A stretch of DNA of 64,000 nucleotides, taken from a virus. Location: positions 1 to 64,000 of the IMG/VR virus record IMGVR_UViG_3300026201_000006. One strand, given 5' to 3'. Positions within the stretch are counted from its first letter, which is position 1. Each line of letters opens with the position of its first letter. Of the stretch, positions 1-64,000 are shown one piece after another. Below the pieces are notes generated by a model, which did no database searches, had not been told where the DNA came from, and saw only the letters and a list, made by a program, of their open reading frames with translations. The translations under genes were made by a program, and so were the position numbers.

Positions 1-450
1 TTATTGTATGAAAAGATAGACGGTAAAGAAATGAAGACACACAAACAAATTGTTGATTATTTAAATGAATATAATAAATCAGCAGGACATAGAAAGTTTA
101 ATTTTCAATATGCAGCATTCTCTATGGACTGTTCAGATTATTTTCCTACAGCAGTAGATCCAGATTCACACACTTACTTAGGTAACAACGCTGTTCGTTG
201 TATGCAGAAGCTATCATCAGGATATAAGCCAGATGAGTTTATGGATATATTAAGAGAACGTACAGGCGGTAGACCAAAAGATCTTGAAGATGTTATGTGT
301 GACTTTGTAAGATTTGGTCAGAATTATGTACCAAGAGGTAACGGCACATTTGACCATATTCCTAGTACTATAACTAATAACAGCGGATGGGTATCTGGTT
401 GGAAGCAAAGACAAGGTACACCACCAAATACTAATACACTACCAATATAA
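1..450 (+). CDS. Hypothetical protein, 5' end outside window
   Basis: The reading frame is open to the left edge, so the true start lies upstream and only the C-terminal part (about 149 residues) is visible. The visible part is polar and has several Cys and Tyr. It ends in a low-complexity Gly/Asn/Thr/Pro tail, which suggests a folded helical region followed by a flexible end. I do not recognise the family. The stop codon overlaps the start of the next gene (TAATG), so it belongs to one operon with the PLP-fold and SGNH-like genes. A role in nucleotide or base modification is conceivable from that context but is not supported by any motif I can see. Confidence 0.75.
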   Translation, partial: LLYEKIDGKEMKTHKQIVDYLNEYNKSAGHRKFNFQYAAFSMDCSDYFPTAVDPDSHTYLGNNAVRCMQKLSSGYKPDEFMDILRERTGGRPKDLEDVMCDFVRFGQNYVPRGNGTFDHIPSTITNNSGWVSGWKQRQGTPPNTNTLPI

Positions 451-1334
451 TGCCACACAATAAACATGTAGAAGACGGATTCAATATCGATATCGGTATG
501 ATGCAACCTGAGGAAGCAAAGGAATATTACTTAGATCTTGCACAGTTTTGGACTGATCCTAATCCAGCTCCACGTATTGTTGAGCATGAAGGTATTCGAG
601 TTGTAAGAGATGATGATTTAGTTGGATCGAAGGTCCGAGGTGGAGATTGTCTTATTAGTTCTCTTCCACGTCATATTGACACTATAGTTTATGTTCAGCC
701 AAGAACTGGTTTGGCAGGTGTAAGTATATTAGATGTAGCAAAGAGACATAATAAATCTGTAAGATTATTTATGCCATCATCTAAAAAGATCTCACATCAC
801 CAAGCTTGTTGTATAGAGCAAGGTGCAGAGGTTAGCTTTCATAGAATTGCTGCCATGCCTAATCTAAATAAGATAGCAAAGGAATGGGCAGATCAGAGAG
901 AGAATGCATTTTTTGTACCATTAGGATTAAAGCATAGAATGGTTACAGCAGGAATTGTAAAGGTTGCAAGTCAAATAAAAGAACCTGAGCAAGTATGGGT
1001 TGCTACATCAACTGGTGTATTGACTCGTGGATTACAGATAGCTTGGCCAAATGCAGAGTTTGTTTCTGTGGCTGTAAGTAGAAATATGAAGGCTGGTGAA
1101 TTAGGTAGAGCAAAGGTTATATCTGAGCCACGTGCTTTCACGGCTCATGAGAGTAAAGAGAACTTACCACCATTTCCAAACATAGATACTTACGATGGTA
1201 AGGTATGGAAATATATTCCTAAGAATTCTGATAAAGATATATTATTTTGGAATGTAGGTAAAGAACCAGTATTACAAGATGAAACACTATATGAAACAAC
1301 TGATAGCTATAGAAAATGGGATAAAGATTTATGA
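450..1334 (+). CDS. PLP-dependent enzyme-like protein (fold type II)
   Basis: The 294-residue protein contains VVRDDDLVGSKVRGGD (residues 51-66). This closely resembles the lysine-bearing motif of fold-type II pyridoxal-phosphate enzymes such as ACC deaminase and D-cysteine desulfhydrase. Lys61 would be the Schiff-base lysine. A later ATSTGV (185-190) sits where these enzymes have their Ser/Gly-rich phosphate loop. The alternating strand/helix pattern (IVYVQPRTG, VRLFMPSS, WVATSTGV) fits that fold. It is shorter than typical members (about 330 residues) and the loop is atypical, so substrate and reaction cannot be assigned. It overlaps the preceding stop by one base and the next start by four (ATGA). 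It may act in small-molecule or DNA-base modification; that part is inference. Confidence 0.6.
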   Translation: MPHNKHVEDGFNIDIGMMQPEEAKEYYLDLAQFWTDPNPAPRIVEHEGIRVVRDDDLVGSKVRGGDCLISSLPRHIDTIVYVQPRTGLAGVSILDVAKRHNKSVRLFMPSSKKISHHQACCIEQGAEVSFHRIAAMPNLNKIAKEWADQRENAFFVPLGLKHRMVTAGIVKVASQIKEPEQVWVATSTGVLTRGLQIAWPNAEFVSVAVSRNMKAGELGRAKVISEPRAFTAHESKENLPPFPNIDTYDGKVWKYIPKNSDKDILFWNVGKEPVLQDETLYETTDSYRKWDKDL

Positions 1335-2263
1335 TTACAGGAACATTTAATAAGATACCGAAGAAAAAGAATAGCCATGGATATGGCTGGGCTCGTACAT
1401 GGGCAGAGAATCTAAATGTAGGTATTAACCACGAAGGTAACCCAGCTGAAGTAATTTATGTAGATCATGGAGTAAACTTTGGTGGTGGTCTTAATCTATT
1501 CGGTGGATTTAATGAAGAACTTAAACAACGTATAGATAATTTCTTAGCAGCTGATGAAGTTTATTCACTTGACATGGATATGCCAGAGTATGGTAATATG
1601 CTAGCCAAGAGAAAAGATGTTGAGGATAAAGAATGGTGTAGACGTGTTCAAGCTAAATGTTGGTCTGCAAAAACATTATTATCCACAGATCTTGACACTA
1701 CTTGGTTGACAATTGGTGATTCTCATACAGCAGCATTTGCCCCACCAGGAAGCATGGTGATTAAAACAGATGGTCTTACACTTAATGGTCAACTTAGATC
1801 TAATTTTCAATATATAAAAGACCATATATGGAAATGCAATAATCTAAAAGGTATCACAATGTCATTTGGTAATATTGATATAAGACATCATCTTTGCAGA
1901 TTAAATATAGATCCAAGAGATATGTGGATAGACTGGTTTAGATTTGGAGATAGCTTACCTTTTGAGGTAGAGTATTCAACTCCATGGCCGATAGAATTTG
2001 AAGGAAGAAGATTACCAAAGACTGGTTATTATAAAGGTAAACCATTTTGGGGTAGTCGTGAAGATAGAGTTATTCAGTTAGAACGTGTAATTGAAACATT
2101 TGAAAAAACTGATACACCTAGGGTCGCATATCCAGAAGAATGGTTAACCATGGATCCAGAAGTATTTGCAAAAGAAAAGATGGAAAATATGTCATCAGTT
2201 CATATATCACCAGAAGTATATAGGCGAAAAGATTTCGGTCAAGAGTATGTACTTCCAATATAA
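1331..2263 (+). CDS. SGNH/GDSL-hydrolase-like protein
   Basis: This 310-residue protein has a clear GDSH block I (residues 129-132, nucleophile Ser131), a G-N pair at 180-181 that fits block III, and SVHIS near the C terminus with His291 as the candidate catalytic base. The acidic residue usually three before that His is Ser here. SGNH enzymes cleave or transfer acyl esters, so an esterase or acyl-transfer role on a small molecule or surface glycan is plausible. The start is set by an ATGA overlap with the PLP-fold gene, showing translational coupling. The last 18 bases of the gene carry the -35-like box of the uvsX promoter. Confidence 0.55.
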   Translation: MITGTFNKIPKKKNSHGYGWARTWAENLNVGINHEGNPAEVIYVDHGVNFGGGLNLFGGFNEELKQRIDNFLAADEVYSLDMDMPEYGNMLAKRKDVEDKEWCRRVQAKCWSAKTLLSTDLDTTWLTIGDSHTAAFAPPGSMVIKTDGLTLNGQLRSNFQYIKDHIWKCNNLKGITMSFGNIDIRHHLCRLNIDPRDMWIDWFRFGDSLPFEVEYSTPWPIEFEGRRLPKTGYYKGKPFWGSREDRVIQLERVIETFEKTDTPRVAYPEEWLTMDPEVFAKEKMENMSSVHISPEVYRRKDFGQEYVLPI

Positions 2264-2275
2264 CTGTGATATAAT
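2246..2275 (+). promoter_or_regulatory. Promoter of the TATGTAC class, upstream of uvsX
   Basis: TATGTAC at 2246-2252 is followed after 17 bases by TATAAT at 2270-2275, with a TG-type extended -10 (TGTGATATAATA). The upstream box lies inside the 3' end of the SGNH-like gene. The same pair recurs upstream of five other genes or gene groups in this window. Transcription would start about 20 bases before the uvsX Shine-Dalgarno sequence. Confidence 0.75.
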
Positions 2276-2304
2276 ATACCTATCAAATTAACAAAGGAGT
2301 ATAA

Positions 2305-3366
2305 ATGGGAATAATGGATAAATTACAGAAGAACTCTCGTATCAAAGAGTCTTCTCAACTTGACAAAAGTAAATTGTTTAGTAATAAGGATATGGTGACT
2401 ACACCTGTTCCTATGATTAATGTTGCGTTATCAGGTGACCCAGACGGAGGTCTGAGTTCTGGACTAACAGTACTGGCAGGACCAAGTAAGCATTTCAAAA
2501 CTAGTTTTGGACTACTCATGGCTGCAGCATACTTAGATAAGTATGAAGATGCTGTTTTGTTATTCTATGATTCAGAGTTTGGTAGCCCGCAACAATATTT
2601 TAAGTCGTTCGGTATTGATACTTCCCGCGTACTACATAGTCCCATTACTAATGTAGAAGAGCTGAAGTTTGACCTAATTTCTCAGCTCGAGAATATCGAA
2701 CGCGATGACAAAGTCATTATTATGATTGACTCTGTCGGCAACCTAGCTTCGAAAAAGGAGCTTGAAGATGCTATGAATGAAAAGTCAGTAGCAGATATGT
2801 CGAGAGCGAAAGCCCTCAAAGGTCTATTTAGAATGACAACACCCTACCTAACAATGAGAGACATCCCATTGATAGCAGTCAACCACACATATCAAGAAAT
2901 AGGCTTATTTCCGAAGGCGGTCGTATCAGGTGGTACAGGTATTTACTACTCCTCAGATAATATCTGGATCATTGGCCGCCAGCAGGAAAAGAAAGGAACA
3001 GAAATTACAGGATATAACTTTGTCATTAATGTAGAAAAGTCAAGGTTTGTCCGTGAGAAGTCTAAGATCCCTATTTCAGTTACATGGGAAGGTGGTATTG
3101 AATCTTATTCAGGCTTATTAGATGTAGCAATAGAAGGTGGATATGTAGTTAAACCATCTAATGGTTGGTACTCAAAGGTTGACAGATCTACTGGCGAAGT
3201 AGAAGATAAAAAGGTTCGTATTGCTGAAACACTTAAAGAATCTTTTTGGACAGCTATTTTTGCAAAGACAGATTTTAAAGATTATCTTAAACGTAAGTAT
3301 GAAGTCGGTCATGCCGATATGATTAAAACGTCACACCTAGAAGAAGGGTGGGATGATGCAGATTGA
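2305..3366 (+). CDS. uvsX: UvsX-like RecA-family recombinase
   Basis: UvsX forms filaments on single-stranded DNA and drives strand exchange during phage recombination-dependent replication. The 353-residue protein has a Walker A loop GPSKHFKTS near residue 60 and a Walker B strand KVIIMIDSVGNL near 133. The stretch NHTYQEIG is followed by a Gly-rich SGGTGIYY loop, as in T4 UvsX/RecA proteins. Its length is close to that of T4 UvsX. The start is supported by AAAGGAG seven bases upstream and by the promoter at 2246-2275. It overlaps the helicase gene by 14 bases, which matches the uvsX-41 order of T4 relatives. Confidence 0.95.
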   Translation: MGIMDKLQKNSRIKESSQLDKSKLFSNKDMVTTPVPMINVALSGDPDGGLSSGLTVLAGPSKHFKTSFGLLMAAAYLDKYEDAVLLFYDSEFGSPQQYFKSFGIDTSRVLHSPITNVEELKFDLISQLENIERDDKVIIMIDSVGNLASKKELEDAMNEKSVADMSRAKALKGLFRMTTPYLTMRDIPLIAVNHTYQEIGLFPKAVVSGGTGIYYSSDNIWIIGRQQEKKGTEITGYNFVINVEKSRFVREKSKIPISVTWEGGIESYSGLLDVAIEGGYVVKPSNGWYSKVDRSTGEVEDKKVRIAETLKESFWTAIFAKTDFKDYLKRKYEVGHADMIKTSHLEEGWDDAD

Positions 3367-4705
3367 AACATTAATTCTTCGTAACTTAATGTTGAATGAG
3401 GATTATACCAGAACGGTTATTCCTCATTTAAAAACTGTATACTTTGAAGATCCATACAGATCTGTATTCAATGAGATTGTTACATTCGTTAATAAGTTTA
3501 ATAAACTACCATCAGCTGATGCACTATCGATTGAATTAAAAAATAATCCAAGGATCACTGATGAATCACTTGCACTTATACCTGAAATTAGTAAGCTAGA
3601 ATCTGAAGGAACTCAAGAATGGTTAGTTGAAAAGACAGAGAAATGGTGTCAAGACCGAGCAATCTATTTAGCAATTATGGATTCAATTAATATTATTGAA
3701 GGTAAACATGATACATTAGATAAGAATGCATTACCATCTGTATTGAGTGAAGCATTAGGTGTAAACTTTGATATGAGAGTTGGTCACGATTATGTTGATG
3801 ACTCTGATAATCGTTTTGATTTCTATCATAGGCAAGAGGAACACTTACCATTTGACTTAGAAAAGTTTAACACAATCACCAAAGGTGGTCTCGTCAAGAA
3901 ATCTCTTAATGTTGCTTTGGCTGGTACAGGTGTAGGTAAGTCTTTATTCATGTGTCATGTTGCAGCTGGTGCCCTAACACAAATGAAAAATGTGTTATAT
4001 ATAACTATGGAGATGGCAGAAGAAAGGATAGCAGAACGTATAGATGCTAACCTTATGAATGTGCCTATTGACCAGTTAGAGAATCTAAGTAAGGATATGT
4101 TTGATAAGAAGATGCATAAGCTTACTGACAAAGGTATTGGTAAACTTATTGTGAAAGAGTATCCTACAGGAGCTGCAAGTTCTATTCACTTTAGGGCATT
4201 ACTAAAAGAATTAAAGATCAAACGTGACTTCACGCCTGATCTTATTTGTATAGACTATCTAAATATATGTGCCTCATCAAGAATGAAATCTATGGGTGGT
4301 GCAATCAATTCATATATTATGGTCAAAGCAATTGCAGAAGAATTGCGTGGCTTAGCAGTAGAGTATAACTTACCTATTGTTACGGCCACACAAACTACTC
4401 GTTCAGGCTATGCATCATCTGATGTTGGCTTAGAAGATACAAGTGAATCATTTGGTTTACCTGCTACGGCAGATCTTATGTTTGCACTTATATCTACAGA
4501 AGAGTTAGAGAATCTTAACCAAATAATGGTTAAACAATTAAAGAATAGGTATAATGATCCTACAGGTGGAAACAAGAAGTTTGTACTTGGAATTGACAGA
4601 GCCAAGATGAGACTATACGATGTAGAAGATACAGCACAAACTCTAAATGTAAGGGATGAGCCACCTAAAAGAGTAAATCAATTTGAGGATTTTAATTATG
4701 AGTAA
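3353..4705 (+). CDS. 41: DnaB-family replicative helicase (gp41)
   Basis: The 450-residue protein is the hexameric helicase that unwinds DNA 5' to 3' ahead of the phage replisome and supports primase. An all-alpha N-terminal domain (residues 1-130) is followed by a RecA-like core with Walker A GTGVGKS at 191-197. Downstream of it are YITMEMAEERIAER, the Walker B segment DLICIDYLNI, and a conserved ATQTTRSGY segment. Length and domain order fit T4 gp41. The start codon lies inside the end of uvsX, so the two are translationally coupled. Its loader gp59 is encoded at 25999-26577. Confidence 0.93.
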   Translation: MMQIETLILRNLMLNEDYTRTVIPHLKTVYFEDPYRSVFNEIVTFVNKFNKLPSADALSIELKNNPRITDESLALIPEISKLESEGTQEWLVEKTEKWCQDRAIYLAIMDSINIIEGKHDTLDKNALPSVLSEALGVNFDMRVGHDYVDDSDNRFDFYHRQEEHLPFDLEKFNTITKGGLVKKSLNVALAGTGVGKSLFMCHVAAGALTQMKNVLYITMEMAEERIAERIDANLMNVPIDQLENLSKDMFDKKMHKLTDKGIGKLIVKEYPTGAASSIHFRALLKELKIKRDFTPDLICIDYLNICASSRMKSMGGAINSYIMVKAIAEELRGLAVEYNLPIVTATQTTRSGYASSDVGLEDTSESFGLPATADLMFALISTEELENLNQIMVKQLKNRYNDPTGGNKKFVLGIDRAKMRLYDVEDTAQTLNVRDEPPKRVNQFEDFNYE

Positions 4706-5180
4706 TTATCAAAATGTAAATTCTATTTCACCACAAAAATGGGGAAATAGATATACAAAATTAGCAAAGGAAATATCTACATGGTCTAAAGACCCAAGTA
4801 CTCAAGTTGGTGCAGTAGTTATTGGTAGAGATGGTCAAGTATTATCACAAGGATATAATGGATTTCCGAGAAGAGTACGTGATACAGAAGAAAGATGGGT
4901 TAATAAAGAAAAAAAGTATGAATTAGTTGTTCATGCAGAGATGAATGCTATATATAATGCTAGCCTTTCTGGTGTATCTTTAAATGGAGCAACATTATAT
5001 GTATATGGTTTACCCATTTGTAATGAATGCGCTAAAGGCATTATTCAATGCGGAATTAAAAAGGTTGTTGCTACGAGACCTAAGATATATAATTCTGATT
5101 GGGATAAATCAACAAAGGCTGCTGAAGCTTTATTTAGAGAAGCTGAAGTAATGTATTTAATTGACGTGGAGGAAGAATGA
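4698..5180 (+). CDS. cd: dCMP deaminase
   Basis: This enzyme deaminates dCMP to dUMP, feeding dTMP synthesis. The zinc site is visible as HAE at residues 79-81 and the pair Cys108/Cys111 in LPICNECAK, typical of the cytidine/deoxycytidylate deaminase family. I chose the ATG at 4698 (160 residues) because TTGAGGAT sits upstream and the start overlaps the end of the helicase gene. An ATG 15 bases earlier is in frame but has no better ribosome site. It works with the ribonucleotide reductase encoded later in the window to build the phage dNTP pool. Confidence 0.92.
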   Translation: MSNYQNVNSISPQKWGNRYTKLAKEISTWSKDPSTQVGAVVIGRDGQVLSQGYNGFPRRVRDTEERWVNKEKKYELVVHAEMNAIYNASLSGVSLNGATLYVYGLPICNECAKGIIQCGIKKVVATRPKIYNSDWDKSTKAAEALFREAEVMYLIDVEEE

Positions 5181-5311
5181 GCAAGACAGCAATACCGCAT
5201 GTAAAAGTGCGTAGGGATGCAAATAAAAACAGAGTTTCAAAGAAACATATGAGTCATGGCACATTCAGATGTAAACGTCATCCAAACAGTAAGAGGTGTC
5301 AAAATGCTTAA
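5177..5311 (+). CDS. Small basic Cys-containing protein (44 aa)
   Basis: A short reading frame starts at an ATGA overlap with the dCMP deaminase stop and has a strong GTGGAGGA ribosome site. The product is rich in Lys, Arg and His and carries two Cys (TFRCKRHPNSKRCQNA), so it could bind nucleic acid or one metal ion. It overlaps the next gene's start by eight bases. The ribosome site and the seamless operon packing are the main reasons to call it real. The function is unknown. Confidence 0.65.
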   Translation: MSKTAIPHVKVRRDANKNRVSKKHMSHGTFRCKRHPNSKRCQNA

Positions 5312-5588
5312 AACGTTATTTAATCAAGGCTATTCGAAGAAGTTCATGGATCGAATAGAATTTAGAAGAAAAGAATACTACGAGAAGCGTAGAATTCAAA
5401 CTATCCGTGACAATGCTATGAAAATGGCACATAATTGGAAACATGAATATCCTACGGGAACCCCATTAGAGTATATTCGTGATGATATTATTGAATGCTG
5501 GGAAAGAAATTCAAGAGTTGGTATCTATCAAAACTTAGATAAAAAACAAACTATCCCATACAAAGTTGAAGGAAAACATGAAAAATAA
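5304..5588 (+). CDS. Hypothetical protein (94 aa)
   Basis: I start this at the ATG at 5304 (MLKTLFNQGYSKK), because AGAGGTG lies just upstream and the start overlaps the stop of the 44-residue gene. An in-frame ATG 48 bases earlier would lie deep inside that gene. The product is highly charged and mostly helical, with many Arg, Lys, Glu and Tyr. No known domain is recognised. It overlaps the following signal-peptide gene. Confidence 0.7.
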   Translation: MLKTLFNQGYSKKFMDRIEFRRKEYYEKRRIQTIRDNAMKMAHNWKHEYPTGTPLEYIRDDIIECWERNSRVGIYQNLDKKQTIPYKVEGKHEK

Positions 5589-6009
5589 AATAATAATAAT
5601 TTGGATAAGTTTAATAGTCGGTGTACTTTTTGCTACAACTGCTTTTGCAGATAGACCAAATATAAAAGATCATTATCATGAGGTTGTATATTTAGAACCA
5701 TATACGGTTGAAGTATGTGAGCAACAAAGAGTAACTAACCAAGATGACTTAATTAATAATGCATTTTGGGGAGCAATCTTTGGTGCAGTTGTTGGTGATG
5801 TAATTGATGAAGACAATGGTAAAGTTCCTGGTGCAGTAATCGGTGCAGCTATTGGTGCAAATGAGGCTGAGAAGAATAGCACTACGACAGCAATGGTATG
5901 TAAGACTGAGACACGTAAGAAGTCTACTACTGTGAATGAATACTCACACTCAGTTATTAGATTTGAGTATGAAGGTAACTTGTACGAACTTGACTTTATT
6001 AAGAGATAA
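5578..6009 (+). CDS. Exported glycine-zipper protein
   Basis: The start at 5578 has GAAGGA upstream and gives a classic signal peptide, MKNKIIIIWISLIVGVLFAT, cleaved after TAFA at about residue 24. The mature protein contains a glycine-zipper hairpin (WGAIFGAVVGDVI, then GAVIGAAIGA). That is the pattern of 17-kDa surface antigen and related outer-membrane or periplasmic proteins. There is no lipobox Cys at the cleavage site, so it is unlikely to be a lipoprotein. A phage-encoded envelope protein could help exclude other phages or assist lysis; this is inferred from location only. The product is 143 residues and overlaps its neighbours tightly. Confidence 0.75.
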   Translation: MKNKIIIIWISLIVGVLFATTAFADRPNIKDHYHEVVYLEPYTVEVCEQQRVTNQDDLINNAFWGAIFGAVVGDVIDEDNGKVPGAVIGAAIGANEAEKNSTTTAMVCKTETRKKSTTVNEYSHSVIRFEYEGNLYELDFIKR

Positions 6010-6317
6010 TGACTAAAAGAAGAGACGGTACAGAAATACCATTTAATCGATGGTCATTTGTAGACCAACATGGTAGAGACGATGACCATTGGTATATACG
6101 ATTAGAAGGTGGAAAATTCCATGGTGTTATATATCGCTACATGGAAATTAAATTAAACGAGACAACACAGTCGATAAACTTTGATTATGAAATAGTTGAT
6201 TATCCGGGTGATGATCCACATGGTGAGAAAGAGTTTAACGAAGCGGCTGGCGATATTCTCAAAAGTATATTAGATGATGCGATGGCAAAGCAAGACTATG
6301 TACTCGGTAAAAAGTAA
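6009..6317 (+). CDS. Hypothetical protein (102 aa)
   Basis: A soluble acidic protein that shares one base with each neighbouring gene (TAATG junctions), so it is part of the same operon. It has an aromatic, strand-rich N-terminal half (RWSFVDQHGRDDDHWYIRLE) and an acidic helical C-terminal half. I do not recognise the family. Confidence 0.75.
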   Translation: MTKRRDGTEIPFNRWSFVDQHGRDDDHWYIRLEGGKFHGVIYRYMEIKLNETTQSINFDYEIVDYPGDDPHGEKEFNEAAGDILKSILDDAMAKQDYVLGKK

Positions 6318-6589
6318 TGAACGTAAAAGAAACACTGACCATTCTCTCAGAAGAATGTGCAGAAGTAATACAAGCTAACTCAAAATTAATTAGATTTGGC
6401 CCATATGATGAAGATAATGTGGCTGAATTAGAACAGGAACTCGGTGATATAATGGCCATGATACTCGTACTTGATTATTATGGCTATGTTTCAACAGAAA
6501 ATATCACGAAGAATGTAGAACCAAAGTTAAAAAAACTTAAGAAGTACAGCAAAATTAAGAATTTAAATAAAATTATAAAGAATTTGTAA
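6317..6589 (+). CDS. MazG-like nucleotide pyrophosphohydrolase
   Basis: The 90-residue protein is a compact all-alpha NTP pyrophosphatase. It shows the MazG/dUTPase-like signature EECAE (Glu12, Glu13, Glu16) followed by EQELGD (Glu41, Asp44), which bind the magnesium ions. MazG-type enzymes hydrolyse (d)NTPs, and phage versions have been proposed to clean or rebalance nucleotide pools or alter the host stringent response. It closes the uvsX-led operon. The last 30 residues are Lys/Asn rich. Confidence 0.85.
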   Translation: MNVKETLTILSEECAEVIQANSKLIRFGPYDEDNVAELEQELGDIMAMILVLDYYGYVSTENITKNVEPKLKKLKKYSKIKNLNKIIKNL

Positions 6590-6593
6590 TTAT

Positions 6594-6601
6594 TATAAAT
6601 A
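6594..6601 (+). promoter_or_regulatory. Late promoter TATAAATA
   Basis: An exact T4 late promoter sequence (recognised in T4 by gp55-RNA polymerase with gp33 and the gp45 clamp) lies just after the MazG stop. It would start transcription near 6607, ahead of the capsid-targeted cassette. The start point falls inside the hairpin at 6602-6626. Confidence 0.75.
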
Positions 6602-6630
6602 CCTTTATATCGAATTTATATAAGGGTTTT
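6602..6630 (+). promoter_or_regulatory. Hairpin that can hide the ribosome site of the cassette
   Basis: A nine-pair stem forms between 6602-6610 and 6618-6626 with a seven-base loop, followed by TTTT. The AAGGG ribosome site for the ATG at 6632 is in the 3' arm. Read-through RNA from upstream would carry the whole hairpin, while late RNA starting near 6607 would lack most of the 5' arm. T4 genes e and 49 use this arrangement to block early translation. It might also act as a weak terminator. Confidence 0.6.
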
Positions 6631-6631
6631 A

Positions 6632-7288
6632 ATGCAGTCACTTAAAGGTTATCTATCAGAGGGAAGAAATGATCCCTCAATATTCCACGCAATATTTATG
6701 GCTGGCTCTCCAGGAGCAGGTAAGACTAAAGTTTCAGAACTGTTAGTATTAAATACTTTAGGCTATAAAGAAATTAATTCAGATACTCAATTTGAAAAGT
6801 ATATGAAAGATGCTTTTTTAGATTTAGAATTCAATAAAAAACAAGAATTTCAAAGAAATGTAACAAGAGCTGTTGCAAAAAGACATGTTGCTTCTAAACA
6901 AAGACATGCTGAGATTGGCAGATTAGGCCTTCTTATTGATGGAACTGCTAAAAACGTTGGTAAAATTGGAACTCAAAAGAAAGAGCTAGAAGCAAAGGGT
7001 TATGAAGTTGCTATGATATATGTTTCAACAGATGTATATTCTGCAATTGCAGCTGATAAACAAAGAACAAGAAGTCTTGGTGCCGATATGGTAACGTCAA
7101 TGCATAAAAGTGTTACAAAAAATAAAGATAGATACAAAAAAATGTTTGGTAAATTGTTTTTCGAAGTAGATAATTCAAACTGGGAAAAGACGCCGTCTAT
7201 TACACGTCCATTATATGGTAAAATAGCTAAATGGTCTAAGACTATGCCAAAGAATAAAATTGCACAAGAATGGTTAAAGAATAACTAA
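6632..7288 (+). CDS. P-loop kinase with capsid-targeting N terminus
   Basis: The 218-residue protein has a Walker A loop GSPGAGKT at residues 25-32 and an INSD strand typical of zeta-toxin and polynucleotide-kinase-like P-loop kinases. The lid region contains KQRTRSLG. It probably phosphorylates a nucleotide, nucleic-acid end or small molecule; the substrate is unknown. The first ten residues, MQSLKGYLSE, look like a T4 capsid-targeting sequence ending in a gp21 site (Leu-x-Glu). The mature enzyme would therefore begin at Gly11 inside the head. It is the first gene after the late promoter at 6594. Confidence 0.8.
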   Translation: MQSLKGYLSEGRNDPSIFHAIFMAGSPGAGKTKVSELLVLNTLGYKEINSDTQFEKYMKDAFLDLEFNKKQEFQRNVTRAVAKRHVASKQRHAEIGRLGLLIDGTAKNVGKIGTQKKELEAKGYEVAMIYVSTDVYSAIAADKQRTRSLGADMVTSMHKSVTKNKDRYKKMFGKLFFEVDNSNWEKTPSITRPLYGKIAKWSKTMPKNKIAQEWLKNN

Positions 7289-7527
7289 TGAAAACACTAA
7301 AACAGATTTTAGAAGGTCCAGGCAGTAAAAGTGAACCATGGGAAGATGGTTATAAGAGAAGAGTCGTAAAGACCACAAAGCCTGAGCATAAAGAAAAAGG
7401 ATATAATTGGAGAATTAAAGGTAAAGACCGTAATGAGATCTCCATTAAACTATACAAGTCTAAGCCAGATTTTGCTGAGTTTAAAAAGCAAATGAAGAGA
7501 GTGGCAGGACACGAGTTCGGAGGATAA
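7288..7527 (+). CDS. Small basic protein with capsid-targeting N terminus
   Basis: A 79-residue protein starting MKTLKQILE, with Ile7-Leu8-Glu9 forming a gp21-type cleavage site. The remaining 70 residues are very basic (KRRVVKTTKPEHKEKGY and a Lys-rich C terminus) and resemble in character the T4 internal proteins that accompany DNA in the head. The start overlaps the preceding stop by one base. The function after cleavage is unknown; DNA condensation or an injected host inhibitor are both possible. Confidence 0.75.
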   Translation: MKTLKQILEGPGSKSEPWEDGYKRRVVKTTKPEHKEKGYNWRIKGKDRNEISIKLYKSKPDFAEFKKQMKRVAGHEFGG

Positions 7528-7872
7528 ATGAAAACATATAAACAAGTAGAAGCAATAGATCACATATGTGAGCAACAATACCAAGATGAGGTAATAAGCG
7601 AAGCAGAGTATCAAGGTAAAACCGTTTCATTAAATAACCCTCAACGATCACCTAAAGGTTCCGCATCTAAGTTTCACGTATATGTAAAGAACAGTAAAGG
7701 TAATGTTGTAAAGGTTAACTTCGGTGATCCTAATATGGAAATTAAAAGAGATGATCCTGCAAGACGTAAAGCATTTCGTGCAAGACATAATTGTGATCAG
7801 AAAAAAGATAAAACTAAAGCGGGATATTGGTCATGTTATCAATGGAGAGCTGGAGCAAAGGTAGATAATTAA
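7528..7872 (+). CDS. Conserved basic phage protein with capsid-targeting N terminus
   Basis: The 114-residue protein begins MKTYKQVEAIDHICE and contains two candidate gp21 sites (Ile13-Cys-Glu15 and Ile23-Ser-Glu25). The mature part is basic and holds VNFGDPNMEIKRDD followed by RARHNCD and KAGYWSC, a pattern I recognise as conserved in proteins of many large phages but of unknown function. The paired Cys could bind metal. It starts one base after the previous stop and its own stop overlaps the next ATG. Confidence 0.75.
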   Translation: MKTYKQVEAIDHICEQQYQDEVISEAEYQGKTVSLNNPQRSPKGSASKFHVYVKNSKGNVVKVNFGDPNMEIKRDDPARRKAFRARHNCDQKKDKTKAGYWSCYQWRAGAKVDN

Positions 7873-9737
7873 TGCTTTCATTTAAAAACAAACAACTAGA
7901 AGAAAAAGCCCCTCCTGGCATGAAAGCCCTAGTAAAGGGATTTAAAGCCGATGGTATGGATGATGATAAGGCATTTGCTCTTGCTTGGTCTATATACAAT
8001 AAGAAGAAAAACGAAGAGAAAACTCCAGCACCACAAGAAGATGATTCAGGTTGGGTAGAAGAGTATATACAAGAAGCATATACTATTGCTTATACGAAGC
8101 CAGCAGATATTAAACATATAGGATACTCTGATGAGCAACTAGCTGATATAGCTGATCTATATAAACAATTAAAAAATAAGCATGATACTCCTTTAATCTT
8201 TGATACTGGTAAAAACAAAGTAGTAAAGGTTCACACAGACTTGCAAGGATCAGTTGATATAGATGGTAGAGCAACTACATACAAGTTTGGCAAAGGATCT
8301 GTTGGTAAAGGAAAAGCTGTTGACTTACAAGATTTTGGTATTGCTACTGCCACTGACTTCTTAGAATTTTTTCAGTGTGTTGGCTTATTCATAGGAGTAC
8401 CTTTAGACGAGAGTAACTTTAAGAAATCATTAGAGCAATTATTTGTTGGCGGTGATTTTAAAATAAGAGATTACATTAAAGACTGGAAAAAGTTTGTTGC
8501 GTATGTTGATGCAGATAAATCATTAGGTAAAGATGTAATCATGTTAGTGAATGGTTCATATTACTACAGAAAAAAAGAAATTGGATTCACTAAACCATAT
8601 GTAATTTGGACTGGTATTACAGAGTACTATGCTGCTTTAAAAAATAAAGAAGGTATTGAAGGTAGTGTAAAACCAAATACAGCGGACTGTGTTCTTATTA
8701 ACGGTACACCCAATGAATTATATGCTGCATTAAAAAGTAAAAAACCAATTATAACAGATGATGATACTGGTCTAATAAAATGTGATGGTGTTGAATGGTA
8801 TCAAATATCTTTAAAGAAAGCTGATGGACAAGCAAAGCTTGGTAAAATCACAACGCTTATGAAAGGTAAGTATCAACCCGATGTAGATAATATGGATCTT
8901 GCAAAGGTGCGTGACCAATTTCCTGAACTTGCTGAACAATATTTGCAAGAAGGATTCTTTGGTGATACTATAGATAAGATAAGAGATTATGGTAAAGATG
9001 CAGTAAAAAGATTTCAACAAGCAGCAAAAAATGTTCTTAATTTCGGTAAACAATTATTTAAAAAGATATCTATGCTAGGAAAGAAATATGAAAAGAGTAC
9101 TGAAAAAGAACTTGAGCGTCTTACAAAGCGTAGTAAATATCTAACAGAGATGAGTCAAGGCGCAATGCTTAATGCTATTGTAAAAGATAAGAGATTAAAT
9201 TCATCATACGCAAAAACAATTGAGAACTACCGTAAGAAAATCGATACAAAGAGTAATGATGTTGTAGAGATACGTGTAGAGAAACAGAATAATTTACAAA
9301 TTAATGAGACAACAGTAAACTTCTTAGTAGGTAATGTTATATCATTTCAGCTTGTAAACGATATTATTAAAGATGTAAAGAAGAATGGCATTAATGTTAT
9401 TAATGATTTAAATCAAAGTATGGCTATGGGTGACACAAACCTTCCAGTTGTAAAGGTCTTTGGTAATCCTAATAAAGCAGATTATAAAGTTATTACAGTT
9501 GGTACAATTAAACAGGCTGCACCAAAGAGAGATGGTAAGCCGATTAGTGTTTTAAAAGTTGCTGTTCTGCCATTTAAACAATACTATGTAGTAAACATGT
9601 GGATCTTTGCAGAGACTGTTGATGATGTAGCTAAATACCATAAGATAGCATTTAAAAAGAGTGGAGCAAGTTCATTCAATTATAATATTGAAGGTACTGG
9701 AACTGTTCCAGAAAATAAAATAACGGAATTTCAATGA
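7872..9737 (+). CDS. Large conserved protein with capsid-targeting N terminus
   Basis: A 621-residue protein starting MLSFKNKQLEE, with Leu9-Glu-Glu11 as a possible gp21 site. Next comes a small helical unit (PPGMKALVKGFKADGMDDDK) of a type often seen in phage head proteins, and a second candidate site YIQE near residue 69. The middle is a mixed alpha/beta region, and residues 370-480 are strongly helical and basic. I do not recognise a catalytic motif. The position inside the capsid-targeted run suggests an internal or ejected head protein. Confidence is high that it is a gene and low for its function. Confidence 0.75.
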   Translation: MLSFKNKQLEEKAPPGMKALVKGFKADGMDDDKAFALAWSIYNKKKNEEKTPAPQEDDSGWVEEYIQEAYTIAYTKPADIKHIGYSDEQLADIADLYKQLKNKHDTPLIFDTGKNKVVKVHTDLQGSVDIDGRATTYKFGKGSVGKGKAVDLQDFGIATATDFLEFFQCVGLFIGVPLDESNFKKSLEQLFVGGDFKIRDYIKDWKKFVAYVDADKSLGKDVIMLVNGSYYYRKKEIGFTKPYVIWTGITEYYAALKNKEGIEGSVKPNTADCVLINGTPNELYAALKSKKPIITDDDTGLIKCDGVEWYQISLKKADGQAKLGKITTLMKGKYQPDVDNMDLAKVRDQFPELAEQYLQEGFFGDTIDKIRDYGKDAVKRFQQAAKNVLNFGKQLFKKISMLGKKYEKSTEKELERLTKRSKYLTEMSQGAMLNAIVKDKRLNSSYAKTIENYRKKIDTKSNDVVEIRVEKQNNLQINETTVNFLVGNVISFQLVNDIIKDVKKNGINVINDLNQSMAMGDTNLPVVKVFGNPNKADYKVITVGTIKQAAPKRDGKPISVLKVAVLPFKQYYVVNMWIFAETVDDVAKYHKIAFKKSGASSFNYNIEGTGTVPENKITEFQ

Positions 9738-10963
9738 AGTTTAAACAACACATAACAGAAGCAAAAAATACTCACATGACTCATATTGAGGACATGGTGA
9801 TTGACGGTGGAGTAAATGGAGCAAGGTCAGCTATCTTTGCATTAAGAGATTTAAGAGATATGTTGGCTGGTCATTCGAATGATACTAAAGCAGTCACAGT
9901 TAAATGGGATGGTGCACCGGCGGTATTTGCTGGTATTGATCCATCTGATGGTAAGTTCTTTGTAGCAAAGAAAGGAATATTTAATAAGAATCCTAAAGTA
10001 TATAAATCAGTAAAGGATGTAAAAGCTGATACATCTGGTGATTTATCAAAGAAGCTTATAGTAGCATTTCAAGAATTAAGTAAACTTGGTATAAAGAAAG
10101 GAGTCTACCAAGGTGACATTATGTTCACAAAACAAGACTTAAAGAAAGCAACAATTGATGGGAAGAAGTATGTAACCTTCCACCCAAATACTATAGTATA
10201 TGCAGTACCCGTTGAAGCAGCGCAAGAGATTATGAGAGCTAAAATTGGAGTAGTGTGGCATACTTATTACTCAGGCTCAACCTTTGAAACAATGAATGCT
10301 TCATTTGGTGTATCCACAGCAGCGTTTAAAAATGTCCGAACGGTATGGCAGAAGTCCGCCAACCTACCAGACATATCTGGTTTAGCCACATTAACCAAAA
10401 AGGAAACAGATGAAATTACCAAACATATCTCGAACGCAGGAAAGCTCTTTCAAAAAATCGCCGCTACGACGCTTAATGACGTGGCTTCAAATAAAGATAT
10501 TAACCTCTTTATCAATACCTTTCGCAATACGAAGGTTAGAGCGCAAGAGGAAGTTACAGACTCCAAAGCCTACGTTGAAGAACTTATCGGATGGATCGAG
10601 AATCGTTATAACACCGAAAAAGAAAGGCTTAAAAGCGATGCTGGGAAGGATAGGAAGGAACAAGCGAAGCTGGCAGCCTTAGAATTCTTCTCAGATGAGA
10701 ACAAAAGTGGTCTTATAAGTATGCTTGATATGCAAAACGAGCTAGTATCTGCTAAGATAAAGCTATTAAAGCATCTGGACAGCATGGATAGTATAAATAC
10801 ATTTGTAAAGACTAAAGACGGGTTTAGAGTAACAGGCGCCGAGGGATATGTTGCTATAGATCATTTAACAAACGGCGCAGTTAAAATTGTGGATAGAATG
10901 GAATTTTCTTACAACAACTTTAGCAAAGACATAATCAAGGGATGGGAGTCCGAATCACGATGA
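9734..10963 (+). CDS. Nucleotidyltransferase/ligase-like protein with capsid-targeting N terminus
   Basis: The 409-residue protein starts MKFKQHITE (gp21-like site Ile7-Thr-Glu9). It contains VTVKWDGAPAVFAG with KWDG at residues 57-60, which matches motif I (KxDG) of covalent nucleotidyltransferases, where Lys57 would carry AMP. The segments AKKGIF (78-83) and VYQGDIMF (124-131) lie where ligases have further active-site strands. It belongs to a family found in T4-like marine phages (I recall it as a DUF). The ligase reading is inference from the motif; a full set of motifs IV and V is not obvious. Confidence 0.7.
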   Translation: MKFKQHITEAKNTHMTHIEDMVIDGGVNGARSAIFALRDLRDMLAGHSNDTKAVTVKWDGAPAVFAGIDPSDGKFFVAKKGIFNKNPKVYKSVKDVKADTSGDLSKKLIVAFQELSKLGIKKGVYQGDIMFTKQDLKKATIDGKKYVTFHPNTIVYAVPVEAAQEIMRAKIGVVWHTYYSGSTFETMNASFGVSTAAFKNVRTVWQKSANLPDISGLATLTKKETDEITKHISNAGKLFQKIAATTLNDVASNKDINLFINTFRNTKVRAQEEVTDSKAYVEELIGWIENRYNTEKERLKSDAGKDRKEQAKLAALEFFSDENKSGLISMLDMQNELVSAKIKLLKHLDSMDSINTFVKTKDGFRVTGAEGYVAIDHLTNGAVKIVDRMEFSYNNFSKDIIKGWESESR

Positions 10964-11502
10964 AATTAATAGATAGATTAGTACAATCATATACACGCAT
11001 AGATGAAGCAAGAGTAAAAGATAATCATAGGTGGAATGCCAATGATGAATTAGCTACTATGAATTTCATTTATAAAGACTTTAAAAAAGAATTAGGCAGA
11101 GATCCAGGTAAACCATATATGGATGATGACGAATTAGTAGTAGGTGATAAAACCGTATTAAGAATGAAAGACAATACATCCGTTGCTGATATGAAAAAAG
11201 CAGTACAAAGCTGGATCGCAAAGAATGTAAAACCTGCTGCTGGTGAAGTAAAGGTTGGTAAATTTAATGCCAAACTTCCTACAGAAATGAAAGGTGTTCT
11301 TGGCAATAAAGCTGTAAAGCTTGATAACCCAAGAGTAATAATTAAAACAGATGTTAACTCAGCTAAAGAAATTCAAGCAGCTGTGAAAGGTACTGGTAAA
11401 TTCCGTATGATGAAACGTAAAGATCACGTTGCTGTATACCTTGATTTTGCTGATGGAGACCAGCTTAAAGCTGCAATGGCAAAGGTTAAAAAAATTAAGT
11501 AA
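10960..11502 (+). CDS. Hypothetical protein with capsid-targeting N terminus
   Basis: I start this at the ATGA overlap at 10960 (180 residues), which has GGGAG upstream, rather than the in-frame ATG 18 bases earlier. The N terminus MKLIDRLVQSYTRIDE ends in Ile14-Asp-Glu16, a gp21-type site. The rest is Lys-rich and likely alpha/beta, with a C-terminal unit (VIIKTDVNSAKEIQAAV) that could be a small ferredoxin-like fold. No known function. Confidence 0.75.
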   Translation: MKLIDRLVQSYTRIDEARVKDNHRWNANDELATMNFIYKDFKKELGRDPGKPYMDDDELVVGDKTVLRMKDNTSVADMKKAVQSWIAKNVKPAAGEVKVGKFNAKLPTEMKGVLGNKAVKLDNPRVIIKTDVNSAKEIQAAVKGTGKFRMMKRKDHVAVYLDFADGDQLKAAMAKVKKIK

Positions 11503-12326
11503 TGTCACTGCATAGTTTTAAAGAACACTATCTTGAAGAGGCTGCGGCTGAAACAGTTACCCTAAACTGGGGTAGGTTTAATCCTCCAACTATTGGTCAT
11601 GAAAAACTTTTAGATGTAACTAAATCTAAAGGCACAGGTGTTCATAGAATTTATGCAACACAATCAGAAGATAACAAAAAGAATCCCCTAGATTGGAAGA
11701 CTAAAATAAAGTACATGCGTAAGGTGTTTCCTAAACACGCACGTTCTATTCTTATGGATAAAAAAGCTAAAACATTATTTGATGTTCTAACTATAGCATA
11801 CGATGATGGCTTTAAGAATTTAGAATTAGTTGTTGGTTCGGATAGAGTACCTGAATTTGAGAAGCTTGTAAATAAGTATAATGGTGTAAAGGGTAGACAT
11901 GGTTTCTATAACTTTGCATCTATTAAAATTATGAACGCTGGCGAAAGAGATCCTGATGCTGAAGGTGCAGAAGGTATGTCAGCCTCGAAGATGAGAGCTG
12001 CGGCAGCCGACAACGATCTTATATCATTTACTAAAGGTCTACCAAGAAGATTTAAAGATGCTGAAGCATTAATGAATGATGTACGTAAAGGCATGGGTTT
12101 AAAAGAAGAAAAATCTTTTAGACAAGATATAAAATTAAAGAAGGCATCAAATCTTCGTGAGAAGTTTGTTGCTGGTAAATTATTTAATGTGAATGATCCT
12201 GTAAAATCAAATGACGGTCAAGAAGGAGTTATAGATACATTAGGAGCTAACCACGTTAAAGTAAAATTGAAAGGAGATGGACAGTTTAAAACTTTCTGGC
12301 TCCAAGATTTATGTTTAAATAATTAG
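11502..12326 (+). CDS. Cytidylyltransferase/NMN adenylyltransferase-like enzyme, capsid-targeted
   Basis: The first 13 residues, MSLHSFKEHYLEE, form a capsid-targeting-like leader with a Leu-Glu-Glu site. The catalytic domain follows directly, with the nucleotide-binding motif GRFNPPTIGH at 24-33, VVGSDRV near 111 and the second signature GMSASKMR at 158-165. This is the HIGH-superfamily pattern of NMNAT and cytidylyltransferases. Such enzymes join a nucleotide to a phosphate-bearing small molecule; NAD synthesis is one option. A C-terminal tail of about 60 residues resembles a small KOW/SH3-like barrel (FNVNDPVKSNDGQEGVID). It is the last of the seven leader-bearing genes. Confidence 0.85.
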   Translation: MSLHSFKEHYLEEAAAETVTLNWGRFNPPTIGHEKLLDVTKSKGTGVHRIYATQSEDNKKNPLDWKTKIKYMRKVFPKHARSILMDKKAKTLFDVLTIAYDDGFKNLELVVGSDRVPEFEKLVNKYNGVKGRHGFYNFASIKIMNAGERDPDAEGAEGMSASKMRAAAADNDLISFTKGLPRRFKDAEALMNDVRKGMGLKEEKSFRQDIKLKKASNLREKFVAGKLFNVNDPVKSNDGQEGVIDTLGANHVKVKLKGDGQFKTFWLQDLCLNN

Positions 12327-12336
12327 GAGATATATT

Positions 12337-12663
12337 ATGTCAAATATGGCAGGTGTAACAAAAGATATGTACCCTGAAGGAACCACAGCACATTTAGACG
12401 GTTTCAAAGGTCCAAACGGTGAAGTTTTATTGGGTGTTGAATTCACTCAAGAAGAAGTTGACTCATGGAATGGTACAAGCTCGGACTTACCAGCGACTGG
12501 CGCTTCGGCTACCAGTAGCGCTAGTCCAAAAAAACCTAAAAGGGTAACAGCAAAATCCACAAAAGAAGAGATGGAGGCAGCAGGCCGTGAGGTTGGTATT
12601 GAGTTAGATAGACGTAAGTCTAAAAAATCTTTATGGAGCCAATTAAAAAAAGCAATGAAGTAA
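12337..12663 (+). CDS. Hypothetical protein with Lys-rich C terminus
   Basis: A 108-residue protein with TTAGGAGA as ribosome site. The N-terminal half is acidic and turn-rich, the middle is a Ser/Ala/Thr linker (TGASATSSASPKKPKR), and the C-terminal third is a basic helix-turn-helix-like stretch (STKEEMEAAGREVGIELDRR). That C-terminal part resembles short DNA-binding or Lsr2/SAP-like tails, but this is only a pattern. It lacks the gp21-type leader of the preceding genes. Confidence 0.7.
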   Translation: MSNMAGVTKDMYPEGTTAHLDGFKGPNGEVLLGVEFTQEEVDSWNGTSSDLPATGASATSSASPKKPKRVTAKSTKEEMEAAGREVGIELDRRKSKKSLWSQLKKAMK

Positions 12664-12686
12664 AAAAACTTCAATAAATATATATT

Positions 12687-13043
12687 ATGGAATTAACTAA
12701 AAACAACTTTGAGTTGTATGCAGCAAAGCATTATCAAAGGGATAAGTGGAGTACTGACGACGATTTTAAGGAAGACATGTCTCGGTTTAAATATATTAAT
12801 AGATTAGTTAATAGGTATTATCGTGATGATGATTTGAAAGAACGATTAATATTAAACCATATTATTATATTAGGTAATGTGTTAGGTCCAGATATATGCG
12901 CTGAGATCTTAATGTCAAAGACACACAATACCCTACAAAGTATTGTAAAAACCTTCTTGGTATATTTAAATTATTTGCCAGAAGATGATTATGTTGAAGT
13001 CCCATTGGATGCAACGATTATAGACGTATTAAGGAAGTTATGA
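12687..13043 (+). CDS. Conserved T4-like phage protein, unknown function
   Basis: A 118-residue helical protein with a hydrophobic core (LNHIIILGNVLGPDICAEIL). Its general look matches proteins conserved in T4-like marine phages that have no assigned function. There is no good ribosome site. Instead AATAAATA, a one-base variant of the late promoter, lies six bases before the ATG. It overlaps the next gene by four bases (ATGA). Confidence 0.75.
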   Translation: MELTKNNFELYAAKHYQRDKWSTDDDFKEDMSRFKYINRLVNRYYRDDDLKERLILNHIIILGNVLGPDICAEILMSKTHNTLQSIVKTFLVYLNYLPEDDYVEVPLDATIIDVLRKL

Positions 13044-13570
13044 GCCAGTATATAAAAGAGTCAGCTGTAGATTTATTCTTAACGTATAAGTTTATTCGTT
13101 TACTTGTTACACCATGGAAAAAAACAGATGCATTTACTGCAGGTGTAATTGACGATAAAGGTAAGCTATTAGTAAAAGTAAAAGATCAAACAAATGCTCA
13201 AGAGAAAACTTATACTGTTTTTCATAGGTTAGTCTTTAATATAAAAAGAATTTTAGAGAAAGTACCATTCGGTAAATCTAAAATTGCGTCTTATGCCGCT
13301 GCGTTGTTTCTACTTAAAGAAGAGACAGGCATGGAAGAAGCAGATATCCTCAAGGCGCTTGAGGATTTGGGTCACGATACTTCACTTGATTTAAATGAAG
13401 ACTTTAAAGAACTTCATGAGGGTCAACATATACTAAATCATGATTTGCAAGAAAGCAAGAAAGGAACAATCGTGCATTTAGATAGTATAGAACCAGTTGG
13501 ACAATTCGCTGGAGTTCCTATATATAAAACAAAAGAAAACATTTATTTATCAGTAAACAATATATTATAA
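13040..13570 (+). CDS. Conserved T4-like phage protein, probably structural
   Basis: A 176-residue protein that starts at an ATGA overlap. It contains KFIRLLVTPWKKTDAF, then FHRLVFNIKRILEKVPFG and a helical stretch ending in FLLKEETG, a combination I recognise from T4-like marine phage genomes. The exact role is unknown to me; a head or neck role is a guess. It is followed at once by the nrdA promoter. Confidence 0.75.
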   Translation: MSQYIKESAVDLFLTYKFIRLLVTPWKKTDAFTAGVIDDKGKLLVKVKDQTNAQEKTYTVFHRLVFNIKRILEKVPFGKSKIASYAAALFLLKEETGMEEADILKALEDLGHDTSLDLNEDFKELHEGQHILNHDLQESKKGTIVHLDSIEPVGQFAGVPIYKTKENIYLSVNNIL

Positions 13571-13571
13571 G

Positions 13572-13601
13572 TATGTACTTTCACACTTAGTGTGATATAA
13601 T
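13572..13601 (+). promoter_or_regulatory. Promoter of the TATGTAC class, upstream of nrdA
   Basis: TATGTAC at 13572-13578 and TATAAT at 13596-13601 are separated by 17 bases, with TGTGA before the -10. This is the same architecture as the uvsX and gp32 promoters, and it sits alone between the stop at 13570 and the nrdA ribosome site. Confidence 0.8.
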
Positions 13602-13623
13602 ATATTAATTTAATTGGAGTGAC

Positions 13624-15927
13624 ATGACGTCTATTAACGTGACCAAGCGCAGTGGTGAAACTGAGCAATTTAACATTGATAAAATTCACCGAGTGCTTGA
13701 ATGGGCTTGTCAAGACTTAGTAGGTGTATCAGTCTCTGAAATAGAGATGAGAGCCAATGTTCAATTATATGATAAGATGCGTTCGACATCTATTCATGAT
13801 CTCTTAATCAAATCAACAGCAGAGCTTATTACTGAAGCTACACCTAACTATCAAACTGTTGCAGCAAGATTAATTAATTACAAACTCAAGAAAATTGTTT
13901 ATGGTGACAAGGATCCATGGCCACTCAAAGATATTATTGAACATAATATTGATGCTGGAGTCTATGATCCTGACATATTAAACATGTATTCTGAAGCTGA
14001 AATAGATTATATTAATAATCATATAATAGATCATTCAAGAGATGATGACTTTACATATGCTGGTATGGAGCAAATGAGATCAAAGTATCTTGTACAGAAT
14101 CGAACGGATGGCACAATATATGAAACACCTCAAGTGCTTTATATTATGATTGCTATGACATTATTCGGTAGGTATAATGGAAGACGTATGAAATTTGTAA
14201 GAGACTTCTATAATGCTATATCACAATTTTATATCTCATTACCAACACCTATTATGGCTGGTGTGAGAACTCCAACAAGACAATTCAGTTCATGTGTTGT
14301 ATTAGAATCAAATGATTCTCTTGACTCAATTAATGCAACATCAACATCAATCGTTAAATATATTTCAAAGAAAGCTGGCTTAGGTATTAATGCTGGTAAG
14401 ATCAGAGCCGTAGGTTCACATATTGGTGATGGTTCGGTTGTACATACTGGTCTTATACCATTTCTTAAATTGTTTCAAGCAAGTGTAAAGTCTTGTTCAC
14501 AAGGCGGAGTAAGAGGTGGTGCAGCAACAGTTTATTTGCCAGTGTGGCATTATGAGTTTGAAGATCTTGTTGTATTAAAGAATAACCGTGGTACAGAAGA
14601 GACTCGTGTACGTAACATGGATTATGCCTTCCAATTTAATAAGCTTATGTATGAGAGATTATTAACTGGTGGGAACATTACTTTCTTCTCACCTGATGAT
14701 GTACCTGGATTATATGATGCCTTCTTTGAGGATCAAGAATTATTCCAAGAGTTATATGAAAAGTATGAGAGGTCCCGTAAGATTCGTAAGAAATCTTTAC
14801 CAGCTCTTGAAGTATTCTCTCAATTCCTAACAGAACGTAAAGAGACAGGACGAATCTATTTACAAAATGTAGATCATGCAAATACACATGGTGCATTCAT
14901 CGAGAAGCAGGCCCCGATACACCAATCGAATTTGTGTTGTGAAATTGATTTACCTTCACATGGTTTAGAATCATATGATGATGCAGAAAAAGGTGAAATC
15001 AGTTTATGTACATTATCTGCAATTAATTGGGGATTAATTAATGATCCGAAAGATTTCGAAAAGTATTGTGAATTAGCTGTACGTTCTCTTGATGCTTTAC
15101 TTGATTATCAAAACTATCCTATTATTGCAGCGCAAAGATCAACAATGAACAGAAGACCGTTAGGTGTAGGTATCATTAACTTTGCATATTTCTTAGCAAA
15201 GAGAGGTTTAAAATATAATGATGATGCTCTTTCTACAGTTGATGAATACGCAGAAGCATGGTCATATTATCTTATTAAGGCAAGTGCAGATCTTGCAAAA
15301 GAGAAGGGAACTTGCTATAAGGTCTTAGAGAGTAAATACGGACATGGTATCTTGCCAATAGACACATATAAAAAAGAGGTTGACGAACTAGTCAAGCATA
15401 AAGAAAGAATGCCATGGCAATCATTAAGAAAACAGTTACAAAAATCTGGTATACGTAATAGTACATTAATGGCTATTATGCCAGCTGAAACATCTGCCCA
15501 GATTGGTAATGCTACAAATGGTGTAGAACCACCTCGTGCACTTGTATCATATAAGCAATCGAAGGACGGAGTCATGGCACAGGTTGTACCACAAATACAC
15601 AATCTTAAAAACAAATACGATTTGCTATGGGATCAGCAAGGACCCGAAGGTTACTTAAAGATCATGGCAATCATTCAAAAGTATGTTGACCAGGGTATAT
15701 CTGTAAATACAAGTTATAATCCAGCTCAATACGAAGACAATAAAGTTCCTATGTCAGAAATGATGAAGGATCTTGTCACATTCTACAAATACGGAGGTAA
15801 GCAATTATATTACTTTAATACGAATGATCTAACTAACGAGGATGAATCAACTGAGCTTGATAAGACTCGTGAGGATTTTGCGACACAACAGGAGTATGAT
15901 GACTATTGTGAGAGTTGTGTATTATAG
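13624..15927 (+). CDS. nrdA: Class Ia ribonucleotide reductase, alpha subunit
   Basis: NrdA reduces ribonucleoside diphosphates to deoxyribonucleotides. At 767 residues it is essentially the length of E. coli NrdA (761). The N-terminal 90 residues form an ATP-cone (VTKRSGETEQFNIDKIHR). The barrel contains FSSCVVLESNDS and NLCCEIDLPS (active-site cysteines), MNRRPLGVGIINFAY, and MPAETSAQIGNATNGVEPP near the C terminus. The protein ends CESCVL, the swinging Cys pair that accepts electrons from glutaredoxin. The ribosome site is TTGGAG. It works with NrdB (17624) and the glutaredoxin (18697), though the tmRNA and small genes lie between. Confidence 0.96.
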   Translation: MTSINVTKRSGETEQFNIDKIHRVLEWACQDLVGVSVSEIEMRANVQLYDKMRSTSIHDLLIKSTAELITEATPNYQTVAARLINYKLKKIVYGDKDPWPLKDIIEHNIDAGVYDPDILNMYSEAEIDYINNHIIDHSRDDDFTYAGMEQMRSKYLVQNRTDGTIYETPQVLYIMIAMTLFGRYNGRRMKFVRDFYNAISQFYISLPTPIMAGVRTPTRQFSSCVVLESNDSLDSINATSTSIVKYISKKAGLGINAGKIRAVGSHIGDGSVVHTGLIPFLKLFQASVKSCSQGGVRGGAATVYLPVWHYEFEDLVVLKNNRGTEETRVRNMDYAFQFNKLMYERLLTGGNITFFSPDDVPGLYDAFFEDQELFQELYEKYERSRKIRKKSLPALEVFSQFLTERKETGRIYLQNVDHANTHGAFIEKQAPIHQSNLCCEIDLPSHGLESYDDAEKGEISLCTLSAINWGLINDPKDFEKYCELAVRSLDALLDYQNYPIIAAQRSTMNRRPLGVGIINFAYFLAKRGLKYNDDALSTVDEYAEAWSYYLIKASADLAKEKGTCYKVLESKYGHGILPIDTYKKEVDELVKHKERMPWQSLRKQLQKSGIRNSTLMAIMPAETSAQIGNATNGVEPPRALVSYKQSKDGVMAQVVPQIHNLKNKYDLLWDQQGPEGYLKIMAIIQKYVDQGISVNTSYNPAQYEDNKVPMSEMMKDLVTFYKYGGKQLYYFNTNDLTNEDESTELDKTREDFATQQEYDDYCESCVL

Positions 15928-15928
15928 A

Positions 15929-15978
15929 GAAAAATATTCTACAGAATCTAGCTTTTGTAGAAAAATTTTATCTTTTTT
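15929..15978 (+). terminator. Hairpin terminator after nrdA, copy 1 of an intergenic repeat
   Basis: TTCTACA (15937-15943) pairs with TGTAGAA (15956-15962), followed by a T-rich tail (TTTTATCTTTTTT). The whole segment from GAAAAATATTCTA through GCTTTTGTA is nearly repeated at 21741-21790, and both copies stand upstream of a TATAAT promoter. Confidence 0.6.
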
Positions 15979-16007
15979 AACTAATACCGCAAAATAGTTG
16001 CGTTTAG

Positions 16008-16038
16008 TATGTACAAAGTATATAAATTATGTTATAAT
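16008..16038 (+). promoter_or_regulatory. Promoter of the TATGTAC class, before the small membrane genes and tmRNA
   Basis: TATGTAC at 16008-16014 and TATAAT at 16033-16038 have an 18-base spacer, and TATGT precedes the -10. Transcription from here would cover the two small membrane-protein genes and the tmRNA. Confidence 0.75.
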
Positions 16039-16066
16039 AGTTCCATGTTATCAAGATTAGGTTTGG

Positions 16067-16074
16067 TATAAATA
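16067..16074 (+). promoter_or_regulatory. Possible late promoter TATAAATA
   Basis: An exact late-promoter octamer lies three bases before the ATG at 16078. The predicted start would fall inside that codon, so it would more likely serve the 16260 gene and tmRNA than the 49-residue gene. It could also be chance in AT-rich DNA. Confidence 0.35.
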
Positions 16075-16077
16075 ATT

Positions 16078-16227
16078 ATGGATTTATTAAATTACTTACT
16101 ATTAGGGGTTATTCTTACCCTCGGGGCCACAGGATTATTATCCTGGGCTATCTTCCCAATTTTCCTTGAACTGAATGATGAGCTAAATGAAAAGTTTAAG
16201 GATGAGAACCCTTCGAGACAAGGCTAA
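16078..16227 (+). CDS. Small single-span membrane protein (49 aa)
   Basis: A short frame encoding one strong transmembrane helix (LLNYLLLGVILTLGATGLLS) followed by an acidic/basic tail (LNDELNEKFKDENPSRQG). The ribosome site is weak (TAGG further upstream). It lies between a TATGTAC promoter and another membrane-protein gene. A lysis-accessory or superinfection role is conceivable, with no direct evidence. Confidence 0.5.
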   Translation: MDLLNYLLLGVILTLGATGLLSWAIFPIFLELNDELNEKFKDENPSRQG

Positions 16228-16259
16228 ACTACTTTTTATAAAACGACATAGGAGAATAT

Positions 16260-16487
16260 ATGTTAGATAAAATCACAAGCGGCGTTAGTGCTGCATCGGC
16301 TATTGCAATGTCACTAATTGGTTTAGCAATCTTATTGCAAATCGTATTTGGTGGAGCAGTACCTTTCCTTGGCGGCGACGTCATTGGTACGATCATTGGT
16401 ATAGTCCAACAGCTAGGAGACGCTGGTTTAGTTGGTTTGATTTCTGCAGCGGTTTTGTGGAAACTACTAACTCATGATGATGCTTAA
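16260..16487 (+). CDS. Small two-span membrane protein, holin-like in shape
   Basis: A 75-residue protein with TAGGAGA as ribosome site. It has two hydrophobic stretches (ASAIAMSLIGLAILLQIVFG and GLVGLISAAVLWKLL) joined by a Gly-rich loop, and a short charged C terminus ending HDDA. Size and topology fit a class II holin or another small inner-membrane protein, but no family motif is recognised and no endolysin gene is adjacent. It directly precedes the tmRNA. Confidence 0.7.
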   Translation: MLDKITSGVSAASAIAMSLIGLAILLQIVFGGAVPFLGGDVIGTIIGIVQQLGDAGLVGLISAAVLWKLLTHDDA

Positions 16488-16508
16488 TAACATTCATTCA
16501 ATAATGAA

Positions 16509-16741
16509 GTGAGCTAGATAACGACGTAAAGGTAAAAGTAGGAGCACTTAAGACGTGGGTTCAATTCCCACCTCCTCCACCAAATAATATTCAGGTAGTA
16601 TTATTTAATGGGGGAGACAAGGCATCGATTAGGTAGCAGAGCCGCTTGAGACTCGTCAGTCAAGAAAGACTTTAAAATCAAATTTAATCGGCAATCAGAA
16701 CGATTATTTACTAGCTGCTTGATAGCTAGTTGAGGTTTTCT
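16509..16741 (+). ncRNA. ssrA: Circularly permuted (two-piece) tmRNA
   Basis: tmRNA rescues stalled ribosomes and tags the unfinished protein for proteolysis. The acceptor piece comes first. It has the T-arm GTGGG/CCCAC (16555-16571) with loop TTCAATT, then acceptor strand 16572-16578, A79 and CCA (16580-16582). The coding piece starts at 16610 with GGGGGAG, which pairs with 16572-16578. Its third pair is G-U, the alanine identity element. A D-like segment (GGCATCGATTAGG) and a reading frame GGC AAT CAG AAC GAT TAT TTA CTA GCT GCT TGA (16690-16722) follow, giving tag (A)GNQNDYLLAA. CTAGCT/AGCTAG forms helix 5 around the stop. The intervening 16583-16605 is a hairpin, likely removed. Outer boundaries are approximate. 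Confidence 0.92.
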
Positions 16742-16780
16742 CCGGAGTTCCTTATCACCAAATACTCCGGTCTTTCTTTT
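16742..16780 (+). terminator. Terminator after the tmRNA
   Basis: CCGGAGT (16742-16748) pairs exactly with ACTCCGG (16764-16770), with a 15-base loop, and is followed by TCTTTCTTTT. This is a standard factor-independent terminator and sets the 3' limit of the tmRNA transcript. Confidence 0.8.
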
Positions 16781-16794
16781 ATATACATAATACC

Positions 16795-17106
16795 ATGAGC
16801 ATAAGTTTAACACCGTTAGCTACTGAAAAATTGACTTTAGCACTACAAGATCGAAAGCTTAGGGTATTAGTAAAAACTACAGGCTGTTCAGGCCTAGCCT
16901 ACCATTTAGAATTTGCAGATAAAATAGAAGCAGATGACTATGCATTTTATCCAAATGGTATTCCAGTTGTTGTAGATCCTAAGTCTCTTGCATATGTTGA
17001 CGGATGTGAGATAGACTATAAGTACGAAGGTCTAAATGAAGGATTTGAATTTTATAACCCTAAAGAAAAAGCCAGATGTGGCTGTGGAGAATCATTTACA
17101 GTATGA
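16795..17106 (+). CDS. HesB/IscA-like iron-sulfur carrier
   Basis: The 103-residue protein matches A-type Fe-S carriers (IscA/SufA/ErpA/HesB) in length and in the three cluster-binding cysteines: Cys31 in TTGCSGLAY, and Cys95 and Cys97 in RCGCGESF. These proteins deliver Fe-S clusters to target enzymes. In this phage, clients could be the radical SAM protein encoded at 62239 or host enzymes under infection stress. There is no clear ribosome site before the ATG, which follows the tmRNA terminator. The 3' end overlaps the next gene (ATGA). Confidence 0.88.
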   Translation: MSISLTPLATEKLTLALQDRKLRVLVKTTGCSGLAYHLEFADKIEADDYAFYPNGIPVVVDPKSLAYVDGCEIDYKYEGLNEGFEFYNPKEKARCGCGESFTV

Positions 17107-17627
17107 ATATATTTTATTTAGATAAAGATGCAAAGACCAGTGCAGAGATGCACCTTGACAAACATTGTAGTAAGATGCTAGTGGAATACGCACAGCTTAT
17201 GTCTACAGCTCACCGTGTTCTTGACGGTACAGAGTATTATGACAAAAATAAAATAGGTAGAAAGATCAAACGCTGGAGGCATGAGGAAGATGCACTATAT
17301 AAAGCTTCACATGTTAATCATCCGAGTAATGTGTGGCTTCGACAAAGTATAAATAATTACGCATTCCTCTATGAGATGTGGTGCCATCTACACGATGAAT
17401 TTGTTATACGCTATGGCAAAGATCATATGTCATTCGTAAAACTCAAAGATGTTTTAAAGAACCCACCGCGTAATTGTGGTGATAGTCCATTTACACAACC
17501 GACACAAGCCATGCCTGACGATGTCAAGCATAGTGATAGCATTACTGCCTATAGAAATTACTATAAGAAGTATAAGCAACATATCGCAGCATGGAAGACG
17601 GTTACACCAAGCTGGTATACTGTATGA
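17103..17627 (+). CDS. Conserved phage protein, unknown function
   Basis: I use the ATGA-overlap start at 17103 (MNIFYLDKD, 174 residues) instead of the upstream in-frame ATG. The sequence fits a phage family with DKHCSKMLVEYAQLMSTAH near the N terminus, HVNHPSNVWLRQS in the middle and YRNYYKKYKQH followed by a W-rich end. It is often near nucleotide-metabolism genes. The conserved His, Lys and Glu residues suggest an enzyme, but I know of no assigned activity. Confidence 0.8.
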   Translation: MNIFYLDKDAKTSAEMHLDKHCSKMLVEYAQLMSTAHRVLDGTEYYDKNKIGRKIKRWRHEEDALYKASHVNHPSNVWLRQSINNYAFLYEMWCHLHDEFVIRYGKDHMSFVKLKDVLKNPPRNCGDSPFTQPTQAMPDDVKHSDSITAYRNYYKKYKQHIAAWKTVTPSWYTV

Positions 17628-18700
17628 AAAAAAGCGTATTTAAAATAAACACAAAAGGGCACATGGATAAAGATCTATTCTTTGATGAAGGTGTCGACAT
17701 TGCAAGATATGACGTAGTTAAATACTCGTCTTTACAAAAACTATATGAAAAGATGTTATCATTTTATTGGACCCCTGATGAGATCGATGTCACAAAAGAC
17801 AAGATTGATTTTAGTAAGCTAACAAAGAATGAGCAACACATATTTACATCCAATCTCAAAAGACAAATCTTATTAGACTCGGTACAGGGTAGATCACCTG
17901 ACTTGGCTTTATTGCCACTTGCAAGTAATCCTGAACTTGAGTTACTCATTGAGACATGGGCATTTTTTGAGACTATTCATTCAAGGTCATATACTCACGT
18001 GATCAGAAACGTGTATCCTAACCCCTCAAAGGTATTTGATGAGATCACTTCCATACCAGCGATATCCGAGTGTGGTAATGCAATCTCAGAACATTATGAC
18101 AACCTGATCAATTATAAGGGCCCTCACGGTAGCTATAAGCATAAAAAACTATTATATCTATGTTTGGTTTCTATATACATATTAGAAGGTATAAGATTTT
18201 ATGTGAGCTTTGCATGTTCATGGGCTTTCGCAGAGCTTAAGCAAATGGAAGGTAATGCAAAGATTATTAAGTTAATTGCAAGAGATGAGAACTTACATCT
18301 TGCAGCTTCGTTAAATATTATACGTACTCTCTTAAAAGAAGATGAGGACTATGTGAAGATTAAAGAAGAAACTGATGGTCAAGTTCATCAACTATTTGAA
18401 GATGCATTAGTACAAGAAGAGGAATGGTGTGATTATCTATTTGGCAATGGTTCAATGATTGGATTAAACGCTGACCTTTTGAAAGAATATGTACGTTGGA
18501 TTGGTGCAAAGAGGATTAAATCTTTAAACTATCATGTACCATTTTCAGTACATCAGCATAACCCACTTCCATGGACAGAGAAGTGGATCAGTGGCGGAGC
18601 AGTGCAAGTTGCTCCACAAGAAACAGAAATTACATCGTATGTGCTCGGCGGAGTTACACATGATGTTAACAAAAAATCATTCGAGGGATTAAGCTTATGA
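17624..18700 (+). CDS. nrdB: Class Ia ribonucleotide reductase, beta subunit
   Basis: NrdB holds the di-iron tyrosyl radical used by NrdA. The start at 17624 forms an ATGA overlap with the previous gene and gives 358 residues. Iron ligands are visible as Asp85 (LLDSVQGR), Glu116 and His119 in ETIHSRSY, and the later ARDENLH pair. Tyr123 in SRSY is the radical tyrosine, so this is a class Ia enzyme and not the Mn-only or tyrosine-less type. The C terminus ends KKSFEGLSL, the tail that docks on NrdA. An alternative ATG at 17591 has no ribosome site. Confidence 0.95.
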   Translation: MKKSVFKINTKGHMDKDLFFDEGVDIARYDVVKYSSLQKLYEKMLSFYWTPDEIDVTKDKIDFSKLTKNEQHIFTSNLKRQILLDSVQGRSPDLALLPLASNPELELLIETWAFFETIHSRSYTHVIRNVYPNPSKVFDEITSIPAISECGNAISEHYDNLINYKGPHGSYKHKKLLYLCLVSIYILEGIRFYVSFACSWAFAELKQMEGNAKIIKLIARDENLHLAASLNIIRTLLKEDEDYVKIKEETDGQVHQLFEDALVQEEEWCDYLFGNGSMIGLNADLLKEYVRWIGAKRIKSLNYHVPFSVHQHNPLPWTEKWISGGAVQVAPQETEITSYVLGGVTHDVNKKSFEGLSL

Positions 18701-18942
18701 GTATAGCAGTAGTATGGAGTAAAGACGGTTGTGTATATTGCACAAAAGCAAAAGACTTTTTAAATAAAAAAGGAATTAATGTAGAAGAGAGAAATGTTGA
18801 ATCAGGTGAATGGTCAATGAGAGAATTGCAGGAAGCAGTTCCAGGAGCAAGATCATTTCCACAAATCTTTATTGATGGCAAGTTTGTTGGTGGATATGAT
18901 AAGATGATGGCACATGTTTCTATGGGAGAATTAAGTTTATGA
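18697..18942 (+). CDS. nrdC: Glutaredoxin (NrdC/NrdH-like)
   Basis: A compact 81-residue thioredoxin-fold protein with the redox pair CVYC (Cys12, Cys15), the cis-proline segment SFPQIFI and the GGYD motif of glutaredoxins. It should pass electrons to the CESC tail of the phage NrdA. It overlaps nrdB by four bases (ATGA) and the next gene by four. Confidence 0.92.
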   Translation: MSIAVVWSKDGCVYCTKAKDFLNKKGINVEERNVESGEWSMRELQEAVPGARSFPQIFIDGKFVGGYDKMMAHVSMGELSL

Positions 18943-19133
18943 TATGCCATGAATGCAATAGTCCAGACTTTGACGTTACTGTTAAAGAAGAATTAGGTTA
19001 TGACAATGATCCTATTGATCTTGGATTGGAAGTGACGCACTGCCCTTTTTGCGGTGCTAATTTAGAATGGGCCCAACGTGGAGGATATGATGCATCAGAA
19101 TACGATAACGATGAAGAACGATTGGACTTATAA
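18939..19133 (+). CDS. Small zinc-ribbon protein
   Basis: The 64-residue protein has two Cys pairs, CHEC near the N terminus and CPFC in the middle, which together make a four-Cys zinc ribbon. The C-terminal end is very acidic and Tyr-rich. Small zinc ribbons in T4-like phages often bind nucleic acid or RNA polymerase, but no partner can be named. Its last 44 bases overlap the GIY-YIG gene in another frame. Confidence 0.75.
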   Translation: MICHECNSPDFDVTVKEELGYDNDPIDLGLEVTHCPFCGANLEWAQRGGYDASEYDNDEERLDL

Positions 19134-19563
19134 TGGACAAAGATTTACGACTGCTGACATTGGCGATTGGTACGGGTTTGTTTATCGTATCACTAATCTC
19201 ACTAATGGGATGGACTATATTGGGAGAAAGTATTTTAAAACCGTAAGGAAGCTCAAGCCTCTTGCGGGATTTAAAAGAAAACGTAAGGTCTCAAAAGAAA
19301 CAGATTGGCAAGATTATTGGGGTTCAAGTAATAGGCTTAACGAAGATATAGAAAAGTTAGGTAAAGAGAACTTTAAACGTGAGATCATTTGTTTGTGTAA
19401 GACTCGAGGTGATACAAACTATATGGAAGCAAAGATACAATTCGATGAGAATGTGTTATTGAATGAGAATAATTATAACGGTATTATTGCTGTAAAGATT
19501 GGTGTAGGATCAGTAAAAAATTTAGCTGAAGACTATGTACAAAGCAATAAAAACATGTTATAA
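19090..19563 (+). CDS. GIY-YIG nuclease-like protein
   Basis: A 157-residue protein with YGFVYRITN (28-36) and YIGRK (43-47), which together are the GIY-YIG signature; Arg46 fits the conserved arginine. This is a short stand-alone domain without an obvious DNA-binding tail, unlike T4 Seg homing enzymes. The start at 19090 is best spaced from GTGGAGG (19078-19084); ATGs at 19078 and 19087 are too close to it. The RNase H promoter is embedded in its last codons. It may degrade host DNA, act in repair, or be a homing remnant. Confidence 0.75.
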   Translation: MHQNTITMKNDWTYNGQRFTTADIGDWYGFVYRITNLTNGMDYIGRKYFKTVRKLKPLAGFKRKRKVSKETDWQDYWGSSNRLNEDIEKLGKENFKREIICLCKTRGDTNYMEAKIQFDENVLLNENNYNGIIAVKIGVGSVKNLAEDYVQSNKNML

Positions 19564-19564
19564 T
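19534..19564 (+). promoter_or_regulatory. Promoter of the TATGTAC class, upstream of RNase H
   Basis: TATGTAC at 19534-19540 and TATAAT at 19559-19564 have an 18-base spacer and CATGT before the -10. The promoter lies inside the last codons of the GIY-YIG gene, which suggests the motif constrains that C terminus. Confidence 0.75.
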
Positions 19565-19593
19565 ATACTTTAAATAATGAATATAGGTAAATT

Positions 19594-20451
19594 ATGGTAC
19601 TAGTAGACTTTAATGGTTTAGCAATCGGGTCCATCATGGGTCAGTTAAATCGTGGCGAAGAACTCAGTGAAAACTTAGTTAAACACATCATTCTGAATAA
19701 CCTCAGGATATATCGTAACAAATACAAAGAAGCAGATCATGGTAAAATGGTGATCGCATGTGATAGTTACTCTTGGCGTAAGGATGTATTCCCGGAGTAT
19801 AAGGCTACACGTAAAGCTAATCGTGAATCAGATAAACACGATTGGACAGAGATCTTTAATTTGATTGAGTCTACTCTCGATGACTTACGTGAGAACTTCC
19901 CTTATGCTGTTATCAAGATTGATAGTGCAGAGGCTGATGATATTATTGGTGCATTAACTGTACATAAATCTGATTTTGGTGGTGAGGATGTAGTTATTAT
20001 ATCTGCTGATAAAGACTTTATTCAGTTACAACAATACGGTAATGTGGTAGAACAATGGTCACCACTATTTAATAAAATGGTTAAAGATGACAATCCTCGT
20101 AAATACTTATTCGAACACTTACTTAAAGGTGATTCTGGTGATGGTGTGCCAAATGCTAATTCTCACGATAATGTATTTACTACAGGTTCAAGACAAACAC
20201 CTATGACACAAAAACAGATAGACAAATACTGGGATAATCGTGATGATCTTGAAATGATTATGAAGCCTAATGTCTATCGTAACTTTATGCGTAATGTACA
20301 AATGATTGACTTGACTAATACTCCAGATGGTATTCGTGAAGCAGCTATAAATATGTACGAGAATTACACATATCCACCACGTGGTAATATACTCACGTAC
20401 TTAATAGAACACCGCATGAAAATGCTTATTGATAATGCATCAGAGTTTTGA
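19594..20451 (+). CDS. rnh: T4-type RNase H, FEN-1 family 5'-3' exonuclease
   Basis: This nuclease removes RNA primers from lagging-strand fragments. The 285-residue protein keeps the acidic metal sites of the family: VDFNG at the N terminus, the arch segment RKDVFPEYKATRK, EADDIIGAL, ISADKDFIQLQ and the helix-hairpin-helix entry GDSGDGVPN. Length is close to T4 RNase H. Its promoter is at 19534. It works with gp32 and gp59, which in T4 modulate it at the fork. Confidence 0.93.
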   Translation: MVLVDFNGLAIGSIMGQLNRGEELSENLVKHIILNNLRIYRNKYKEADHGKMVIACDSYSWRKDVFPEYKATRKANRESDKHDWTEIFNLIESTLDDLRENFPYAVIKIDSAEADDIIGALTVHKSDFGGEDVVIISADKDFIQLQQYGNVVEQWSPLFNKMVKDDNPRKYLFEHLLKGDSGDGVPNANSHDNVFTTGSRQTPMTQKQIDKYWDNRDDLEMIMKPNVYRNFMRNVQMIDLTNTPDGIREAAINMYENYTYPPRGNILTYLIEHRMKMLIDNASEF

Positions 20452-20591
20452 GCGAAGACGAACTAAGACAATTCATGGAGTATTTTAAAGATGAGTTGCC
20501 TGATCCAGAGCATCATCCTCTTAAAGTAATGTGGTTATATAGATGGTGGAAGAGTATTACATTAAGGAATAGAGAAGATGCCGACATATAG
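20448..20591 (+). CDS. Possible small protein, TTG start (47 aa)
   Basis: An open frame begins with TTG overlapping the RNase H stop and overlaps the start of the next gene by 14 bases. It fills a gap of about 125 bases that would otherwise be empty in a tightly packed operon. The product is acidic at its N terminus and has a Trp-rich basic C-terminal half (KVMWLYRWWKSITLRNRE). No strong ribosome site is visible; an internal ATG at 20475 would give 38 residues. Confidence 0.45.
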   Translation: MSEDELRQFMEYFKDELPDPEHHPLKVMWLYRWWKSITLRNREDADI

Positions 20592-20820
20592 ATTTAAAAA
20601 TAAAACAACTGGAGTTGAGTGGGAAAAGGAAATGAGAATTTCTGAATTAGATGATTATAAAAAAGAAAATAATTGTTCTATTGTAATTGGAGTACCTACT
20701 ACAATATCTGGTGTTAAATCCTTATGGTCACAGACAGACGATGGTTTCAAAGATCGTATGAAAGAGATTGAGAAAAATGCAGGAAAAATGGGTTTAAAAC
20801 AAACCGACTACGATAGATAA
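20578..20820 (+). CDS. Conserved T4-like phage protein (80 aa)
   Basis: A small protein beginning MPTYRFKNKTTGVEWEKEM, which resembles the N-terminal strand pattern of FmdB-type regulatory zinc ribbons but lacks their cysteines. The family is common in T4-like marine phages and its role is unknown. The stop overlaps the next ATG by one base. Confidence 0.75.
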   Translation: MPTYRFKNKTTGVEWEKEMRISELDDYKKENNCSIVIGVPTTISGVKSLWSQTDDGFKDRMKEIEKNAGKMGLKQTDYDR

Positions 20821-21467
20821 TGTTTAAACATGAACCCATTGATTTAGGTTATAATGACCTAACTACTACAAACAAAGGTGGTAGAAAATATCAAACACCG
20901 AATGGTGATTACCCTTCTATAACAACTATACTTGGTAACCTAAGTAAGAAAGCTATTATGGAATGGAGAGAACGTGTAGGTGAAGAAGAAGCCAATCGTA
21001 TATCTAGGCAAGCTGCCGGTAGAGGTACAGCAGTTCACCAAGTCTGTGAAGATTATGTGAACAATAAACCTGATTATGACAAAGATTTAATGCCTAATAT
21101 CTTGCATGACTTTAAGAGAATTAAGAATATATTAGACACAAGAATAGGTACAGTATACGGACAGGAATTGCCATTGTATTCTGATCATTTAGGAGTTGCA
21201 GGTCGAGTTGACTGTGTAGCAGAATTCGATGGTAAACTGTCTATTATAGACTATAAGACAAGTCGTAAGACAAAGAAAAAGGAATGGATCCATTCTTATT
21301 TCATGCAAGAATGCTTTTATGCTATTGCATGGGAAGAGAGAACTGGTATTCCTATCACACAATTAGTAACAATTATCTCTGTGGATGACGCAGAACCGCA
21401 AGTATTCATTGAACATCGTGACAACTGGGATAAGGAACTCGTGCAGGTCATACACCAGTACACTTAA
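20820..21467 (+). CDS. PD-(D/E)XK nuclease, RecB/Cas4-like exonuclease
   Basis: The 215-residue protein shows the RecB-family order: GRGTAVHQVCEDY (His73), then GVAGRVDCVAEFDG with Asp131, then LSIIDYKTSRK with the catalytic Asp144-x-Lys146, and the QECFYAIAW helix near residue 160. There are no cysteines positioned for the Cas4 Fe-S cluster. It probably acts in recombination, host DNA breakdown or repair. It ends an operon; the next gene has its own promoter. Confidence 0.85.
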   Translation: MFKHEPIDLGYNDLTTTNKGGRKYQTPNGDYPSITTILGNLSKKAIMEWRERVGEEEANRISRQAAGRGTAVHQVCEDYVNNKPDYDKDLMPNILHDFKRIKNILDTRIGTVYGQELPLYSDHLGVAGRVDCVAEFDGKLSIIDYKTSRKTKKKEWIHSYFMQECFYAIAWEERTGIPITQLVTIISVDDAEPQVFIEHRDNWDKELVQVIHQYT

Positions 21468-21508
21468 ACTGGCACACCAATTCGCCGCATCTGGACCAGT
21501 AACTTTTT

Positions 21509-21536
21509 ACACAAGCCCTCGTTTTTATGATATAAT
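21509..21536 (+). promoter_or_regulatory. Promoter with ACACAAGC box, copy 1
   Basis: ACACAAGC at 21509-21516 and TATAAT at 21531-21536 lie in the gap after the nuclease gene. The same two elements occur with exactly the same spacing at 21801-21828, so they form a small promoter class distinct from the TATGTAC class. Confidence 0.65.
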
Positions 21537-21565
21537 ATAACTATATTAAACAATAAGGATAGACA

Positions 21566-21739
21566 ATGAAAGTAGGAAATAGATCAAAAATCGGTAATAG
21601 AGAACAAAGAATGCAAGCTCGTTTTGAGAAGTTAGTTTCTAGAGTTAGTGAACTTGAAAAAGAAAACGCTAGTTTAAAAGCAGATCTTGTTGTTGCTAAC
21701 AGAAAAGTTGGTGCTGCGAGATTTGCCCCTAGGTTTTAA
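21566..21739 (+). CDS. Small coiled-coil protein (57 aa)
   Basis: A short frame with AAGGATAG as ribosome site and its own promoter. The middle forms a leucine-zipper-like coiled coil (RFEKLVSRVSELEKENASLK), flanked by basic ends. It could be a small DNA-binding or protein-binding dimer, perhaps one that interferes with the host. It is followed by the second copy of the intergenic hairpin repeat. Confidence 0.7.
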   Translation: MKVGNRSKIGNREQRMQARFEKLVSRVSELEKENASLKADLVVANRKVGAARFAPRF

Positions 21740-21740
21740 A

Positions 21741-21790
21741 GAAAAATATTCTATGAAAAGCCGCTTTTGTATAAAAATATTACTATTTTC
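21741..21790 (+). repeat. Intergenic repeat, copy 2
   Basis: GAAAAATATTCTA, then a short variable part, then GCTTTTGTA and AAAAAT matches the segment after nrdA at 15929-15978 over most positions. The perfect seven-pair stem of the nrdA copy is weaker here, so only the first copy is a convincing terminator. Both copies precede a promoter. Confidence 0.6.
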
Positions 21791-21800
21791 AAAAATAGTC

Positions 21801-21828
21801 ACACAAGCGATCAAAACTGTGGTATAAT
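21801..21828 (+). promoter_or_regulatory. Promoter with ACACAAGC box, copy 2
   Basis: ACACAAGC at 21801-21808 and TATAAT at 21823-21828, with the same 14-base spacing as the copy at 21509. It drives the run of small genes from 21860. Confidence 0.65.
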
Positions 21829-21859
21829 ATTACTATATTAAATAATAAAGGAGTCAAAT

Positions 21860-22105
21860 ATGACATCAGGACAAATACTAGAAAAATACGCATCACCTTC
21901 AAGCGAAGCTTCTTTCGCTAAAGGTATCCCAATGAAATATCTTAAACTTATGCAATCATCATTGCTATATTATGATAGCTTAGATGGTGTTAAAGGTTTT
22001 AGATGGGTGTTTAGAGGTAAGTCTAAGCCTGGTTTTAAAAGACCACAGGCTTGGTGCCCTAAAGCTCATGCAGATACTTTTGCAATTTACGAAAGGAGTT
22101 TATAA
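21860..22105 (+). CDS. Hypothetical protein (81 aa)
   Basis: The ribosome site AAAGGAG is strong. The product has a helical N-terminal half and a basic, aromatic C-terminal half (FRWVFRGKSKPGFKRPQAWC). It is the first of a string of short genes that follow the ACACAAGC promoter. No family is recognised; its place and size fit host-takeover genes. Confidence 0.75.
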   Translation: MTSGQILEKYASPSSEASFAKGIPMKYLKLMQSSLLYYDSLDGVKGFRWVFRGKSKPGFKRPQAWCPKAHADTFAIYERSL

Positions 22106-22269
22106 TGGGACGTTCAAAAGAACTACAAGATTTTATCGATGCTAACCCTGATAAATTCAGGGTTGTATCACCAGAGGAGACTGCTAAGACTTTGAAAAAG
22201 CAAAGCGGCGGTTATTTTAAAGGACAATCAGTAATGGGTCCATCTAAGAAGAAAGGAAAATCATCATGA
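22105..22269 (+). CDS. Small basic protein (54 aa)
   Basis: It starts at the last base of the previous stop with AAAGGAG upstream. The product has an N-terminal helix (SKELQDFIDANPDKF) and a Lys/Gly/Ser-rich C terminus. It ends in an ATGA overlap with the next small gene. The function is unknown. Confidence 0.65.
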   Translation: MGRSKELQDFIDANPDKFRVVSPEETAKTLKKQSGGYFKGQSVMGPSKKKGKSS

Positions 22270-22397
22270 ATATTAAAGAGCATAACGAAAATATGGAATC
22301 AATTAGATCATCTTACGACAGCATTATGAAGAGTGGTTACTCTATCATGGGTTGTATGATTCTTTGGATTGGAATTGAAATTGGGATGATGCTATAA
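22266..22397 (+). CDS. Small single-span membrane protein (43 aa)
   Basis: Starts at an ATGA overlap, with AAAGGAAA upstream as ribosome site. A charged N-terminal part is followed by a Met/Ile-rich hydrophobic C-terminal segment (SIMGCMILWIGIEIGMML) that could span or dock on the inner membrane. Its stop overlaps the next ATG. Confidence 0.6.
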   Translation: MNIKEHNENMESIRSSYDSIMKSGYSIMGCMILWIGIEIGMML

Positions 22398-22636
22398 TGT
22401 GGGTTAAAGAATCAAAGCGTAAGACTATTGATAATTTAGATGGTATTCGTTTACGATCAGCTAGACTATGGTTAGACAAAGATGGATTCCATCCTTTCCT
22501 AGATCAGGATGATCTAACTAAACCTGACTTACAAAAGTCTATGGGATGTGCATATGCCGATCTTCCAAAGGAAGCATGGGATACTATGGACAGATATGAT
22601 GAAGCATTAGCCAAAGGGAGTATATATGCCACGTGA
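22397..22636 (+). CDS. Hypothetical protein (79 aa)
   Basis: A charged soluble protein translationally coupled to the preceding membrane protein (TAATG). It has no recognisable motif. It overlaps the HAD-like gene by 11 bases. Confidence 0.7.
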   Translation: MWVKESKRKTIDNLDGIRLRSARLWLDKDGFHPFLDQDDLTKPDLQKSMGCAYADLPKEAWDTMDRYDEALAKGSIYAT

Positions 22637-23219
22637 GATAAAAGACAAAGTTATATTAACTGACTGCGATGGAGTTCTATTAGATTGGGAATTTCATTTT
22701 TATCGTTGGTTAGAAAAGACTGAAGGTCTACACAGATTAAGTGATGACTACAACGTTGCAAAAGCAGTTGGTGTCACACAGAAAACTGGTTCAAGGTATG
22801 TTAACTTGTTTAACAGATCAGAAGAAATGAAAAGGCTATCACCACTTCGTGATGCTATTAAATATGTCCGCAAGCTTCATGAGGAGCATGGGTATATTTT
22901 CCATGTCATTACTTCTCAAACTAATTGCAAACTTGCACAAGAGTATCGTAAAGAGAACTTGCGCAATGTATTCGGAGATGTGTTCGAAGGTTTTACTATA
23001 CTCAACACTGGTCAAGACAAAGATGAAGTCTTACTCAAAGATTGGGGTGGATCAGAATGCTGGTGGATAGAAGACAAATCAGCGAACATTAAAATGGGTA
23101 ACGATGCTGGACTAAACAGTATCTTAATCGATCATGCATGGAACAGAGACAATGAATATGTTTGTGCTCGTGCAAGAACTTGGAAAGATGTTTACAAAAT
23201 AATTGAAGGAGATTTATAA
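22626..23219 (+). CDS. HAD-superfamily phosphatase, 5'(3')-nucleotidase-like
   Basis: The 197-residue protein has the HAD motif I LTDCDGVLLD (nucleophile Asp13, acid/base Asp15), motif II in FHVITSQT, and a motif IV acidic pair in WWIEDKSANI. A helical cap lies between motifs I and II. This arrangement resembles phage and bacterial 5'(3')-deoxyribonucleotidases, so it may dephosphorylate nucleotides during host DNA salvage. The ribosome site GGGAG precedes the ATG. Confidence 0.85.
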   Translation: MPREIKDKVILTDCDGVLLDWEFHFYRWLEKTEGLHRLSDDYNVAKAVGVTQKTGSRYVNLFNRSEEMKRLSPLRDAIKYVRKLHEEHGYIFHVITSQTNCKLAQEYRKENLRNVFGDVFEGFTILNTGQDKDEVLLKDWGGSECWWIEDKSANIKMGNDAGLNSILIDHAWNRDNEYVCARARTWKDVYKIIEGDL

Positions 23220-23434
23220 TGGTAGTAACAGCTGAAAATAGAGAAGAATACTTCAGATCACAAAATAAATTTTATGTAGCTGGTTGGGTAGCGAATGAAC
23301 AATGTGAACTACCACAATCTTTACCTGAGTCTTGTAGGGATAACCCTGTTGTTGTCAAGCAATATCAAGATTACATTGCTGGATATGGAGATTGCGTTGC
23401 GAATATTGAATGTTTGAGTGCAGATATTGTATAA
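23219..23434 (+). CDS. Hypothetical protein (71 aa)
   Basis: Small soluble protein whose start overlaps the HAD gene's stop (TAATG) with GAAGGAG upstream. It contains three Cys and several Tyr and Gln residues but no recognised motif. The late-promoter octamer at 23430 lies across its stop codon. Confidence 0.7.
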   Translation: MVVTAENREEYFRSQNKFYVAGWVANEQCELPQSLPESCRDNPVVVKQYQDYIAGYGDCVANIECLSADIV

Positions 23435-23437
23435 ATA
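23430..23437 (+). promoter_or_regulatory. Late promoter TATAAATA
   Basis: The octamer spans the stop codon of the 71-residue gene and would start RNA near 23443. This leaves a short leader with TAGGAT before the ATG at 23463. Confidence 0.55.
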
Positions 23438-23462
23438 AAGCTATATCACATAGGATAATTTA

Positions 23463-23633
23463 ATGTCGACGACACAATTGTTTGAGGCGCTTGAAGATAA
23501 CGTCAAGCGTATGGGTATGATGGGACAGTGGTATCAAAGGTATGACATATCTGAAGCTGCTGAAAAATCAAAGAAAATTATTAAAGAATTAAAGAAGGAA
23601 TTGGATCCACCGTGTGGTATGAGTAGAAAATGA
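23463..23633 (+). CDS. Small helical protein (56 aa)
   Basis: A short frame placed just after a late promoter, with TAGGAT as ribosome site. The product is amphipathic and helical, Met-rich in the middle (VKRMGMMGQWYQRYDISEAA) and Lys-rich towards the end. No family is recognised. Confidence 0.6.
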   Translation: MSTTQLFEALEDNVKRMGMMGQWYQRYDISEAAEKSKKIIKELKKELDPPCGMSRK

Positions 23634-23646
23634 ATGGGAGGTAACC

Positions 23647-23955
23647 ATGGCGTTACTGGAAGATATAGTTAATTTTTGTAAGAAAGAATTGAGTATACCT
23701 CAAGAGATTTTAGTATCTGTAGAGGTTGAAGATATATCAGAAGATAATGTTAAAGGTTGGACCACTGATTCTGCAGAAGATGATGAGTATGATATTGAGA
23801 TTGATACAGGTCTTAGTTTCAAAGAAACTATCTTAACCTTGTGCCACGAGATGGTACATGTCCAACAACTTCACGAAAATCGCGAGCTTGATGAAAATGA
23901 AGCTTACGAAAAAGAGAGTACGTTGTATAAAAAATATATAAATAACTCTCAGTAG
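23647..23955 (+). CDS. Minimal HExxH metallopeptidase-like protein
   Basis: A 102-residue protein with GGGAGGTAACC as ribosome site. CHEMVHVQQ gives His67, Glu68 and His71, the zinc-binding and catalytic residues of gluzincin/SprT-like peptidases. A third ligand may be a Glu in the ENEAYEKE stretch. The domain is close to the minimum size for this fold. It may process a virion or host protein; the target is unknown. It precedes the porin-like gene. Confidence 0.75.
   Translation: MALLEDIVNFCKKELSIPQEILVSVEVEDISEDNVKGWTTDSAEDDEYDIEIDTGLSFKETILTLCHEMVHVQQLHENRELDENEAYEKESTLYKKYINNSQ
23937..23944 (+). promoter_or_regulatory. Late promoter TATAAATA before the porin-like gene
   Basis: The octamer lies in the last codons of the metallopeptidase-like gene. 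It would start RNA near 23950, giving a leader of about 57 bases with AAAAGGAAAG before the ATG at 24007. Confidence 0.5.
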
Positions 23956-24006
23956 TTAGTCCCTACTCAAAAAAGGATTTTTTTGTTTAAATAAAAAGGA
24001 AAGTAT

Positions 24007-24765
24007 ATGTTTAAAAAACTACTAGTCGCGACGGCGGCAATGGCAGTATCTGCAACTACGTTTGCTGGTATTAGTCTTTCGGGTTTGTATGAGGGTACAC
24101 TAGATTCACATGGTACATACTCTCAAGACATTCATACTACGATGAAGGGAACTGCAGGCGCGTCAAGCGTAACTGTTGTTCTTGATAAAGATTTCAACGT
24201 AGATGATATGTATGTAGAGAGCACAGCTGGTGTTCTTACTCTTAAAATTGGTGACTGGTCAGGAGATGATCCTGATGTAACAAAGATTGGTGTAAGCACT
24301 ACACTAGGTGCATACACAGTTGGTCTTAGCCAAGTAAGTGGTGGTTCTACTGAGGTAGATGCAAGTGGAACAATTGGTGGTATTGCATTAGCAATGACTA
24401 ACATCACAAATGAAGCAAGAGAAACTACTGCTTCAATTACATCTGGTGGTGTATCAGCTAAAGTGGTACACAATAAAGTCACAGCAGGACATAACGCTGA
24501 AGTTACAGTTGGTACAACTGTTGCTGGCTTAGGTCTTGAAGTAGTTCATGATAGAAATGCTGGAGCAACAAATGACAACGAAGTATCGGTCTCTCGTGCC
24601 ATTGGTACTCTAGGTACTGTTAAAGGTACTTGGAACAAGACAGATGCAGCGACTCCTGTTACTACAAAAACTGTCGAGTTAACTCGTGGTATTTGGACAG
24701 GTTCGTGGTCACAAGTTGATAGCGCAGACGCTACAGTTAAGCTTGAGGCAAAACTATCGTTCTAA
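24007..24765 (+). CDS. Porin-like outer-membrane beta-barrel protein
   Basis: The 252-residue protein begins with a clear signal peptide, MFKKLLVATAAMAVSATTFA, cleaved after residue 20. The mature part is a chain of short alternating strands rich in Gly, Thr, Ser and Val with acidic turns, and ends AKLSF. A C-terminal Phe is the recognition signal used by the BAM machinery for beta-barrels. It has no viral structural motif. Phage-made porins could change host permeability or mask receptors. It stands alone between a candidate late promoter and a strong terminator. Confidence 0.75.
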   Translation: MFKKLLVATAAMAVSATTFAGISLSGLYEGTLDSHGTYSQDIHTTMKGTAGASSVTVVLDKDFNVDDMYVESTAGVLTLKIGDWSGDDPDVTKIGVSTTLGAYTVGLSQVSGGSTEVDASGTIGGIALAMTNITNEARETTASITSGGVSAKVVHNKVTAGHNAEVTVGTTVAGLGLEVVHDRNAGATNDNEVSVSRAIGTLGTVKGTWNKTDAATPVTTKTVELTRGIWTGSWSQVDSADATVKLEAKLSF

Positions 24766-24791
24766 CTTAGATATGGTACTCTAAGTAACTC

Positions 24792-24826
24792 GGGGGACTT
24801 TCCTTATTAGGTCCCCCATCTTTAAA
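24792..24826 (+). terminator. Terminator after the porin-like gene
   Basis: GGGGGAC (24792-24798) pairs with GTCCCCC (24811-24817), followed by ATCTTTAAA. The stem is far more GC-rich than its surroundings, as expected for a factor-independent terminator. Confidence 0.8.
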
Positions 24827-24839
24827 TAATGGAGAAGTC

Positions 24840-25073
24840 ATGGAATATAACAATACAAAACTTATGAGCGAACACTATAAAGATGATGGTAGTGTCGCAA
24901 AGATTTATCAAGTAGTAACAGGAATGGATGGAGAACATTCGTTCTTTTCAATAACATACAAAGACCCAGCTGGTAATCGTATTATGCAAGAAGATTTTCC
25001 ATACAAAGCTTTAAATTATGTGGAAGATGCAGCAGAAAACTGGTGTAAGGGTATCAAATTATTAAAGGGGTAA
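24840..25073 (+). CDS. Hypothetical protein (77 aa)
   Basis: Starts after TGGAGAAG and directly follows a terminator, so its promoter is not obvious. The product is soluble, strand-rich in the first half and helical in the second. It belongs to no family I can name. Confidence 0.7.
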   Translation: MEYNNTKLMSEHYKDDGSVAKIYQVVTGMDGEHSFFSITYKDPAGNRIMQEDFPYKALNYVEDAAENWCKGIKLLKG

Positions 25074-25074
25074 T

Positions 25075-25323
25075 ATGGCAGACGTATTTGATTTTGGTTT
25101 CACGCTGGTTGATGAGGATGAATTAGAAGTTGCACAAACAGCAACAGCCTCAGCGGCAGCAGCAGAAACAACACAAGACAGATTAGACAATCTATATAAT
25201 GCTATTACACCTTTGCTCAATAACTTAAAGGCTAATCCGGAGAAAGAAATGATTAAATGGCCTAATCGCGTTGAGAAGGTAGAAGCATTTGAAGATCACA
25301 TCTATAAAATTTATAAAGGTTAG
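25075..25323 (+). CDS. Conserved T4-like phage protein (82 aa)
   Basis: Begins MADVFDFGFTLVDEDEL, has an Ala/Thr-rich linker, then a helical unit (LYNAITPLLNNLKANPEKEM) ending in HIYKIYKG. This arrangement is familiar from T4-like marine phages near the gp32 region; the function is unknown. AGGGG precedes the ATG. Confidence 0.75.
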   Translation: MADVFDFGFTLVDEDELEVAQTATASAAAAETTQDRLDNLYNAITPLLNNLKANPEKEMIKWPNRVEKVEAFEDHIYKIYKG

Positions 25324-25353
25324 TATGTACAAACTGTAAAAACATGTTATAAT
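25324..25353 (+). promoter_or_regulatory. Promoter of the TATGTAC class, upstream of the 33-59 operon
   Basis: TATGTAC at 25324-25330 and TATAAT at 25348-25353 have a 17-base spacer and CATGT before the -10. It directly follows the stop at 25323. Confidence 0.8.
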
Positions 25354-25385
25354 ATACTTAACACACACTAAATAGGATTTACATT

Positions 25386-25772
25386 ATGGCAAAACGTAAG
25401 ATGACAGAAGCACAACGAGCAGCCGCAGCGGCTAATCTAGCAAAAGCAAGAGCAGCAAAAAAACCTGCTGCATATAAAAGTATCGCAGCTAATGTTGTTG
25501 CATTAGATGACGACCACGGTTTATCTTTAGTTAACGTGAAGAGATATATCAAAGCAACCACAGAAAAGATGGCAGCATATAGACGTGGTATCCAAGCTGG
25601 TGAGAGAGGTGCAATTGCCAAGTATGAAGCGGCAAGAGTATACAAAAACCATTGTCAAACATATCTAAGAGAAGGAGTATGGTCATTAGATTTTTATGGA
25701 GAAGATGAAGAGAAGCCAGTGTTTTGGGCAACTCTTGTTCCAGCCTATGACAAAAATGGTATTCAAAAATGA
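25386..25772 (+). CDS. Conserved protein with histone-like basic N terminus
   Basis: The first 35 residues are Ala/Lys/Arg-rich (MTEAQRAAAAANLAKARAAK), like a histone-H1 or KGG-type tail. The remaining 90 residues form a compact helical domain with aromatic residues near the end (WSLDFYGEDEEKPVFW). It starts the operon that also encodes gp33 and gp59, so a role in DNA or transcription is plausible. The stop overlaps the gp33 ATG. Confidence 0.75.
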   Translation: MAKRKMTEAQRAAAAANLAKARAAKKPAAYKSIAANVVALDDDHGLSLVNVKRYIKATTEKMAAYRRGIQAGERGAIAKYEAARVYKNHCQTYLREGVWSLDFYGEDEEKPVFWATLVPAYDKNGIQK

Positions 25773-26002
25773 GCGAGGATCTAAATAAGAAAGCATTCTC
25801 AAATTTAGTTGAGACTTATGTCCGAACTCACAAAGGTTGTCCATACATTGATGCTATTATAACAGTATGTGAGGACAATGAGATTGATCTTCGTGACAGT
25901 AAAAAACTTATATCAAAGGAGATCATAGAACATGTTGAGTTTGAAGCAAAAGAACTTAACTTACTACAAGGGGGTAACCCAACTTACGTGTTACCTATAT
26001 GA
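25769..26002 (+). CDS. 33: Late transcription coactivator gp33
   Basis: In T4, gp33 bridges the gp45 sliding clamp and RNA polymerase to activate late promoters. This 77-residue protein is short and acidic, with the family pattern YIDAIITVCEDNEID, KLISKEIIEHVEFEAKELN, and a hydrophobic clamp-binding end VLPI. The position next to gp59 and gp32 also fits T4. Its presence supports the functional reading of the TATAAATA sites in this window. It starts at an ATGA overlap. Confidence 0.8.
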   Translation: MSEDLNKKAFSNLVETYVRTHKGCPYIDAIITVCEDNEIDLRDSKKLISKEIIEHVEFEAKELNLLQGGNPTYVLPI

Positions 26003-26577
26003 GAATGACAGGATATGAGGCCTTTACATTACATAACGCAATTAACCTCCACTTTAATGGATCTTACGATTGCTTTAAGTATAATTTTAAAACTAATGTA
26101 ACTGAAAAAACTTATTGGAAAAGGCCAGACAAATTTCAGTTAACAAAGATTGGTAAAAGATTTAAGAGTAAAGATGATATCATATTATATTTTGCTGCAC
26201 ATCAAGTAGCAGGTAATAAGTATAGTGGTGATATGATCAGAGACGAAGAGACTTATACCAAGTTCCTAAAAGTTATAGATAGTATGTCTTATGTATTTAG
26301 GAATGAATTAGAACAGATTTCAGATGTAAAGTTTGATGATCTTTTGGAAATAGAAGAAACATATCCAAGAATTATCCAGCTTCATCTCGAAGGCACGGTT
26401 TCATTAGAGACTGTGTGTATTATCAATAGGCTTACAGGATTTATTGATAAAGCAAATAAACAGATCACAGAAACAATTCTATGGCCTGATTTGCACAGGA
26501 AAATATCAAAGTATCAAGCTTTCTTAAAGTTTGATGACAATAAGTTTAAACGAATTATTGTAGATGTTTTCAAATAA
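25999..26577 (+). CDS. 59: Helicase loader gp59
   Basis: gp59 binds forked DNA and gp32 and loads the gp41 helicase. The 192-residue protein starts with an N-terminal unit (YEAFTLHNAINLHFNGSYDC) matching the HMG-like start of T4 gp59, followed by a basic KKRPDK-like region and the mostly helical remainder. It is slightly shorter than T4 gp59 (217). It is translationally coupled to gp33 and followed by the gp32 promoter. Confidence 0.88.
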   Translation: MRMTGYEAFTLHNAINLHFNGSYDCFKYNFKTNVTEKTYWKRPDKFQLTKIGKRFKSKDDIILYFAAHQVAGNKYSGDMIRDEETYTKFLKVIDSMSYVFRNELEQISDVKFDDLLEIEETYPRIIQLHLEGTVSLETVCIINRLTGFIDKANKQITETILWPDLHRKISKYQAFLKFDDNKFKRIIVDVFK

Positions 26578-26579
26578 AG

Positions 26580-26609
26580 TATGTACTTTTTGCAAAAGTA
26601 TGTTATAAT
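26580..26609 (+). promoter_or_regulatory. Promoter of the TATGTAC class, upstream of gene 32
   Basis: TATGTAC at 26580-26586 and TATAAT at 26604-26609 have a 17-base spacer and TATGT before the -10. The leader to gene 32 is long and AT-rich, with AAAGGAG before the ATG. Confidence 0.8.
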
Positions 26610-26653
26610 ATAAAACGATATAAATTAATATAAATTTTTAAAGGAGATGTACA

Positions 26654-27538
26654 ATGAGTTTTGCAGACTTAAAGGCTAAAGCTAATGACATGAGCGCATT
26701 AGTTGGTGCGGCCGGAAGCACCACAGAAAAGAAATCATATGGCGACGATCGTATGTGGAAACCCACGGTAGATAAAGCAGGTAACGGATATGCTGTTATT
26801 CGTTTTCTACCAGCAGTTGAAGGTGATGACTTACCTTGGGCTAAATACTGGGATCACTTCTTCCAAGGACCAACTGGACAATGGTATGTTGAGAAATCAC
26901 TGACTACTATTGGTAAAGACGATCCTGTGTCAGAGATGAATTCTAAACTTTGGAATACAGGTATTGAAGCTGACAAAGATCTTGCACGTAAGCGTAAGCG
27001 TAGACTACATTATGTGTCAAATATCTATGTTGTCTCAGATCCTGAGAATCCTGAAAACGAAGGTAAGGTATTTCTATATACCTATGGTGCTAAAATCTTT
27101 GAGAAGATTATGGATAGCATGCAACCTAAGTTTCAAGATGAAACACCAGTTAACCCATTTGATATGTGGAAAGGTGCTAACTTTAAAATGAAGATCGCTA
27201 ATGTTGCTGGTTACAGGAACTATGACAGATCTGAATTTGCTCCTGCTGAAGCGTTACATACCGATGACAATGTGTTAGAAGGTATTTACAATAAGCAGTA
27301 TGCACTGAAAGAGTTTACCGATCCATCATCATTTAAATCTTACAGTGAGCTTAATCTTAAGCTAACTCGTGTGTTAGGTGAGGAAGTTAAAATGCCAGCA
27401 GTCGAAGATGATGCTCCATTTAATGACGAACCTGCAATGTCTGATCCTGTTGCGACAGCTGCTGATCCAGTAGCCAGAGCTGATTCAGACAATGATGATA
27501 CTATGAGTTATTTTGCTAAACTAGCAGCTGAAGCTTAA
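26654..27538 (+). CDS. 32: Single-stranded DNA-binding protein gp32
   Basis: gp32 coats single-stranded DNA in replication, recombination and repair. The 294-residue protein has a basic N-terminal part, an OB-type core (GYAVIRFLPA, HYVSNIYVVSDPENPENEGK, VFLYTYGAKIFEKI) and an acidic C-terminal tail (DSDNDDTMSYF) for protein contacts. It contains no cysteine at all, so the zinc site of T4 gp32 is missing. A strong terminator follows, isolating gene 32 as its own unit. Confidence 0.93.
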   Translation: MSFADLKAKANDMSALVGAAGSTTEKKSYGDDRMWKPTVDKAGNGYAVIRFLPAVEGDDLPWAKYWDHFFQGPTGQWYVEKSLTTIGKDDPVSEMNSKLWNTGIEADKDLARKRKRRLHYVSNIYVVSDPENPENEGKVFLYTYGAKIFEKIMDSMQPKFQDETPVNPFDMWKGANFKMKIANVAGYRNYDRSEFAPAEALHTDDNVLEGIYNKQYALKEFTDPSSFKSYSELNLKLTRVLGEEVKMPAVEDDAPFNDEPAMSDPVATAADPVARADSDNDDTMSYFAKLAAEA

Positions 27539-27555
27539 GAGTTAATCAGTTTGAG

Positions 27556-27580
27556 AAGGGGACGAAAGTCCCCTTTTTTT
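27556..27580 (+). terminator. Terminator between gene 32 and the minus-strand tail genes
   Basis: AAGGGGAC (27556-27563), loop GAAA and GTCCCCTT (27568-27575) form a perfect eight-pair stem followed by TTTTT. It ends gene 32 transcription. On the minus strand the same stem directly follows the tape-measure stop and may also stop that operon. Confidence 0.9.
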
Positions 27581-29582
27581 ACATTGTGGCTTCTAGTCGT
27601 GTAGACTTAATATAGTCACCATAACCTTCATCTTTATATTGAATTATATTAGTAACATTAACAGCCGCACCTCGTGCAGTATAACCATCCTGATTTTGTA
27701 TTTCAGCTATTCTCAGTGCTACTTGTCTCTCATTAGCTATTCGAAATAGTTCTGAAGCACTTTCGCCAAATCTCCAATCTTCGCCGTATTTAGTCTTCAT
27801 GGCTTGCAGGTCTGCAACGCCCATTTTTTTACCAGTTGCTGGATCAGTATTACTTGCATAATGAGCAATATAGTTACTTGTCATTGATTCAGCCCCTTCA
27901 TCATCAATTCCAAGAGCTTTACGTAAATTCCATGTTCCGCCACCTAATAGTTTTGGAAATTGAAATTCCCAATCTGGTATAAGGTCTTTTATCCAATTAA
28001 CAAATTTACCCGGTAAATCTGTAACCCAGCTCCACATGTCTCCAGCTGTACCTAAAGGATCACTTAACAACTCTCCTATATAATCTGATATAGCAGAAAT
28101 TGCATGGAAAGGGAATGCAATAATTTTATGTATTAAGTCTGCGAAACTGAATCTTTGTATTGCTGCAAGAGCATCACCGCCAATACCTTGCCCAGGTAAA
28201 ATATTACCATCTGCGTCTGTTTCAAGACCAAACATTTTTCTAATACCCCATACTGCTAATCCCTTAATAGCATCTGCCAAACCACCAACAAGATAACCTA
28301 TTGCACCACCACCGGCTTCACCTAATATCGTATACCATTTAGCATCATCTTCAGCAGCTTCAGCTTTACCTGCTTTGAATCCTTCAAATACTGAGAATAT
28401 AGCAGCAATTGGCCAGAGTAATCTACCTATAAATTTCACAGCACCAAGATTGGCAAAGGTTTTAAAAGTATCTTTAATTAATTTACCACTTGTACTACTA
28501 GTCCATTTGGCTATACCACCACTAAGTTTAGTAACAGGTGAAAACATTGTATTTAATCTTCGTGTCAGTAAAGCAGCATATCCAGCAGACATCCATGCTG
28601 CTCTAACAGGTAATGATCCACGAGGTCCAGGTCTAGCACCAAGCGGTTTACCATCAGGGCCTAATCCAATAGCATTATATGCTTTTAGTCTTATGTCAGC
28701 TAATCTAGTCTTTACACTTTCAGTAAGCCCAGCCCATCCAATCTTTTTCCATTCACCATCAACTTTCGTATATATTGGTTTACCGGCTTTGTCATAACCA
28801 AACCATGCGTATATAGAAGTTTTAAGGCTTGTATATGCAGTAGCAATCTTTCCGTCTTTTAACCATGCTCCAATAGTAGTTGTACCCCAAGTTTTAACAG
28901 CAGCTAAAGTAGCCAAAGCTTTTGTATGCCATAAATGCATACCGTTATATGCTAAAGTAATCGAAGCTGTTAATGCTGTGATTAATGGGATCATGCCATA
29001 CTTAAACCAGTTTTCTTTAATGATTGACCATTCTTCTCTTTTCTTTTGTCGTGCTAATTCCCTAGGAGATAAAAATCCAGCAATCATCTTTCTAAATTTC
29101 TTAGTGAAGTCAAACATCTCACCGCCATGCTCTCTACGATATTCCTCATCACTTTGGTCTTTCTTCTGATCTCTTGCTTTTCTATATTTAAACCTCAAGA
29201 GGTCATCGTTAGTGTTTTCAACATTTATTCGGTACATCATCTTGTTTGATTTCTCAATCAAACGTCTTGTCATAAATGTAGAGTGTTTAATTACTTCTTG
29301 GACTTTTTTCTTTGCCCTATTTTTAGGCGCGTCCATTTTTTCTTTAGTAATTTTACCAGCAATATTGGCTTTATATCTTCGCTTAAAGTCTTGTGCATCG
29401 TTAATGATAGGTTCGCCCGTAGCTGACGTCTTAGAGTTTGGATTTAAAATAGCCTCATCTGCTTTTTCTTGGCGTTTAGCTTCTTCAGCTTCTTTCAGTC
29501 TATCGCGCGTACTCAGTTGATTCTGCTTTCGCAGAAGTTGTACTACTTCACCTAATAAACTTTCTTGTGTTTTCTTTGCCAT
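27579..29582 (-). CDS. 29: Putative tape measure protein (gp29-like)
   Basis: The 667-residue protein begins with a basic, strongly helical region (residues 1-180, many KR/KK pairs). Hydrophobic and Gly-rich segments follow (WFKYGMIPLITALTASITLA near 195; GGGAIGYLVGGLADAIKGLA near 430), and a folded C-terminal end. This is the profile of tail tape measure proteins. The gene directly follows the gp26/gp51-like pair, the canonical chaperone-then-tape-measure order. At about 1.5 angstrom per helical residue it would set a tail near 100 nm, as in T4. Sequence similarity to T4 gp29 is not evident by eye. Confidence 0.6.
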   Translation of the reverse strand: MAKKTQESLLGEVVQLLRKQNQLSTRDRLKEAEEAKRQEKADEAILNPNSKTSATGEPIINDAQDFKRRYKANIAGKITKEKMDAPKNRAKKKVQEVIKHSTFMTRRLIEKSNKMMYRINVENTNDDLLRFKYRKARDQKKDQSDEEYRREHGGEMFDFTKKFRKMIAGFLSPRELARQKKREEWSIIKENWFKYGMIPLITALTASITLAYNGMHLWHTKALATLAAVKTWGTTTIGAWLKDGKIATAYTSLKTSIYAWFGYDKAGKPIYTKVDGEWKKIGWAGLTESVKTRLADIRLKAYNAIGLGPDGKPLGARPGPRGSLPVRAAWMSAGYAALLTRRLNTMFSPVTKLSGGIAKWTSSTSGKLIKDTFKTFANLGAVKFIGRLLWPIAAIFSVFEGFKAGKAEAAEDDAKWYTILGEAGGGAIGYLVGGLADAIKGLAVWGIRKMFGLETDADGNILPGQGIGGDALAAIQRFSFADLIHKIIAFPFHAISAISDYIGELLSDPLGTAGDMWSWVTDLPGKFVNWIKDLIPDWEFQFPKLLGGGTWNLRKALGIDDEGAESMTSNYIAHYASNTDPATGKKMGVADLQAMKTKYGEDWRFGESASELFRIANERQVALRIAEIQNQDGYTARGAAVNVTNIIQYKDEGYGDYIKSTRLEATM

Positions 29583-29588
29583 AAGTTT

Positions 29589-29780
29589 TTATCCCATTTT
29601 TGCTTGTCGTTCCTTATTACGTCTGTTCTCTTCTTCAATATGTTCCTTCATGAGAACTAAATATAATTCCCTTTCCCATGGTAACATATTTTCTAAATCT
29701 ACTAAACTAAAATTATGATGGACCATTAAAGCAAAATTAGTTTTTAACTGATTTGCTACGTTATCATGTGAAAGGGCTAC
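29589..29780 (-). CDS. 51: gp51-like tail/baseplate assembly ORF, probably expressed by -1 frameshift
   Basis: A 63-codon frame without a usable start codon follows gp26 and is reached by slipping one base back on a run of eight T at the gp26 stop. It contains FALMVHHNFSLVDLENMLPW and ERELYLVLMKE. That resembles the 'LPWERE-(I/L)Y' core of the short downstream product of tail assembly chaperone pairs. T4 has gene 51 in this place. The product would be a gp26-51 fusion. An internal ATG (45 residues) lacks a ribosome site. It ends six bases before the tape measure ATG. Confidence 0.65.
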   Translation of the reverse strand, partial: VALSHDNVANQLKTNFALMVHHNFSLVDLENMLPWERELYLVLMKEHIEEENRRNKERQAKMG

Positions 29781-30487
29781 GAAAAAAAATCTGTCAATCC
29801 TTTCAGCTGTTTAACATTATGATGTCCACATGTACTACACTTATAATCAACATCATAAGTTAATACCGGTGAGTCTGTCATAAAGTTTATGATCTTAGCA
29901 AACTGCTCATTATTTAAACTTTCAACAAACCTCACTACTTCTTTAAACGGTGCATCTTTAGTTGTATATGTTTCTTCACCACTATAAATTGTATCAATTG
30001 TTTTTGCTACCATATTAATAGCAGCTTCAGTCTCAGTAGCTCTTTGAGCCTGAGTTAAACTATCTGAATAACCAAGATATTTTAAATCAACACTAATCTC
30101 GTCATTTATTTTTACATGCATATCTGCATCAGTATCTAGATTAGCTACATAAACATCATCTAAATTAATTTTTAATTTTTGTGTCGCTTCGCACTCATCA
30201 TTTAAACACTTCAATTGAACTTCAATACCTTCACCTACAGATTTACTACGCAAAGTAGTAAACATATATTCGATATCAAACATCGTGAATGACTTCATAT
30301 CAACCGGTGTTTCTATACAAGCCTTGATAATATCAGTCACAGCTCTTTCAATTGCTACTTCATTTTCAGATTCTAATGCAATTAATAAAATCTTTTCTTC
30401 TTTGACCACATATGGTCTGTATGTAATACTTTGCCCTGTTGAGGGTACAATCATATCATACTTTGGGGTTGCTATAATTGGCAACAT
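29777..30487 (-). CDS. 26: Baseplate hub assembly protein gp26
   Basis: The 236-residue protein shows the T4-like gp26 pattern: an N-terminal MLPIIATPKYDMIVPSTG, a core with helices ending in TMFDIEYMFTTLRSKSVGE, and two Cys pairs (CLNDEC and CSTCGHH) forming a zinc ribbon. In T4 gp26 helps assemble the baseplate hub. Relatives of this arrangement act as tail assembly chaperones. GGAG precedes the ATG. The last codons read through a T8 slippery run before TAG, allowing a -1 frameshift into the gp51-like frame. Confidence 0.82.
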   Translation of the reverse strand: MLPIIATPKYDMIVPSTGQSITYRPYVVKEEKILLIALESENEVAIERAVTDIIKACIETPVDMKSFTMFDIEYMFTTLRSKSVGEGIEVQLKCLNDECEATQKLKINLDDVYVANLDTDADMHVKINDEISVDLKYLGYSDSLTQAQRATETEAAINMVAKTIDTIYSGEETYTTKDAPFKEVVRFVESLNNEQFAKIINFMTDSPVLTYDVDYKCSTCGHHNVKQLKGLTDFFS

Positions 30488-30512
30488 ATCATTATATCTC
30501 CATTGTTATAAT

Positions 30513-31211
30513 TTAAAATACACGCTTAAATATATCTAACGTATTCGCTCCTATCTGTAACATCTTATTTGCTACATCTTCAAATCCATCTCTTAAATCT
30601 AATGCCTTAAAATTATCATATTCAAACGTAACACTTACTTCCATCATTCCTTCTGATCCTTCAGTTAAATCAACTTGACTTACCGTAATTGGATATGCAT
30701 TCGTAAGTTTAACTGTATATCCAGGAATCACATCATTCGATGGTGACAGTTGTTGTATGAGTACATCAGTACAATAGTCTTGTTTATAAAATGCCTTATA
30801 GTGTCTACCTGATGTATCAATAATCATTTCTTGCCACATATCAAAATACTTTTTAATATAGTAATCATTCGTTAATAAGAATGACATAGTAACTTCATCT
30901 GTTGCAGCGGAATAAGGTTTTTTAGACATGTGGTGGTTATGCATAGCTTCTTGTGTGAGTATACGTTTACCTGGCATCATTGCTGTTTGACATAATAAAA
31001 ACATATCTCTCGGATCAGTAATAAAGTCTGCTATATTTACACCATCACCTGAAATTAAATTGCTCAAGAGAGTTGCGGGGTTATATCCTAATAAACTGTT
31101 TATAGATTTTGATGGATGGGTTATATAAACTGCGTATCTATTTCCACGCGCTAAACCACCTCTACGGTTAATTGTAGACTTCATTGTATCGATACTTACT
31201 GGTAATGCCAT
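30513..31211 (-). CDS. 54: Baseplate tail-tube initiator (gp54-like)
   Basis: The start at 31211 (MALPVSIDTM, 232 residues) follows AAGGAG and overlaps the upstream gene's stop; an in-frame ATG 27 bases earlier is inside that gene. The protein has tail-tube-fold features: NRYAVYITHP at the N terminus, a central FLLTNDYYIKKYFDMWQEMI helix and the late VSVTFEYDNF strand. Because the main tube gene usually sits next to the sheath, and gp48 lies across the divergent promoter, gp54 is more likely than gp19. Confidence 0.65.
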   Translation of the reverse strand: MALPVSIDTMKSTINRRGGLARGNRYAVYITHPSKSINSLLGYNPATLLSNLISGDGVNIADFITDPRDMFLLCQTAMMPGKRILTQEAMHNHHMSKKPYSAATDEVTMSFLLTNDYYIKKYFDMWQEMIIDTSGRHYKAFYKQDYCTDVLIQQLSPSNDVIPGYTVKLTNAYPITVSQVDLTEGSEGMMEVSVTFEYDNFKALDLRDGFEDVANKMLQIGANTLDIFKRVF

Positions 31212-31789
31212 TAGTACATTCTCCTTGATTGTCCCCAAACATATCTTTGACTCTTCTTCCTAAACGCAGCCGTTTGTAAAAATATTGCTATATTCCATTC
31301 TGCAGCATTTACCTTCATAACATTAGATGTTACATTAGGTGTCAAATAATGTTTGTAGCACGGTGCAAAATACTTATAGTTCTTCGTAGATTGCAGTAGC
31401 TTATATGTTATTTTAAATTTAGTTGAATCATCAAACTTCTGATTATTCGTTACATCATTTAATTTGTCTAAGAAGATAGCACGAACTTTAGGTGGTAAGT
31501 AATGCAAGTTTAACGCATGGAATCCACCTGGTGCTTTACCTACAATAATAGCTAAAGGAAATGTGTCATAGTAAGGTAAAGTCTTTTTAAGCTTTGGATC
31601 ATACGTGTACATTACCATATCACCAGCTTTTATACGTGTCTTCTTTAACCTATCATCTTGCAAAACATTTGGCCCTAACTTACCAAGCTTCTTTACATTT
31701 TTAGCAAACCATACTTCAGCTTCTTTAGTTCTTGCTTGTATTCCTTTACGGAATGCTTCTGATTCTAACTTGTCAAACAAACTAGCCAC
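31211..31789 (-). CDS. Conserved T4-like structural protein
   Basis: The 192-residue basic protein contains MVMYTYDPKLKKTLPYYDTF followed by PGGFHALNLHYLPPKVR, a combination I recognise from tail or virion proteins of T4-like marine phages. I cannot name the T4 equivalent. It starts inside the end of the small membrane protein gene and its stop overlaps the gp54-like start, so the three are co-translated. Confidence 0.7.
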   Translation of the reverse strand: MASLFDKLESEAFRKGIQARTKEAEVWFAKNVKKLGKLGPNVLQDDRLKKTRIKAGDMVMYTYDPKLKKTLPYYDTFPLAIIVGKAPGGFHALNLHYLPPKVRAIFLDKLNDVTNNQKFDDSTKFKITYKLLQSTKNYKYFAPCYKHYLTPNVTSNVMKVNAAEWNIAIFLQTAAFRKKSQRYVWGQSRRMY

Positions 31790-31976
31790 TAAAAGTCTCC
31801 ATTAATTGCGGTCCGAATACTACCATGATATATGCTATAATACTCATAGCTGCTATACCACCTAGTAAAAACTTTATTTTAAAATCATCTACCATCATTT
31901 TAAATCCTATTATTTCGTTCCCCAATATTCTTAGAGATATTTCTAGTTTACCATCACTTTGATCTTCTTCTTTCAT
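31782..31976 (-). CDS. Small membrane protein, leaderless late gene
   Basis: A 64-residue protein with an acidic N terminus and one C-terminal transmembrane helix (IKFLLGGIAAMSIIAYIMVV). TATAAATA lies five bases before its ATG, so the late transcript should begin at the ATG itself. A weak AAGG is too far away to serve. A role in DNA ejection or tail assembly is possible from its place in the tail operon. Confidence 0.65.
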   Translation of the reverse strand: MKEEDQSDGKLEISLRILGNEIIGFKMMVDDFKIKFLLGGIAAMSIIAYIMVVFGPQLMETFSG

Positions 31977-31981
31977 AACTA

Positions 31982-31989
31982 TATTTATA
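31982..31989 (-). promoter_or_regulatory. Late promoter TATAAATA (minus), ATG at predicted start
   Basis: The octamer on the minus strand is followed by five bases and then the ATG at 31976, which coincides with the expected transcription start for T4 late promoters. Confidence 0.6.
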
Positions 31990-32482
31990 CCTTTTTACCA
32001 AGTGTTTTCCATATTCTTCTACCAGTTTTAGTTTTGCTTGCTTTAAACCCTAAGGTCATTGTCTTAATACCCATTGCCTCTAATTCTTTCTCGGTCCAAA
32101 TATAAAACTTATACCCACGGTTTTCACAAAACTTATTTGCATATTCCCATTTAGAAACATTCTTCATGTAGGTTAATGCTTCATTAAGCTTTTTACGTTT
32201 AGGCGGTTTTGTTTGTGATGATGGTTTAATTTCAACTAACCAGGTCTCACCCTTTGTAGTTCTTATAGTAAGGTCAACAAAGTATCTATGAGGTTTATTA
32301 TCTGTTTTACATATATAACCTATTACAGTTTCTTCTGAATTCCACCACTTTACCCATGACGCATTATCTAAATGTCGAAATGCATTGCGTTCCCACAATG
32401 ATCTATACGTTATTTTGTTTGGGTCACCTTTATACTTATGAAGGTTTTTTGGCTTCCATGATCCAGAATATGTTTTTTTCAT
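31985..32482 (-). CDS. 4: Head completion protein gp4
   Basis: T4 gp4 (also called gp50/4) completes filled heads before tail joining and has a nuclease-like fold. This 165-residue protein begins MKKTYSGSWKPKNLHKYKGD and continues ITYRSLWERNAFRHLD, typical of gp4. Later come a strand with Asp (RYFVDLTIR) and VEIKP, the DxEIK-like pattern of PD-(D/E)XK folds. I prefer the start at 32482 because residues upstream do not fit the family. Its ATG sits five bases after a minus-strand TATAAATA. Confidence 0.88.
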   Translation of the reverse strand: MKKTYSGSWKPKNLHKYKGDPNKITYRSLWERNAFRHLDNASWVKWWNSEETVIGYICKTDNKPHRYFVDLTIRTTKGETWLVEIKPSSQTKPPKRKKLNEALTYMKNVSKWEYANKFCENRGYKFYIWTEKELEAMGIKTMTLGFKASKTKTGRRIWKTLGKKV

Positions 32483-32487
32483 ACAAC

Positions 32488-32495
32488 TATTTATA
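32488..32495 (-). promoter_or_regulatory. Late promoter TATAAATA (minus) for gp4
   Basis: The octamer is five bases from the gp4 ATG, so the predicted RNA start coincides with the start codon. It is separated by only eight bases from the plus-strand late promoter at 32504, making a divergent pair. Confidence 0.7.
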
Positions 32496-32503
32496 CAAAT
32501 CGT

Positions 32504-32511
32504 TATAAATA
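32504..32511 (+). promoter_or_regulatory. Late promoter TATAAATA for the baseplate operon
   Basis: It would start RNA near 32517, leaving a leader of about 20 bases with AAGGAACC before the gp48 ATG at 32539. This leader is normal, unlike the opposite-facing gp4 promoter. Confidence 0.75.
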
Positions 32512-32538
32512 AGTAATATACAAACATAAGGAACCATT

Positions 32539-33717
32539 ATGAGCGATCCAGCAGAAGATCACAGACACCAACGTGGTAGGGAAATAGCTGATAAAGTTAG
32601 AGGATTTTCTTTCCAATCTTGGAAATACCCATCAACAGTTGGTAGTGATACCTATCAAGATGATATAAGCTTTAACAGTCATGAAACTAGTGAGTATGCC
32701 AAAAGGCGTATGGATAATACTTCACAATTAACTAATGAACCATACATGATGTTTGAGTTTATGAAAGTTGATGGTACCCCGAATAAAAATCAAAATAGCT
32801 TTGCACAACAAGGTAAAAAAGGATTTGATTGGACTGCAGGATTTCTTAAAAGTAATGCATCTGCAGTAATAGGAAGGGCAGCTGATATCTTGGACCAAAA
32901 TAATACTATCGGTCGTGGAACAAACAGAGAAAATGCAATTAGGGAATCTGCTGGTGGTGAAAATTCCGCAGCAGTAAATAACAGTATTACTAATGGCAAA
33001 GCATTCGAAGCTTCAAAAGGATTAATCGAAGCTTATACAACTCCAGTAAGAAGAACATATACAGGTTCTATTTGTTTATATATGCCAACTGGAATTGAAA
33101 TATCTGATGGTATAACATATAACGAGGACACAAGACAATTTGCAGCAGGCTTAAATGAAATGGTAAGCGGTGGCGGTTCAAGGGCTTTTAATAATAAGGC
33201 AGTGTTGGCTAGTACACAAGCAATTTCAGTATATGGTGCAGGTGCGGGTAAAATAGCTGGAGGCGGTATGTTAGGTGCTTTAGCTGGTTATGGTGTTGGT
33301 GATATTATCGCAACTGAAATGCAAAGATCTACCGGCGCACTATTAAATAAAAACGAATTTGCAGCATACGCTGGTACACCATTAAGATCATTTACTTTTA
33401 ATTGGACTATACTACCTGATTCAGAACAAGAATCAGATCAAGCAGCGGGTCTTATTAAATTCTTTAGAGAATCTATGCACGCTACAAAAAATGATCAGGT
33501 TACAATTACTGTTCCTGACCATTGTGTAGTATCATTCCACGGTTCAAAAGACATGATTCAATTACCTCCTGTTGTTGTAGAGAATGTTGGTGTTACATAT
33601 AACCCAAATAATTCTTCATTCTTTAGAAAAAATAATTCACCAGTAGAAATTAATTTAACAGTAACACTTAAAGAACTTAATCCATTATACAAAGATGATG
33701 TCAAGGCAGGGTATTAA
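32539..33717 (+). CDS. 48: Baseplate tail-tube cap gp48
   Basis: gp48 caps the baseplate hub and, with gp54, starts tail tube growth. The 392-residue protein (T4 364) has an N-terminal extension rich in Gly/Asn, TYTGSICLYMPTGIEISDG in the middle, a Gly-rich loop (GGGMLGALAGYGVGD), and a C-terminal tube domain. That domain includes LRSFTFNWTILPDSEQESD and a NVGVTYNPN strand, as in gp48 relatives. It heads the plus-strand baseplate operon. Confidence 0.82.
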   Translation: MSDPAEDHRHQRGREIADKVRGFSFQSWKYPSTVGSDTYQDDISFNSHETSEYAKRRMDNTSQLTNEPYMMFEFMKVDGTPNKNQNSFAQQGKKGFDWTAGFLKSNASAVIGRAADILDQNNTIGRGTNRENAIRESAGGENSAAVNNSITNGKAFEASKGLIEAYTTPVRRTYTGSICLYMPTGIEISDGITYNEDTRQFAAGLNEMVSGGGSRAFNNKAVLASTQAISVYGAGAGKIAGGGMLGALAGYGVGDIIATEMQRSTGALLNKNEFAAYAGTPLRSFTFNWTILPDSEQESDQAAGLIKFFRESMHATKNDQVTITVPDHCVVSFHGSKDMIQLPPVVVENVGVTYNPNNSSFFRKNNSPVEINLTVTLKELNPLYKDDVKAGY

Positions 33718-33719
33718 AT

Positions 33720-34439
33720 ATGTATTTTAAAAATATAGCAAGTGTTCCAATAGATATAGATGCATCTGGCAATTTAGACTTAATGAAAAATCTGACAGCT
33801 AAAGCAAAGATTTCGGATGAGCTAATTAATAATATAGGTTATTACGAAACAGTAGAAATTATAGACGGCGAAAGACCAGATCATTTAAGCCAACGTTTAT
33901 ATGGTACTGATGATTTCCATTGGACATTTTTATTACTTAATCCTCAAATAAAAAATATATGGGATGATTGGCCAATGAGCTCATCCCAGCTAATAGACTA
34001 TTGCACAAACAAGTATCAATACTTAGCTGCAGATACTGATGATTCATTAGTAGATAAATTTACACTAGGAGAAAGTGTTCAAGGTTCTGTATCTGGTGCA
34101 TTAGGTATAGTAAAAGAGATCCATGTCAATATGGGTTATATTGTAATAGATCCATCAAATGGTGTTGCATTTACTGAGACCGGTGAAACTATACAAGGTC
34201 TTAGTTCTTCAGATTCAGTATCTTGTAATTTTATTAAGTCACAAGCTTATGCACCTCATCATCATGTTGATGATTCAACTGGAGCATGGGTAAAACGTAG
34301 AGAGGCTGGAACTACCGCATATACATACATCGATTATGAGTCGGCTGTAACTGAACAAAACAGGCAACTTAAAGTAATTAAGCCTGAACACATGACGGCG
34401 GTATCTACACAGTTTATTAAAGTAATGCAAAATGCTTAA
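33720..34439 (+). CDS. 53: Baseplate wedge subunit gp53
   Basis: gp53 joins neighbouring wedges around the hub. The 239-residue protein contains a LysM-like element ERPDHLSQRLYGTDDFHWTF preceding LLLNPQ, the hallmark of gp53. It has an inserted beta-rich stretch (residues 110-170) that probably accounts for its extra length over T4 gp53 (196). It starts two bases after the gp48 stop with AGGG upstream. Confidence 0.85.
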   Translation: MYFKNIASVPIDIDASGNLDLMKNLTAKAKISDELINNIGYYETVEIIDGERPDHLSQRLYGTDDFHWTFLLLNPQIKNIWDDWPMSSSQLIDYCTNKYQYLAADTDDSLVDKFTLGESVQGSVSGALGIVKEIHVNMGYIVIDPSNGVAFTETGETIQGLSSSDSVSCNFIKSQAYAPHHHVDDSTGAWVKRREAGTTAYTYIDYESAVTEQNRQLKVIKPEHMTAVSTQFIKVMQNA

Positions 34440-35565
34440 TCTAGATAGTATAAAAATTGAAGTACGTAAAATAGATATTAGCGGATTTGTTAATGGATTA
34501 ACTTTATATGAAAGTATATTCGGTATGATGCAAGGGCAAATTGCTGTTCAAGATTCAACTAACTTCTTTGATAATTTTATAGGCACAGAATTAGCTCCTG
34601 TTGATATCAGTTTTTCATATTTAAAGCAAGAATATACGGCAAGCTTTTATATGGATGGAATAACTGATATGAAATTAAATACAGAAAAAAAGAATTATAC
34701 TATCCATTTAAAATCTATACATGTACCTAACTTTGCTAATACCGTAAATTCAGTATATAATGGAACATCGGCTGAAATTATTGCTAAAATATTTGCAGAT
34801 GTAAGTGCTTCAGAAAATAAAATGGCTGTTGATTCAAAAACAGCAACGAGTGGTAGATATATTGCACCAAACATTGCTGCAAAAGATTGTTTTAAAACAC
34901 TTGTAGCAAATGCATATTGTATAGATCAATCTGGATTATTTATGTATGAAAGATTAGTTGATGAAAATACTATAAGGTTAACTTCTTTACATGATATGGT
35001 TAATAATGCATTTATTGATAATCAAGGAACACCGGTTTCTATTAAGCAAGGTATAGCAGATATGAGAGAAGTTCAAACAAATCCTCTATCAGTTTTAGGA
35101 ACAGCAGAAGATTTCTTAATGAAAGAATACAGTATGGATTTTGTTCAAAAAATAGAAGATGGATTATTTGGTGAAGCAATTAATGAAATTAATTTAGATG
35201 AAACACAGAAGATAGAGAATACTACAAAAGAAGTAACATCGGTACCTAAAACAAAATTTAAGCTAAGTAATAAATTATATGATGAGAATGTAAAAAGCGT
35301 ATTAGCTAATAGAGGTGATGTGGCATCGGGCACAATTATTAACACTACAGTACGAGCATTTAATACTATGATGGATGTATCTGCTATGGCAGCCTTGCCT
35401 GGTTTAGGAGTTGGAATGACTGTTGATTGTAAACTAAGTAGTAATATAGAACAAGGCACTCGTCGACACGATGGCAAATGGCTAGTTAAACACATACAAC
35501 ATGACTTTACACAAAAAGGCGGAGAATATAGTTACCATCAATCGTTAGGACTAGTGAGAGAATAA
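34432..35565 (+). CDS. 27: Baseplate hub protein (gp27-like)
   Basis: The 377-residue protein has the character of a central hub subunit: strand-rich N-terminal half with VNGLTLYESIFGMMQGQIAV, then CFKTLVANAYCIDQSGLFMY, and a C-terminal WLVKHIQHDFTQKGGEYSYH segment. That ending is typical of gp27/late-control-type hub domains. In T4, gp27 forms the trimer beneath gp48/gp54 and holds the gp5 spike, which is encoded next here. The T4 equivalence is inferred from place and pattern. Confidence 0.65.
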   Translation: MLNLDSIKIEVRKIDISGFVNGLTLYESIFGMMQGQIAVQDSTNFFDNFIGTELAPVDISFSYLKQEYTASFYMDGITDMKLNTEKKNYTIHLKSIHVPNFANTVNSVYNGTSAEIIAKIFADVSASENKMAVDSKTATSGRYIAPNIAAKDCFKTLVANAYCIDQSGLFMYERLVDENTIRLTSLHDMVNNAFIDNQGTPVSIKQGIADMREVQTNPLSVLGTAEDFLMKEYSMDFVQKIEDGLFGEAINEINLDETQKIENTTKEVTSVPKTKFKLSNKLYDENVKSVLANRGDVASGTIINTTVRAFNTMMDVSAMAALPGLGVGMTVDCKLSSNIEQGTRRHDGKWLVKHIQHDFTQKGGEYSYHQSLGLVRE

Positions 35566-36383
35566 TGTATAATCAAATAAAATTTGGAACAGTTGTTGAT
35601 ATTAATGATCCTGAAAAGTTAGGTAGGGTAAAGGTTAATGTATACGGACTTCATGACAATATAGACTCTGCAGATCTTGCATGGAGTATGGTTATGATGC
35701 CAGGAAATACTCCAGCTAAAGGCGGTGTAGGTTCATCAGTTAACTTATTGGTTGGTACATTAGTAGCAGGTGTGTGCATGGATAGAGCTATGCAAGAATT
35801 TTTAGTCTTGGGAACTTTGCCTACAAAAACTGATGGAATAGAAGATAATAATGTAAGAGTAAGAGCTGAAGCTGATCCTAATGCAGATGAAGAACTTGGT
35901 TCATATCAACCAGCAAGTACATACGCACCACAATATCCATATAATAATGTTATGGAAACAGAGAGTGGTCATGTCAAAGAATATGATGATACTCCGGGTG
36001 TAGAACGAATAACGGAGAGACATAAGAGTGGCACTCAATATGAGATAGCTGCCAATGGTTCTAAAACAGAAAGAATAGTAAGAGACAATTATCAGTTAGT
36101 TGTAGGTCATGACACTCTTGAAGTATTTGGTGATGTACGTATTATAGTAAGTGGTAATGCTGATATTGCAGTAGCAGGTAATATGAATACTGCTGTCGGT
36201 GGCACAACAAACTTAACAAGCACAGGTAAGATAACAATGACTGGAGATGTTGATGTTACTGGAACATTGCAAACTAATACTGGTGACACAACAATTAATT
36301 TGAATACTCATATTCATACACAACCTGATACTGGAGCAGATGATACCTCACAAGGTAATACAAATGGTCCACAAAATCCATAA
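35565..36383 (+). CDS. 5: Central spike protein (gp5-like) without lysozyme domain
   Basis: The 272-residue protein starts with an OB-fold (FGTVVDINDPEKLGRVKVNV) as in gp5 and gpV spikes. A linker and a triple-stranded beta-helix follow, with short repeats such as VFGDVRIIVSGNADIAVAGN and MTGDVDVTGT. The tip contains NTHIHTQPDTG, whose His-x-His resembles the metal-binding apex of phage spikes. The T4 gp5 lysozyme domain is absent, so cell-wall cutting must come from another protein. It overlaps the hub gene by one base. Confidence 0.82.
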   Translation: MYNQIKFGTVVDINDPEKLGRVKVNVYGLHDNIDSADLAWSMVMMPGNTPAKGGVGSSVNLLVGTLVAGVCMDRAMQEFLVLGTLPTKTDGIEDNNVRVRAEADPNADEELGSYQPASTYAPQYPYNNVMETESGHVKEYDDTPGVERITERHKSGTQYEIAANGSKTERIVRDNYQLVVGHDTLEVFGDVRIIVSGNADIAVAGNMNTAVGGTTNLTSTGKITMTGDVDVTGTLQTNTGDTTINLNTHIHTQPDTGADDTSQGNTNGPQNP

Positions 36384-36389
36384 TAAATG

Positions 36390-36397
36390 TATAAATA
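36390..36397 (+). promoter_or_regulatory. Late promoter TATAAATA, gp25 ATG at predicted start
   Basis: Six bases separate the octamer from the gp25 ATG at 36404. The predicted RNA start falls at or one base before the start codon, and there is no Shine-Dalgarno sequence. Confidence 0.65.
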
Positions 36398-36403
36398 AGA
36401 TAT

Positions 36404-36802
36404 ATGGCACAGATAGCACGACAAGAAACGTATAAAGATGCAGATTTTACTTTTAAGGAAAATCCTAATACAAATGACGTTGCAATAAAAAAGAATAATG
36501 AATCGATTAAACAAAGTGTATTAAATATACTTCGTACGAATCATGGCGAACGCCCATTTAATTATTTTTTTGGCGCAAACTTAAGATCATATCTATTTGA
36601 GAATATGACAAATATAACAGCAGCACAAATGGCAACGTCTGTTAACAATTCTTTAAGAAACCATGAGCCAAGAATAGAAGTACTTAATACAAATATACAG
36701 GCAAAAGCCGATGAAAACGAAGTATTAATAACAGTAACCGGAAGAGTTTTATCTAGTAATGAAGTATTAGATATTTCGACCACAATAGAGAGATTACGAT
36801 AA
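36404..36802 (+). CDS. 25: Baseplate wedge subunit gp25
   Basis: At 132 residues it equals T4 gp25 in length. The sequence shows the family pattern: ADFTFKENPNTNDVAIKKNN, then ILRTNHGERPFNYFFGANLRSYLFE, then a strand-rich end. gp25 forms the core bundle of the wedge with gp6 and gp53 and belongs to a sheath-initiator family found across contractile systems. No ribosome site is visible; the late promoter lies directly before the ATG. It overlaps gp6 by one base. Confidence 0.92.
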   Translation: MAQIARQETYKDADFTFKENPNTNDVAIKKNNESIKQSVLNILRTNHGERPFNYFFGANLRSYLFENMTNITAAQMATSVNNSLRNHEPRIEVLNTNIQAKADENEVLITVTGRVLSSNEVLDISTTIERLR

Positions 36803-38685
36803 TGGCAATAGAACGCAGAATATCAGCAAGTGAATTAGATTTTGATCAATTAAAATCAAACTTAATCGCATATATGAAGGCAACCGATACTACCTTCAGT
36901 GACTATAACTATGAAGGATCTGCAATGAATACAATCATTGATGTACTATCATATGTTACTCATGTGAATTCAATGAATGCTAACTTTGCTTTGAATGAAA
37001 CATTCCTTGATACATCTCAATTAAGATCTTCTGTTGTATCACATGCCAAACTATTAGGTTATACACCAAGATCTATTGCACCATCTGTTGCTTATATTGA
37101 TATGACTATGGCAAAGGGAAATGCTACACCTTTATGGAATCATGATGGAACAAATACTCCGTTACCTTTAACTATGACAAGAGGCACAGCATTTAATACT
37201 ACTATCGATGGGGTTAATTACCCCATGTTTGCTTCAGACACTACAACAATTAACTATGATGCAACAAACGGATGGAAGTTTTCTAACATTAAAATAGAAC
37301 AAGGCGTATTATCATCTATAACTTACACATATCAGAATAATGCATTTGAATCATATATTATTCCTGTTAATAATGTAAATACTGCTTCGATTAAAGTTAC
37401 TGTAATAGATTCAGGTGCAACAAATGCATCTAAAGTTTATGCTTTAAATACAAACATGGTTACATTAGATGGCACATCAGAAGTATATTTCTTAGAAGAA
37501 GGAAGAGATGGATACTATGAGATTAAGTTTGGTGATAACATTATTGGTAAGAGGCCAGGTAATGGTAATACAATTTCAATAGAATATGCATCAATTCCAT
37601 CAGGCACTCATGTAAATGGAGCTACTACATTTACTATGACTGATTCGCTTAATGGTAATAGTGATGAGACTATCACACTCGTTACTAGAGCTACTGGCGG
37701 TGCCGCAAGAGAATCACTAGAAGCAATTAAGTTTAATGCACCCCTTGCTCATATATCACAAAACAGAGCTGTAACACCTGATGATTATAAAGCTATTATC
37801 AAAAGTGAATTCGCTGATTTAGAAGCTGTTGCTGTATGGGGCGGTGAAGATAATGATATACCAGATTATGGTAAGGTTTATGTATCGATTAAACCATTAT
37901 CTTCTGAGAAATTAACTGATACTCAAAAAGCAACAATTAAGAATCAGATTCTTAAACCAAAGAATGTTGTAAGTATCACGCCAGTGCTTGTTGATCCTGA
38001 TTATACATATATTGATTTAGAAGTTTATTTTAAATATAATCCTAACAAAGCTACAGTAACTGCAAGCGGTTTGGCTACATCAATAAGGAGTACACTCGTG
38101 TCATATAATAATGATACACTTAAGAGCTTTAACGGCGTTTATAGAGATTCAAATGTTGGTAAATTAATTGATGATACAAATGTTGCTATCGTATCTAATA
38201 TTACTCGTGTGAAGATGACAAAGAAGATTACACCAGTACTTGGAACAGCAACTAAATACGAACTTAAGTTTAATCAAGCGTTAACTGATATAGATGCTAC
38301 TACATCATCTACTGGCTCTTATGTATCTTCAACTAATTTTACATTTGCTGGCGCAGATGCAAAGCTTAAAGATTACTATGATAGCTCAAGTGATACACGA
38401 ATTATTCAAATTGTTGATGCAGCTGGTTTAGTACTAGCTACGAATGTTGGTGAAGTAAATGAGGAAGCTGGAACAGTAACTCTTAACTCATTTAATCCAA
38501 CTGCATTACCTACTGGTTCAACTACAATCGATGTAACGGTTAAACCGGCATCATCTGATGTATCACCAACAAGGAATGAATTATTAACGATAAATACATC
38601 AACTGCTTTAATCACAGGTGAAGTAGATACAATGGCAACTGGCGGTACAACTGCTGGAATCGATTATACAACGGTAAGTAACTAA
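36802..38685 (+). CDS. 6: Baseplate wedge subunit gp6
   Basis: gp6 forms the continuous ring of the baseplate. The 627-residue protein (T4 660) begins with MNTIIDVLSYVTHVNSMNANF and FALNETFLDTSQLRSSV. A central RAVTPDDYKAIIKSEFADLEA stretch and IKPLSSEKLTDTQKATIKNQ follow, the conserved gp6/gpJ-family features. The last 130 residues are a more variable, Thr-rich beta domain. It is translationally coupled to gp25. Confidence 0.92.
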   Translation: MAIERRISASELDFDQLKSNLIAYMKATDTTFSDYNYEGSAMNTIIDVLSYVTHVNSMNANFALNETFLDTSQLRSSVVSHAKLLGYTPRSIAPSVAYIDMTMAKGNATPLWNHDGTNTPLPLTMTRGTAFNTTIDGVNYPMFASDTTTINYDATNGWKFSNIKIEQGVLSSITYTYQNNAFESYIIPVNNVNTASIKVTVIDSGATNASKVYALNTNMVTLDGTSEVYFLEEGRDGYYEIKFGDNIIGKRPGNGNTISIEYASIPSGTHVNGATTFTMTDSLNGNSDETITLVTRATGGAARESLEAIKFNAPLAHISQNRAVTPDDYKAIIKSEFADLEAVAVWGGEDNDIPDYGKVYVSIKPLSSEKLTDTQKATIKNQILKPKNVVSITPVLVDPDYTYIDLEVYFKYNPNKATVTASGLATSIRSTLVSYNNDTLKSFNGVYRDSNVGKLIDDTNVAIVSNITRVKMTKKITPVLGTATKYELKFNQALTDIDATTSSTGSYVSSTNFTFAGADAKLKDYYDSSSDTRIIQIVDAAGLVLATNVGEVNEEAGTVTLNSFNPTALPTGSTTIDVTVKPASSDVSPTRNELLTINTSTALITGEVDTMATGGTTAGIDYTTVSN

Positions 38686-39869
38686 TGGCAAGTGGACTTG
38701 GAAAATATAATATATCATCTTATATAGATGAACTAGTACCTGATCATGTAGAGTCTACATATCCTGATTTAGTTTCATTTCTTAAAACGTATGCATTATA
38801 TTTAGAGCGTCAAAATAAATCTGGATTCTATCTTAACTCATTAGATATACAAAGAGATATCGACTTTGTAGAAGATAACTTACTTACTGAATTGCAGAAT
38901 GAAATCGGTATTGCAATACCAAGAGACTTTGCTACAAATCCAAGGATGTTTTATAAGAGACTTGTAGAATTCTATAAGTCACGTGGTACACCTGAATCAA
39001 TCACATCATTCTTTAGAATGATTTTTGACGATGATGTAGAAACATATTTTCCATATGTAGATATGCTTACACCATCTAATGGAAACTGGACAGATCAGGC
39101 TGTAGCTATTCAGGCAGATAGAACTCAGTTTACACCTACGAATACAATTACATTATCTGGAACACAAGCAAACCCAACAATAATTAGTGGTAATAATGAT
39201 GATGGTAATAGCTTATTACTTGATGATGATGTGGTATTTGTTAATAATACATATCAAACTCCAGGTACAGATTATACTGAAGAAGTATATTCAGATACTA
39301 CTATAAAATATAGATTAAATTTTACAACACAATTATCAAACGGCGATGTTGTAAGAACATATCCAAAGGGTTTGTTTACCAATAACGATGGATTCTTATC
39401 AGATAAAAAATATATACAAGACTCTTATTATTATCAGCAGTTCTCTTATGTTCTAAAAACTGGTAAAAACATTGCTGACTGGAAGAATTCATTTACAAGA
39501 TTAGTTCACCCGGCTGGATTTAAGTTCTTTGGTGAGATTGTTATCTTAGTAAAGCTACTTACATCATCGAATACGCAAACACAGTATGGTTGGTTAGAAC
39601 CAGCTGGTGAAATTAACTTTAATATCGGTGCATTCCAAGTTGGACCAGCATCGTTTAATAGTCACGTATTAGAGAAATCTTATACGCATTTTGCAAGAGG
39701 AAGTTCAGAACTCAGCATTATAGGTATGCAGAACCATTGGGAAAATATGAAGTTTAGATATTTAGGTCCAAACTCAGATTTTGCTCATTGGACACTACAA
39801 GATAGTATAAATAACAATATAAGTACACAATTCGGAATGGGTGGAGCTAGTTCACTCGTTATTTCATAA
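38685..39869 (+). CDS. 7: Baseplate wedge protein (gp7-like, short)
   Basis: The 394-residue protein lies between gp6 and gp8, the T4 position of gene 7. Its N-terminal half (YPDLVSFLKTYALYLERQNK, FYKSRGTPESITSFFRMIF) is the conserved unit of marine T4-like wedge proteins in this slot. T4 gp7 is 1032 residues, so only a core could be shared. An interior Thr/Asn-rich beta insertion spans about residues 140-210. The assignment rests on position and partial pattern. Confidence 0.6.
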   Translation: MASGLGKYNISSYIDELVPDHVESTYPDLVSFLKTYALYLERQNKSGFYLNSLDIQRDIDFVEDNLLTELQNEIGIAIPRDFATNPRMFYKRLVEFYKSRGTPESITSFFRMIFDDDVETYFPYVDMLTPSNGNWTDQAVAIQADRTQFTPTNTITLSGTQANPTIISGNNDDGNSLLLDDDVVFVNNTYQTPGTDYTEEVYSDTTIKYRLNFTTQLSNGDVVRTYPKGLFTNNDGFLSDKKYIQDSYYYQQFSYVLKTGKNIADWKNSFTRLVHPAGFKFFGEIVILVKLLTSSNTQTQYGWLEPAGEINFNIGAFQVGPASFNSHVLEKSYTHFARGSSELSIIGMQNHWENMKFRYLGPNSDFAHWTLQDSINNNISTQFGMGGASSLVIS

Positions 39870-39884
39870 AACAAAGGAAAAGAC

Positions 39885-41399
39885 ATGGCAGCAATAATCA
39901 CAAGTAAATTCAGACTGGATACAACAGATAAGTTTGTAAATAGTCTAGGTGATAATCAATTCTATATGGCCTTGGGACGGCCAAACGCATGGACAGATGA
40001 TACTGTCCCAACAACCCCATATGAAAATGACTATACATCACATACTTTATGGGAAAACATGTTTGCCATGAAGAGAATCGATGCTACAGACATTGTTCAT
40101 TGTGCACCAAGAAATCTATGGGTTTCTGGTACAACATATGCAGAATATGATGATCAAGATACAAATATAGAAAGCAAAACATACTTTGTTATTTCAGCGA
40201 ATAACAATGTATATATGTGCTTAAAGGCAGGAAGCGGAGCTTCTACTACTAACCCAGACACAACAGGTGTTCAAACATCTGGTGTTATTAATCATAGTGG
40301 ATCAGACGGTTATATATGGAAATACATGTATACAGTCCCAACGGCTGATGTAACTAAATTCTTAACAACATCATTTATACCAGTAAGACATATTAAAGAA
40401 GTACCACCAGGCGGATCTGATACTGCATTGACTAATCAATGGTCAGTACAAAATAATGCTATTGATGGTGCAATCTATAATATGAAGATCACAACTGCAG
40501 GAACTGGATATACTTCAGCACCTACATTAACAATTGTTGGTGATGGTACGGGTGCTACAGCGACAGCAACAGTAGCTGGCGGTGCTATCACAGGTATTAC
40601 AATGACCGCTGTTGGTTCAGGATATACTCACGCTACTGTAACAGTAACGGGTGGTTCAGGATCTAACGGTGCAATACGACCAGTGATTGGTCCAATCGGT
40701 GGATTTGGCGCAGATCCTACAAATGATCTAAGAGCACATTATGTTACAATTAACACAGTATTTACTGGCGATGAGTCGGGTACAATTCCTGATTCAAACG
40801 ACTTTAGACAAATAGCAGTTGTAAAGAATCCGATTAAGAGTGGAGCAACTGCAAGTGCTACGGTGACAGCTACTGGCTCAATGGTTGTAGGTCAATTTTA
40901 TAAGATCTTAACAATGGGTACTACTACTGACGCACTATGGGCAACCGCAGGTGCATCAGATAATCCAGTTGTTGGTGAAGTATTTAAAGCAATCGCTACA
41001 ACAGTAACTGGTTCAACTACAGGTACAATTGCTGGAGTTGCAGAAGCAAGTGCATACAATACATGTAAGAGCTTAACAGTTGCTACTGGTGATTCATTCC
41101 CGGCAGATCAAATGATTGAAGGTACAGCAACAGGTGCAAAAGCAATGGTTGTAGAATATGATTCATCAAATGGTATCATATACTATATTCAAAACGAAAC
41201 TACCGGATTTGGTACGTTTAATGCATCAACAGATAACATCCGCGATGAAGGTACTTCAGTTGCAGGTGTAGATCTTACAGCAATAAATGCTCCTGCAATT
41301 CTGCATCACGAAGGTGATATAATGTTTGTAGAGAATAGAACAGCCACAACAAGAGCGTCAGGACAAGTAGAAACAGTAAGATTAGTAATCGCATTTTAA
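39885..41399 (+). CDS. 8: Baseplate wedge subunit gp8 with inserted beta domains
   Basis: The start (AAIITSKFRLDTTDKFVNSL), the GRPNAW motif, DGYIWKYMYTVP near residue 145, the DFRQIAVVKNP segment and the end MFVENRTATTRASGQVETVR match T4 gp8 from end to end. T4 gp8 is 334 residues; this one has 504. The extra length comes from Gly/Thr/Ala-rich insertions at about 200-265 and 315-415, which look like small Ig-like or immunoglobulin-type decoration modules. AAAGGAAAAG precedes the ATG. Confidence 0.9.
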   Translation: MAAIITSKFRLDTTDKFVNSLGDNQFYMALGRPNAWTDDTVPTTPYENDYTSHTLWENMFAMKRIDATDIVHCAPRNLWVSGTTYAEYDDQDTNIESKTYFVISANNNVYMCLKAGSGASTTNPDTTGVQTSGVINHSGSDGYIWKYMYTVPTADVTKFLTTSFIPVRHIKEVPPGGSDTALTNQWSVQNNAIDGAIYNMKITTAGTGYTSAPTLTIVGDGTGATATATVAGGAITGITMTAVGSGYTHATVTVTGGSGSNGAIRPVIGPIGGFGADPTNDLRAHYVTINTVFTGDESGTIPDSNDFRQIAVVKNPIKSGATASATVTATGSMVVGQFYKILTMGTTTDALWATAGASDNPVVGEVFKAIATTVTGSTTGTIAGVAEASAYNTCKSLTVATGDSFPADQMIEGTATGAKAMVVEYDSSNGIIYYIQNETTGFGTFNASTDNIRDEGTSVAGVDLTAINAPAILHHEGDIMFVENRTATTRASGQVETVRLVIAF

Positions 41400-41412
41400 A
41401 TAGGATAGAAAC

Positions 41413-44400
41413 ATGGCAATTTCATTTAACGTAGAACCATATTATGACGACTTTGAATCGGTCGCATCGGGCAATACACTTAGCCCGAAAGAACAATATC
41501 AAAGAATACTATTTCGTCCAGGTAAGGCGGTACAAGCTCGAGAATTAACTCAGCTTCAAACACAGCTACAACATCAAATATCTTCTGCGGGAGATCATAT
41601 ATTTAAAGATGGTTCTGTTGTTGTACCAGGGGCAGTGCATCTACATAATAAGATTGACTATGTAAGATTATCAGCATGTAACACAACTGCAGTTGCAGAT
41701 ATTATTGGTACTGAATATAGTAACTCAAGTTCTACTGTTGCGCGTGTCATCCATGCTACATTAGCAAGTGGTGATGATTCAATTACTTTATTTGTTCAAT
41801 ATATTGCAGGCACAATTTTTGCAGCAGGAGAATCATTAACAGCTACAGGAGGTAAGACAGCTACAGTTGCAAATTCTAATGATGCTAATTCAAATACTCC
41901 TATAGGTTTTGGTTCAATTGTAGCTATCGAAGATGGTATCTATTATATTAAGAAACACTTTATAACAGTTAAAGCAAAGACAATTGTCTTAAACAAATAC
42001 ACAGAAAATGTATCATTTGATATTGGCTTACTCGTTACAGAAGCTCTTGTTAGTTCAGGTACTGATGCATCGTTAAATGATAATGCTACAGGCACACCTA
42101 ATGAGTCTGCTCCAGGTGCACATCGTTATTCTATTACAGCAGCATTATCTTCTCAAGCAGTTAATGCAAACTCTGGTAACTTTGTTCTTATTGCTCGATT
42201 AGAATCTGGTGTTATTACAAAGAAAGCTGGTGTTGATTATAATGCTTTGCAAGATGAATTAGCACGCAGAACATTTGATGAATCAGGTAACTATTATGTT
42301 AATCCTTTTCCAGCAGTTGTTAAAACACATCAAGCAGATAGTCCTAGTGCTACAAAATTATCTCTTGCTGTTGGCCCTTCAAAAGCTTATGTAAGGGGTT
42401 ATGAAATAACTAAATTAGGAACTTCTAATGTTCACTTTAATAAAGCAAGAACATCAGAATTAGTTACAGATAAACTTACAGAGATAACACATAATAACTT
42501 TATTGAAGTTGATAACATGGTTGGTGTTCCTGATATTACTACATTTAATACTATATCAATTGAGAATTCTGGTGGTACAGAGATTGGTACATGTCGTGCA
42601 CGATCAATCGAAAGAGTAAGTGGTGATGGTGCAAGTACAGCTTCAAGGTATAGAATTCATATATTTGATGTAAAATTTGCAAGTGGTAATACTACTGGAA
42701 TGGCTAGTGCAACTCAGCTAGATGAAACGGGCGGTGGATCGTTTGCTGCACAAATTGCACAAACAAGTTCTGTTAATGTATTTAACCTTGGTCCAGATAG
42801 TTTAGTATACCAATTGCCATACGAAAGAATTAAAACTTGTAATAGTCAAACAGATGGCACAACTGATTTTAACTATAGATATGAGACTAATCGTATTATA
42901 GCTTCAGCTACTGTATCAGGTACTGGTACTGCCACATTTGAAGCCGTTGCTGCTGGTGAACAATTTGGTTCTAAATCACTTAATACAAATTGGATTCTAA
43001 TTAACGATACTGATTCAACAGTCGGTGGTGAAGAAGTAACTACTTCTGATATTACTATTAATAACAGCGCAAATCCACCAAATGTTGTTATATCTAACTT
43101 ACCTGTATCTTCTCAGGGTGATACGGTAAGACTAATTGCCCCTGTTGTACGTACGTTAAATCAAAAGACTAAATCGTTAGTTACTAACCAAAGCAGTCCA
43201 TTAAATGCAGGAACAGATTATACTACTATCAATAGCGCTAATGCTCTTGGTCATGCAGATATTTATCGTATAGTATCTGTTACAGAAACTTCTGGTGGCG
43301 CTGACGTTACTGAACACTTTGATTTAGATAATGGTCAAAGAGATACTCATTATGATGTTGGTCATATACAATTAAAAACTACATCTAACTATACAGCGGC
43401 TGTAGCACTTACTGTAACATATGATTACTTTACACATACTGCCGGAGATTTCTTTACAGTTGATTCATATACCGGACTTGATTACGAAAATATTCCTAAG
43501 CATGGAGACATAGAATTAAGAAGTGCGGTCGACTTTAGACCAAGGATGGATAATACTGGTAGTAACTTTACAGGAACAGGCGCAGTTACAGCATTTGCTC
43601 CTACAAGATTCTCACAATTTGAAACTGATATTCAATTTTACTTGCCTAGAATGGACAAAGTATATTTAGATTCTAAAGGCAATTTTGGTGTTTCTGAAGG
43701 TATTCCAGCTAGAGCTCCTGAAGGCCCTGCTATTCCAAGTGATGCAATGCATTTATTTACATTAAGTATTCCTGCATACACGTTGAGTACTGAAGAAGTT
43801 GGAATTGGATTTGTTGACCAGCGTAGATACACTATGCGTGATATTGGTAAGCTTGACACAAGATTAAATCAAGTAGAATATTATACTGCTTTAAATTTCT
43901 TAGAAACTGAAGCACAGAATACACAAATTTTAGATACAGTATCACCATTTAATCCAAGATGGAAATCTGGTTATTTAGTAGATGCTTTTGCAAATACTCG
44001 TATGTCAAGGAATGATTCTCCTGAGTACAGAGCTTCTGTTGATATACCTAACCGTAGACTACGACCTGGATTTGCACAAGGTAATGCTGCCTTATCGTGG
44101 ATTTCAGGATCTTCAGATACAGTTAAAACTGGTGATTTAATTACATTACCATATACTCATTCTGCAGCTATAACACAAACACAATATTCAGGAAGTGTTA
44201 ATGTTAACCCATATAATGTCTTTAACTGGGTTGGTTCAATGGCACTATCTCCATCTACTGATGAATGGTTAGATATCGAACGTAGACCAGAAGTTGTTTT
44301 AAATAACGATGGTGAGTTTGATGCAATGGTAGAAGCATTACAACCTCAACTTGGTACTGTATGGGGTTCATGGACAACAAACTGGTCAGGCGGTGGCGGA

Positions 44401-46446
44401 CATTGGGAGATGTCTTATACTCCTGGTAAGATGGAAGGGCCAAGGAATTCATATCGTGGTAGAGGTTCATGGTCAAGAAACTGGGTAAGTGGTAACCGCC
44501 ATATCACTGGTAAATCAAGATCAGGTGTTAAAACAAGTATTGCAGTTGAAACATCAAGAGTTGAGCAAGGTGATAGAGTAGTTGAAGTTAACTTTGTTCC
44601 ATTCATGAGATCAAGGCTTGTACACTTTAGTGCTACTCGTATGAAACCAAACACTACTGTTTATGCATTCTTTGATGGAGTATCAGTAGCAAACTTTGTT
44701 AACGAAGCTCAACCAGGTCATACACCTCTAGTAGGTATTAATAGTGAGACTGCTCATCCGAGTGGTGCTGGAGCATTAACGACTGATGCAAATGGTGCTG
44801 TGAGTGGTTCATTCCTTATACCTAATAATAGTACAACTCAATTTAGTGCTGGTACAAAAGAATTTAGATTGACTTCTGATAGTACTAATAATGAAAGCTT
44901 ATCTCGTACATCAGCCACAGCAGATTATACAGCTGCAGGCTTAATTGAAACAAGAGAGAACGTTATTATTTCAACAAGAATTCCACGTATACAGAGAACT
45001 AATGTTTCTTCAGGTAATGTGGCATACTCAGATCCATTAGCACAATCATTCTTATTTGATAAGGCTCAATTTATTACTAAGTTAGATCTTTATTTTGTAA
45101 CTAAAGATGCTAATATACCTGTTCAAGTACAGATACGTGAAATGGTAAATGGATTCCCAACTCAAACAGTTGTTCCATTCTCTGATGTAACACTTAATCC
45201 AGGTTCTGTAAATATCGATGGTACAGCAACTACATTCACATTCCCATCTCCAGTATTCTTACAAGATGGTATTGAATATGCATTTGTTATTCTTGCTAAT
45301 TCAAATGATTACACGGTACGTTTTGCTGAAGTTGGCGCTGAAGATCAAAATGGTAATAGAATTTCACAACAACCATACAACGGTGTATTATTTAAATCAG
45401 CTAATGCATCAACATGGACTGCTGAGCAAGGTAAAGACTTAACATTTGTTATGCATAGAGCTGAGTTTGATACTTCGCAAACACGTAATGCGGTATTAAG
45501 AAATGACACTTTAGAAGCAAGAGCATTAGGTAATAATCCAATTACAACAACTAGTGGTTCACAAAATATTACTGTTGCTCATCGTGATCATGGTCATGCA
45601 GTTGGCGATTCAGTTACTATAGCTGGAGTTGCTGCAACGATTAACGGTCATACTACTACGCATCTAAATAAAGCACATACAATTACTGCTGTGACTCATG
45701 ATACATATACATTTGTATCAGCTGGAACCGGTAGTGCTACAGGTATTGGTGGTGGAGCAGCGTGTACTGCAACACAGCATTTAGCTTGGAATACAGTTAA
45801 ACCAATTATTCAAGAACTTATATTACCTGATACTGGAACAACGTATACAATTAAAGATACAGCTCAAGGTAATGGTACAACTATTGGAACGACAGCATTA
45901 GCAATAAGAGCAAATGAAGATTATACACCGTTAAGTCCGAAGGTGATTAAATCAGGTGGAACTCACACAGTAGAACTTGAGTCTACATTTACATCAAGCA
46001 ATAGTTACCTATCACCAGTTATTGATATGGAAAGATGTTCATTGATTACTATTGGAAATCGTATTGATAATGTAACAAGTGGTGAAGATACAGCAGCGGG
46101 TGGTGCTAACTTAGCGAAGTACGTAACAAAGACTGTTGAATTACAAAATGATTCAGATGGAATTAAACTAATTATGGATTTACATCGTCCGAATAATACA
46201 TTTATTGACGTATATCATAAGACTGGTAATAACTTAGCAGATTTTGATACAGAGTCATGGGTGTTAGCAACAAATGATGAAACTACAGTTGCATTCTCAG
46301 ACGGTTATGAATTTAATGAGACGGTATATACTATTACACCTGCAGCAACATTTACATTATTTGCTATTAAGATTGTAATGAGATCTACTAATACAAGTGA
46401 TATACCGATGGTTCAACAACTTAGAGCTATAGCACTTCAAGTATAA
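41413..46446 (+). CDS. Very large tail/baseplate protein with DUF4815-like start
   Basis: The 1677-residue protein opens with FNVEPYYDDF, QYQRILFRPGKAVQARELTQ and LQTQLQHQISSAGDHIFKDG, which I recognise as the DUF4815 type of tail protein common in T4-like marine phages. A second conserved region near 1160-1290 (SDPLAQSFLFDKAQFITKLD and FPSPVFLQDGIEYAFVI) also belongs to that type. Trp/Gly-rich linkers sit between them. It follows gp8 in the place of T4 gp9/gp10, so it probably links baseplate and fibres. Confidence 0.8.
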   Translation: MAISFNVEPYYDDFESVASGNTLSPKEQYQRILFRPGKAVQARELTQLQTQLQHQISSAGDHIFKDGSVVVPGAVHLHNKIDYVRLSACNTTAVADIIGTEYSNSSSTVARVIHATLASGDDSITLFVQYIAGTIFAAGESLTATGGKTATVANSNDANSNTPIGFGSIVAIEDGIYYIKKHFITVKAKTIVLNKYTENVSFDIGLLVTEALVSSGTDASLNDNATGTPNESAPGAHRYSITAALSSQAVNANSGNFVLIARLESGVITKKAGVDYNALQDELARRTFDESGNYYVNPFPAVVKTHQADSPSATKLSLAVGPSKAYVRGYEITKLGTSNVHFNKARTSELVTDKLTEITHNNFIEVDNMVGVPDITTFNTISIENSGGTEIGTCRARSIERVSGDGASTASRYRIHIFDVKFASGNTTGMASATQLDETGGGSFAAQIAQTSSVNVFNLGPDSLVYQLPYERIKTCNSQTDGTTDFNYRYETNRIIASATVSGTGTATFEAVAAGEQFGSKSLNTNWILINDTDSTVGGEEVTTSDITINNSANPPNVVISNLPVSSQGDTVRLIAPVVRTLNQKTKSLVTNQSSPLNAGTDYTTINSANALGHADIYRIVSVTETSGGADVTEHFDLDNGQRDTHYDVGHIQLKTTSNYTAAVALTVTYDYFTHTAGDFFTVDSYTGLDYENIPKHGDIELRSAVDFRPRMDNTGSNFTGTGAVTAFAPTRFSQFETDIQFYLPRMDKVYLDSKGNFGVSEGIPARAPEGPAIPSDAMHLFTLSIPAYTLSTEEVGIGFVDQRRYTMRDIGKLDTRLNQVEYYTALNFLETEAQNTQILDTVSPFNPRWKSGYLVDAFANTRMSRNDSPEYRASVDIPNRRLRPGFAQGNAALSWISGSSDTVKTGDLITLPYTHSAAITQTQYSGSVNVNPYNVFNWVGSMALSPSTDEWLDIERRPEVVLNNDGEFDAMVEALQPQLGTVWGSWTTNWSGGGGHWEMSYTPGKMEGPRNSYRGRGSWSRNWVSGNRHITGKSRSGVKTSIAVETSRVEQGDRVVEVNFVPFMRSRLVHFSATRMKPNTTVYAFFDGVSVANFVNEAQPGHTPLVGINSETAHPSGAGALTTDANGAVSGSFLIPNNSTTQFSAGTKEFRLTSDSTNNESLSRTSATADYTAAGLIETRENVIISTRIPRIQRTNVSSGNVAYSDPLAQSFLFDKAQFITKLDLYFVTKDANIPVQVQIREMVNGFPTQTVVPFSDVTLNPGSVNIDGTATTFTFPSPVFLQDGIEYAFVILANSNDYTVRFAEVGAEDQNGNRISQQPYNGVLFKSANASTWTAEQGKDLTFVMHRAEFDTSQTRNAVLRNDTLEARALGNNPITTTSGSQNITVAHRDHGHAVGDSVTIAGVAATINGHTTTHLNKAHTITAVTHDTYTFVSAGTGSATGIGGGAACTATQHLAWNTVKPIIQELILPDTGTTYTIKDTAQGNGTTIGTTALAIRANEDYTPLSPKVIKSGGTHTVELESTFTSSNSYLSPVIDMERCSLITIGNRIDNVTSGEDTAAGGANLAKYVTKTVELQNDSDGIKLIMDLHRPNNTFIDVYHKTGNNLADFDTESWVLATNDETTVAFSDGYEFNETVYTITPAATFTLFAIKIVMRSTNTSDIPMVQQLRAIALQV

Positions 46447-46646
46447 TGATAAAAGTTGAAGGATATACTAATTTAGCAAGAGATCCAAAGTCTGGAGCGA
46501 TTATAAATATGAGTAACAGTAAGATACACTCTATGAATAGAGCTGCGCTTAAAGAAGAAGCAAGAGTGCATCAAGAACGTTTGGATAAAGTAGAACAAGA
46601 TGTATCTGAAATTAAAGATATGTTAAAACAATTAATAGAGAGATAA
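46446..46646 (+). CDS. Small coiled-coil tail protein (66 aa)
   Basis: The N-terminal half is polar, and the C-terminal half is a clear coiled coil (HQERLDKVEQDVSEIKDMLK). It is coupled to the large tail gene by a one-base overlap and followed two bases later by a fibre gene, so it may be a fibre or whisker connector. Confidence 0.75.
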   Translation: MIKVEGYTNLARDPKSGAIINMSNSKIHSMNRAALKEEARVHQERLDKVEQDVSEIKDMLKQLIER

Positions 46647-46647
46647 T

Positions 46648-47856
46648 ATGGCAACAGTAAACGTAACAACAGCAAATACATTTGAAGAATGGAGAGTTAA
46701 AACCAACCAGTTAGGTACTGCGATTGGTGACTTAACTAATCTAACTGCAAATGATTCGGGTGCAACTACGGTTGTTGCAGCGCTGAATATACATGATACT
46801 GCAACTGAAGCGGCCGCGGCTGCCATCGGTACAATAGGTGACTTATGGGATACATCAAATTACGGTGCGTTAGTACTTGCTGCAAATAAAAACCATGCAG
46901 ATATTGAAACAATTGCTTCAACCGCTGGTATTAACTTAGCAGGCTCAAGCTTATCTGGATATAATGGTTCAGAGACAACTCTAGTTGCTATTCTTAATGC
47001 TCAATATGCAGTTGACAATACTCAAACAGCTAATATAACAAGCAATGACACGGATATTGCTGCAATAAATACTAAGCTAGGTACAATATCAGCAGCGGCA
47101 ATGGGAACAACCGCATCCACTGTTGGTCCTGCTATTTTAGAATTACATGGTGAAGTAACCACAGCTACAGCAGATATTGCAGCAATTGGTAGTAATTTTG
47201 TAGCAGTAGCCGGTGATACAATGACTGGTAAATTAATTACTGCATCATCAGGATTAGGTGGTTCAAATGCTGGTGTAAGTGCTGCAACATCATTAACATT
47301 AGGTACTGGTTCGGGAACAGCGATAACAGTTGACTCAAATCAAAGAATTGGTATTGGTATAGCAGCGCATGGATCACATAAAGTAGATGTATCAGGTAAT
47401 TTAAATGCGACTACATTAAGTTATGGCGGAACAGATTTAAAATCAGTATTCTTTGAACAAGGCGAAGCCTTTGAAGATGCTGTAGGTGCTATGTTTGATG
47501 GTACGGAAACAGGTGGTATCTCGGCTACATATGATGATACAAATGGTAATATTAATTTAGCAATTGCTGATGATGGACACGCTCACGTTGTAGGTAATAT
47601 CGATAACTTTACAGAAGAAGTACAGGATATTATCGGAGCAATGGTATCAGGTAATACTGAAGGTGGTATTTCAGTTGATTACGAAGATGGTGACGGAACA
47701 CTTGATTTTAATGTTAATGATCCAACCATCACTTTGACTGGTGCGGTTACAGGTTCTGCAACAATGACAAACTTAGGTAATGTTAGCATCACAACAACAG
47801 CGTCTACATCAACAAAGCTAGATGTTTTTGATGTCGCTGGTAACCAACTGTTCTAA
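46648..47856 (+). CDS. Tail fibre-type protein 1
   Basis: A 402-residue protein of Thr, Ala, Ser and Gly-rich strands. It carries a small helical start (FEEWRVKTNQLGTAIGDLTN) and repeats of the kind GGISATYDDTNGNINLAIAD and GGISVDYEDGDGTLDFNVND, also seen in the 1405-residue fibre. This is typical of trimeric fibre shafts that attach by their N terminus to the baseplate. Confidence 0.75.
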   Translation: MATVNVTTANTFEEWRVKTNQLGTAIGDLTNLTANDSGATTVVAALNIHDTATEAAAAAIGTIGDLWDTSNYGALVLAANKNHADIETIASTAGINLAGSSLSGYNGSETTLVAILNAQYAVDNTQTANITSNDTDIAAINTKLGTISAAAMGTTASTVGPAILELHGEVTTATADIAAIGSNFVAVAGDTMTGKLITASSGLGGSNAGVSAATSLTLGTGSGTAITVDSNQRIGIGIAAHGSHKVDVSGNLNATTLSYGGTDLKSVFFEQGEAFEDAVGAMFDGTETGGISATYDDTNGNINLAIADDGHAHVVGNIDNFTEEVQDIIGAMVSGNTEGGISVDYEDGDGTLDFNVNDPTITLTGAVTGSATMTNLGNVSITTTASTSTKLDVFDVAGNQLF

Positions 47857-47867
47857 AACAACAAAAA

Positions 47868-47875
47868 TATAAATA
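47868..47875 (+). promoter_or_regulatory. Late promoter TATAAATA inside the fibre operon
   Basis: Lies in the 35-base gap between fibre genes. RNA would start near 47881, leaving only about ten bases before the ATG at 47892. The GAGGT ribosome site would be at or just outside the 5' end of the late RNA. Confidence 0.55.
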
Positions 47876-47891
47876 GAGGTATACATAGAAA

Positions 47892-48227
47892 ATGGCAATA
47901 TTAAGTAATTTAAGTATAGATCAGGGTGCAGATTATAGTGCTGAGGTTATTGTAGAAGATGCTGCAGGTAATGTAGCAAACTTAACAGGATATACTGTTG
48001 CAGGACAAATAAGAAAAAGCTATTCGTCAAGTACTGCAATAGATTTTGGAGCAACTGTATCAAATGCTACTGCAGGTGAAATTACAATAACATTGGCTAA
48101 TAGCGTAACAAATGGTATGAAAGCTGGGCGTTATGTTTATGATGTAGAGATAACAAAAACATCTTCGGGTGAAAAAACTAGGGTAATAGAAGGACAAGTA
48201 ACAGTGACTCCAGGAGTAACACAGTAA
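47892..48227 (+). CDS. Ig-like tail protein (BppU N-terminal-like)
   Basis: A 111-residue beta-sandwich-like protein: LTGYTVAGQIRKSYSSSTAI, then GEITITLANSVTNGMKAGRY and YDVEITKTSSGEKTRVIEGQ. This order of strands and the GRYVYDVE core resemble the N-terminal domain of receptor-binding baseplate proteins such as BppU. It may be an adaptor between baseplate and a fibre. Its stop overlaps the next start. Confidence 0.65.
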   Translation: MAILSNLSIDQGADYSAEVIVEDAAGNVANLTGYTVAGQIRKSYSSSTAIDFGATVSNATAGEITITLANSVTNGMKAGRYVYDVEITKTSSGEKTRVIEGQVTVTPGVTQ

Positions 48228-48478
48228 TGGCATTACAAGGTAAGATTACGGCAACTAGGCCGTTACAAGGTGCTGGAATGAAACAAAAAGAAATAGTTGC
48301 AAGAAATATTTCTGTTTCAACATTTACTACTCAGTTATCCACATTAACAGATGTTGATGTATCTGCAAGAGTTGATGGATCGATCATACAATATGATGCG
48401 TCATCAAGTACTTTTAAGGTTAAACCTGTGATGGAAGACACGAACAGTAATACAAAAATTAATGGTGGTACATTTTAG
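48227..48478 (+). CDS. Small tail protein (83 aa)
   Basis: Begins MALQGKITATRPLQGAGMKQ and ends TNTKINGGTF. The closing -GGTF motif also ends the next fibre gene, so the two share an end signature. It is beta-rich and polar, likely a fibre accessory; its exact role is unknown. Confidence 0.65.
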   Translation: MALQGKITATRPLQGAGMKQKEIVARNISVSTFTTQLSTLTDVDVSARVDGSIIQYDASSSTFKVKPVMEDTNSNTKINGGTF

Positions 48479-48511
48479 TGCCGCTTAAATATAAATTAGA
48501 GGAGATATAGG

Positions 48512-50122
48512 ATGGCAGGCACAGTCATTATCACAAAATATAGTTTAGCGTCTGGCAATCCGGCAACAGATGCTCTGGCGGTAGGTGAACAAGCTTATTC
48601 ATTTAGCTCAGATAAACTTTTTATAGGTGAAACTTCAGGCTCAGATGTAGTAGCAAGAGTCATCGGTGGACAACACTTCACCGATATGATGGACCACACT
48701 GCAGGAACGCTAACCGCGTCATCTGCAATTATAGTAGACGCGAATTCAAAAATTGATGTATTAAATGTTGATAACCTAACATTAAATGGTAATGCCATTA
48801 CATCAACAGATACAAACGGTGATATTACAATTACACCAAACGGATCTGGTAATGTCATTATCGATGGTTTATCACATCCAACAGCGGATGGTTCAGCTGG
48901 GCAATTCTTAAAAACAGACGGTTCAGGTAATCTATCATTTGGTACCGTTGTAAGTACATTAAGTATAGCAGCTGATTCAGGTTCAAATGATTCAGTAAGT
49001 ACTGGTGAAACAATAACATATACTGGTGGTACAGGTATTGATACTGCAGTATCAGATAATGAAATTACAATCACTCTTAATATTCCTAATACTTCTATTG
49101 CTAATGCTAAACTAGTAAATGATGGTATAACAATTGGTAGTGATGATACATCTCTAGGCGACACAATTACAGACTTAAATGGATTAACCTCTGTTGATGT
49201 TGATAACTTAACATTAGATGGCAATACATTATCATCAACAGATAACAATGGAAATATTGCACTTGCACCAAATGGTACAGGTTCAGTAACGGTTCCTTCA
49301 GGTTATGAAGGTCGTGCTGGATTTACTTCAGATTCACTTGTTAATAAAACATATGTTGATAGTGTTGCAAACGGATTAGATGTTAAAAAATCTGTTAAGG
49401 TTGCAACAACTGCTAACTTAGGTGCAACTTATGTAAATACTGCACCAAGCACACTAACTAACTCAGGATCACAAGCTGCTATTCAAATTGACGGCGTAAC
49501 TCTAAGTGTTAATGATAGAGTTCTTGTTAAAGATCAGTCAACTGCAGCACAAAACGGTTTCTATAAGGTTACAACTGTTGGTGATGGTTCATCAAATTGG
49601 GTACTAACAAGAACACCAGATGCTGATGCTGCTTCTGAATTAACTTCAGGCGCATTTACTTTCTGTGAAGAAGGTACTGCGAATGCTGATAATGGTTATG
49701 TATTAAGTACAAACGGTGCTATCACACTAGGTTCAACAGCAATAAACTTTGAACAATTCTCTGGTGCTGGTCAAATAGCAGCAGGAAATGGTTTAACTAA
49801 GAATGGTAATACGATTGATGTAGTCGGTACGGCAGATAAAATTACTGTAAGTGCTGATGCGATTACTATTGCAAATACATATGCTGGTCAAAATACAATA
49901 ACAACACTTGGTACTATTGCTACAGGTGTTTGGCAAGGTACAGATGTTGCAGTAGCACATGGTGGTACAGGATTAAGTGCATTTACATCCAACGGTGTAC
50001 TCATAGCCAACACTGGTGGTACAGCTCTAGAATTTGAGACAGGTACTCAATACCAAGTTATGGGATTCAACTCATCAGGTGTCCCAACCGCTACATCAAC
50101 AATTGATGGCGGAACGTTTTAA
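48512..50122 (+). CDS. Tail fibre-type protein 2
   Basis: The 536-residue protein begins with GNPATDALAVGEQAYSFSSD and LFIGETSG, a short N-terminal domain of the kind used by tropism and fibre proteins. Long beta-repeat shafts (TVNG/NLTL-like motifs, 'TGETITYTGGTGIDTAVSDN') follow, and it ends TATSTIDGGTF. The -10-like TATAAATT just upstream is one base from a late promoter. GAGGAG precedes the ATG. Confidence 0.75.
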   Translation: MAGTVIITKYSLASGNPATDALAVGEQAYSFSSDKLFIGETSGSDVVARVIGGQHFTDMMDHTAGTLTASSAIIVDANSKIDVLNVDNLTLNGNAITSTDTNGDITITPNGSGNVIIDGLSHPTADGSAGQFLKTDGSGNLSFGTVVSTLSIAADSGSNDSVSTGETITYTGGTGIDTAVSDNEITITLNIPNTSIANAKLVNDGITIGSDDTSLGDTITDLNGLTSVDVDNLTLDGNTLSSTDNNGNIALAPNGTGSVTVPSGYEGRAGFTSDSLVNKTYVDSVANGLDVKKSVKVATTANLGATYVNTAPSTLTNSGSQAAIQIDGVTLSVNDRVLVKDQSTAAQNGFYKVTTVGDGSSNWVLTRTPDADAASELTSGAFTFCEEGTANADNGYVLSTNGAITLGSTAINFEQFSGAGQIAAGNGLTKNGNTIDVVGTADKITVSADAITIANTYAGQNTITTLGTIATGVWQGTDVAVAHGGTGLSAFTSNGVLIANTGGTALEFETGTQYQVMGFNSSGVPTATSTIDGGTF

Positions 50123-50161
50123 TTAAGATATATATATATATAGTATAAAGAGGAAATAACT

Positions 50162-51142
50162 ATGGCAAAACCTTTAAAGTGGAATGGATCAAGCTCGTTA
50201 AAAGAGATGTCATCTGCAGAAATTGATGACAATGTAGATCTAATTCTAGACCATTTTTCTGGAATGACTTCTAATAATACTGGTCACCTTGCTATGAATG
50301 CAGAATCAGGTTGGACAGACATTGGTACATTCGCAGATACAAGACGTGATCAAGCTGTTGGTACTCACCCAGCTAACACAACTATTCATACAGATAACTA
50401 TGTCTTTAGACAAAACCTAACTGATGTTACTCCTACTCCAACAAGGAGACCAATGTCGGTTAAATATGATTCTGGTTCTTATGATGGTATTATCGAAATG
50501 ACAGATGCTGAAATGAGAGCTGATATTATTGACAGAGTTAATGCTAAAATTGCTGCTGGTGGTGTAGGTTCATATGTATTACAACCAAGTGCTCCTGGTA
50601 CAGGTACATGGTCTGAGGTTGCTACTATTAATAATAAGTTTCAATCAGGTGTAAATAACTCTACTAAACTTTGGAAGAGAACAACCGGTTCGAATACAAC
50701 TGCTACACGTCCATTAGCTTGGGATGCAGGTAACAGCAGATTAAGTGAATTATCTGATGCTGAGATTAATGACTTAGTAGAAATATATCAAGAGTCTATT
50801 GTAGATACAGGTATTGGTAAGTATGTACTACAAGCATCTGCTCCTGCTTCAGGAACATGGCAAAGAGTTGGCGATGCTTTCTCTGATACAAGAAAAGAAC
50901 GTACAGATGTATCATACGCTGGTGATTATACTGGTGCTTATGCAGGTGATTATACTGGTAACTATACTGGTTCATATTCAACATTCTACTCAGGACGTCA
51001 GGTAGGTCCATATTCCGGTACATATACTGGCACATATACAGGTTATTACTCTGGCACATATACTGGTAACTATACCGGTGCAACAATTCAATCGTCAAAT
51101 GAAACTGTTTCTACTGTTTCATTGTGGCTAAGGACGGCATAA
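50162..51142 (+). CDS. Tail protein with Tyr-x-Gly-x repeats
   Basis: A 326-residue protein with two similar domains (each around 'PLKWNGSSSLKEMSSAEIDD' and 'PLAWDAGNSRLSELSDAEIN'). It carries a C-terminal repeat of Tyr-(Ala/Ser/Thr)-Gly-x units (50915-51082) with about fourteen tyrosines in 55 residues. A short strand-rich end follows. The repeat is probably a fibrous or decorated stalk. It sits in the fibre operon behind a strong AGAGGAAAT ribosome site. Confidence 0.75.
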   Translation: MAKPLKWNGSSSLKEMSSAEIDDNVDLILDHFSGMTSNNTGHLAMNAESGWTDIGTFADTRRDQAVGTHPANTTIHTDNYVFRQNLTDVTPTPTRRPMSVKYDSGSYDGIIEMTDAEMRADIIDRVNAKIAAGGVGSYVLQPSAPGTGTWSEVATINNKFQSGVNNSTKLWKRTTGSNTTATRPLAWDAGNSRLSELSDAEINDLVEIYQESIVDTGIGKYVLQASAPASGTWQRVGDAFSDTRKERTDVSYAGDYTGAYAGDYTGNYTGSYSTFYSGRQVGPYSGTYTGTYTGYYSGTYTGNYTGATIQSSNETVSTVSLWLRTA

Positions 51143-51143
51143 T

Positions 51144-51542
51144 ATGGCAGATCATCATATAATAGTTAACTTCGAAAAAGAAGGAGCTGCATTTAATACA
51201 GCTGATGAAGCAATGGAAGCACATTTTGCTAGTATAGGAAATGGCGATACAATAGCAGATTATAATAGTTATGCTGCTGGATCAGCTGAATCAAGTCCGC
51301 CAACTGGAGTTACATCAACAAGATACTTAACATCTAATGGTGAGCCAGTATCTAGCGGAACTGCAGGTAATGGATACGCTATTAAACAAATATGGACAGA
51401 AGATGTACTTAAAGCAGACATTATAGCAAACGGGTCAACGGATACTTCTGGTTTGCAAACCGGTGGCTGGACAGTTTCATCAAAAGACATTAACCCTGAT
51501 ACAGGAGTAGAACACATAGATGGATGGCATCTTTTGAGTTGA
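51144..51542 (+). CDS. Tail-associated hypothetical protein (132 aa)
   Basis: Starts one base after the Tyr-repeat gene. The product is acidic, Gly/Ser/Thr-rich in the centre and ends with a compact Trp/His segment (DGWHLLS). It is probably another fibre accessory. No family is recognised. Confidence 0.65.
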   Translation: MADHHIIVNFEKEGAAFNTADEAMEAHFASIGNGDTIADYNSYAAGSAESSPPTGVTSTRYLTSNGEPVSSGTAGNGYAIKQIWTEDVLKADIIANGSTDTSGLQTGGWTVSSKDINPDTGVEHIDGWHLLS

Positions 51543-51550
51543 TATAAATA
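51543..51550 (+). promoter_or_regulatory. Late promoter TATAAATA
   Basis: Overlaps the previous stop codon. RNA would begin near 51556, giving a normal leader with GAGGTAAATC before the ATG at 51582. It would drive the modification-enzyme block. Confidence 0.65.
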
Positions 51551-51581
51551 ATTTTAATAATTTAATATAATGAGGTAAATC

Positions 51582-52037
51582 ATGGCTGTAGAAGGCAGAA
51601 AAATACTTGAGCCGTATTACGCGGACAAGAGTTGTGATATCATCGTATGTAATTTTGAATTTGCAGATGGCACAAATCAAACCGTTTCAGTAAGTAACAC
51701 TCCCGATGGACAAAAAGATAATCCTGATTGGAAGGAGATCTTTAATACGTTCACTCACGAAGAAATTAAAGCCATCACTAAAAAGAAGGCTGAGGCACAT
51801 CACGAAAATCAAGCAGTACGCGCAGCTGAACAAAAAGCCGAAATGGATAAAGCAAAAAATGAAGCTTTATTTGCTGCAAAGGTTGATTCATTTGAAATAC
51901 CAGAAATTAAAGCTTCTAAAAATAGAGCACTCAAATCTAAAGTACGTAAAGCAACAAACATGATTGAGATTATGGCGTACTCCGCTGCTATTATTATAGA
52001 AGAAAATGGTAAGGAAGCAGAAAAACCAAAAGCCTAA
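51582..52037 (+). CDS. Hypothetical protein (151 aa)
   Basis: The N-terminal half has strands (CDIIVCNFEFADGTNQTVSV) and the C-terminal half is a long Ala/Lys/Glu helix, suggestive of a coiled rod. It follows a late promoter and overlaps the glycosyltransferase gene by 32 bases. The family is probably a marine T4-like virion or assembly protein; no function is known. Confidence 0.7.
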   Translation: MAVEGRKILEPYYADKSCDIIVCNFEFADGTNQTVSVSNTPDGQKDNPDWKEIFNTFTHEEIKAITKKKAEAHHENQAVRAAEQKAEMDKAKNEALFAAKVDSFEIPEIKASKNRALKSKVRKATNMIEIMAYSAAIIIEENGKEAEKPKA

Positions 52038-52725
52038 CGGTTTTATAATTGTAGCAAGTCAGTTTTATGAGTATTATGAGGCAGCTCATATGCTTATTGA
52101 CTCCTTATTAGATTATATGCCAGAGGCAAATATAGCCTTATTCGCTCATGAACAATGGACAAAATCTGATCCACGCTGTGATGATCTCTATATGGTTGAT
52201 GATTGTCCTAATCATGTTCGAGCCAAGTTGGCTTGCCTCTCTAAAACCCCATTTGATAAAACTGTATACTTAGATGCTGATACATTTGTGCAACATGAAG
52301 ATGTATCTAAGATGTTTGACTTCGATTCCGATTTAGTATTTACTAACATAAGACCATACGCAGGTAAGATAGCTAAATTTATTGGAGGTGAAATGGTTCT
52401 TCATGGTGGTGTATTCGGTTATAAGTCAACACCACGTGTATTAGAATTTATGGATGACTGGTGGAAATACTATAATAAACAACGTGATGGCTCTTGGTGG
52501 CCCGAAGGTGTACAACCAAAAGAGAGATTAGTAAATTGGGATCAATTAACATTATGGTGGTTAACTGAAAATACGTATTCTGATTTAGATATAAGTATAT
52601 ACGAAGATGATGCAAGATGGAATTTTGTTTACATATATAAAGAAGATGAATGCAAAGGACCAATAGTAGTATGGCATTATACATTACCATTAAAAAAACC
52701 AGCAGATGCGCGAAGTATTAATTAA
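52006..52725 (+). CDS. GT-A glycosyltransferase
   Basis: A 239-residue protein with the GT-A layout: N-terminal FIIVASQFYEYYEAAHMLID (nucleotide-binding strand and helix), VRAKLACLSKTPFDKTVYLD and a metal-binding Asp-Ala-Asp at residues 90-92, and a later VLHGGVFGYK acceptor-side loop. The family resembles GT8-like transferases. It likely moves a sugar to a virion or host surface target, given its position among fibre genes. The start lies inside the previous gene. Confidence 0.8.
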   Translation: MVRKQKNQKPNGFIIVASQFYEYYEAAHMLIDSLLDYMPEANIALFAHEQWTKSDPRCDDLYMVDDCPNHVRAKLACLSKTPFDKTVYLDADTFVQHEDVSKMFDFDSDLVFTNIRPYAGKIAKFIGGEMVLHGGVFGYKSTPRVLEFMDDWWKYYNKQRDGSWWPEGVQPKERLVNWDQLTLWWLTENTYSDLDISIYEDDARWNFVYIYKEDECKGPIVVWHYTLPLKKPADARSIN

Positions 52726-53332
52726 AAATAAAGAGATATTAGAAAGACTTGATGGGTTTATTGATACTATTAATAGTATGGATATAGGATACATCCAGCG
52801 CCGAATAAAACAACGTGGTGATAAACATAAACACTATGCAACATCCAAAGAATATTTAAATTATATTCTTGAGAAAACTAAGAAAAAAGAATTTAGAGGT
52901 CCGCCTGAAATAGCGAAGTTATTTGATTTATGTAATAATTATAATATAGCAAAAGACTGGCAGGATTTAATGAAAGATGTAAGCTTTACTTTTGCACAGG
53001 AATTAGGTGCACAACAAAATGCATTATTCTGCTATTATCCTGAAGATGGATATATAGGTTGGCATGATAATCGTGATGCTCCAGGTTATACAGTATTATT
53101 TAATTGGAGTAAAGGCGGTGATGCCTTTTATAGATATCGTGATTGGAAAACTGGTAAGATACATACTATTAAAGATAGACCAGGCTGGACTTGCAAAACT
53201 GGTTGGTATGGACCAGGTCAAGAATCAACATTTCATTGTGCTATGACTAATGAACCAAGATGGAGTATAGCATTCTATATGCGTAATGAAACAATGAGAG
53301 ATCAACTCGTAGAAGAAATAGAAAGTGAATAA
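52706..53332 (+). CDS. 2OG-Fe(II) oxygenase-like protein
   Basis: The second half of this 208-residue protein has the double-stranded beta-helix pattern: DGYIGWHDNRDAPGYTVLFN, then YRDWKTGKIHTIKDRPGW and FHCAMTNEPRWSIAFY. His120 and His177 fit the iron ligands and Arg185 the 2-oxoglutarate site. The acidic ligand is unclear, because the residue two after His120 is Asn122. It could hydroxylate a fibre protein or nucleic acid, or have lost oxygenase activity. It overlaps both neighbours by a few codons. Confidence 0.7.
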   Translation: MREVLIKNKEILERLDGFIDTINSMDIGYIQRRIKQRGDKHKHYATSKEYLNYILEKTKKKEFRGPPEIAKLFDLCNNYNIAKDWQDLMKDVSFTFAQELGAQQNALFCYYPEDGYIGWHDNRDAPGYTVLFNWSKGGDAFYRYRDWKTGKIHTIKDRPGWTCKTGWYGPGQESTFHCAMTNEPRWSIAFYMRNETMRDQLVEEIESE

Positions 53333-54647
53333 AAATAAATTTATAAAATGGTGTGAAGAGAATGCACATAAGTTTGTAGTCATATCATATCAGGGTGGAG
53401 CAGGTGGTGAAGGTTTATGTAATTGGTTAACACAAGAGACCGATTTATTTTTTAATAAAGAAGTTATTAAAATGTCTTATGACCAAAACTTAATACCTGA
53501 AAATCTTATGGCTATGATTGATGGCTCAAAAGGTAATGATGTTGCATTAAATCCTAGTTCACATAGGCAAAAAACCTTTTTTGATTTTTTGTTTGCAGAT
53601 GTATTTGTACTTGACGGTGTTGATAATCTTTATACTTCTCATTGTTGGGTACCAGAGTATGAGAATATACCTATAATACCTGAAGAGACTCTTGAAAATC
53701 CATTTGGATTATTATACGATCATATAAAAAATAGAGAAGATCCAGATAGTGAAAGACCACAAATTATGGATGATGCATTATCTGAAATACGAGATGCATT
53801 TGCAAATCAAGATAAACCGTATCTAATACGAACACACGGAATTACTCCTCTTACAATGTGTTGGGGTCCAAAAGGAAAATATTTTTCTATTAGTGGCGGT
53901 GACTATCAAGAATACATTCAAATGTTAGAAACTATGAAAGTATACCTTCAACCTGAATGGGAATATGAACGTAAGCTAGAAGCAATTCGTGTTGCTGATT
54001 GGAGATATCAAAAAGGAATTACTGGTATTTGGGGCGAGAAAAGTAATGCGTATTATCTTGAAAAAGATTGGGAACCAGAATATACTACTGAAGAAAATAT
54101 AGATAGATATTGTAGGTACCTTGCTCCAATTTTAGATGATGATACTATTCCCCTGTATTATAGGACTTTAGATATAATAGGTCAGCATAATAACTTTGGT
54201 GTAAACATAGAACAAATGGATTGTATCACATTAAATAATATAGTTTATGGTGTTATGGTATCTAAATTTTGGCCGAGGATATCAATATCATATTTTAAGA
54301 ATGATGAAGTTAATGTAAAAAGACTTGAGATGAAAGAACAAGATTTAGAAAAAGTTCATAAAGCAATGGGCGATAAAATAAGTCCACACGATATGAATTG
54401 GCCAGATTCTGATAGAGCAAGAAGAGTCACTATTGATTTTTGGGAAAAGAATCATAAGGTTCGAGATCACATGGGAATAATACAAGTAACATTTGATAAG
54501 TTATATAACCCAGATTATTTAATAAATAATGGTATAGATATTGATCCAGATAATTATATTATGTATTGGAATAACTGGCATGATAAAAGTTTAAAAGCAT
54601 TAGCAAAAGTAAAATTATTTCCAAGGAGAGTACCATTAACATTGTAA
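53325..54647 (+). CDS. Possible sulfotransferase-like P-loop protein, GTG start
   Basis: The 440-residue protein begins at a GTG that overlaps the previous stop. The segment FVVISYQGGAGGEGLCNWL near residue 17 looks like the phosphosulfate-binding loop of sulfotransferases, with IRTHG (about residue 168) as a candidate second element. The remainder is a mixed alpha/beta domain rich in Trp and Tyr. It lies between a 2OG-oxygenase-like gene and a glycosyltransferase gene. The assignment is tentative: other P-loop folds could give the same first motif. Confidence 0.45.
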   Translation: MNKNKFIKWCEENAHKFVVISYQGGAGGEGLCNWLTQETDLFFNKEVIKMSYDQNLIPENLMAMIDGSKGNDVALNPSSHRQKTFFDFLFADVFVLDGVDNLYTSHCWVPEYENIPIIPEETLENPFGLLYDHIKNREDPDSERPQIMDDALSEIRDAFANQDKPYLIRTHGITPLTMCWGPKGKYFSISGGDYQEYIQMLETMKVYLQPEWEYERKLEAIRVADWRYQKGITGIWGEKSNAYYLEKDWEPEYTTEENIDRYCRYLAPILDDDTIPLYYRTLDIIGQHNNFGVNIEQMDCITLNNIVYGVMVSKFWPRISISYFKNDEVNVKRLEMKEQDLEKVHKAMGDKISPHDMNWPDSDRARRVTIDFWEKNHKVRDHMGIIQVTFDKLYNPDYLINNGIDIDPDNYIMYWNNWHDKSLKALAKVKLFPRRVPLTL

Positions 54648-55306
54648 CAGTAAAATGGGGTGACAAATATAGTGCCGATGATGTCAATAAGCTATATTAT
54701 AGTATTCGAAATCAATTGCAATGGGGTGAACACGAGAACTCTATACAATTCTATTGTTATACCGATGATTCAATAGGGTTACATCCACATATTCATTGGA
54801 TACCGTTGATTGATATGGATCTGCACGGTGTATGGAATAAGCTTATGTTGTTTAAGCCTGGCATATTACCTGAAGGTAAATGGTTATATCTAGACTTAGA
54901 TGTTGTTATACAAGGTAGATTAGATGAAATCTATATGGCACACGAGTTTACAATGGTTAAATGTTATTGGAAACCTATAGAACAATTAAGATCTGATTGG
55001 GTATTCGAAGGTCGAACAATAAGAGATCATGATATAAACTCAAGTGTAATGGTATTTTGGAATGATGAGAACTATCATATATGGGAACATTTCTGGGAAA
55101 ATCCCGATGACTATATGATAACCTATCCTGGAATAGATGGCTTTATATATTGTGAAGGCTTTGCTCCTTCTAATTACTGGAAGCAAGGAAGAATCTATTC
55201 AAGATACTATGGGATTAAAGAAGAGTCTTGGTATAACCCTCCCGATGAGCCTTATTTTTTAGAAAGCGCTGCAATCTGTTTGCTTAACGGACAAGGCGGA
55301 TTATAA
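54635..55306 (+). CDS. GT-A glycosyltransferase-like protein, probable ATT start
   Basis: The protein reads (M)NIVTVKWGDKYSADDVNKLY, then YYSIRNQL, FYCYTDD, a Trp-rich strand, and a metal-binding DLDVV, all typical of GT-A enzymes. The conserved N terminus begins well upstream of the first canonical codon (TTG at 54716). In frame is an ATT at 54635, six bases after AAGGAGAG, a strong ribosome site. That makes 223 residues and an overlap of 13 bases with the previous gene. Starting at 54716 would delete the first strand and helix. Confidence 0.7.
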   Translation: MNIVTVKWGDKYSADDVNKLYYSIRNQLQWGEHENSIQFYCYTDDSIGLHPHIHWIPLIDMDLHGVWNKLMLFKPGILPEGKWLYLDLDVVIQGRLDEIYMAHEFTMVKCYWKPIEQLRSDWVFEGRTIRDHDINSSVMVFWNDENYHIWEHFWENPDDYMITYPGIDGFIYCEGFAPSNYWKQGRIYSRYYGIKEESWYNPPDEPYFLESAAICLLNGQGGL

Positions 55307-55309
55307 ATA
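55302..55309 (+). promoter_or_regulatory. Late promoter TATAAATA (first of two)
   Basis: The octamer overlaps the glycosyltransferase stop codon. A second copy stands 37 bases downstream at 55339. Both point at the fibre genes from 55396. Confidence 0.5.
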
Positions 55310-55338
55310 AAGGTATATACAGCTGAATATTCGGTTGT

Positions 55339-55346
55339 TATAAATA
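55339..55346 (+). promoter_or_regulatory. Late promoter TATAAATA (second of two)
   Basis: RNA would start near 55352, just before a small hairpin (AGTGGTTAT...ATAATCACT, 55355-55372), and leave a leader of about 45 bases before the ATG at 55396. Confidence 0.65.
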
Positions 55347-55395
55347 AGAACATAGTGGTTATATAATCACTACATTACAATTTGAGCACATAGAT

Positions 55396-55662
55396 ATGGC
55401 AGGAACAATAGTAAAAATCAAGCAATCGGCGGTTGCTGGTAAGAAACCATCAGCAAGCGACCTCCAGCAAGGCGAGTTAGCCCTTAACACAGCCGACCAT
55501 GCATTGTATTCAAAAGACGGAAATGGAAATATCTTTCAAGTGACAACACAACAGGTATTTGATATGGGTGATTCTAACGGCGATGTTTTTATTGATGCAG
55601 GAACTTCTGGAGAAGCATTAATGGCATCACCTTTTAACAGCTATGATGGCGGGGGAGCGTAA
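55396..55662 (+). CDS. Short fibre N-terminal-domain protein (88 aa)
   Basis: It reads AGTIVKIKQSAVAGKKPSAS, DLQQGELALNTADHALYSKD and a short Gly-rich end. This is the small N-terminal attachment domain found in many fibre and tropism proteins, here as a stand-alone gene, while the next gene opens with a related domain. It may be an adaptor or a shortened fibre. Confidence 0.7.
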   Translation: MAGTIVKIKQSAVAGKKPSASDLQQGELALNTADHALYSKDGNGNIFQVTTQQVFDMGDSNGDVFIDAGTSGEALMASPFNSYDGGGA

Positions 55663-55666
55663 CTAA

Positions 55667-58600
55667 ATGGCAGGAACAATATTTAAGATAAGAAGAGATA
55701 CAGCGGCCAATTGGTCGTCTAATAACCCAACCCTTGCCGCTGGTGAGATGGGGCTTGACCAAACTAATAACTTTATTAAAATGGGTGATGGTTCAACTGC
55801 TTGGAATTCATTACCACAATTCACACAAAATATTGAGAATGTAGAGGATTTAGTAGGTGCAATGGTCACCTCAAATACTGAAACATTTATCTCAGTAACC
55901 TATGATGACTCAGATGGAACACTTGATTTTGTAGTTCCAGTATTAGATGAAGACGATTTATCAACAGATTCAGCAACACATTTAGCTACACAACAATCAA
56001 TTAAAGCTTATGTGGATGCACAAGTAACTGCCCAAGACCTAGATTTTCAAGGTGATTCAGGTGGTGCATTAAGCATTGACCTAGATTCAGAGTCACTTAC
56101 AATCGCAGGTGGTACAGGTATCGACACTGTAGGTAGTGGTAATAGCATTACTGCCTCTATTGATTCCACTGTTACAACATTAACGGGCTCCCAAACATTA
56201 ACAAATAAAACATTAACAAGTCCAGTATTAAATACAGGAATTTCTGGTACTGCAATTAAAGATGAAGATGATATGGCTAGTGATTCAGCTACTCATCTTG
56301 CTACGCAGCAATCAATTAAAGCATATGTTGATGCTCAAGTAGATACAGCCGATGCATTAAGTGAATTAGCCGATACAACTATAACATCTCCAGCAGATGG
56401 TTCAATGTTATTATATGACACTGGTAATTCTGTTTGGATTGATAATGTCATGTCAGGCGATGCTACTCTAGCTGATACAGGTGCAATTACTCTTGCTACA
56501 GTTAATTCAAACGTAGGTTCATTTGGTTCTACAACAGCAATTCCAGTTATTACGGTTAATGCTAAAGGTTTAATTACAGCAGCGAGTACTGCGTCTATTA
56601 CAACATCATTAACGGTTGGAGCTGATTCAGGTTCTGATGATACAGTAGCTCTTGCCACTGATACATTAAACTTTACTGGTGGAACAGGTATTGATACAAC
56701 AGTATCTGATAATGACATCTCGATTGCTATTGATTCTACTGTTGCTACATTAACAGGTACACAAACATTAACGAATAAAACACTAACCAATCCTACTATT
56801 GCTAGTATTAATGGAAACGTTACGATTGGTGGTAACTTAACAGTATCAGGAACACAAACAACTGTTTCATCGACTACTGTTAATGTTGCAGATCCAATGT
56901 TATCATTAGCTACAAATAATGATTCTGCAGATGCAGTTGACATAGGTTTCTATGGTTTATATGATACAAGCGGTTCACAAGATTTATACTCAGGTCTATT
57001 TAGAGATGCATCAGATTCTGGTAAGTGGAAACTATATAAGGATTCACAAGCCGAACCAACTACTACAGTTAATGTAAGTGCTACTGGCCATACGACTGGT
57101 ACATTAGTTGCTAACCTTGAAGGTAATGTAACTGGTGATTTAACGGGTGATGTTACAGGTGATGTAACAGGAAATGTATCTGGTACAGCAGCTACAGTTA
57201 CAGGTGCTGCACAAACTGCTATTACTTCATTAGGTACATTAACAGCGTTAGATGTTGATAATATTAACATTAATGGAAATACTATTTCATCTACTGCGGG
57301 TACAGATTTAAATATTACTCCACTCGCTGGACAACAAATTGTATTAGATGGTGCAATTAATGTTGATGCAGGTGTAGTTACGGGTGCTACAAGTATTACA
57401 TCAACAGCATTTGTTGGTGATTTAACAGGTGATGTAACAGGTGACGTAACTGGAAATGCAGATACAGCAACTACATTAGCAACTGCAAGAACAATTGCGG
57501 GTCAAAGCTTTAATGGTTCTGCTGATATTACAATTGCTTCAACTGATTTATCTAATACGAGTGCTATTACTTTAAATACAGCTTCACAAACATTAACAAA
57601 TAAAACATTAACTTCACCTGTTCTAAATACAGGAGTAAGTGGTACAGCTATATTAGATGAAGATGATATGTCTAGTGATTCTGCTACTCAACTAGCAACA
57701 CAGCAATCAATTAAAGCTTATGTAGACTCTCAAGTTACTGCTCAAGACTTAGACTTTGCTGCCGACAGCGGTGGTTCATTATCAATTGATTTAGATAGTG
57801 AAGCATTAACATTTACTGGTGGTACAGGTATTGATACATCAGGCTCTGGAAACGCTGTTACATTTGCTATCGACTCAACAGTTACTACATTAACAGGCAC
57901 ACAGACATTAACTAATAAGACATTAACTAGTCCAACAGTAACTTCACCAGTATTAAATACGGGTGTTAGTGGTTCAGCAGTTAAAGATGAAGATGATATG
58001 TCATCAAATAGTGCTACTCATCTTGCTACTCAACAATCTATTAAGGCATATGTTGATGCACAAACTACAGACGAAACTGCTGAGGGTTCAAATAACTTAT
58101 ACTACACAGAGGAAAGAGTTGATGATCGTGTAAGTGCATTGATTGTTGGTGGTACAAACGTAACTGCAACATATGATGATGCTAATAATAGATTAACAAT
58201 ATCAGCAACAACGGGTGCAAGTGGTTATGATCTAGCTGCTAACGATACAGATGACCTTAGTGAAGGTTCAGCTAACTTATACTTCACAGACGAGAGAGCA
58301 CAAGATGCTGCAGGTGCTCAAATTGCTACTAATGGTTCACACACAAATATCACAGCAACATATGATGATAATGGTGATGGTGCAATAGATCTATCAATTA
58401 CAGATGCTGTTATTAGAGGTAAGGTAAGTGTTACCGATGCTGGTGGTGATGGTTCATTAGCTTATAATAATTCTACCGGTGTAATAACTTATACTGGTCC
58501 AAGTGCTGCAGAAGCCAGAGCACATATTAGTGTTACTGATTCTGGAGGTGATGGTTCATTAGCTTACAATAATTCTACTGGTGTTATTACATATACAGGG

Positions 58601-59884
58601 CCAAGTGCTGCTGAAGTACGGGCTCATTTAAGTGCTGGCACGGGTGTTACATATTCAGGTGGTGCAATATCTATTGGACAATCAGTTGCTACCGATGCTG
58701 ATGTAACGTTTGATGATGTAGTTGTTAGTGGTAACCTTACAGTTAATGGTACTACAACAACAGCCGCTTCGACAAACACTGTTATTACTGATAAGTTAAT
58801 CGAACTTGGTAATGGTCAAACTGGTTCACCATCAGGTGATTTAGGTTTAGTATTTGAACGTGGTTCATCAGATAATGCCTTTATCGGATTTGATGAGAGT
58901 GCAGATAAATTTATAGTTGGTACAGGATCATTTACAGGTGCTTCAACCGGTAACTTAACAATTACAACTGGTACTATGGTTGCTAACCTTGAAGGTGCAA
59001 CTGCAAGTCTTACTGGTAATATAACAGTAGGTGGTACGGTTGACGGACGTGATGTTGCTGCAGATGGTACAAAACTAGATGGCATTGAATCTGCTGCAAC
59101 CGCAGACCAAACTGGTGCTGAGATTAAAGCATTATATGAGGCAGAAACCTCAGCCTTTACAGATGCGCAATTTACTAAGCTAGCAAATATCGAAGCTAAT
59201 GCTGATGTAACAGATGCAACAAATGTTAATGCTGCTGGTGCAGTTATGTTATCAGATACAACAACTTCTGGAATGGGATTTGTTGTTGATGAAGATAATA
59301 TGGCGTCAGATTCTGCTACTAAATTAGCAACACAACAATCAATTAAAGCATATGTAGATGCACGTGAAGCTGCAATTACAACTGCATATACTGCCGCTGA
59401 TGCAACACAAGATCATTTATCAGAAATGGGCGGTACATTAGATGATATTGATAATGGTACAACACACGTTAAAAGTACTAATGACTTTACAGATGCTGCA
59501 CTAGCAAAACTAGGTGGTATTGAAGCATTAGCAGATGTCACGGATGCTACAAATGTAGAAGCTGCTGGCGCGGTAATGGAATCAGGTGCTAACGCATCTG
59601 CGAAGATACCTTCAGGAACTACAGCACAGAGAGATGGATCTCCAAGTGCTGGTTTCTTTAGATGGAATACAACAACTTCAAGTGCGGAAATCTATGATGG
59701 AAGTGAGTGGGGATTAGTTGGTGGTGGAAACACTACAGGAAAGGTTATGTGGGAACACAGTTATACAGTTGCAGAAGATTATGAAATAACTTCTGGTAAC
59801 AACGCGTTAACTGCTGGACCAATAACCATTAACTCAGGCTATTCAGTGACGGTCCCTAGCGGATCTACTTGGGTAGTGGTTTAA
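55667..59884 (+). CDS. Large repeat-rich tail fibre (1405 aa)
   Basis: It starts with an attachment domain (AGTIFKIRRDTAANWSSNNP, LAAGEMGLDQTNNFIKMGDG). A long shaft follows, of repeated units such as TLTGTQTLTNKTLTSPVLNT, then DEDDMSSDSATHLATQQSIK and AYVDAQ, which occur about five times. A distinct module (LSLATNNDSADAVDIGFYGL ... GLFRDASDSGKWKLYKDSQA) is duplicated in the next gene. Composition (Thr, Ser, Ala, Asp, Gly) and repeats fit a trimeric fibre. It overlaps no other gene and is probably a main host-recognition protein. Confidence 0.85.
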   Translation: MAGTIFKIRRDTAANWSSNNPTLAAGEMGLDQTNNFIKMGDGSTAWNSLPQFTQNIENVEDLVGAMVTSNTETFISVTYDDSDGTLDFVVPVLDEDDLSTDSATHLATQQSIKAYVDAQVTAQDLDFQGDSGGALSIDLDSESLTIAGGTGIDTVGSGNSITASIDSTVTTLTGSQTLTNKTLTSPVLNTGISGTAIKDEDDMASDSATHLATQQSIKAYVDAQVDTADALSELADTTITSPADGSMLLYDTGNSVWIDNVMSGDATLADTGAITLATVNSNVGSFGSTTAIPVITVNAKGLITAASTASITTSLTVGADSGSDDTVALATDTLNFTGGTGIDTTVSDNDISIAIDSTVATLTGTQTLTNKTLTNPTIASINGNVTIGGNLTVSGTQTTVSSTTVNVADPMLSLATNNDSADAVDIGFYGLYDTSGSQDLYSGLFRDASDSGKWKLYKDSQAEPTTTVNVSATGHTTGTLVANLEGNVTGDLTGDVTGDVTGNVSGTAATVTGAAQTAITSLGTLTALDVDNININGNTISSTAGTDLNITPLAGQQIVLDGAINVDAGVVTGATSITSTAFVGDLTGDVTGDVTGNADTATTLATARTIAGQSFNGSADITIASTDLSNTSAITLNTASQTLTNKTLTSPVLNTGVSGTAILDEDDMSSDSATQLATQQSIKAYVDSQVTAQDLDFAADSGGSLSIDLDSEALTFTGGTGIDTSGSGNAVTFAIDSTVTTLTGTQTLTNKTLTSPTVTSPVLNTGVSGSAVKDEDDMSSNSATHLATQQSIKAYVDAQTTDETAEGSNNLYYTEERVDDRVSALIVGGTNVTATYDDANNRLTISATTGASGYDLAANDTDDLSEGSANLYFTDERAQDAAGAQIATNGSHTNITATYDDNGDGAIDLSITDAVIRGKVSVTDAGGDGSLAYNNSTGVITYTGPSAAEARAHISVTDSGGDGSLAYNNSTGVITYTGPSAAEVRAHLSAGTGVTYSGGAISIGQSVATDADVTFDDVVVSGNLTVNGTTTTAASTNTVITDKLIELGNGQTGSPSGDLGLVFERGSSDNAFIGFDESADKFIVGTGSFTGASTGNLTITTGTMVANLEGATASLTGNITVGGTVDGRDVAADGTKLDGIESAATADQTGAEIKALYEAETSAFTDAQFTKLANIEANADVTDATNVNAAGAVMLSDTTTSGMGFVVDEDNMASDSATKLATQQSIKAYVDAREAAITTAYTAADATQDHLSEMGGTLDDIDNGTTHVKSTNDFTDAALAKLGGIEALADVTDATNVEAAGAVMESGANASAKIPSGTTAQRDGSPSAGFFRWNTTTSSAEIYDGSEWGLVGGGNTTGKVMWEHSYTVAEDYEITSGNNALTAGPITINSGYSVTVPSGSTWVVV

Positions 59885-59901
59885 TTTTTAGGAGACGATA
59901 A

Positions 59902-62193
59902 ATGTCAAAGATAAAAATTCAGGGTGATTCAGGCGGAACTGGTGTATTTACATTAACTTCTCCTAATTCAAATACTGATAGAACAATAACTCTACCGGAC
60001 GACGCCGGTACGATTGTAACTTCAGCACAATCTGATGCTTCCGGTTATTCTTGGTTAATTGACGAAGATAACATGGCATCTAACCTTGCCACGAAGGTAC
60101 CATCGCAACAATCCGTCAAAGCTTACGTTGATGCACAAATTGGCGCTGAGAATACTCTTGCCGAAGATAACGATGTAAATATCACATCTGCCGCCGATGG
60201 ATCTATGTTGTTATATGACACAGGAACATCAATGTGGATCGACAATGTGATGTCTGGTGATGCTACAATGACAGATGGTGGTGTAATAACACTAGGCGCA
60301 GATGTTATTGATGGTACTCATCTAGCAGATAACGCAGTTAACTCAGAGCATATCACCGCCGGTTCTATCGATACGGCTCATATTGCTGCAGATCAGATTG
60401 TTGCTTCATTGATTGCAGATGATGTTATTAACTCAGAGCATATCGTTGCAGATTCAATTGATGCTGAGCATTTAGCTCCAAACTCTATTAATACTGATGC
60501 TATTATTGATGATGCAGTACGCACAGCACATATTCAAGATGCAAATGTAACATTAGCAAAGATTGCTTCTCAAGCTGCTAACACAGTTATAGTAAGAGAT
60601 GCAAATAGTTCTGGTGTTCTTTCAGCTAAAGCTGTTGCAGATACTCAAATACTAATTGGTGATGGCACTGGATTTACTGCTGCTTCACTAAGTGGTGATG
60701 TAACAATGACTAATGCGGGTGTAACAAACATTAGTGCTGATGTAATTACTGGTGCAGAAATTGCTGATGATTCGATCAATAGTGAACACTATGTTGATGG
60801 TTCAATCGACACGGCTCACATTGCTGCAGATCAAATCACAAACGCTTTGATGGCAGATGATGCAATTGACACAGCTCAGATAGCAGATGGTGCGGTTGAT
60901 ACTGCTCGTCTAGCTGCTGATGCGGTAGATGGAACTAAGATTGCTGATGATTCAATTAACTCAGAGCACTATGTAGATGGTTCAATTGACACTGCACATA
61001 TAGCAGCTGATCAAATTACATCTGCATTGATTGCTGACGCTCAAATTGATAGTGAGCATCTAGTTGCAGGTTCAGTTGATAACTCACACTTAAGTGGTTC
61101 AATTGCTAACGCTAAACTTGCTAACTCAACTATTACTGTAAGTGATGGTTCAAACTCAACAGCCACAGCTCTCGGTGGTACAGTTACTTTCGCCGGAACT
61201 GCCAACGAGGTTACAGTTGCTGAGTCTTCAGGAACAATCACAGTCGGTCTACCAGATAATGTAACAATTGCTGGTAACCTAACAGTATCTGGTACGAACA
61301 CTTCAGTTAGCTCAACAACAATCGAAGTTGCTGATCCACTATTATCACTAGCTACCAACAATGGTTCGGCTGATGCAGTGGATATTGGTCTATACGGATT
61401 GTATGATACATCAGGTTCACAAGACCTTTATGGTGGTATCTTTAGAGATGCTTCTGATTCAGGTAAGTGGAAGATCTTTAAAGACAACCAAGCTGAGCCT
61501 ACTACAACAGTTAATACTTCTGGTACTGGCTATGCAGTTGGTACTTTAGTTGCTAACTTAGAAGGTGATGTTACGGGTGCAGTTACAGGTAATGCTGATA
61601 CAGCAACTTTAGCAACTACTGTTACAATTACTGCAAATAACTCTACTGATGAGACTGTTTATCCAGTATTTGTTGATGGTGCTACAGGTACACAAGGTCT
61701 TGAAAGTGATACTGGATTAGCGTATAATCCTTCATCAGGTAACTTGACAATTGGTGGTACGGTTGACGGACGTGACTTAGCCACTGACGGTAGTAAGCTA
61801 GATGGTATTGAGTCTGGTGCAACAGCTGATCAAACAAACGCTGAGATACGTGCAGCGGTTGAAGCTGCTTCGGATTCAAATGTGTTTACTGACGCTGATC
61901 ATACTAAGCTAGATGGTATAGAAGCTTCTGCTACAGCTGACCAAACTGATGCTGAAATTAGAGCAGCGGTTGAAGCAGCGACGGACAGTAATGTATTCAC
62001 AGATGCAGACCACACTAAACTAAATGGTATTGAAGCTTCTGCAACGGCTGACCAAACAGCTGCAGAAATCTTAACTGCTATTAAGACAGTTGATGGTGCT
62101 TCTTCAGGTTTAGATGCTGACTTACTAGATGGTCAACACGGTTCTCATTACCGTATAGATATCTACAACGCTGCAGGTTCATTACTTAACTAA
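59902..62193 (+). CDS. Repeat-rich tail fibre (763 aa)
   Basis: The N terminus (KIKIQGDSGGTGVFTLTSPN, TDRTITLPDDAGTIVTSAQS) is the attachment type of many marine fibres. The shaft carries repeats of SINSEHYVDGSIDTAHIAAD and similar. A module shares LSLATNNGSADAVDIGLYGL and FRDASDSGKWKIFKDNQAEP with the 1405-residue fibre. The end repeats 'GIEASATADQT(D/A)AEI'. A hairpin terminator follows. It probably forms another trimeric fibre or a fibre end. Confidence 0.85.
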   Translation: MSKIKIQGDSGGTGVFTLTSPNSNTDRTITLPDDAGTIVTSAQSDASGYSWLIDEDNMASNLATKVPSQQSVKAYVDAQIGAENTLAEDNDVNITSAADGSMLLYDTGTSMWIDNVMSGDATMTDGGVITLGADVIDGTHLADNAVNSEHITAGSIDTAHIAADQIVASLIADDVINSEHIVADSIDAEHLAPNSINTDAIIDDAVRTAHIQDANVTLAKIASQAANTVIVRDANSSGVLSAKAVADTQILIGDGTGFTAASLSGDVTMTNAGVTNISADVITGAEIADDSINSEHYVDGSIDTAHIAADQITNALMADDAIDTAQIADGAVDTARLAADAVDGTKIADDSINSEHYVDGSIDTAHIAADQITSALIADAQIDSEHLVAGSVDNSHLSGSIANAKLANSTITVSDGSNSTATALGGTVTFAGTANEVTVAESSGTITVGLPDNVTIAGNLTVSGTNTSVSSTTIEVADPLLSLATNNGSADAVDIGLYGLYDTSGSQDLYGGIFRDASDSGKWKIFKDNQAEPTTTVNTSGTGYAVGTLVANLEGDVTGAVTGNADTATLATTVTITANNSTDETVYPVFVDGATGTQGLESDTGLAYNPSSGNLTIGGTVDGRDLATDGSKLDGIESGATADQTNAEIRAAVEAASDSNVFTDADHTKLDGIEASATADQTDAEIRAAVEAATDSNVFTDADHTKLNGIEASATADQTAAEILTAIKTVDGASSGLDADLLDGQHGSHYRIDIYNAAGSLLN

Positions 62194-62206
62194 TAAGTAA
62201 AATTCT

Positions 62207-62226
62207 AAGGGCTCTTCGGAGCCCTT
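62207..62226 (+). terminator. Hairpin after the last fibre gene
   Basis: AAGGGCTC (62207-62214), loop TTCG and GAGCCCTT (62219-62226) make a perfect eight-pair stem with the very stable UUCG-type loop. No T-run follows; instead the last base starts the TATAAATA late promoter, so terminator and promoter are fused. Confidence 0.75.
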
Positions 62227-62233
62227 ATAAATA
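62226..62233 (+). promoter_or_regulatory. Late promoter TATAAATA, radical SAM ATG at predicted start
   Basis: It starts on the last base of the hairpin and has five bases before the ATG at 62239, which coincides with the predicted RNA start. No ribosome site lies between. Confidence 0.7.
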
Positions 62234-62238
62234 TTGTT

Positions 62239-63675
62239 ATGAATTATCCAAGTGAAACTTTTTGTGCTCTTCCATGGGTACACCTCTCAACAAGACCAAA
62301 CGGACACATGCGCGTATGTTGTACAGCTAACGCTTCCGGTGTTCAGAATCCAGACTCTCAAGATAAGATAGAATCAGACATTGGCATTCTAAAGAATGAT
62401 GATGGTATGCCTTCTAATCTTGCCAATACATCATTAGAATCAGCATGGAATAATGCTTATATGAGAGGTACACGTAAAGCAATGATGCGTGGTGAGAAAC
62501 CTAATAGTTGTATTAAGTGTTACAAAGAGGAAGATGCAGGACATAGATCTAAGAGGATGTGGGAGACCACAAAATGGATTAATAAATTAGGTTTAGAGTC
62601 AGTATTAGAAGGTTACGATCCAGAGACTGGTTCAGTACCACCACAAATCCGATACGTGGATCTTCGCCTTGGGTCTAAGTGTCAGTTAGCCTGTGTTATG
62701 TGTTCACCGAACGATTCTTCGGGTTGGATTGTAGAACATAAAAAAATACATCCTAAATTAAAGAATGAAAATTTAGAAAAAACAATGCGTTGGGAGAAGG
62801 AGACAGGTAAGTTAGCCTTCGTAGGTGCAAGTTATGCATGGCATAAAAAGAATCCTATGTTCTTTGATGAACTATACGAACAAATACCTAAACTAAAACA
62901 ATTGTATTGGGCAGGTGGTGAACCACTTGTAATGAAAGAACATTATGAATTATTAGAGCAAATCATTGAAGATGGTTATGCTAGCGAGATTGAAGTGAGA
63001 TATAACTCAAACGGAATGGAGTGGGACGACAACTTGTTCGATTTATGGAAGCATTTTAAGGAAGTTATATTTCATTTCTCTATTGATGATATGGGAGATA
63101 GGTTGCATTATATAAGATATCCTGCAACATTCGACCATCTCACTGAAAAAATGAGGGAGTTAGATAACTATCCTCATGGAAACCTTAGGCTTACAACAGC
63201 TTATACTATACAACTACTCAACATATGGTCTATACCAGATTTCGTTAAATGGAAATTAACAAATAAATGGAAGCTGTTAAATACATGGCCTCAGGGTGGA
63301 GGTATGATTGATAACCATCTGGCATATTGGCCGCCTCAATTAAATTGTAAAGCGTTGCCATTAGATTTTAAGAAGAAGGTTACTGAAAAGTATGAGGCTT
63401 TCTATCCATGGTTAGAAGAGAACTGGGAATTATCTGGTGCACCAACAAAAGAAGCTTTCATGGAAAACAATTATACTATTGATAGACTTAAAGGTATTGC
63501 CTCATTCATGAATGCAGAAGATTGGTCTGTACGATTACCTGAGACTGCTGAATGGTGTTATCGTGTTGCAGAAGAAAGAGGACAAGATTTTAATGCAATC
63601 TTCCCAGAACTATCTTGGCTTCAAGACTATCATAAACCAAACAATGACTTTCCGCTAGTAATTAATACTGTTTAA
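62239..63675 (+). CDS. Radical SAM protein with extra N-terminal cysteines
   Basis: The 478-residue protein has the radical SAM cluster CxxxCxxC at Cys148, 152 and 155 (GSKCQLACVMCSPND) and the SAM-binding GGEPLV motif after it. Additional cysteines at 9, 27, 28, 91 and 94 (CALPW, RVCC, CIKC) suggest a second cluster, as in SPASM or twitch proteins, but placed at the N terminus. These enzymes modify peptides or small molecules by radical chemistry. Its place just after fibre genes suggests a fibre or surface substrate. It is expressed late, probably leaderless. Confidence 0.88.
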   Translation: MNYPSETFCALPWVHLSTRPNGHMRVCCTANASGVQNPDSQDKIESDIGILKNDDGMPSNLANTSLESAWNNAYMRGTRKAMMRGEKPNSCIKCYKEEDAGHRSKRMWETTKWINKLGLESVLEGYDPETGSVPPQIRYVDLRLGSKCQLACVMCSPNDSSGWIVEHKKIHPKLKNENLEKTMRWEKETGKLAFVGASYAWHKKNPMFFDELYEQIPKLKQLYWAGGEPLVMKEHYELLEQIIEDGYASEIEVRYNSNGMEWDDNLFDLWKHFKEVIFHFSIDDMGDRLHYIRYPATFDHLTEKMRELDNYPHGNLRLTTAYTIQLLNIWSIPDFVKWKLTNKWKLLNTWPQGGGMIDNHLAYWPPQLNCKALPLDFKKKVTEKYEAFYPWLEENWELSGAPTKEAFMENNYTIDRLKGIASFMNAEDWSVRLPETAEWCYRVAEERGQDFNAIFPELSWLQDYHKPNNDFPLVINTV

Positions 63676-64000
63676 AAGCCCAGTATTTCTCTTTACACCA
63701 CCAACATTTCTTACATGGTTTAGTAAAGTTTTTTGTTTCATCTGCCTGGCCTTCACAAGATCTTGTTAAAGGAAATAAACCTTTCATTAAACCTTCCGAT
63801 TCAAAACAACGGGCTACCCAAGCTTTATCATGATTTTGAAATGGTTTTTCAGGATGATATCTTTTTGCACCATCTCTATAAGCAGGTCTATCATCAGTAT
63901 ATAAATCATGTTCTATCATAACAGGTCTAGATGGGTTTTTAGTAACAAATCCGTAACACTCTTTTAATTTGTATTTCTTTTTATTATCATCAAATACTTT
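63662..64000 (-). CDS. PP-loop/QueC-like protein, N terminus outside window
   Basis: The frame is open to the right edge, so 113 C-terminal residues are visible. The end carries TRSCEG, then KPCKKCWWCKEKYWAFKQY, a Cys-x(n)-CxxCxxC zinc site. This resembles the C terminus of QueC and related PP-loop ATPases that act in 7-deazaguanine or PAPS chemistry. The ATP-binding SGGxDS motif would lie outside the window, so the call is provisional. It overlaps the radical SAM gene tail-to-tail by 14 bases, on the opposite strand. Confidence 0.6.
   Translation of the reverse strand, partial: KVFDDNKKKYKLKECYGFVTKNPSRPVMIEHDLYTDDRPAYRDGAKRYHPEKPFQNHDKAWVARCFESEGLMKGLFPLTRSCEGQADETKNFTKPCKKCWWCKEKYWAFKQY

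Follow-up and report, generated by a model that had tools for sequence, protein, structure and literature searches.

Among described phage systems, the internal proteins of phage T4 (IPI–IPIII and Alt) carry a leader of ~10 residues with hydrophobic targeting positions and a (L/I)-x-E site at which gp21 cuts (PMC9026906). Mutagenesis of IPIII assigned targeting to residues 4 and 7 and processing to residues 8 and 10, and IPI acts in anti-restriction (PMC9026906). The cut motif of phiKZ differs, being S/A-x-E (PMC9026906). The Dar/Hdf proteins of bacteriophage P1 and the ejection proteins of giant phages are, in the available parts of the sources, also head-associated and delivered with the DNA, and those of giant phages are matured by a prohead protease (PMC12810830, PMC7411985). 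In cyanophages, the virion proteome of S-CREM2 includes non-structural proteins (PMC10665884), virion detection of the NMNAT gp91 of S-SCSM1 is discussed in PMC9602691, and a protein kinase was detected in S-CRM01 virions, as cited in PMC10665884. Both proteomic papers note that non-structural proteins could have been carried over during purification; in their available parts, they report detection and speculate on entry, and propose no targeting leader, cut site or late operon (PMC10665884, PMC9602691). For capsid targeting in cyanophages, the open-access literature gave only the T4 review, and an earlier description elsewhere is possible.

The DNA analysed here, the window, is a 64,000-nucleotide stretch of a 76,062-base virus record, whose source is, by gene content, a T4-like marine bacteriophage. 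Seven ORFs, P1–P7, lie head to tail at 6632–12326 among replication and nucleotide-metabolism genes. Read from the translations, the upstream neighbour is a MazG-like gene, and downstream come three further small genes and then a ribonucleotide reductase gene. The sole gap ahead of the run, 6590–6631, contains TATAAATA at 6594. The preliminary description had reported seven consecutive ORFs with T4-like leaders, and all seven are found with the leaders as quoted. The features are as follows, with a slash marking each predicted cut.

6594..6601, + strand: TATAAATA, T4-type late promoter element, exact match, upstream of P1
6632..7288, + strand: P1, leader MQSLKGYLSE/G and predicted Zeta-toxin/polynucleotide-kinase-like P-loop kinase (PF06414)
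7288..7527, + strand: P2, leader MKTLKQILE/G and small protein; I-x-E kept in MKTLKQIKE
7528..7872, + strand: P3, start MKTYKQVEAIDHICE, second site ISE25/AEYQG, HVA1-like protein (phrog_7595)
7872..9737, + strand: P4, leader MLSFKNKQLEE/KAPPGM, internal site EEYIQE68/AYTIAY (E68 conserved), then large protein
9734..10963, + strand: P5, leader MKFKQHITE/AKNTH and DUF6267 protein (PF19782) with invariant KWDGAP
10960..11502, + strand: P6, leader MKLIDRLVQSYTRIDE/ARVKDN and body; leaders swapped among homologues
11502..12326, + strand: P7, leader MSLHSFKEHYLEE/AAAETV and predicted NMNAT/cytidylyltransferase-like enzyme (phrog_395, PF01467)

The P6 frame also has a longer version, which opens at 10942. 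Like the T4 internal proteins, the cassette combines such leaders with an apparent late promoter, and relatives encode a gp21 homologue. However, the T4 internal proteins are small and basic, whereas the cargo here includes enzyme-like proteins of other families and is encoded in a seven-gene operon next to nrdA. We know of no relationship between the cassette proteins and either Dar/Hdf of bacteriophage P1 or the giant-phage ejection proteins. A nucleotide search of phages gave almost no matches, and none of the PADLOC defence families was found among P1–P7. Elsewhere, the window encodes a permuted tmRNA at 16490–16813 (RF04321, 86.9 bits; ARAGORN tag GNQNDYLLAA). A run of proteins follows the tail region (window 62239–63675 and L001 378–9430), and all three with hits match Radical SAM.

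The preliminary description had built its case on the (L/I)-x-E leaders. With E at positions 9–17, this motif occurs in 7/7 cassette products versus 11/79 other ORFs of the contig (Fisher p = 6e-6), and to this extent the leaders stand out as described. However, the bare motif is present in ~15% of the ORFs of six related genomes, a chance level at which it proves little for a single gene, so that the real evidence is comparative. The strict motif, i.e., the T4-spaced version of the leader motif, occurs in three of the seven (P1, P5 and P7) versus 3/79 other ORFs (p = 0.006). The same three fit T4 hydrophobic positions 4 and 7, whereas P2, P3, P4 and P6 fit partly or not. When a near-identical strict motif is applied to the T4 genome, 7 of 256 ORFs match, among them IPIII, a second protein with MKTYQEFIAE, which we take to be IPII, and a 427-aa protein opening MAKINELLRE, presumably gp24. 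A 54-aa T4 ORF (AF158101, 18966–19130) opens MKTFKEFIKE and closely resembles a capsid-targeting sequence. A leader profile built exclusively from T4 IPIII and the leaders of virion-detected cyanophage proteins scores the cassette above the remaining ORFs in the contig, G001, G002 and G005 (p = 0.006–0.016), with low scores for P2 and P6. Enrichment by this profile was not significant in C48C1 or HTVC008M; automated ORF starts were misplaced for P5 in G001 and for P5 and P7 in C48C1, which pulled those genes down in the test.

Conservation among homologues is clearest for P5. In an alignment of 40 homologues, down to ~34% identity, both the E at the cut and the L/I two residues earlier are present in 40/40, while the residue between them is free and takes many values; H, Y, F or L predominate at E-3, and F or L at E-6. 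This pattern, including the free middle residue, matches the specificity of T4 gp21 and the residue rule established with IPIII. In P1, E10-G11 is invariant (26/26), and P7 homologues keep [F/Y/L/H/C][L/I/V/F]-x-E in 33 of 37 cases. Conservation of the leader sites in homologues, which the preliminary description had named as a check, is thus borne out by the invariant cut-site E of the P1 and P5 alignments. For P2, I-x-E is kept in the homologue leader MKTLKQIKE. The first site of P3 is not conserved, whereas the second, ISE25, is kept in C48C1, HTVC008M and others; in P4, the second site, E68, is present in 13/13 homologues, and in the homologue L057 the core follows immediately on a plain leader, MDNFVTFLSE/. 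The leaders of P3 and P4 stand as originally written, but the main cuts are probably farther downstream than the sites first quoted, at E25 (ISE/AEYQG) in P3 and at E68 (IQE/AYTIAY) in P4. The leaders of HTVC008M are shortened, and its P7 homologue is without the cut site.

The leaders also behave as modules. P6 homologues place unrelated leaders before related bodies, i.e., MKLIDRLVQSYTRIDE/ARVKDN, MKTLKTHINE/ARPKDN, MKTVREIRALVE/ARVKDN and MWPDLLESTLYE/ARVKDN, and E/AR is kept throughout these swaps, while similar leaders also front other bodies, e.g., MKLIDKLVKEFTSINE/RVSGRD. The P5 proteins of the cyanophages S-PM2, P-HM2, S-CAM9 and S-CRM01 are leaderless, opening with MATQNKH, MSKNTH, MAKNTH or MAKDGKNVH, so that these orthologues begin at the predicted cut. 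Across 268 P5 loci, 182 encode a leader with its cut site, and in 80 the protein begins at the cut, the latter count being biased towards leaderless forms because the pattern of the third and last scan contained MAKNTHLE. Since P5 is retained in leaderless form by many cyanophages, packaging is not essential to it. The P3 homologue of Roseobacter phage CRP-901 is likewise leaderless and starts with MATYKGKSVSLNKP at the predicted cut, compared with ISE/AEYQGKTVSLNNP here, and the leaderless P2 relative L071 starts with MEGSETW near the cut. The P4 slot in L233, L229, L012, L231, L008 and L004 encodes proteins whose N-termini are similar but whose bodies differ, with matches to phrog_2496 or phrog_1462 in some cases. 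Contrary to the earlier view that an adjacent series is unusual, runs of leadered genes occur elsewhere too: S-CRM01 has five consecutive ones, g127–g131, of which g130 is presumably the protein kinase detected in its virions.

Upstream of P1, TATAAATA lies 33–43 bp away in 28/28 homologous loci examined, against a chance estimate of ~0.8% per gene from the density expected by shuffling, although these loci are related and thus not independent. Further copies in the right-hand region of the window precede ORFs at 32539, 36404, 39885, 47892, 51582 and 55396, which are taken, from position and order, to be tail and baseplate genes. The cassette is thus apparently expressed late together with the structural genes, as judged from these promoter elements. 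TATAAATA was not found upstream of the cassette in HTVC008M. As an alternative late-promoter word, CTAAATA was rejected, its frequency being no more than chance. A homologue of the late sigma factor gp55 is encoded by close relatives, and a gp21-type protease with conserved blocks is found in the close relatives G001, G002 and G005. A gp21 homologue elsewhere in the phage had been a further check named by the preliminary description; among relatives with a head module, the closest ones encode it, but a search of the contig, which is an incomplete 76 kb fragment, gave no match.

Evidence from virions comes from related cyanophages. The S-CREM2 proteins detected in virions include several with the same leader class, namely the SAM hydrolase gp6 (MKDFDSFLEE), gp13 (MKDLHSFLTE), the kinase gp14 (VKRFDAFLTE) and the cytidylyltransferase gp154 (MKNFSSFLTE), the last being a P7 homologue; gp13 is supported by one peptide and gp154 by three (PMC10665884). 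The strict motif has six matches among the 219 S-CREM2 ORFs, and these same four are virion-detected; with annotated structural proteins excluded, the association with virion detection has p = 0.004, a value that is not fully independent because the motif was written after some S-CREM2 leaders had been seen. The virion-detected gp12 (L144:7704–10313), annotated Cas9, has a leader-like ...LRFASFMAE; its search against Pfam gave no match at E <= 0.001, which makes the Cas9 name doubtful. We also note that gp6 (L144:3837–5081), virion-detected, is an S-AdoMet lyase (PF23780) and a possible injected anti-restriction enzyme, and that virion-detected gp156 (L143:11013–11726) matches nucleotidyltransferase PF01909 just above the cut-off.

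In S-SCSM1, the block gp89–97, between mazG and primase/nrdA, is syntenic with the P1–P7 cassette, and seven of its nine genes (gp89, 90, 91, 92, 93, 95 and 97) encode annotated virion proteins, including the NMNAT gp91 with leader MKSFLQFLKE/A. The leaderless P9 homologues of the same blocks, S-CREM2 gp159 and S-SCSM1 gp96, are absent from the virion protein lists. The S-SCSM1 virion protein gp93 (L241:31627–31836) has a leader-like C-terminus, RTFKEFLEYIE. A relationship of P4 or P5 to the virion protein S-SCSM1 gp90 was rejected, the profile comparisons not being significant. The virion NMNAT/cytidylyltransferase, kinase and SAM hydrolase of S-CREM2, S-SCSM1 and S-CRM01 thus resemble the present cassette in including P7 homologues and in sharing its leader class (PMC10665884, PMC9602691). 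The earlier reading of a head-packaged cassette is supported, since homologues, NMNAT-like relatives of P7 among them, have been reported as virion proteins, several with the same leader (PMC10665884, PMC9602691).

The P-loop kinase and the NMNAT-like enzyme that the preliminary description had recognised in the cassette are both supported by profile matches. P1 is predicted to be a Zeta/PNK/PSTK-like kinase, with 45 bits to PF06414 (cut-off 22.3), the Walker A motif GSPGAGKT and structure matches to 1gvn, 3adb and 1ly1. P7 has NMNAT-type motifs and is a predicted NMNAT/cytidylyltransferase-like enzyme, matching phrog_395 (E = 3.6e-64) and PF01467 (21.5 bits, cut-off 21), with a TxGH-type motif in 37/37 homologues and (M/L)SAS..R in 35/37. 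P5 matches PF19782 (DUF6267; E = 8.5e-98), and its KxDG motif, put forward earlier as nucleotidyltransferase-like, is an invariant KWDG among homologues; the nucleotidyltransferase part of that proposal fared less well. The AlphaFold model of P5 (pLDDT 75, moderate confidence) matched no PDB fold at E <= 0.001; in BFVD it found its own family, with ligases only at E ~0.1 and TM 0.17. An RNA/DNA ligase-like nucleotidyltransferase fold is thus without fold support in either database, and KWDG is left as a motif only. P4 had no Pfam or PHROG match, and its poor model (pLDDT 65) had no structural match.

Taken together, we consider it likely that the P1–P7 operon encodes late, capsid-targeted, protease-trimmed and co-injected enzymes and other proteins of the T4 type. 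Support for packaging varies along the operon, P1, P5 and P7 being well supported and P2–P4 and P6 less so. It is quite conceivable, if somewhat short of an even chance, that only some of the products (P1, P5, P7 and perhaps P4 and P6) are capsid-targeted, while the motif in P2 and P3, as small late proteins, is due to chance or is a relic. The restriction of the strict motif to P1, P5 and P7, the low profile scores of P2 and P6 and the unconserved first site of P3 all point this way, whereas the conserved downstream sites in P3 and P4, the survival of E/AR in P6 through leader swaps and the one apparent late operon shared by all seven argue for the full set.

Other explanations concern what the leaders and the proteins do. 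Scaffold proteins are among the further substrates of gp21 in T4 (PMC9026906). The strict motif, moreover, picks a T4 head protein gene, presumably gp24, so the cassette products might be prohead core or scaffold accessories that are trimmed by gp21 and work in head assembly rather than as injected effectors. We regard this as unlikely, since P1 and P7 retain kinase and adenylyltransferase signatures, the content of the P4 slot varies among relatives and leaderless orthologues exist. It is more doubtful still that the leaders serve oligomerisation, membrane binding or translation start, with the enzymes acting in the producing cell and their virion homologues being contaminants. The carry-over allowed by the authors of both proteomic papers and the many leaderless P5 proteins of cyanophages would fit such a role; against it stand the gp21 signature common to different protein families, the enrichment of the strict motif among virion-detected non-structural proteins of S-CREM2, the absence of the leaderless neighbours gp159 and gp96 from the virion lists and the cut site retained in swapped leaders.

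In the packaging model, a gp55-type late promoter would switch the operon on alongside the structural genes, and the N-terminal leaders, serving as capsid-targeting sequences, would attach the products to the prohead core. A gp21-type prohead protease would then cut after (L/I)-x-E, releasing the mature proteins inside the head, from where they would pass into the next host together with the DNA and act before any phage gene expression. The sequence comparisons support the leader, the cut site, its modularity and the late promoter, together with the protease and the late sigma factor in close relatives. Homologues are reported from virions by published mass spectrometry, and we infer packaging of exactly these proteins, cuts at these residues, injection and the host roles of P1, P5 and P7. 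By analogy with T4 IPI and Alt, the proteins would most likely serve to take over the host at once or to counter its defences, with nucleotide, NAD or RNA-end chemistry as the target. Osterman et al. reportedly described phage NAD+ reconstitution pathways in 2024, as cited in PMC13292451, and the similar NMNAT-type chemistry suggests a possible role for P7.

What would be new here is the application of T4-type capsid targeting, itself already known, to a conserved late enzyme operon. T4-like leaders, together with related proteins in purified virions, make it probable that this virus delivers preformed enzymes into its host along with the DNA. The model offers a mechanism for the presence of NMNAT-like enzymes, kinases and a SAM hydrolase in cyanophage virions, which is unexplained in the available parts of the two proteomic papers (PMC10665884, PMC9602691). 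The sequence rule that it supplies could be used to look for further injected proteins encoded by widespread marine phages, and mature N-termini are predicted to the residue. We lean towards the view that a late operon for injected proteins is conserved between gp41/mazG and nrdA in marine T4-like phages, and that these phages switch the same enzyme between cell-made and packaged/injected forms through gain, loss or exchange of a ten-residue capsid-targeting leader. P5 orthologues with and without a leader constitute a natural experiment on the worth of packaging an enzyme.

Follow-up and report, generated by a model that had tools for sequence, protein, structure and literature searches.

Introduction

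Slippage of the ribosome into the –1 frame is known from the tail assembly chaperone genes of many phages. In the G/GT pair of phage lambda, a short chaperone gene has a –1 slip near its 3' end, and the extension that is read after the slip has no start of its own. For the relatives of T4, the abstract of a study by Vladimirov and colleagues reportedly names genes 26 and 51 of T4 and states that the frameshift is kept in several T4-like groups. In a 2016 review, G-T frameshifting is described as widely conserved "except T4". In the PRFect paper, which cites Vladimirov et al. 2022, some T4-like phages are stated to have a short gene and a long fusion gene, with no frameshifting; the Adele paper refers to the same study when it describes the chaperone genes of T4-like phages as having poly-T slip sites. 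As paraphrased in PMC10885494 and PMC12846349, the T4-like chaperones of Vladimirov, Gautam and Davidson (2022, Virology 566:9-15) are of the same family as the proteins that are discussed here, with short and long forms, a poly-T slip and, in some phages, a fused long gene; the idea of a frameshifted T4-like chaperone is already published.

Here, we have compared these systems with a locus in a stretch of viral DNA of 64,000 nucleotides, which we refer to as "the window" (positions 1 to 64,000 of the IMG/VR record IMGVR_UViG_3300026201_000006); it is part of an unannotated 76-kb virus record. A previous sequence-only reading of the window had proposed a likely programmed –1 frameshift that joins gp26 to a gp51-like open reading frame (ORF). 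We have found that, in this T4-like virus of bacteria, gp26 and the –1 frame very probably constitute one gene for a frameshift-expressed tail assembly chaperone pair. The three features of lambda G/GT that are mentioned above are common to the window, where the slip is a predicted one, whereas the heptamer of the window is all T and its tape measure protein is putative.

The gp26 gene and its –1 extension in the window

The features of the locus are the following:

30513..31238, minus strand: upstream tail-tube-type gene (PF23849, E=1e-6; phrog_45, E=1.2e-29)
29777..30487, minus strand: gp26 gene, short form (TAC-N like), 236 aa, ending in DFFS-stop, with matches to PF12322 and phrog_150
29798..29803, minus strand: AAAGGA, Shine-Dalgarno-like, 9 bases 5' of the first slip codon, a possible stimulator
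29783..29789, minus strand: slippery heptamer T TTT TTT, one codon ahead of the gp26 stop, read directly
29777..29779, minus strand: zero-frame stop TAG of gp26, read directly
29589..29783, minus strand: –1 extension, gp51-type (TAC-C like), 64 codons and a stop, with a match to phrog_634
27579..29582, minus strand: next ORF, 667 aa, putative tape measure protein, located directly after gp51

The minus strand at the site reads GGATTGACAGATTTTTTTTCGTAGCCC. The 3' end of gp26 (GGA TTG ACA GAT TTT TTT TCG TAG) includes a run of eight Ts (29782-29789, minus), where the heptamer T TTT TTT occurs in the right phase for tandem –1 slippage; the –1 reading consists of TTC (29781-29783) and 63 further codons (VALSHDN...KMG), followed by the stop TAA at 29589-29591, and the full frameshift product is predicted to have 299 aa. 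The earliest ATG of the –1 frame, at 29726, would give an ORF of 45 aa, and reading the sequence ahead of it has revealed no Shine-Dalgarno-like sequence. The gp26 end with its open –1 frame, and an extension that lacks a start codon with a ribosome site, had both been described in the sequence-only reading and are confirmed here, as is the gp51-like character of the extension: the –1 product matches phrog_634 ("baseplate hub assembly catalyst", gp51) with E=2.4e-22 and the C-terminal end of phrog_150 with E=1.2e-4, while gp26 itself matches PF12322 (T4_baseplate, E=1.4e-54) and phrog_150 (E=2.5e-59); NCBIfam gave no match. The 76-kb record of the virus, which may be a fragment, contains one gp26 match, at this locus.

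Among the 76 ORFs of the window (greedy, non-overlapping, at least 60 aa), four have an X XXY YYZ heptamer within their last five codons, and gp26 is the only one of these four with a long –1 extension. Conservation is nevertheless the real test of the site, since a long –1 extension alone is common, with 27 of the 76 ORFs having one that reaches 60 codons.

The –1 ORF had also been placed between gp26 and a putative tape measure gene: a large ORF does follow, at 27579-29582, and we infer its identity as the tape measure protein from its position only. The 667-aa ORF matches no protein family and has no PHROGs match at E 0.01, and neither do four of six ORFs at the same place in relatives, the other two having matched mixed families; a profile of eight post-gp51 ORFs gave no match to the annotated tape measure protein of HTVC008M (a single sequence, probability 5%) and a probability of 9% against the single sequence of phi-Grn1. 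At two cyanophage-type loci (L104, 3896-6661; L071, from 2186), the families matched by the large post-gp51 ORF bear the names endolysin and peptidase, and the ORF of L071 is annotated as "late control gene D protein"; the placement of this ORF suggests a tape measure protein, perhaps one bearing an enzyme domain. On the upstream side, a T4-type cluster (window 31211-32527, minus) includes genes for a DNA end protector (phrog_429) and a TnsA-like head closure protein (phrog_218), separated by a 64-aa ORF.

The predicted fold of the short form and the tail domain

The AF2 model of gp26 (46 sequences) has a pLDDT of 89. When 796 PDB chains were aligned to it, the top matches were 3FGX (Z 8.3), 2OB9 (Z 7.3) and 5IR0 (Z 5.4), all on the N-terminal ~90 residues, and the next chain had Z 2.5; Z values of 7-8 are near the range that is flagged by the warning of the alignment tool. 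The HK97 tail assembly chaperone, 2OB9, aligns over 83 residues at 11% identity. In the VIA-align list, chaperone-like chains are matched by the N-terminal part of gp26 only, and in contrast to the HK97 chaperone, gp26 of the window carries a second half that is without a match in the chain list. The Foldseek matches against the PDB are weak (2OB9, E=1.0; 3FGX, E=1.2). With moderate confidence, the model thus points to a chaperone-like fold of the HK97 type for the short form; a structural comparison to known tail chaperones had been suggested in the sequence-only reading as a check. The tail domain, i.e. the –1 part, is modelled as three helices with a pLDDT of 89.

The third match, 5IR0, is ORF19 of a PICI-like element of Vibrio cholerae (83 residues aligned); judging by the model, this protein of a phage satellite may be tail chaperone-like.

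Conservation of the slip site and of the open –1 frame

Our comparison is based on 171 ORFs with the gp26 domain from 169 loci, i.e. the window (L069), 153 viral contigs and 15 phage records. Contigs were kept only when the end of gp26 is complete (L063 and L068, with an incomplete gp26, were left out); the contig scans used single-protein queries and peptide patterns with at most the best 80 matches listed, and the loci are a non-random sample. Four of the 171 ORFs are T4-type, with T4 and Melville supplying two ORFs each, and the other 167 are not. Because some genomes are present both as a phage record and as an IMG/VR locus, we also give counts after clustering of gp26, at 80% identity (53 groups) and at 40% identity (12 groups).

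In all 167 loci that are not T4-type, the –1 frame continues without a stop for 55-68 codons past the end of gp26, compared with at most 27 codons for the +1 frame. An in-frame T TTT TTN is located ahead of the stop in 166 of the 167 (T TTT TTC in 96, T TTT TTT in 69 and T TTT TTA in one), one codon ahead of it in 159 loci; by cluster, the heptamer is found in 52 of 53 groups at 80% identity and in 11 of 12 groups at 40%. The sole exception is Vibrio phage K476. Four further phage records all have the open –1 frame, and three of them have the heptamer: T TTT TTG in P10VF, T TTT TTC in D525, T TTT TTA in XG4 and none in K362. Both the T run and the frame offset, whose conservation in relatives the sequence-only reading had left as a check, are thus widely kept.

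The heptamer is distinctive at the nucleotide level as well. Outside the slip site, these genes have an in-frame T TTT TTN at 3 of 11,978 codons. The first Phe codon is TTT in 51 of 51 Phe-Phe pairs at the slip, against 6 of 27 pairs elsewhere, and where Asp, Asn or Ser precedes the slip, T is the third base of its codon in 51 of 51 cases, compared with 1314 of 1681 background codons (p=6e-6); as the representatives are related, the p-values of codon choice serve as guides only.

The length of the T run bears on a different explanation, where RNA polymerase slips on the run and adds a U to some of the transcripts: an inserted U gives the same –1 reading, and the run of the window is eight Ts long. 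Among 52 representatives, however, 23 have a run of six Ts, 24 one of seven and 5 one of eight, and the conserved feature is the phased X XXY YYZ heptamer, including T TTT TTC, TTA and TTG with six Ts. Run lengths of 6-8 are more in keeping with ribosomal slippage on a phased heptamer than with slippage of the polymerase on a long run, and we consider the latter very improbable.

Selection on the –1 frame ahead of its start codons

The –1 part could also be a separate small protein made from its own start, with translation beginning at ATG 29726 or re-initiating once gp26 has terminated. A small gene of this kind is annotated in several records, 7 of the 167 loci have an ATG that overlaps the stop of gp26, and the two heptamer-less Vibrio phages, K476 and K362, both have the overlapping ATG. 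Against this, the ATG of the window is located deep inside the domain and has no ribosome site, an SD-like site precedes the first start codon in only 1 of 53 representatives, and a separate start leaves the heptamer without a reason to be kept. The gp51-type tail domain is moreover conserved from its first residues: the conserved ALSH...NF precede the ATG, in a region where the –1 frame is under selection. Over codons 2-16 past the stop, which are mostly ahead of the first start codon, pN/pS of the –1 frame is 0.096 in the cyanophage-type loci (1807 pairs, non-independent) and 0.53 in the clade of the window (190 pairs, non-independent), while the other two frames have values of at least 1.28; we have counted the 0.53 of the window clade, ahead of the usual ATG, against the frameshift reading. 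A separate start is, on balance, very unlikely in our judgement. Chance, or a homopolymer error of sequencing that splits a fused gene, might be suspected from the long homopolymer of the window taken alone and from the frequency of –1 extensions of at least 60 codons (27 of 76 ORFs), but can hardly be credited when the same split recurs in all 167 records (53 clusters at 80% identity), in many of which the run is six Ts long.

A programmed –1 frameshift, as originally proposed, is therefore very likely the right reading, to judge from the site, its phase, the conservation of its codons and the selection on the –1 frame. The reading of the product as a chaperone is likewise backed by the matches to the gp26/gp51 families and by the fold match to the HK97 protein.

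Possible stimulators of the slip

Ahead of the slip, 45 of 52 representatives have an AGG-type SD-like 4-mer, mostly at –13 to –15, compared with 5-14 of 52 at five control offsets. Conserved Lys/Arg-Gly residues account for part of this enrichment, and the 4-mer is a candidate stimulator. In the 60 bases downstream of the slip, no shared 3' RNA structure was found among the 52 representatives (mean fold z –0.95, compared with 0.03 to –0.80 at nine other offsets), and for that reason we claim no 3' RNA stimulator. A pairing of upstream GAAAGG with downstream CCTTTC, seen by eye in the window and at some loci, does not hold at others and was left out of account.

T4 genes 26 and 51 and the two-gene relatives

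The chaperone genes of T4 are homologous to gp26 and its –1 tail in the window (PF12322, phrog_150, phrog_634). Genes 26 (208 aa) and 51 (249 aa) lie in divergent orientation, and the PF12322 domain is found in both products; in gp51, PF12322 covers residues 1-201 and phrog_150 covers residues 3-248, tail included. In the alignment, the end of T4 gp26 (GLKEFFELL) falls at the slip position, where gp51 continues into the tail. As gp51 is the gp26 domain with the same tail in frame, and gp26 breaks off at the slip position, T4 has a separate gene for each of the two forms. The suggestion that gp26/gp51 is the T4 version of the chaperone is borne out by this arrangement, while three of its details are contradicted: the gene order is not the same in T4, with the two genes being divergent; gene 51 is a complete fusion, and no downstream fragment; and T4 is not a case of frameshifting. 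T4 (divergent genes) and RB43 (tandem genes) need no frameshift, whereas the window has one gene and a –1 frame.

The divergent pair also occurs in Melville, Proteus phiP4-3 and Aeromonas phage 31. In RB43 (L176, 3001-4294), unlike T4, the chaperone genes are in tandem on one strand, the long before the short, which is possibly a trace of duplication. In the tree, the five long forms group together (support 100/99) and the frameshift-type proteins are all on one side (93/91); the tree is unrooted with long branches and does not give the order in which frameshifting and the two-gene arrangement arose.

Discussion

We infer the occurrence, the rate and the ribosomal nature of the slippage, and propose the following course of events. 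Most ribosomes would reach the TAG and release the 236-aa short form, while a minority would slip by –1 in tandem on T TTT TTT, with both tRNA-Phe re-pairing, and would read 64 further codons, giving the 299-aa long form with its added helical domain. By analogy with lambda gpG/gpGT, from which the binding partners are taken, many short forms and a few long forms would coat the tape measure protein, and the added domain of the long form would recruit the tail tube subunits. In T4 and its close relatives, the two forms come from gene 26 (short) and gene 51 (long, an in-frame fusion).

K476 (L081, 3190-3230) and K362 (L172, 3700-3750) have lost the heptamer (CTT TTT and CTT TTC, respectively) and kept the –1 tail domain, and in both, an ATG overlaps the gp26 stop as TAATG, which may reflect a switch from frameshifting to re-initiation; these phages may re-initiate, slip at a weaker site or combine the two. 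Beyond the 167-locus set, the overlapping ATG occurs in K362, P10VF, D525 and XG4. We suggest, with considerable doubt, that the T4 superfamily presents a graded and possibly new series of routes to the long chaperone:

Pure frameshifting: the window, cyanophages, Pelagibacter phages, Aeh1
Heptamer and ATG overlapping the stop: Schizotequatrovirus, some rhizobial phages, a Stenotrophomonas phage, a Pseudoalteromonas phage
Overlapping ATG and degenerate slip site: Vibrio K476, K362
Two genes: RB43 (tandem), T4 (divergent)

As the principal claim has already been published, the gain of the present analysis lies in confirmation, breadth and better annotation. The joined gene is annotated in none of the 16 annotated phage records of the frameshift type that we examined, where the tail domain is either unannotated or a separate small gene (the XG4 record has no annotation), which amounts to a gap in annotation. 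The comparison also makes the role of T4 gp26 and gp51 concrete and testable. Should translation start at the overlapping ATG, some phages would produce a free tail domain that acts in trans, and this free domain would be an intermediate toward the loss of frameshifting.
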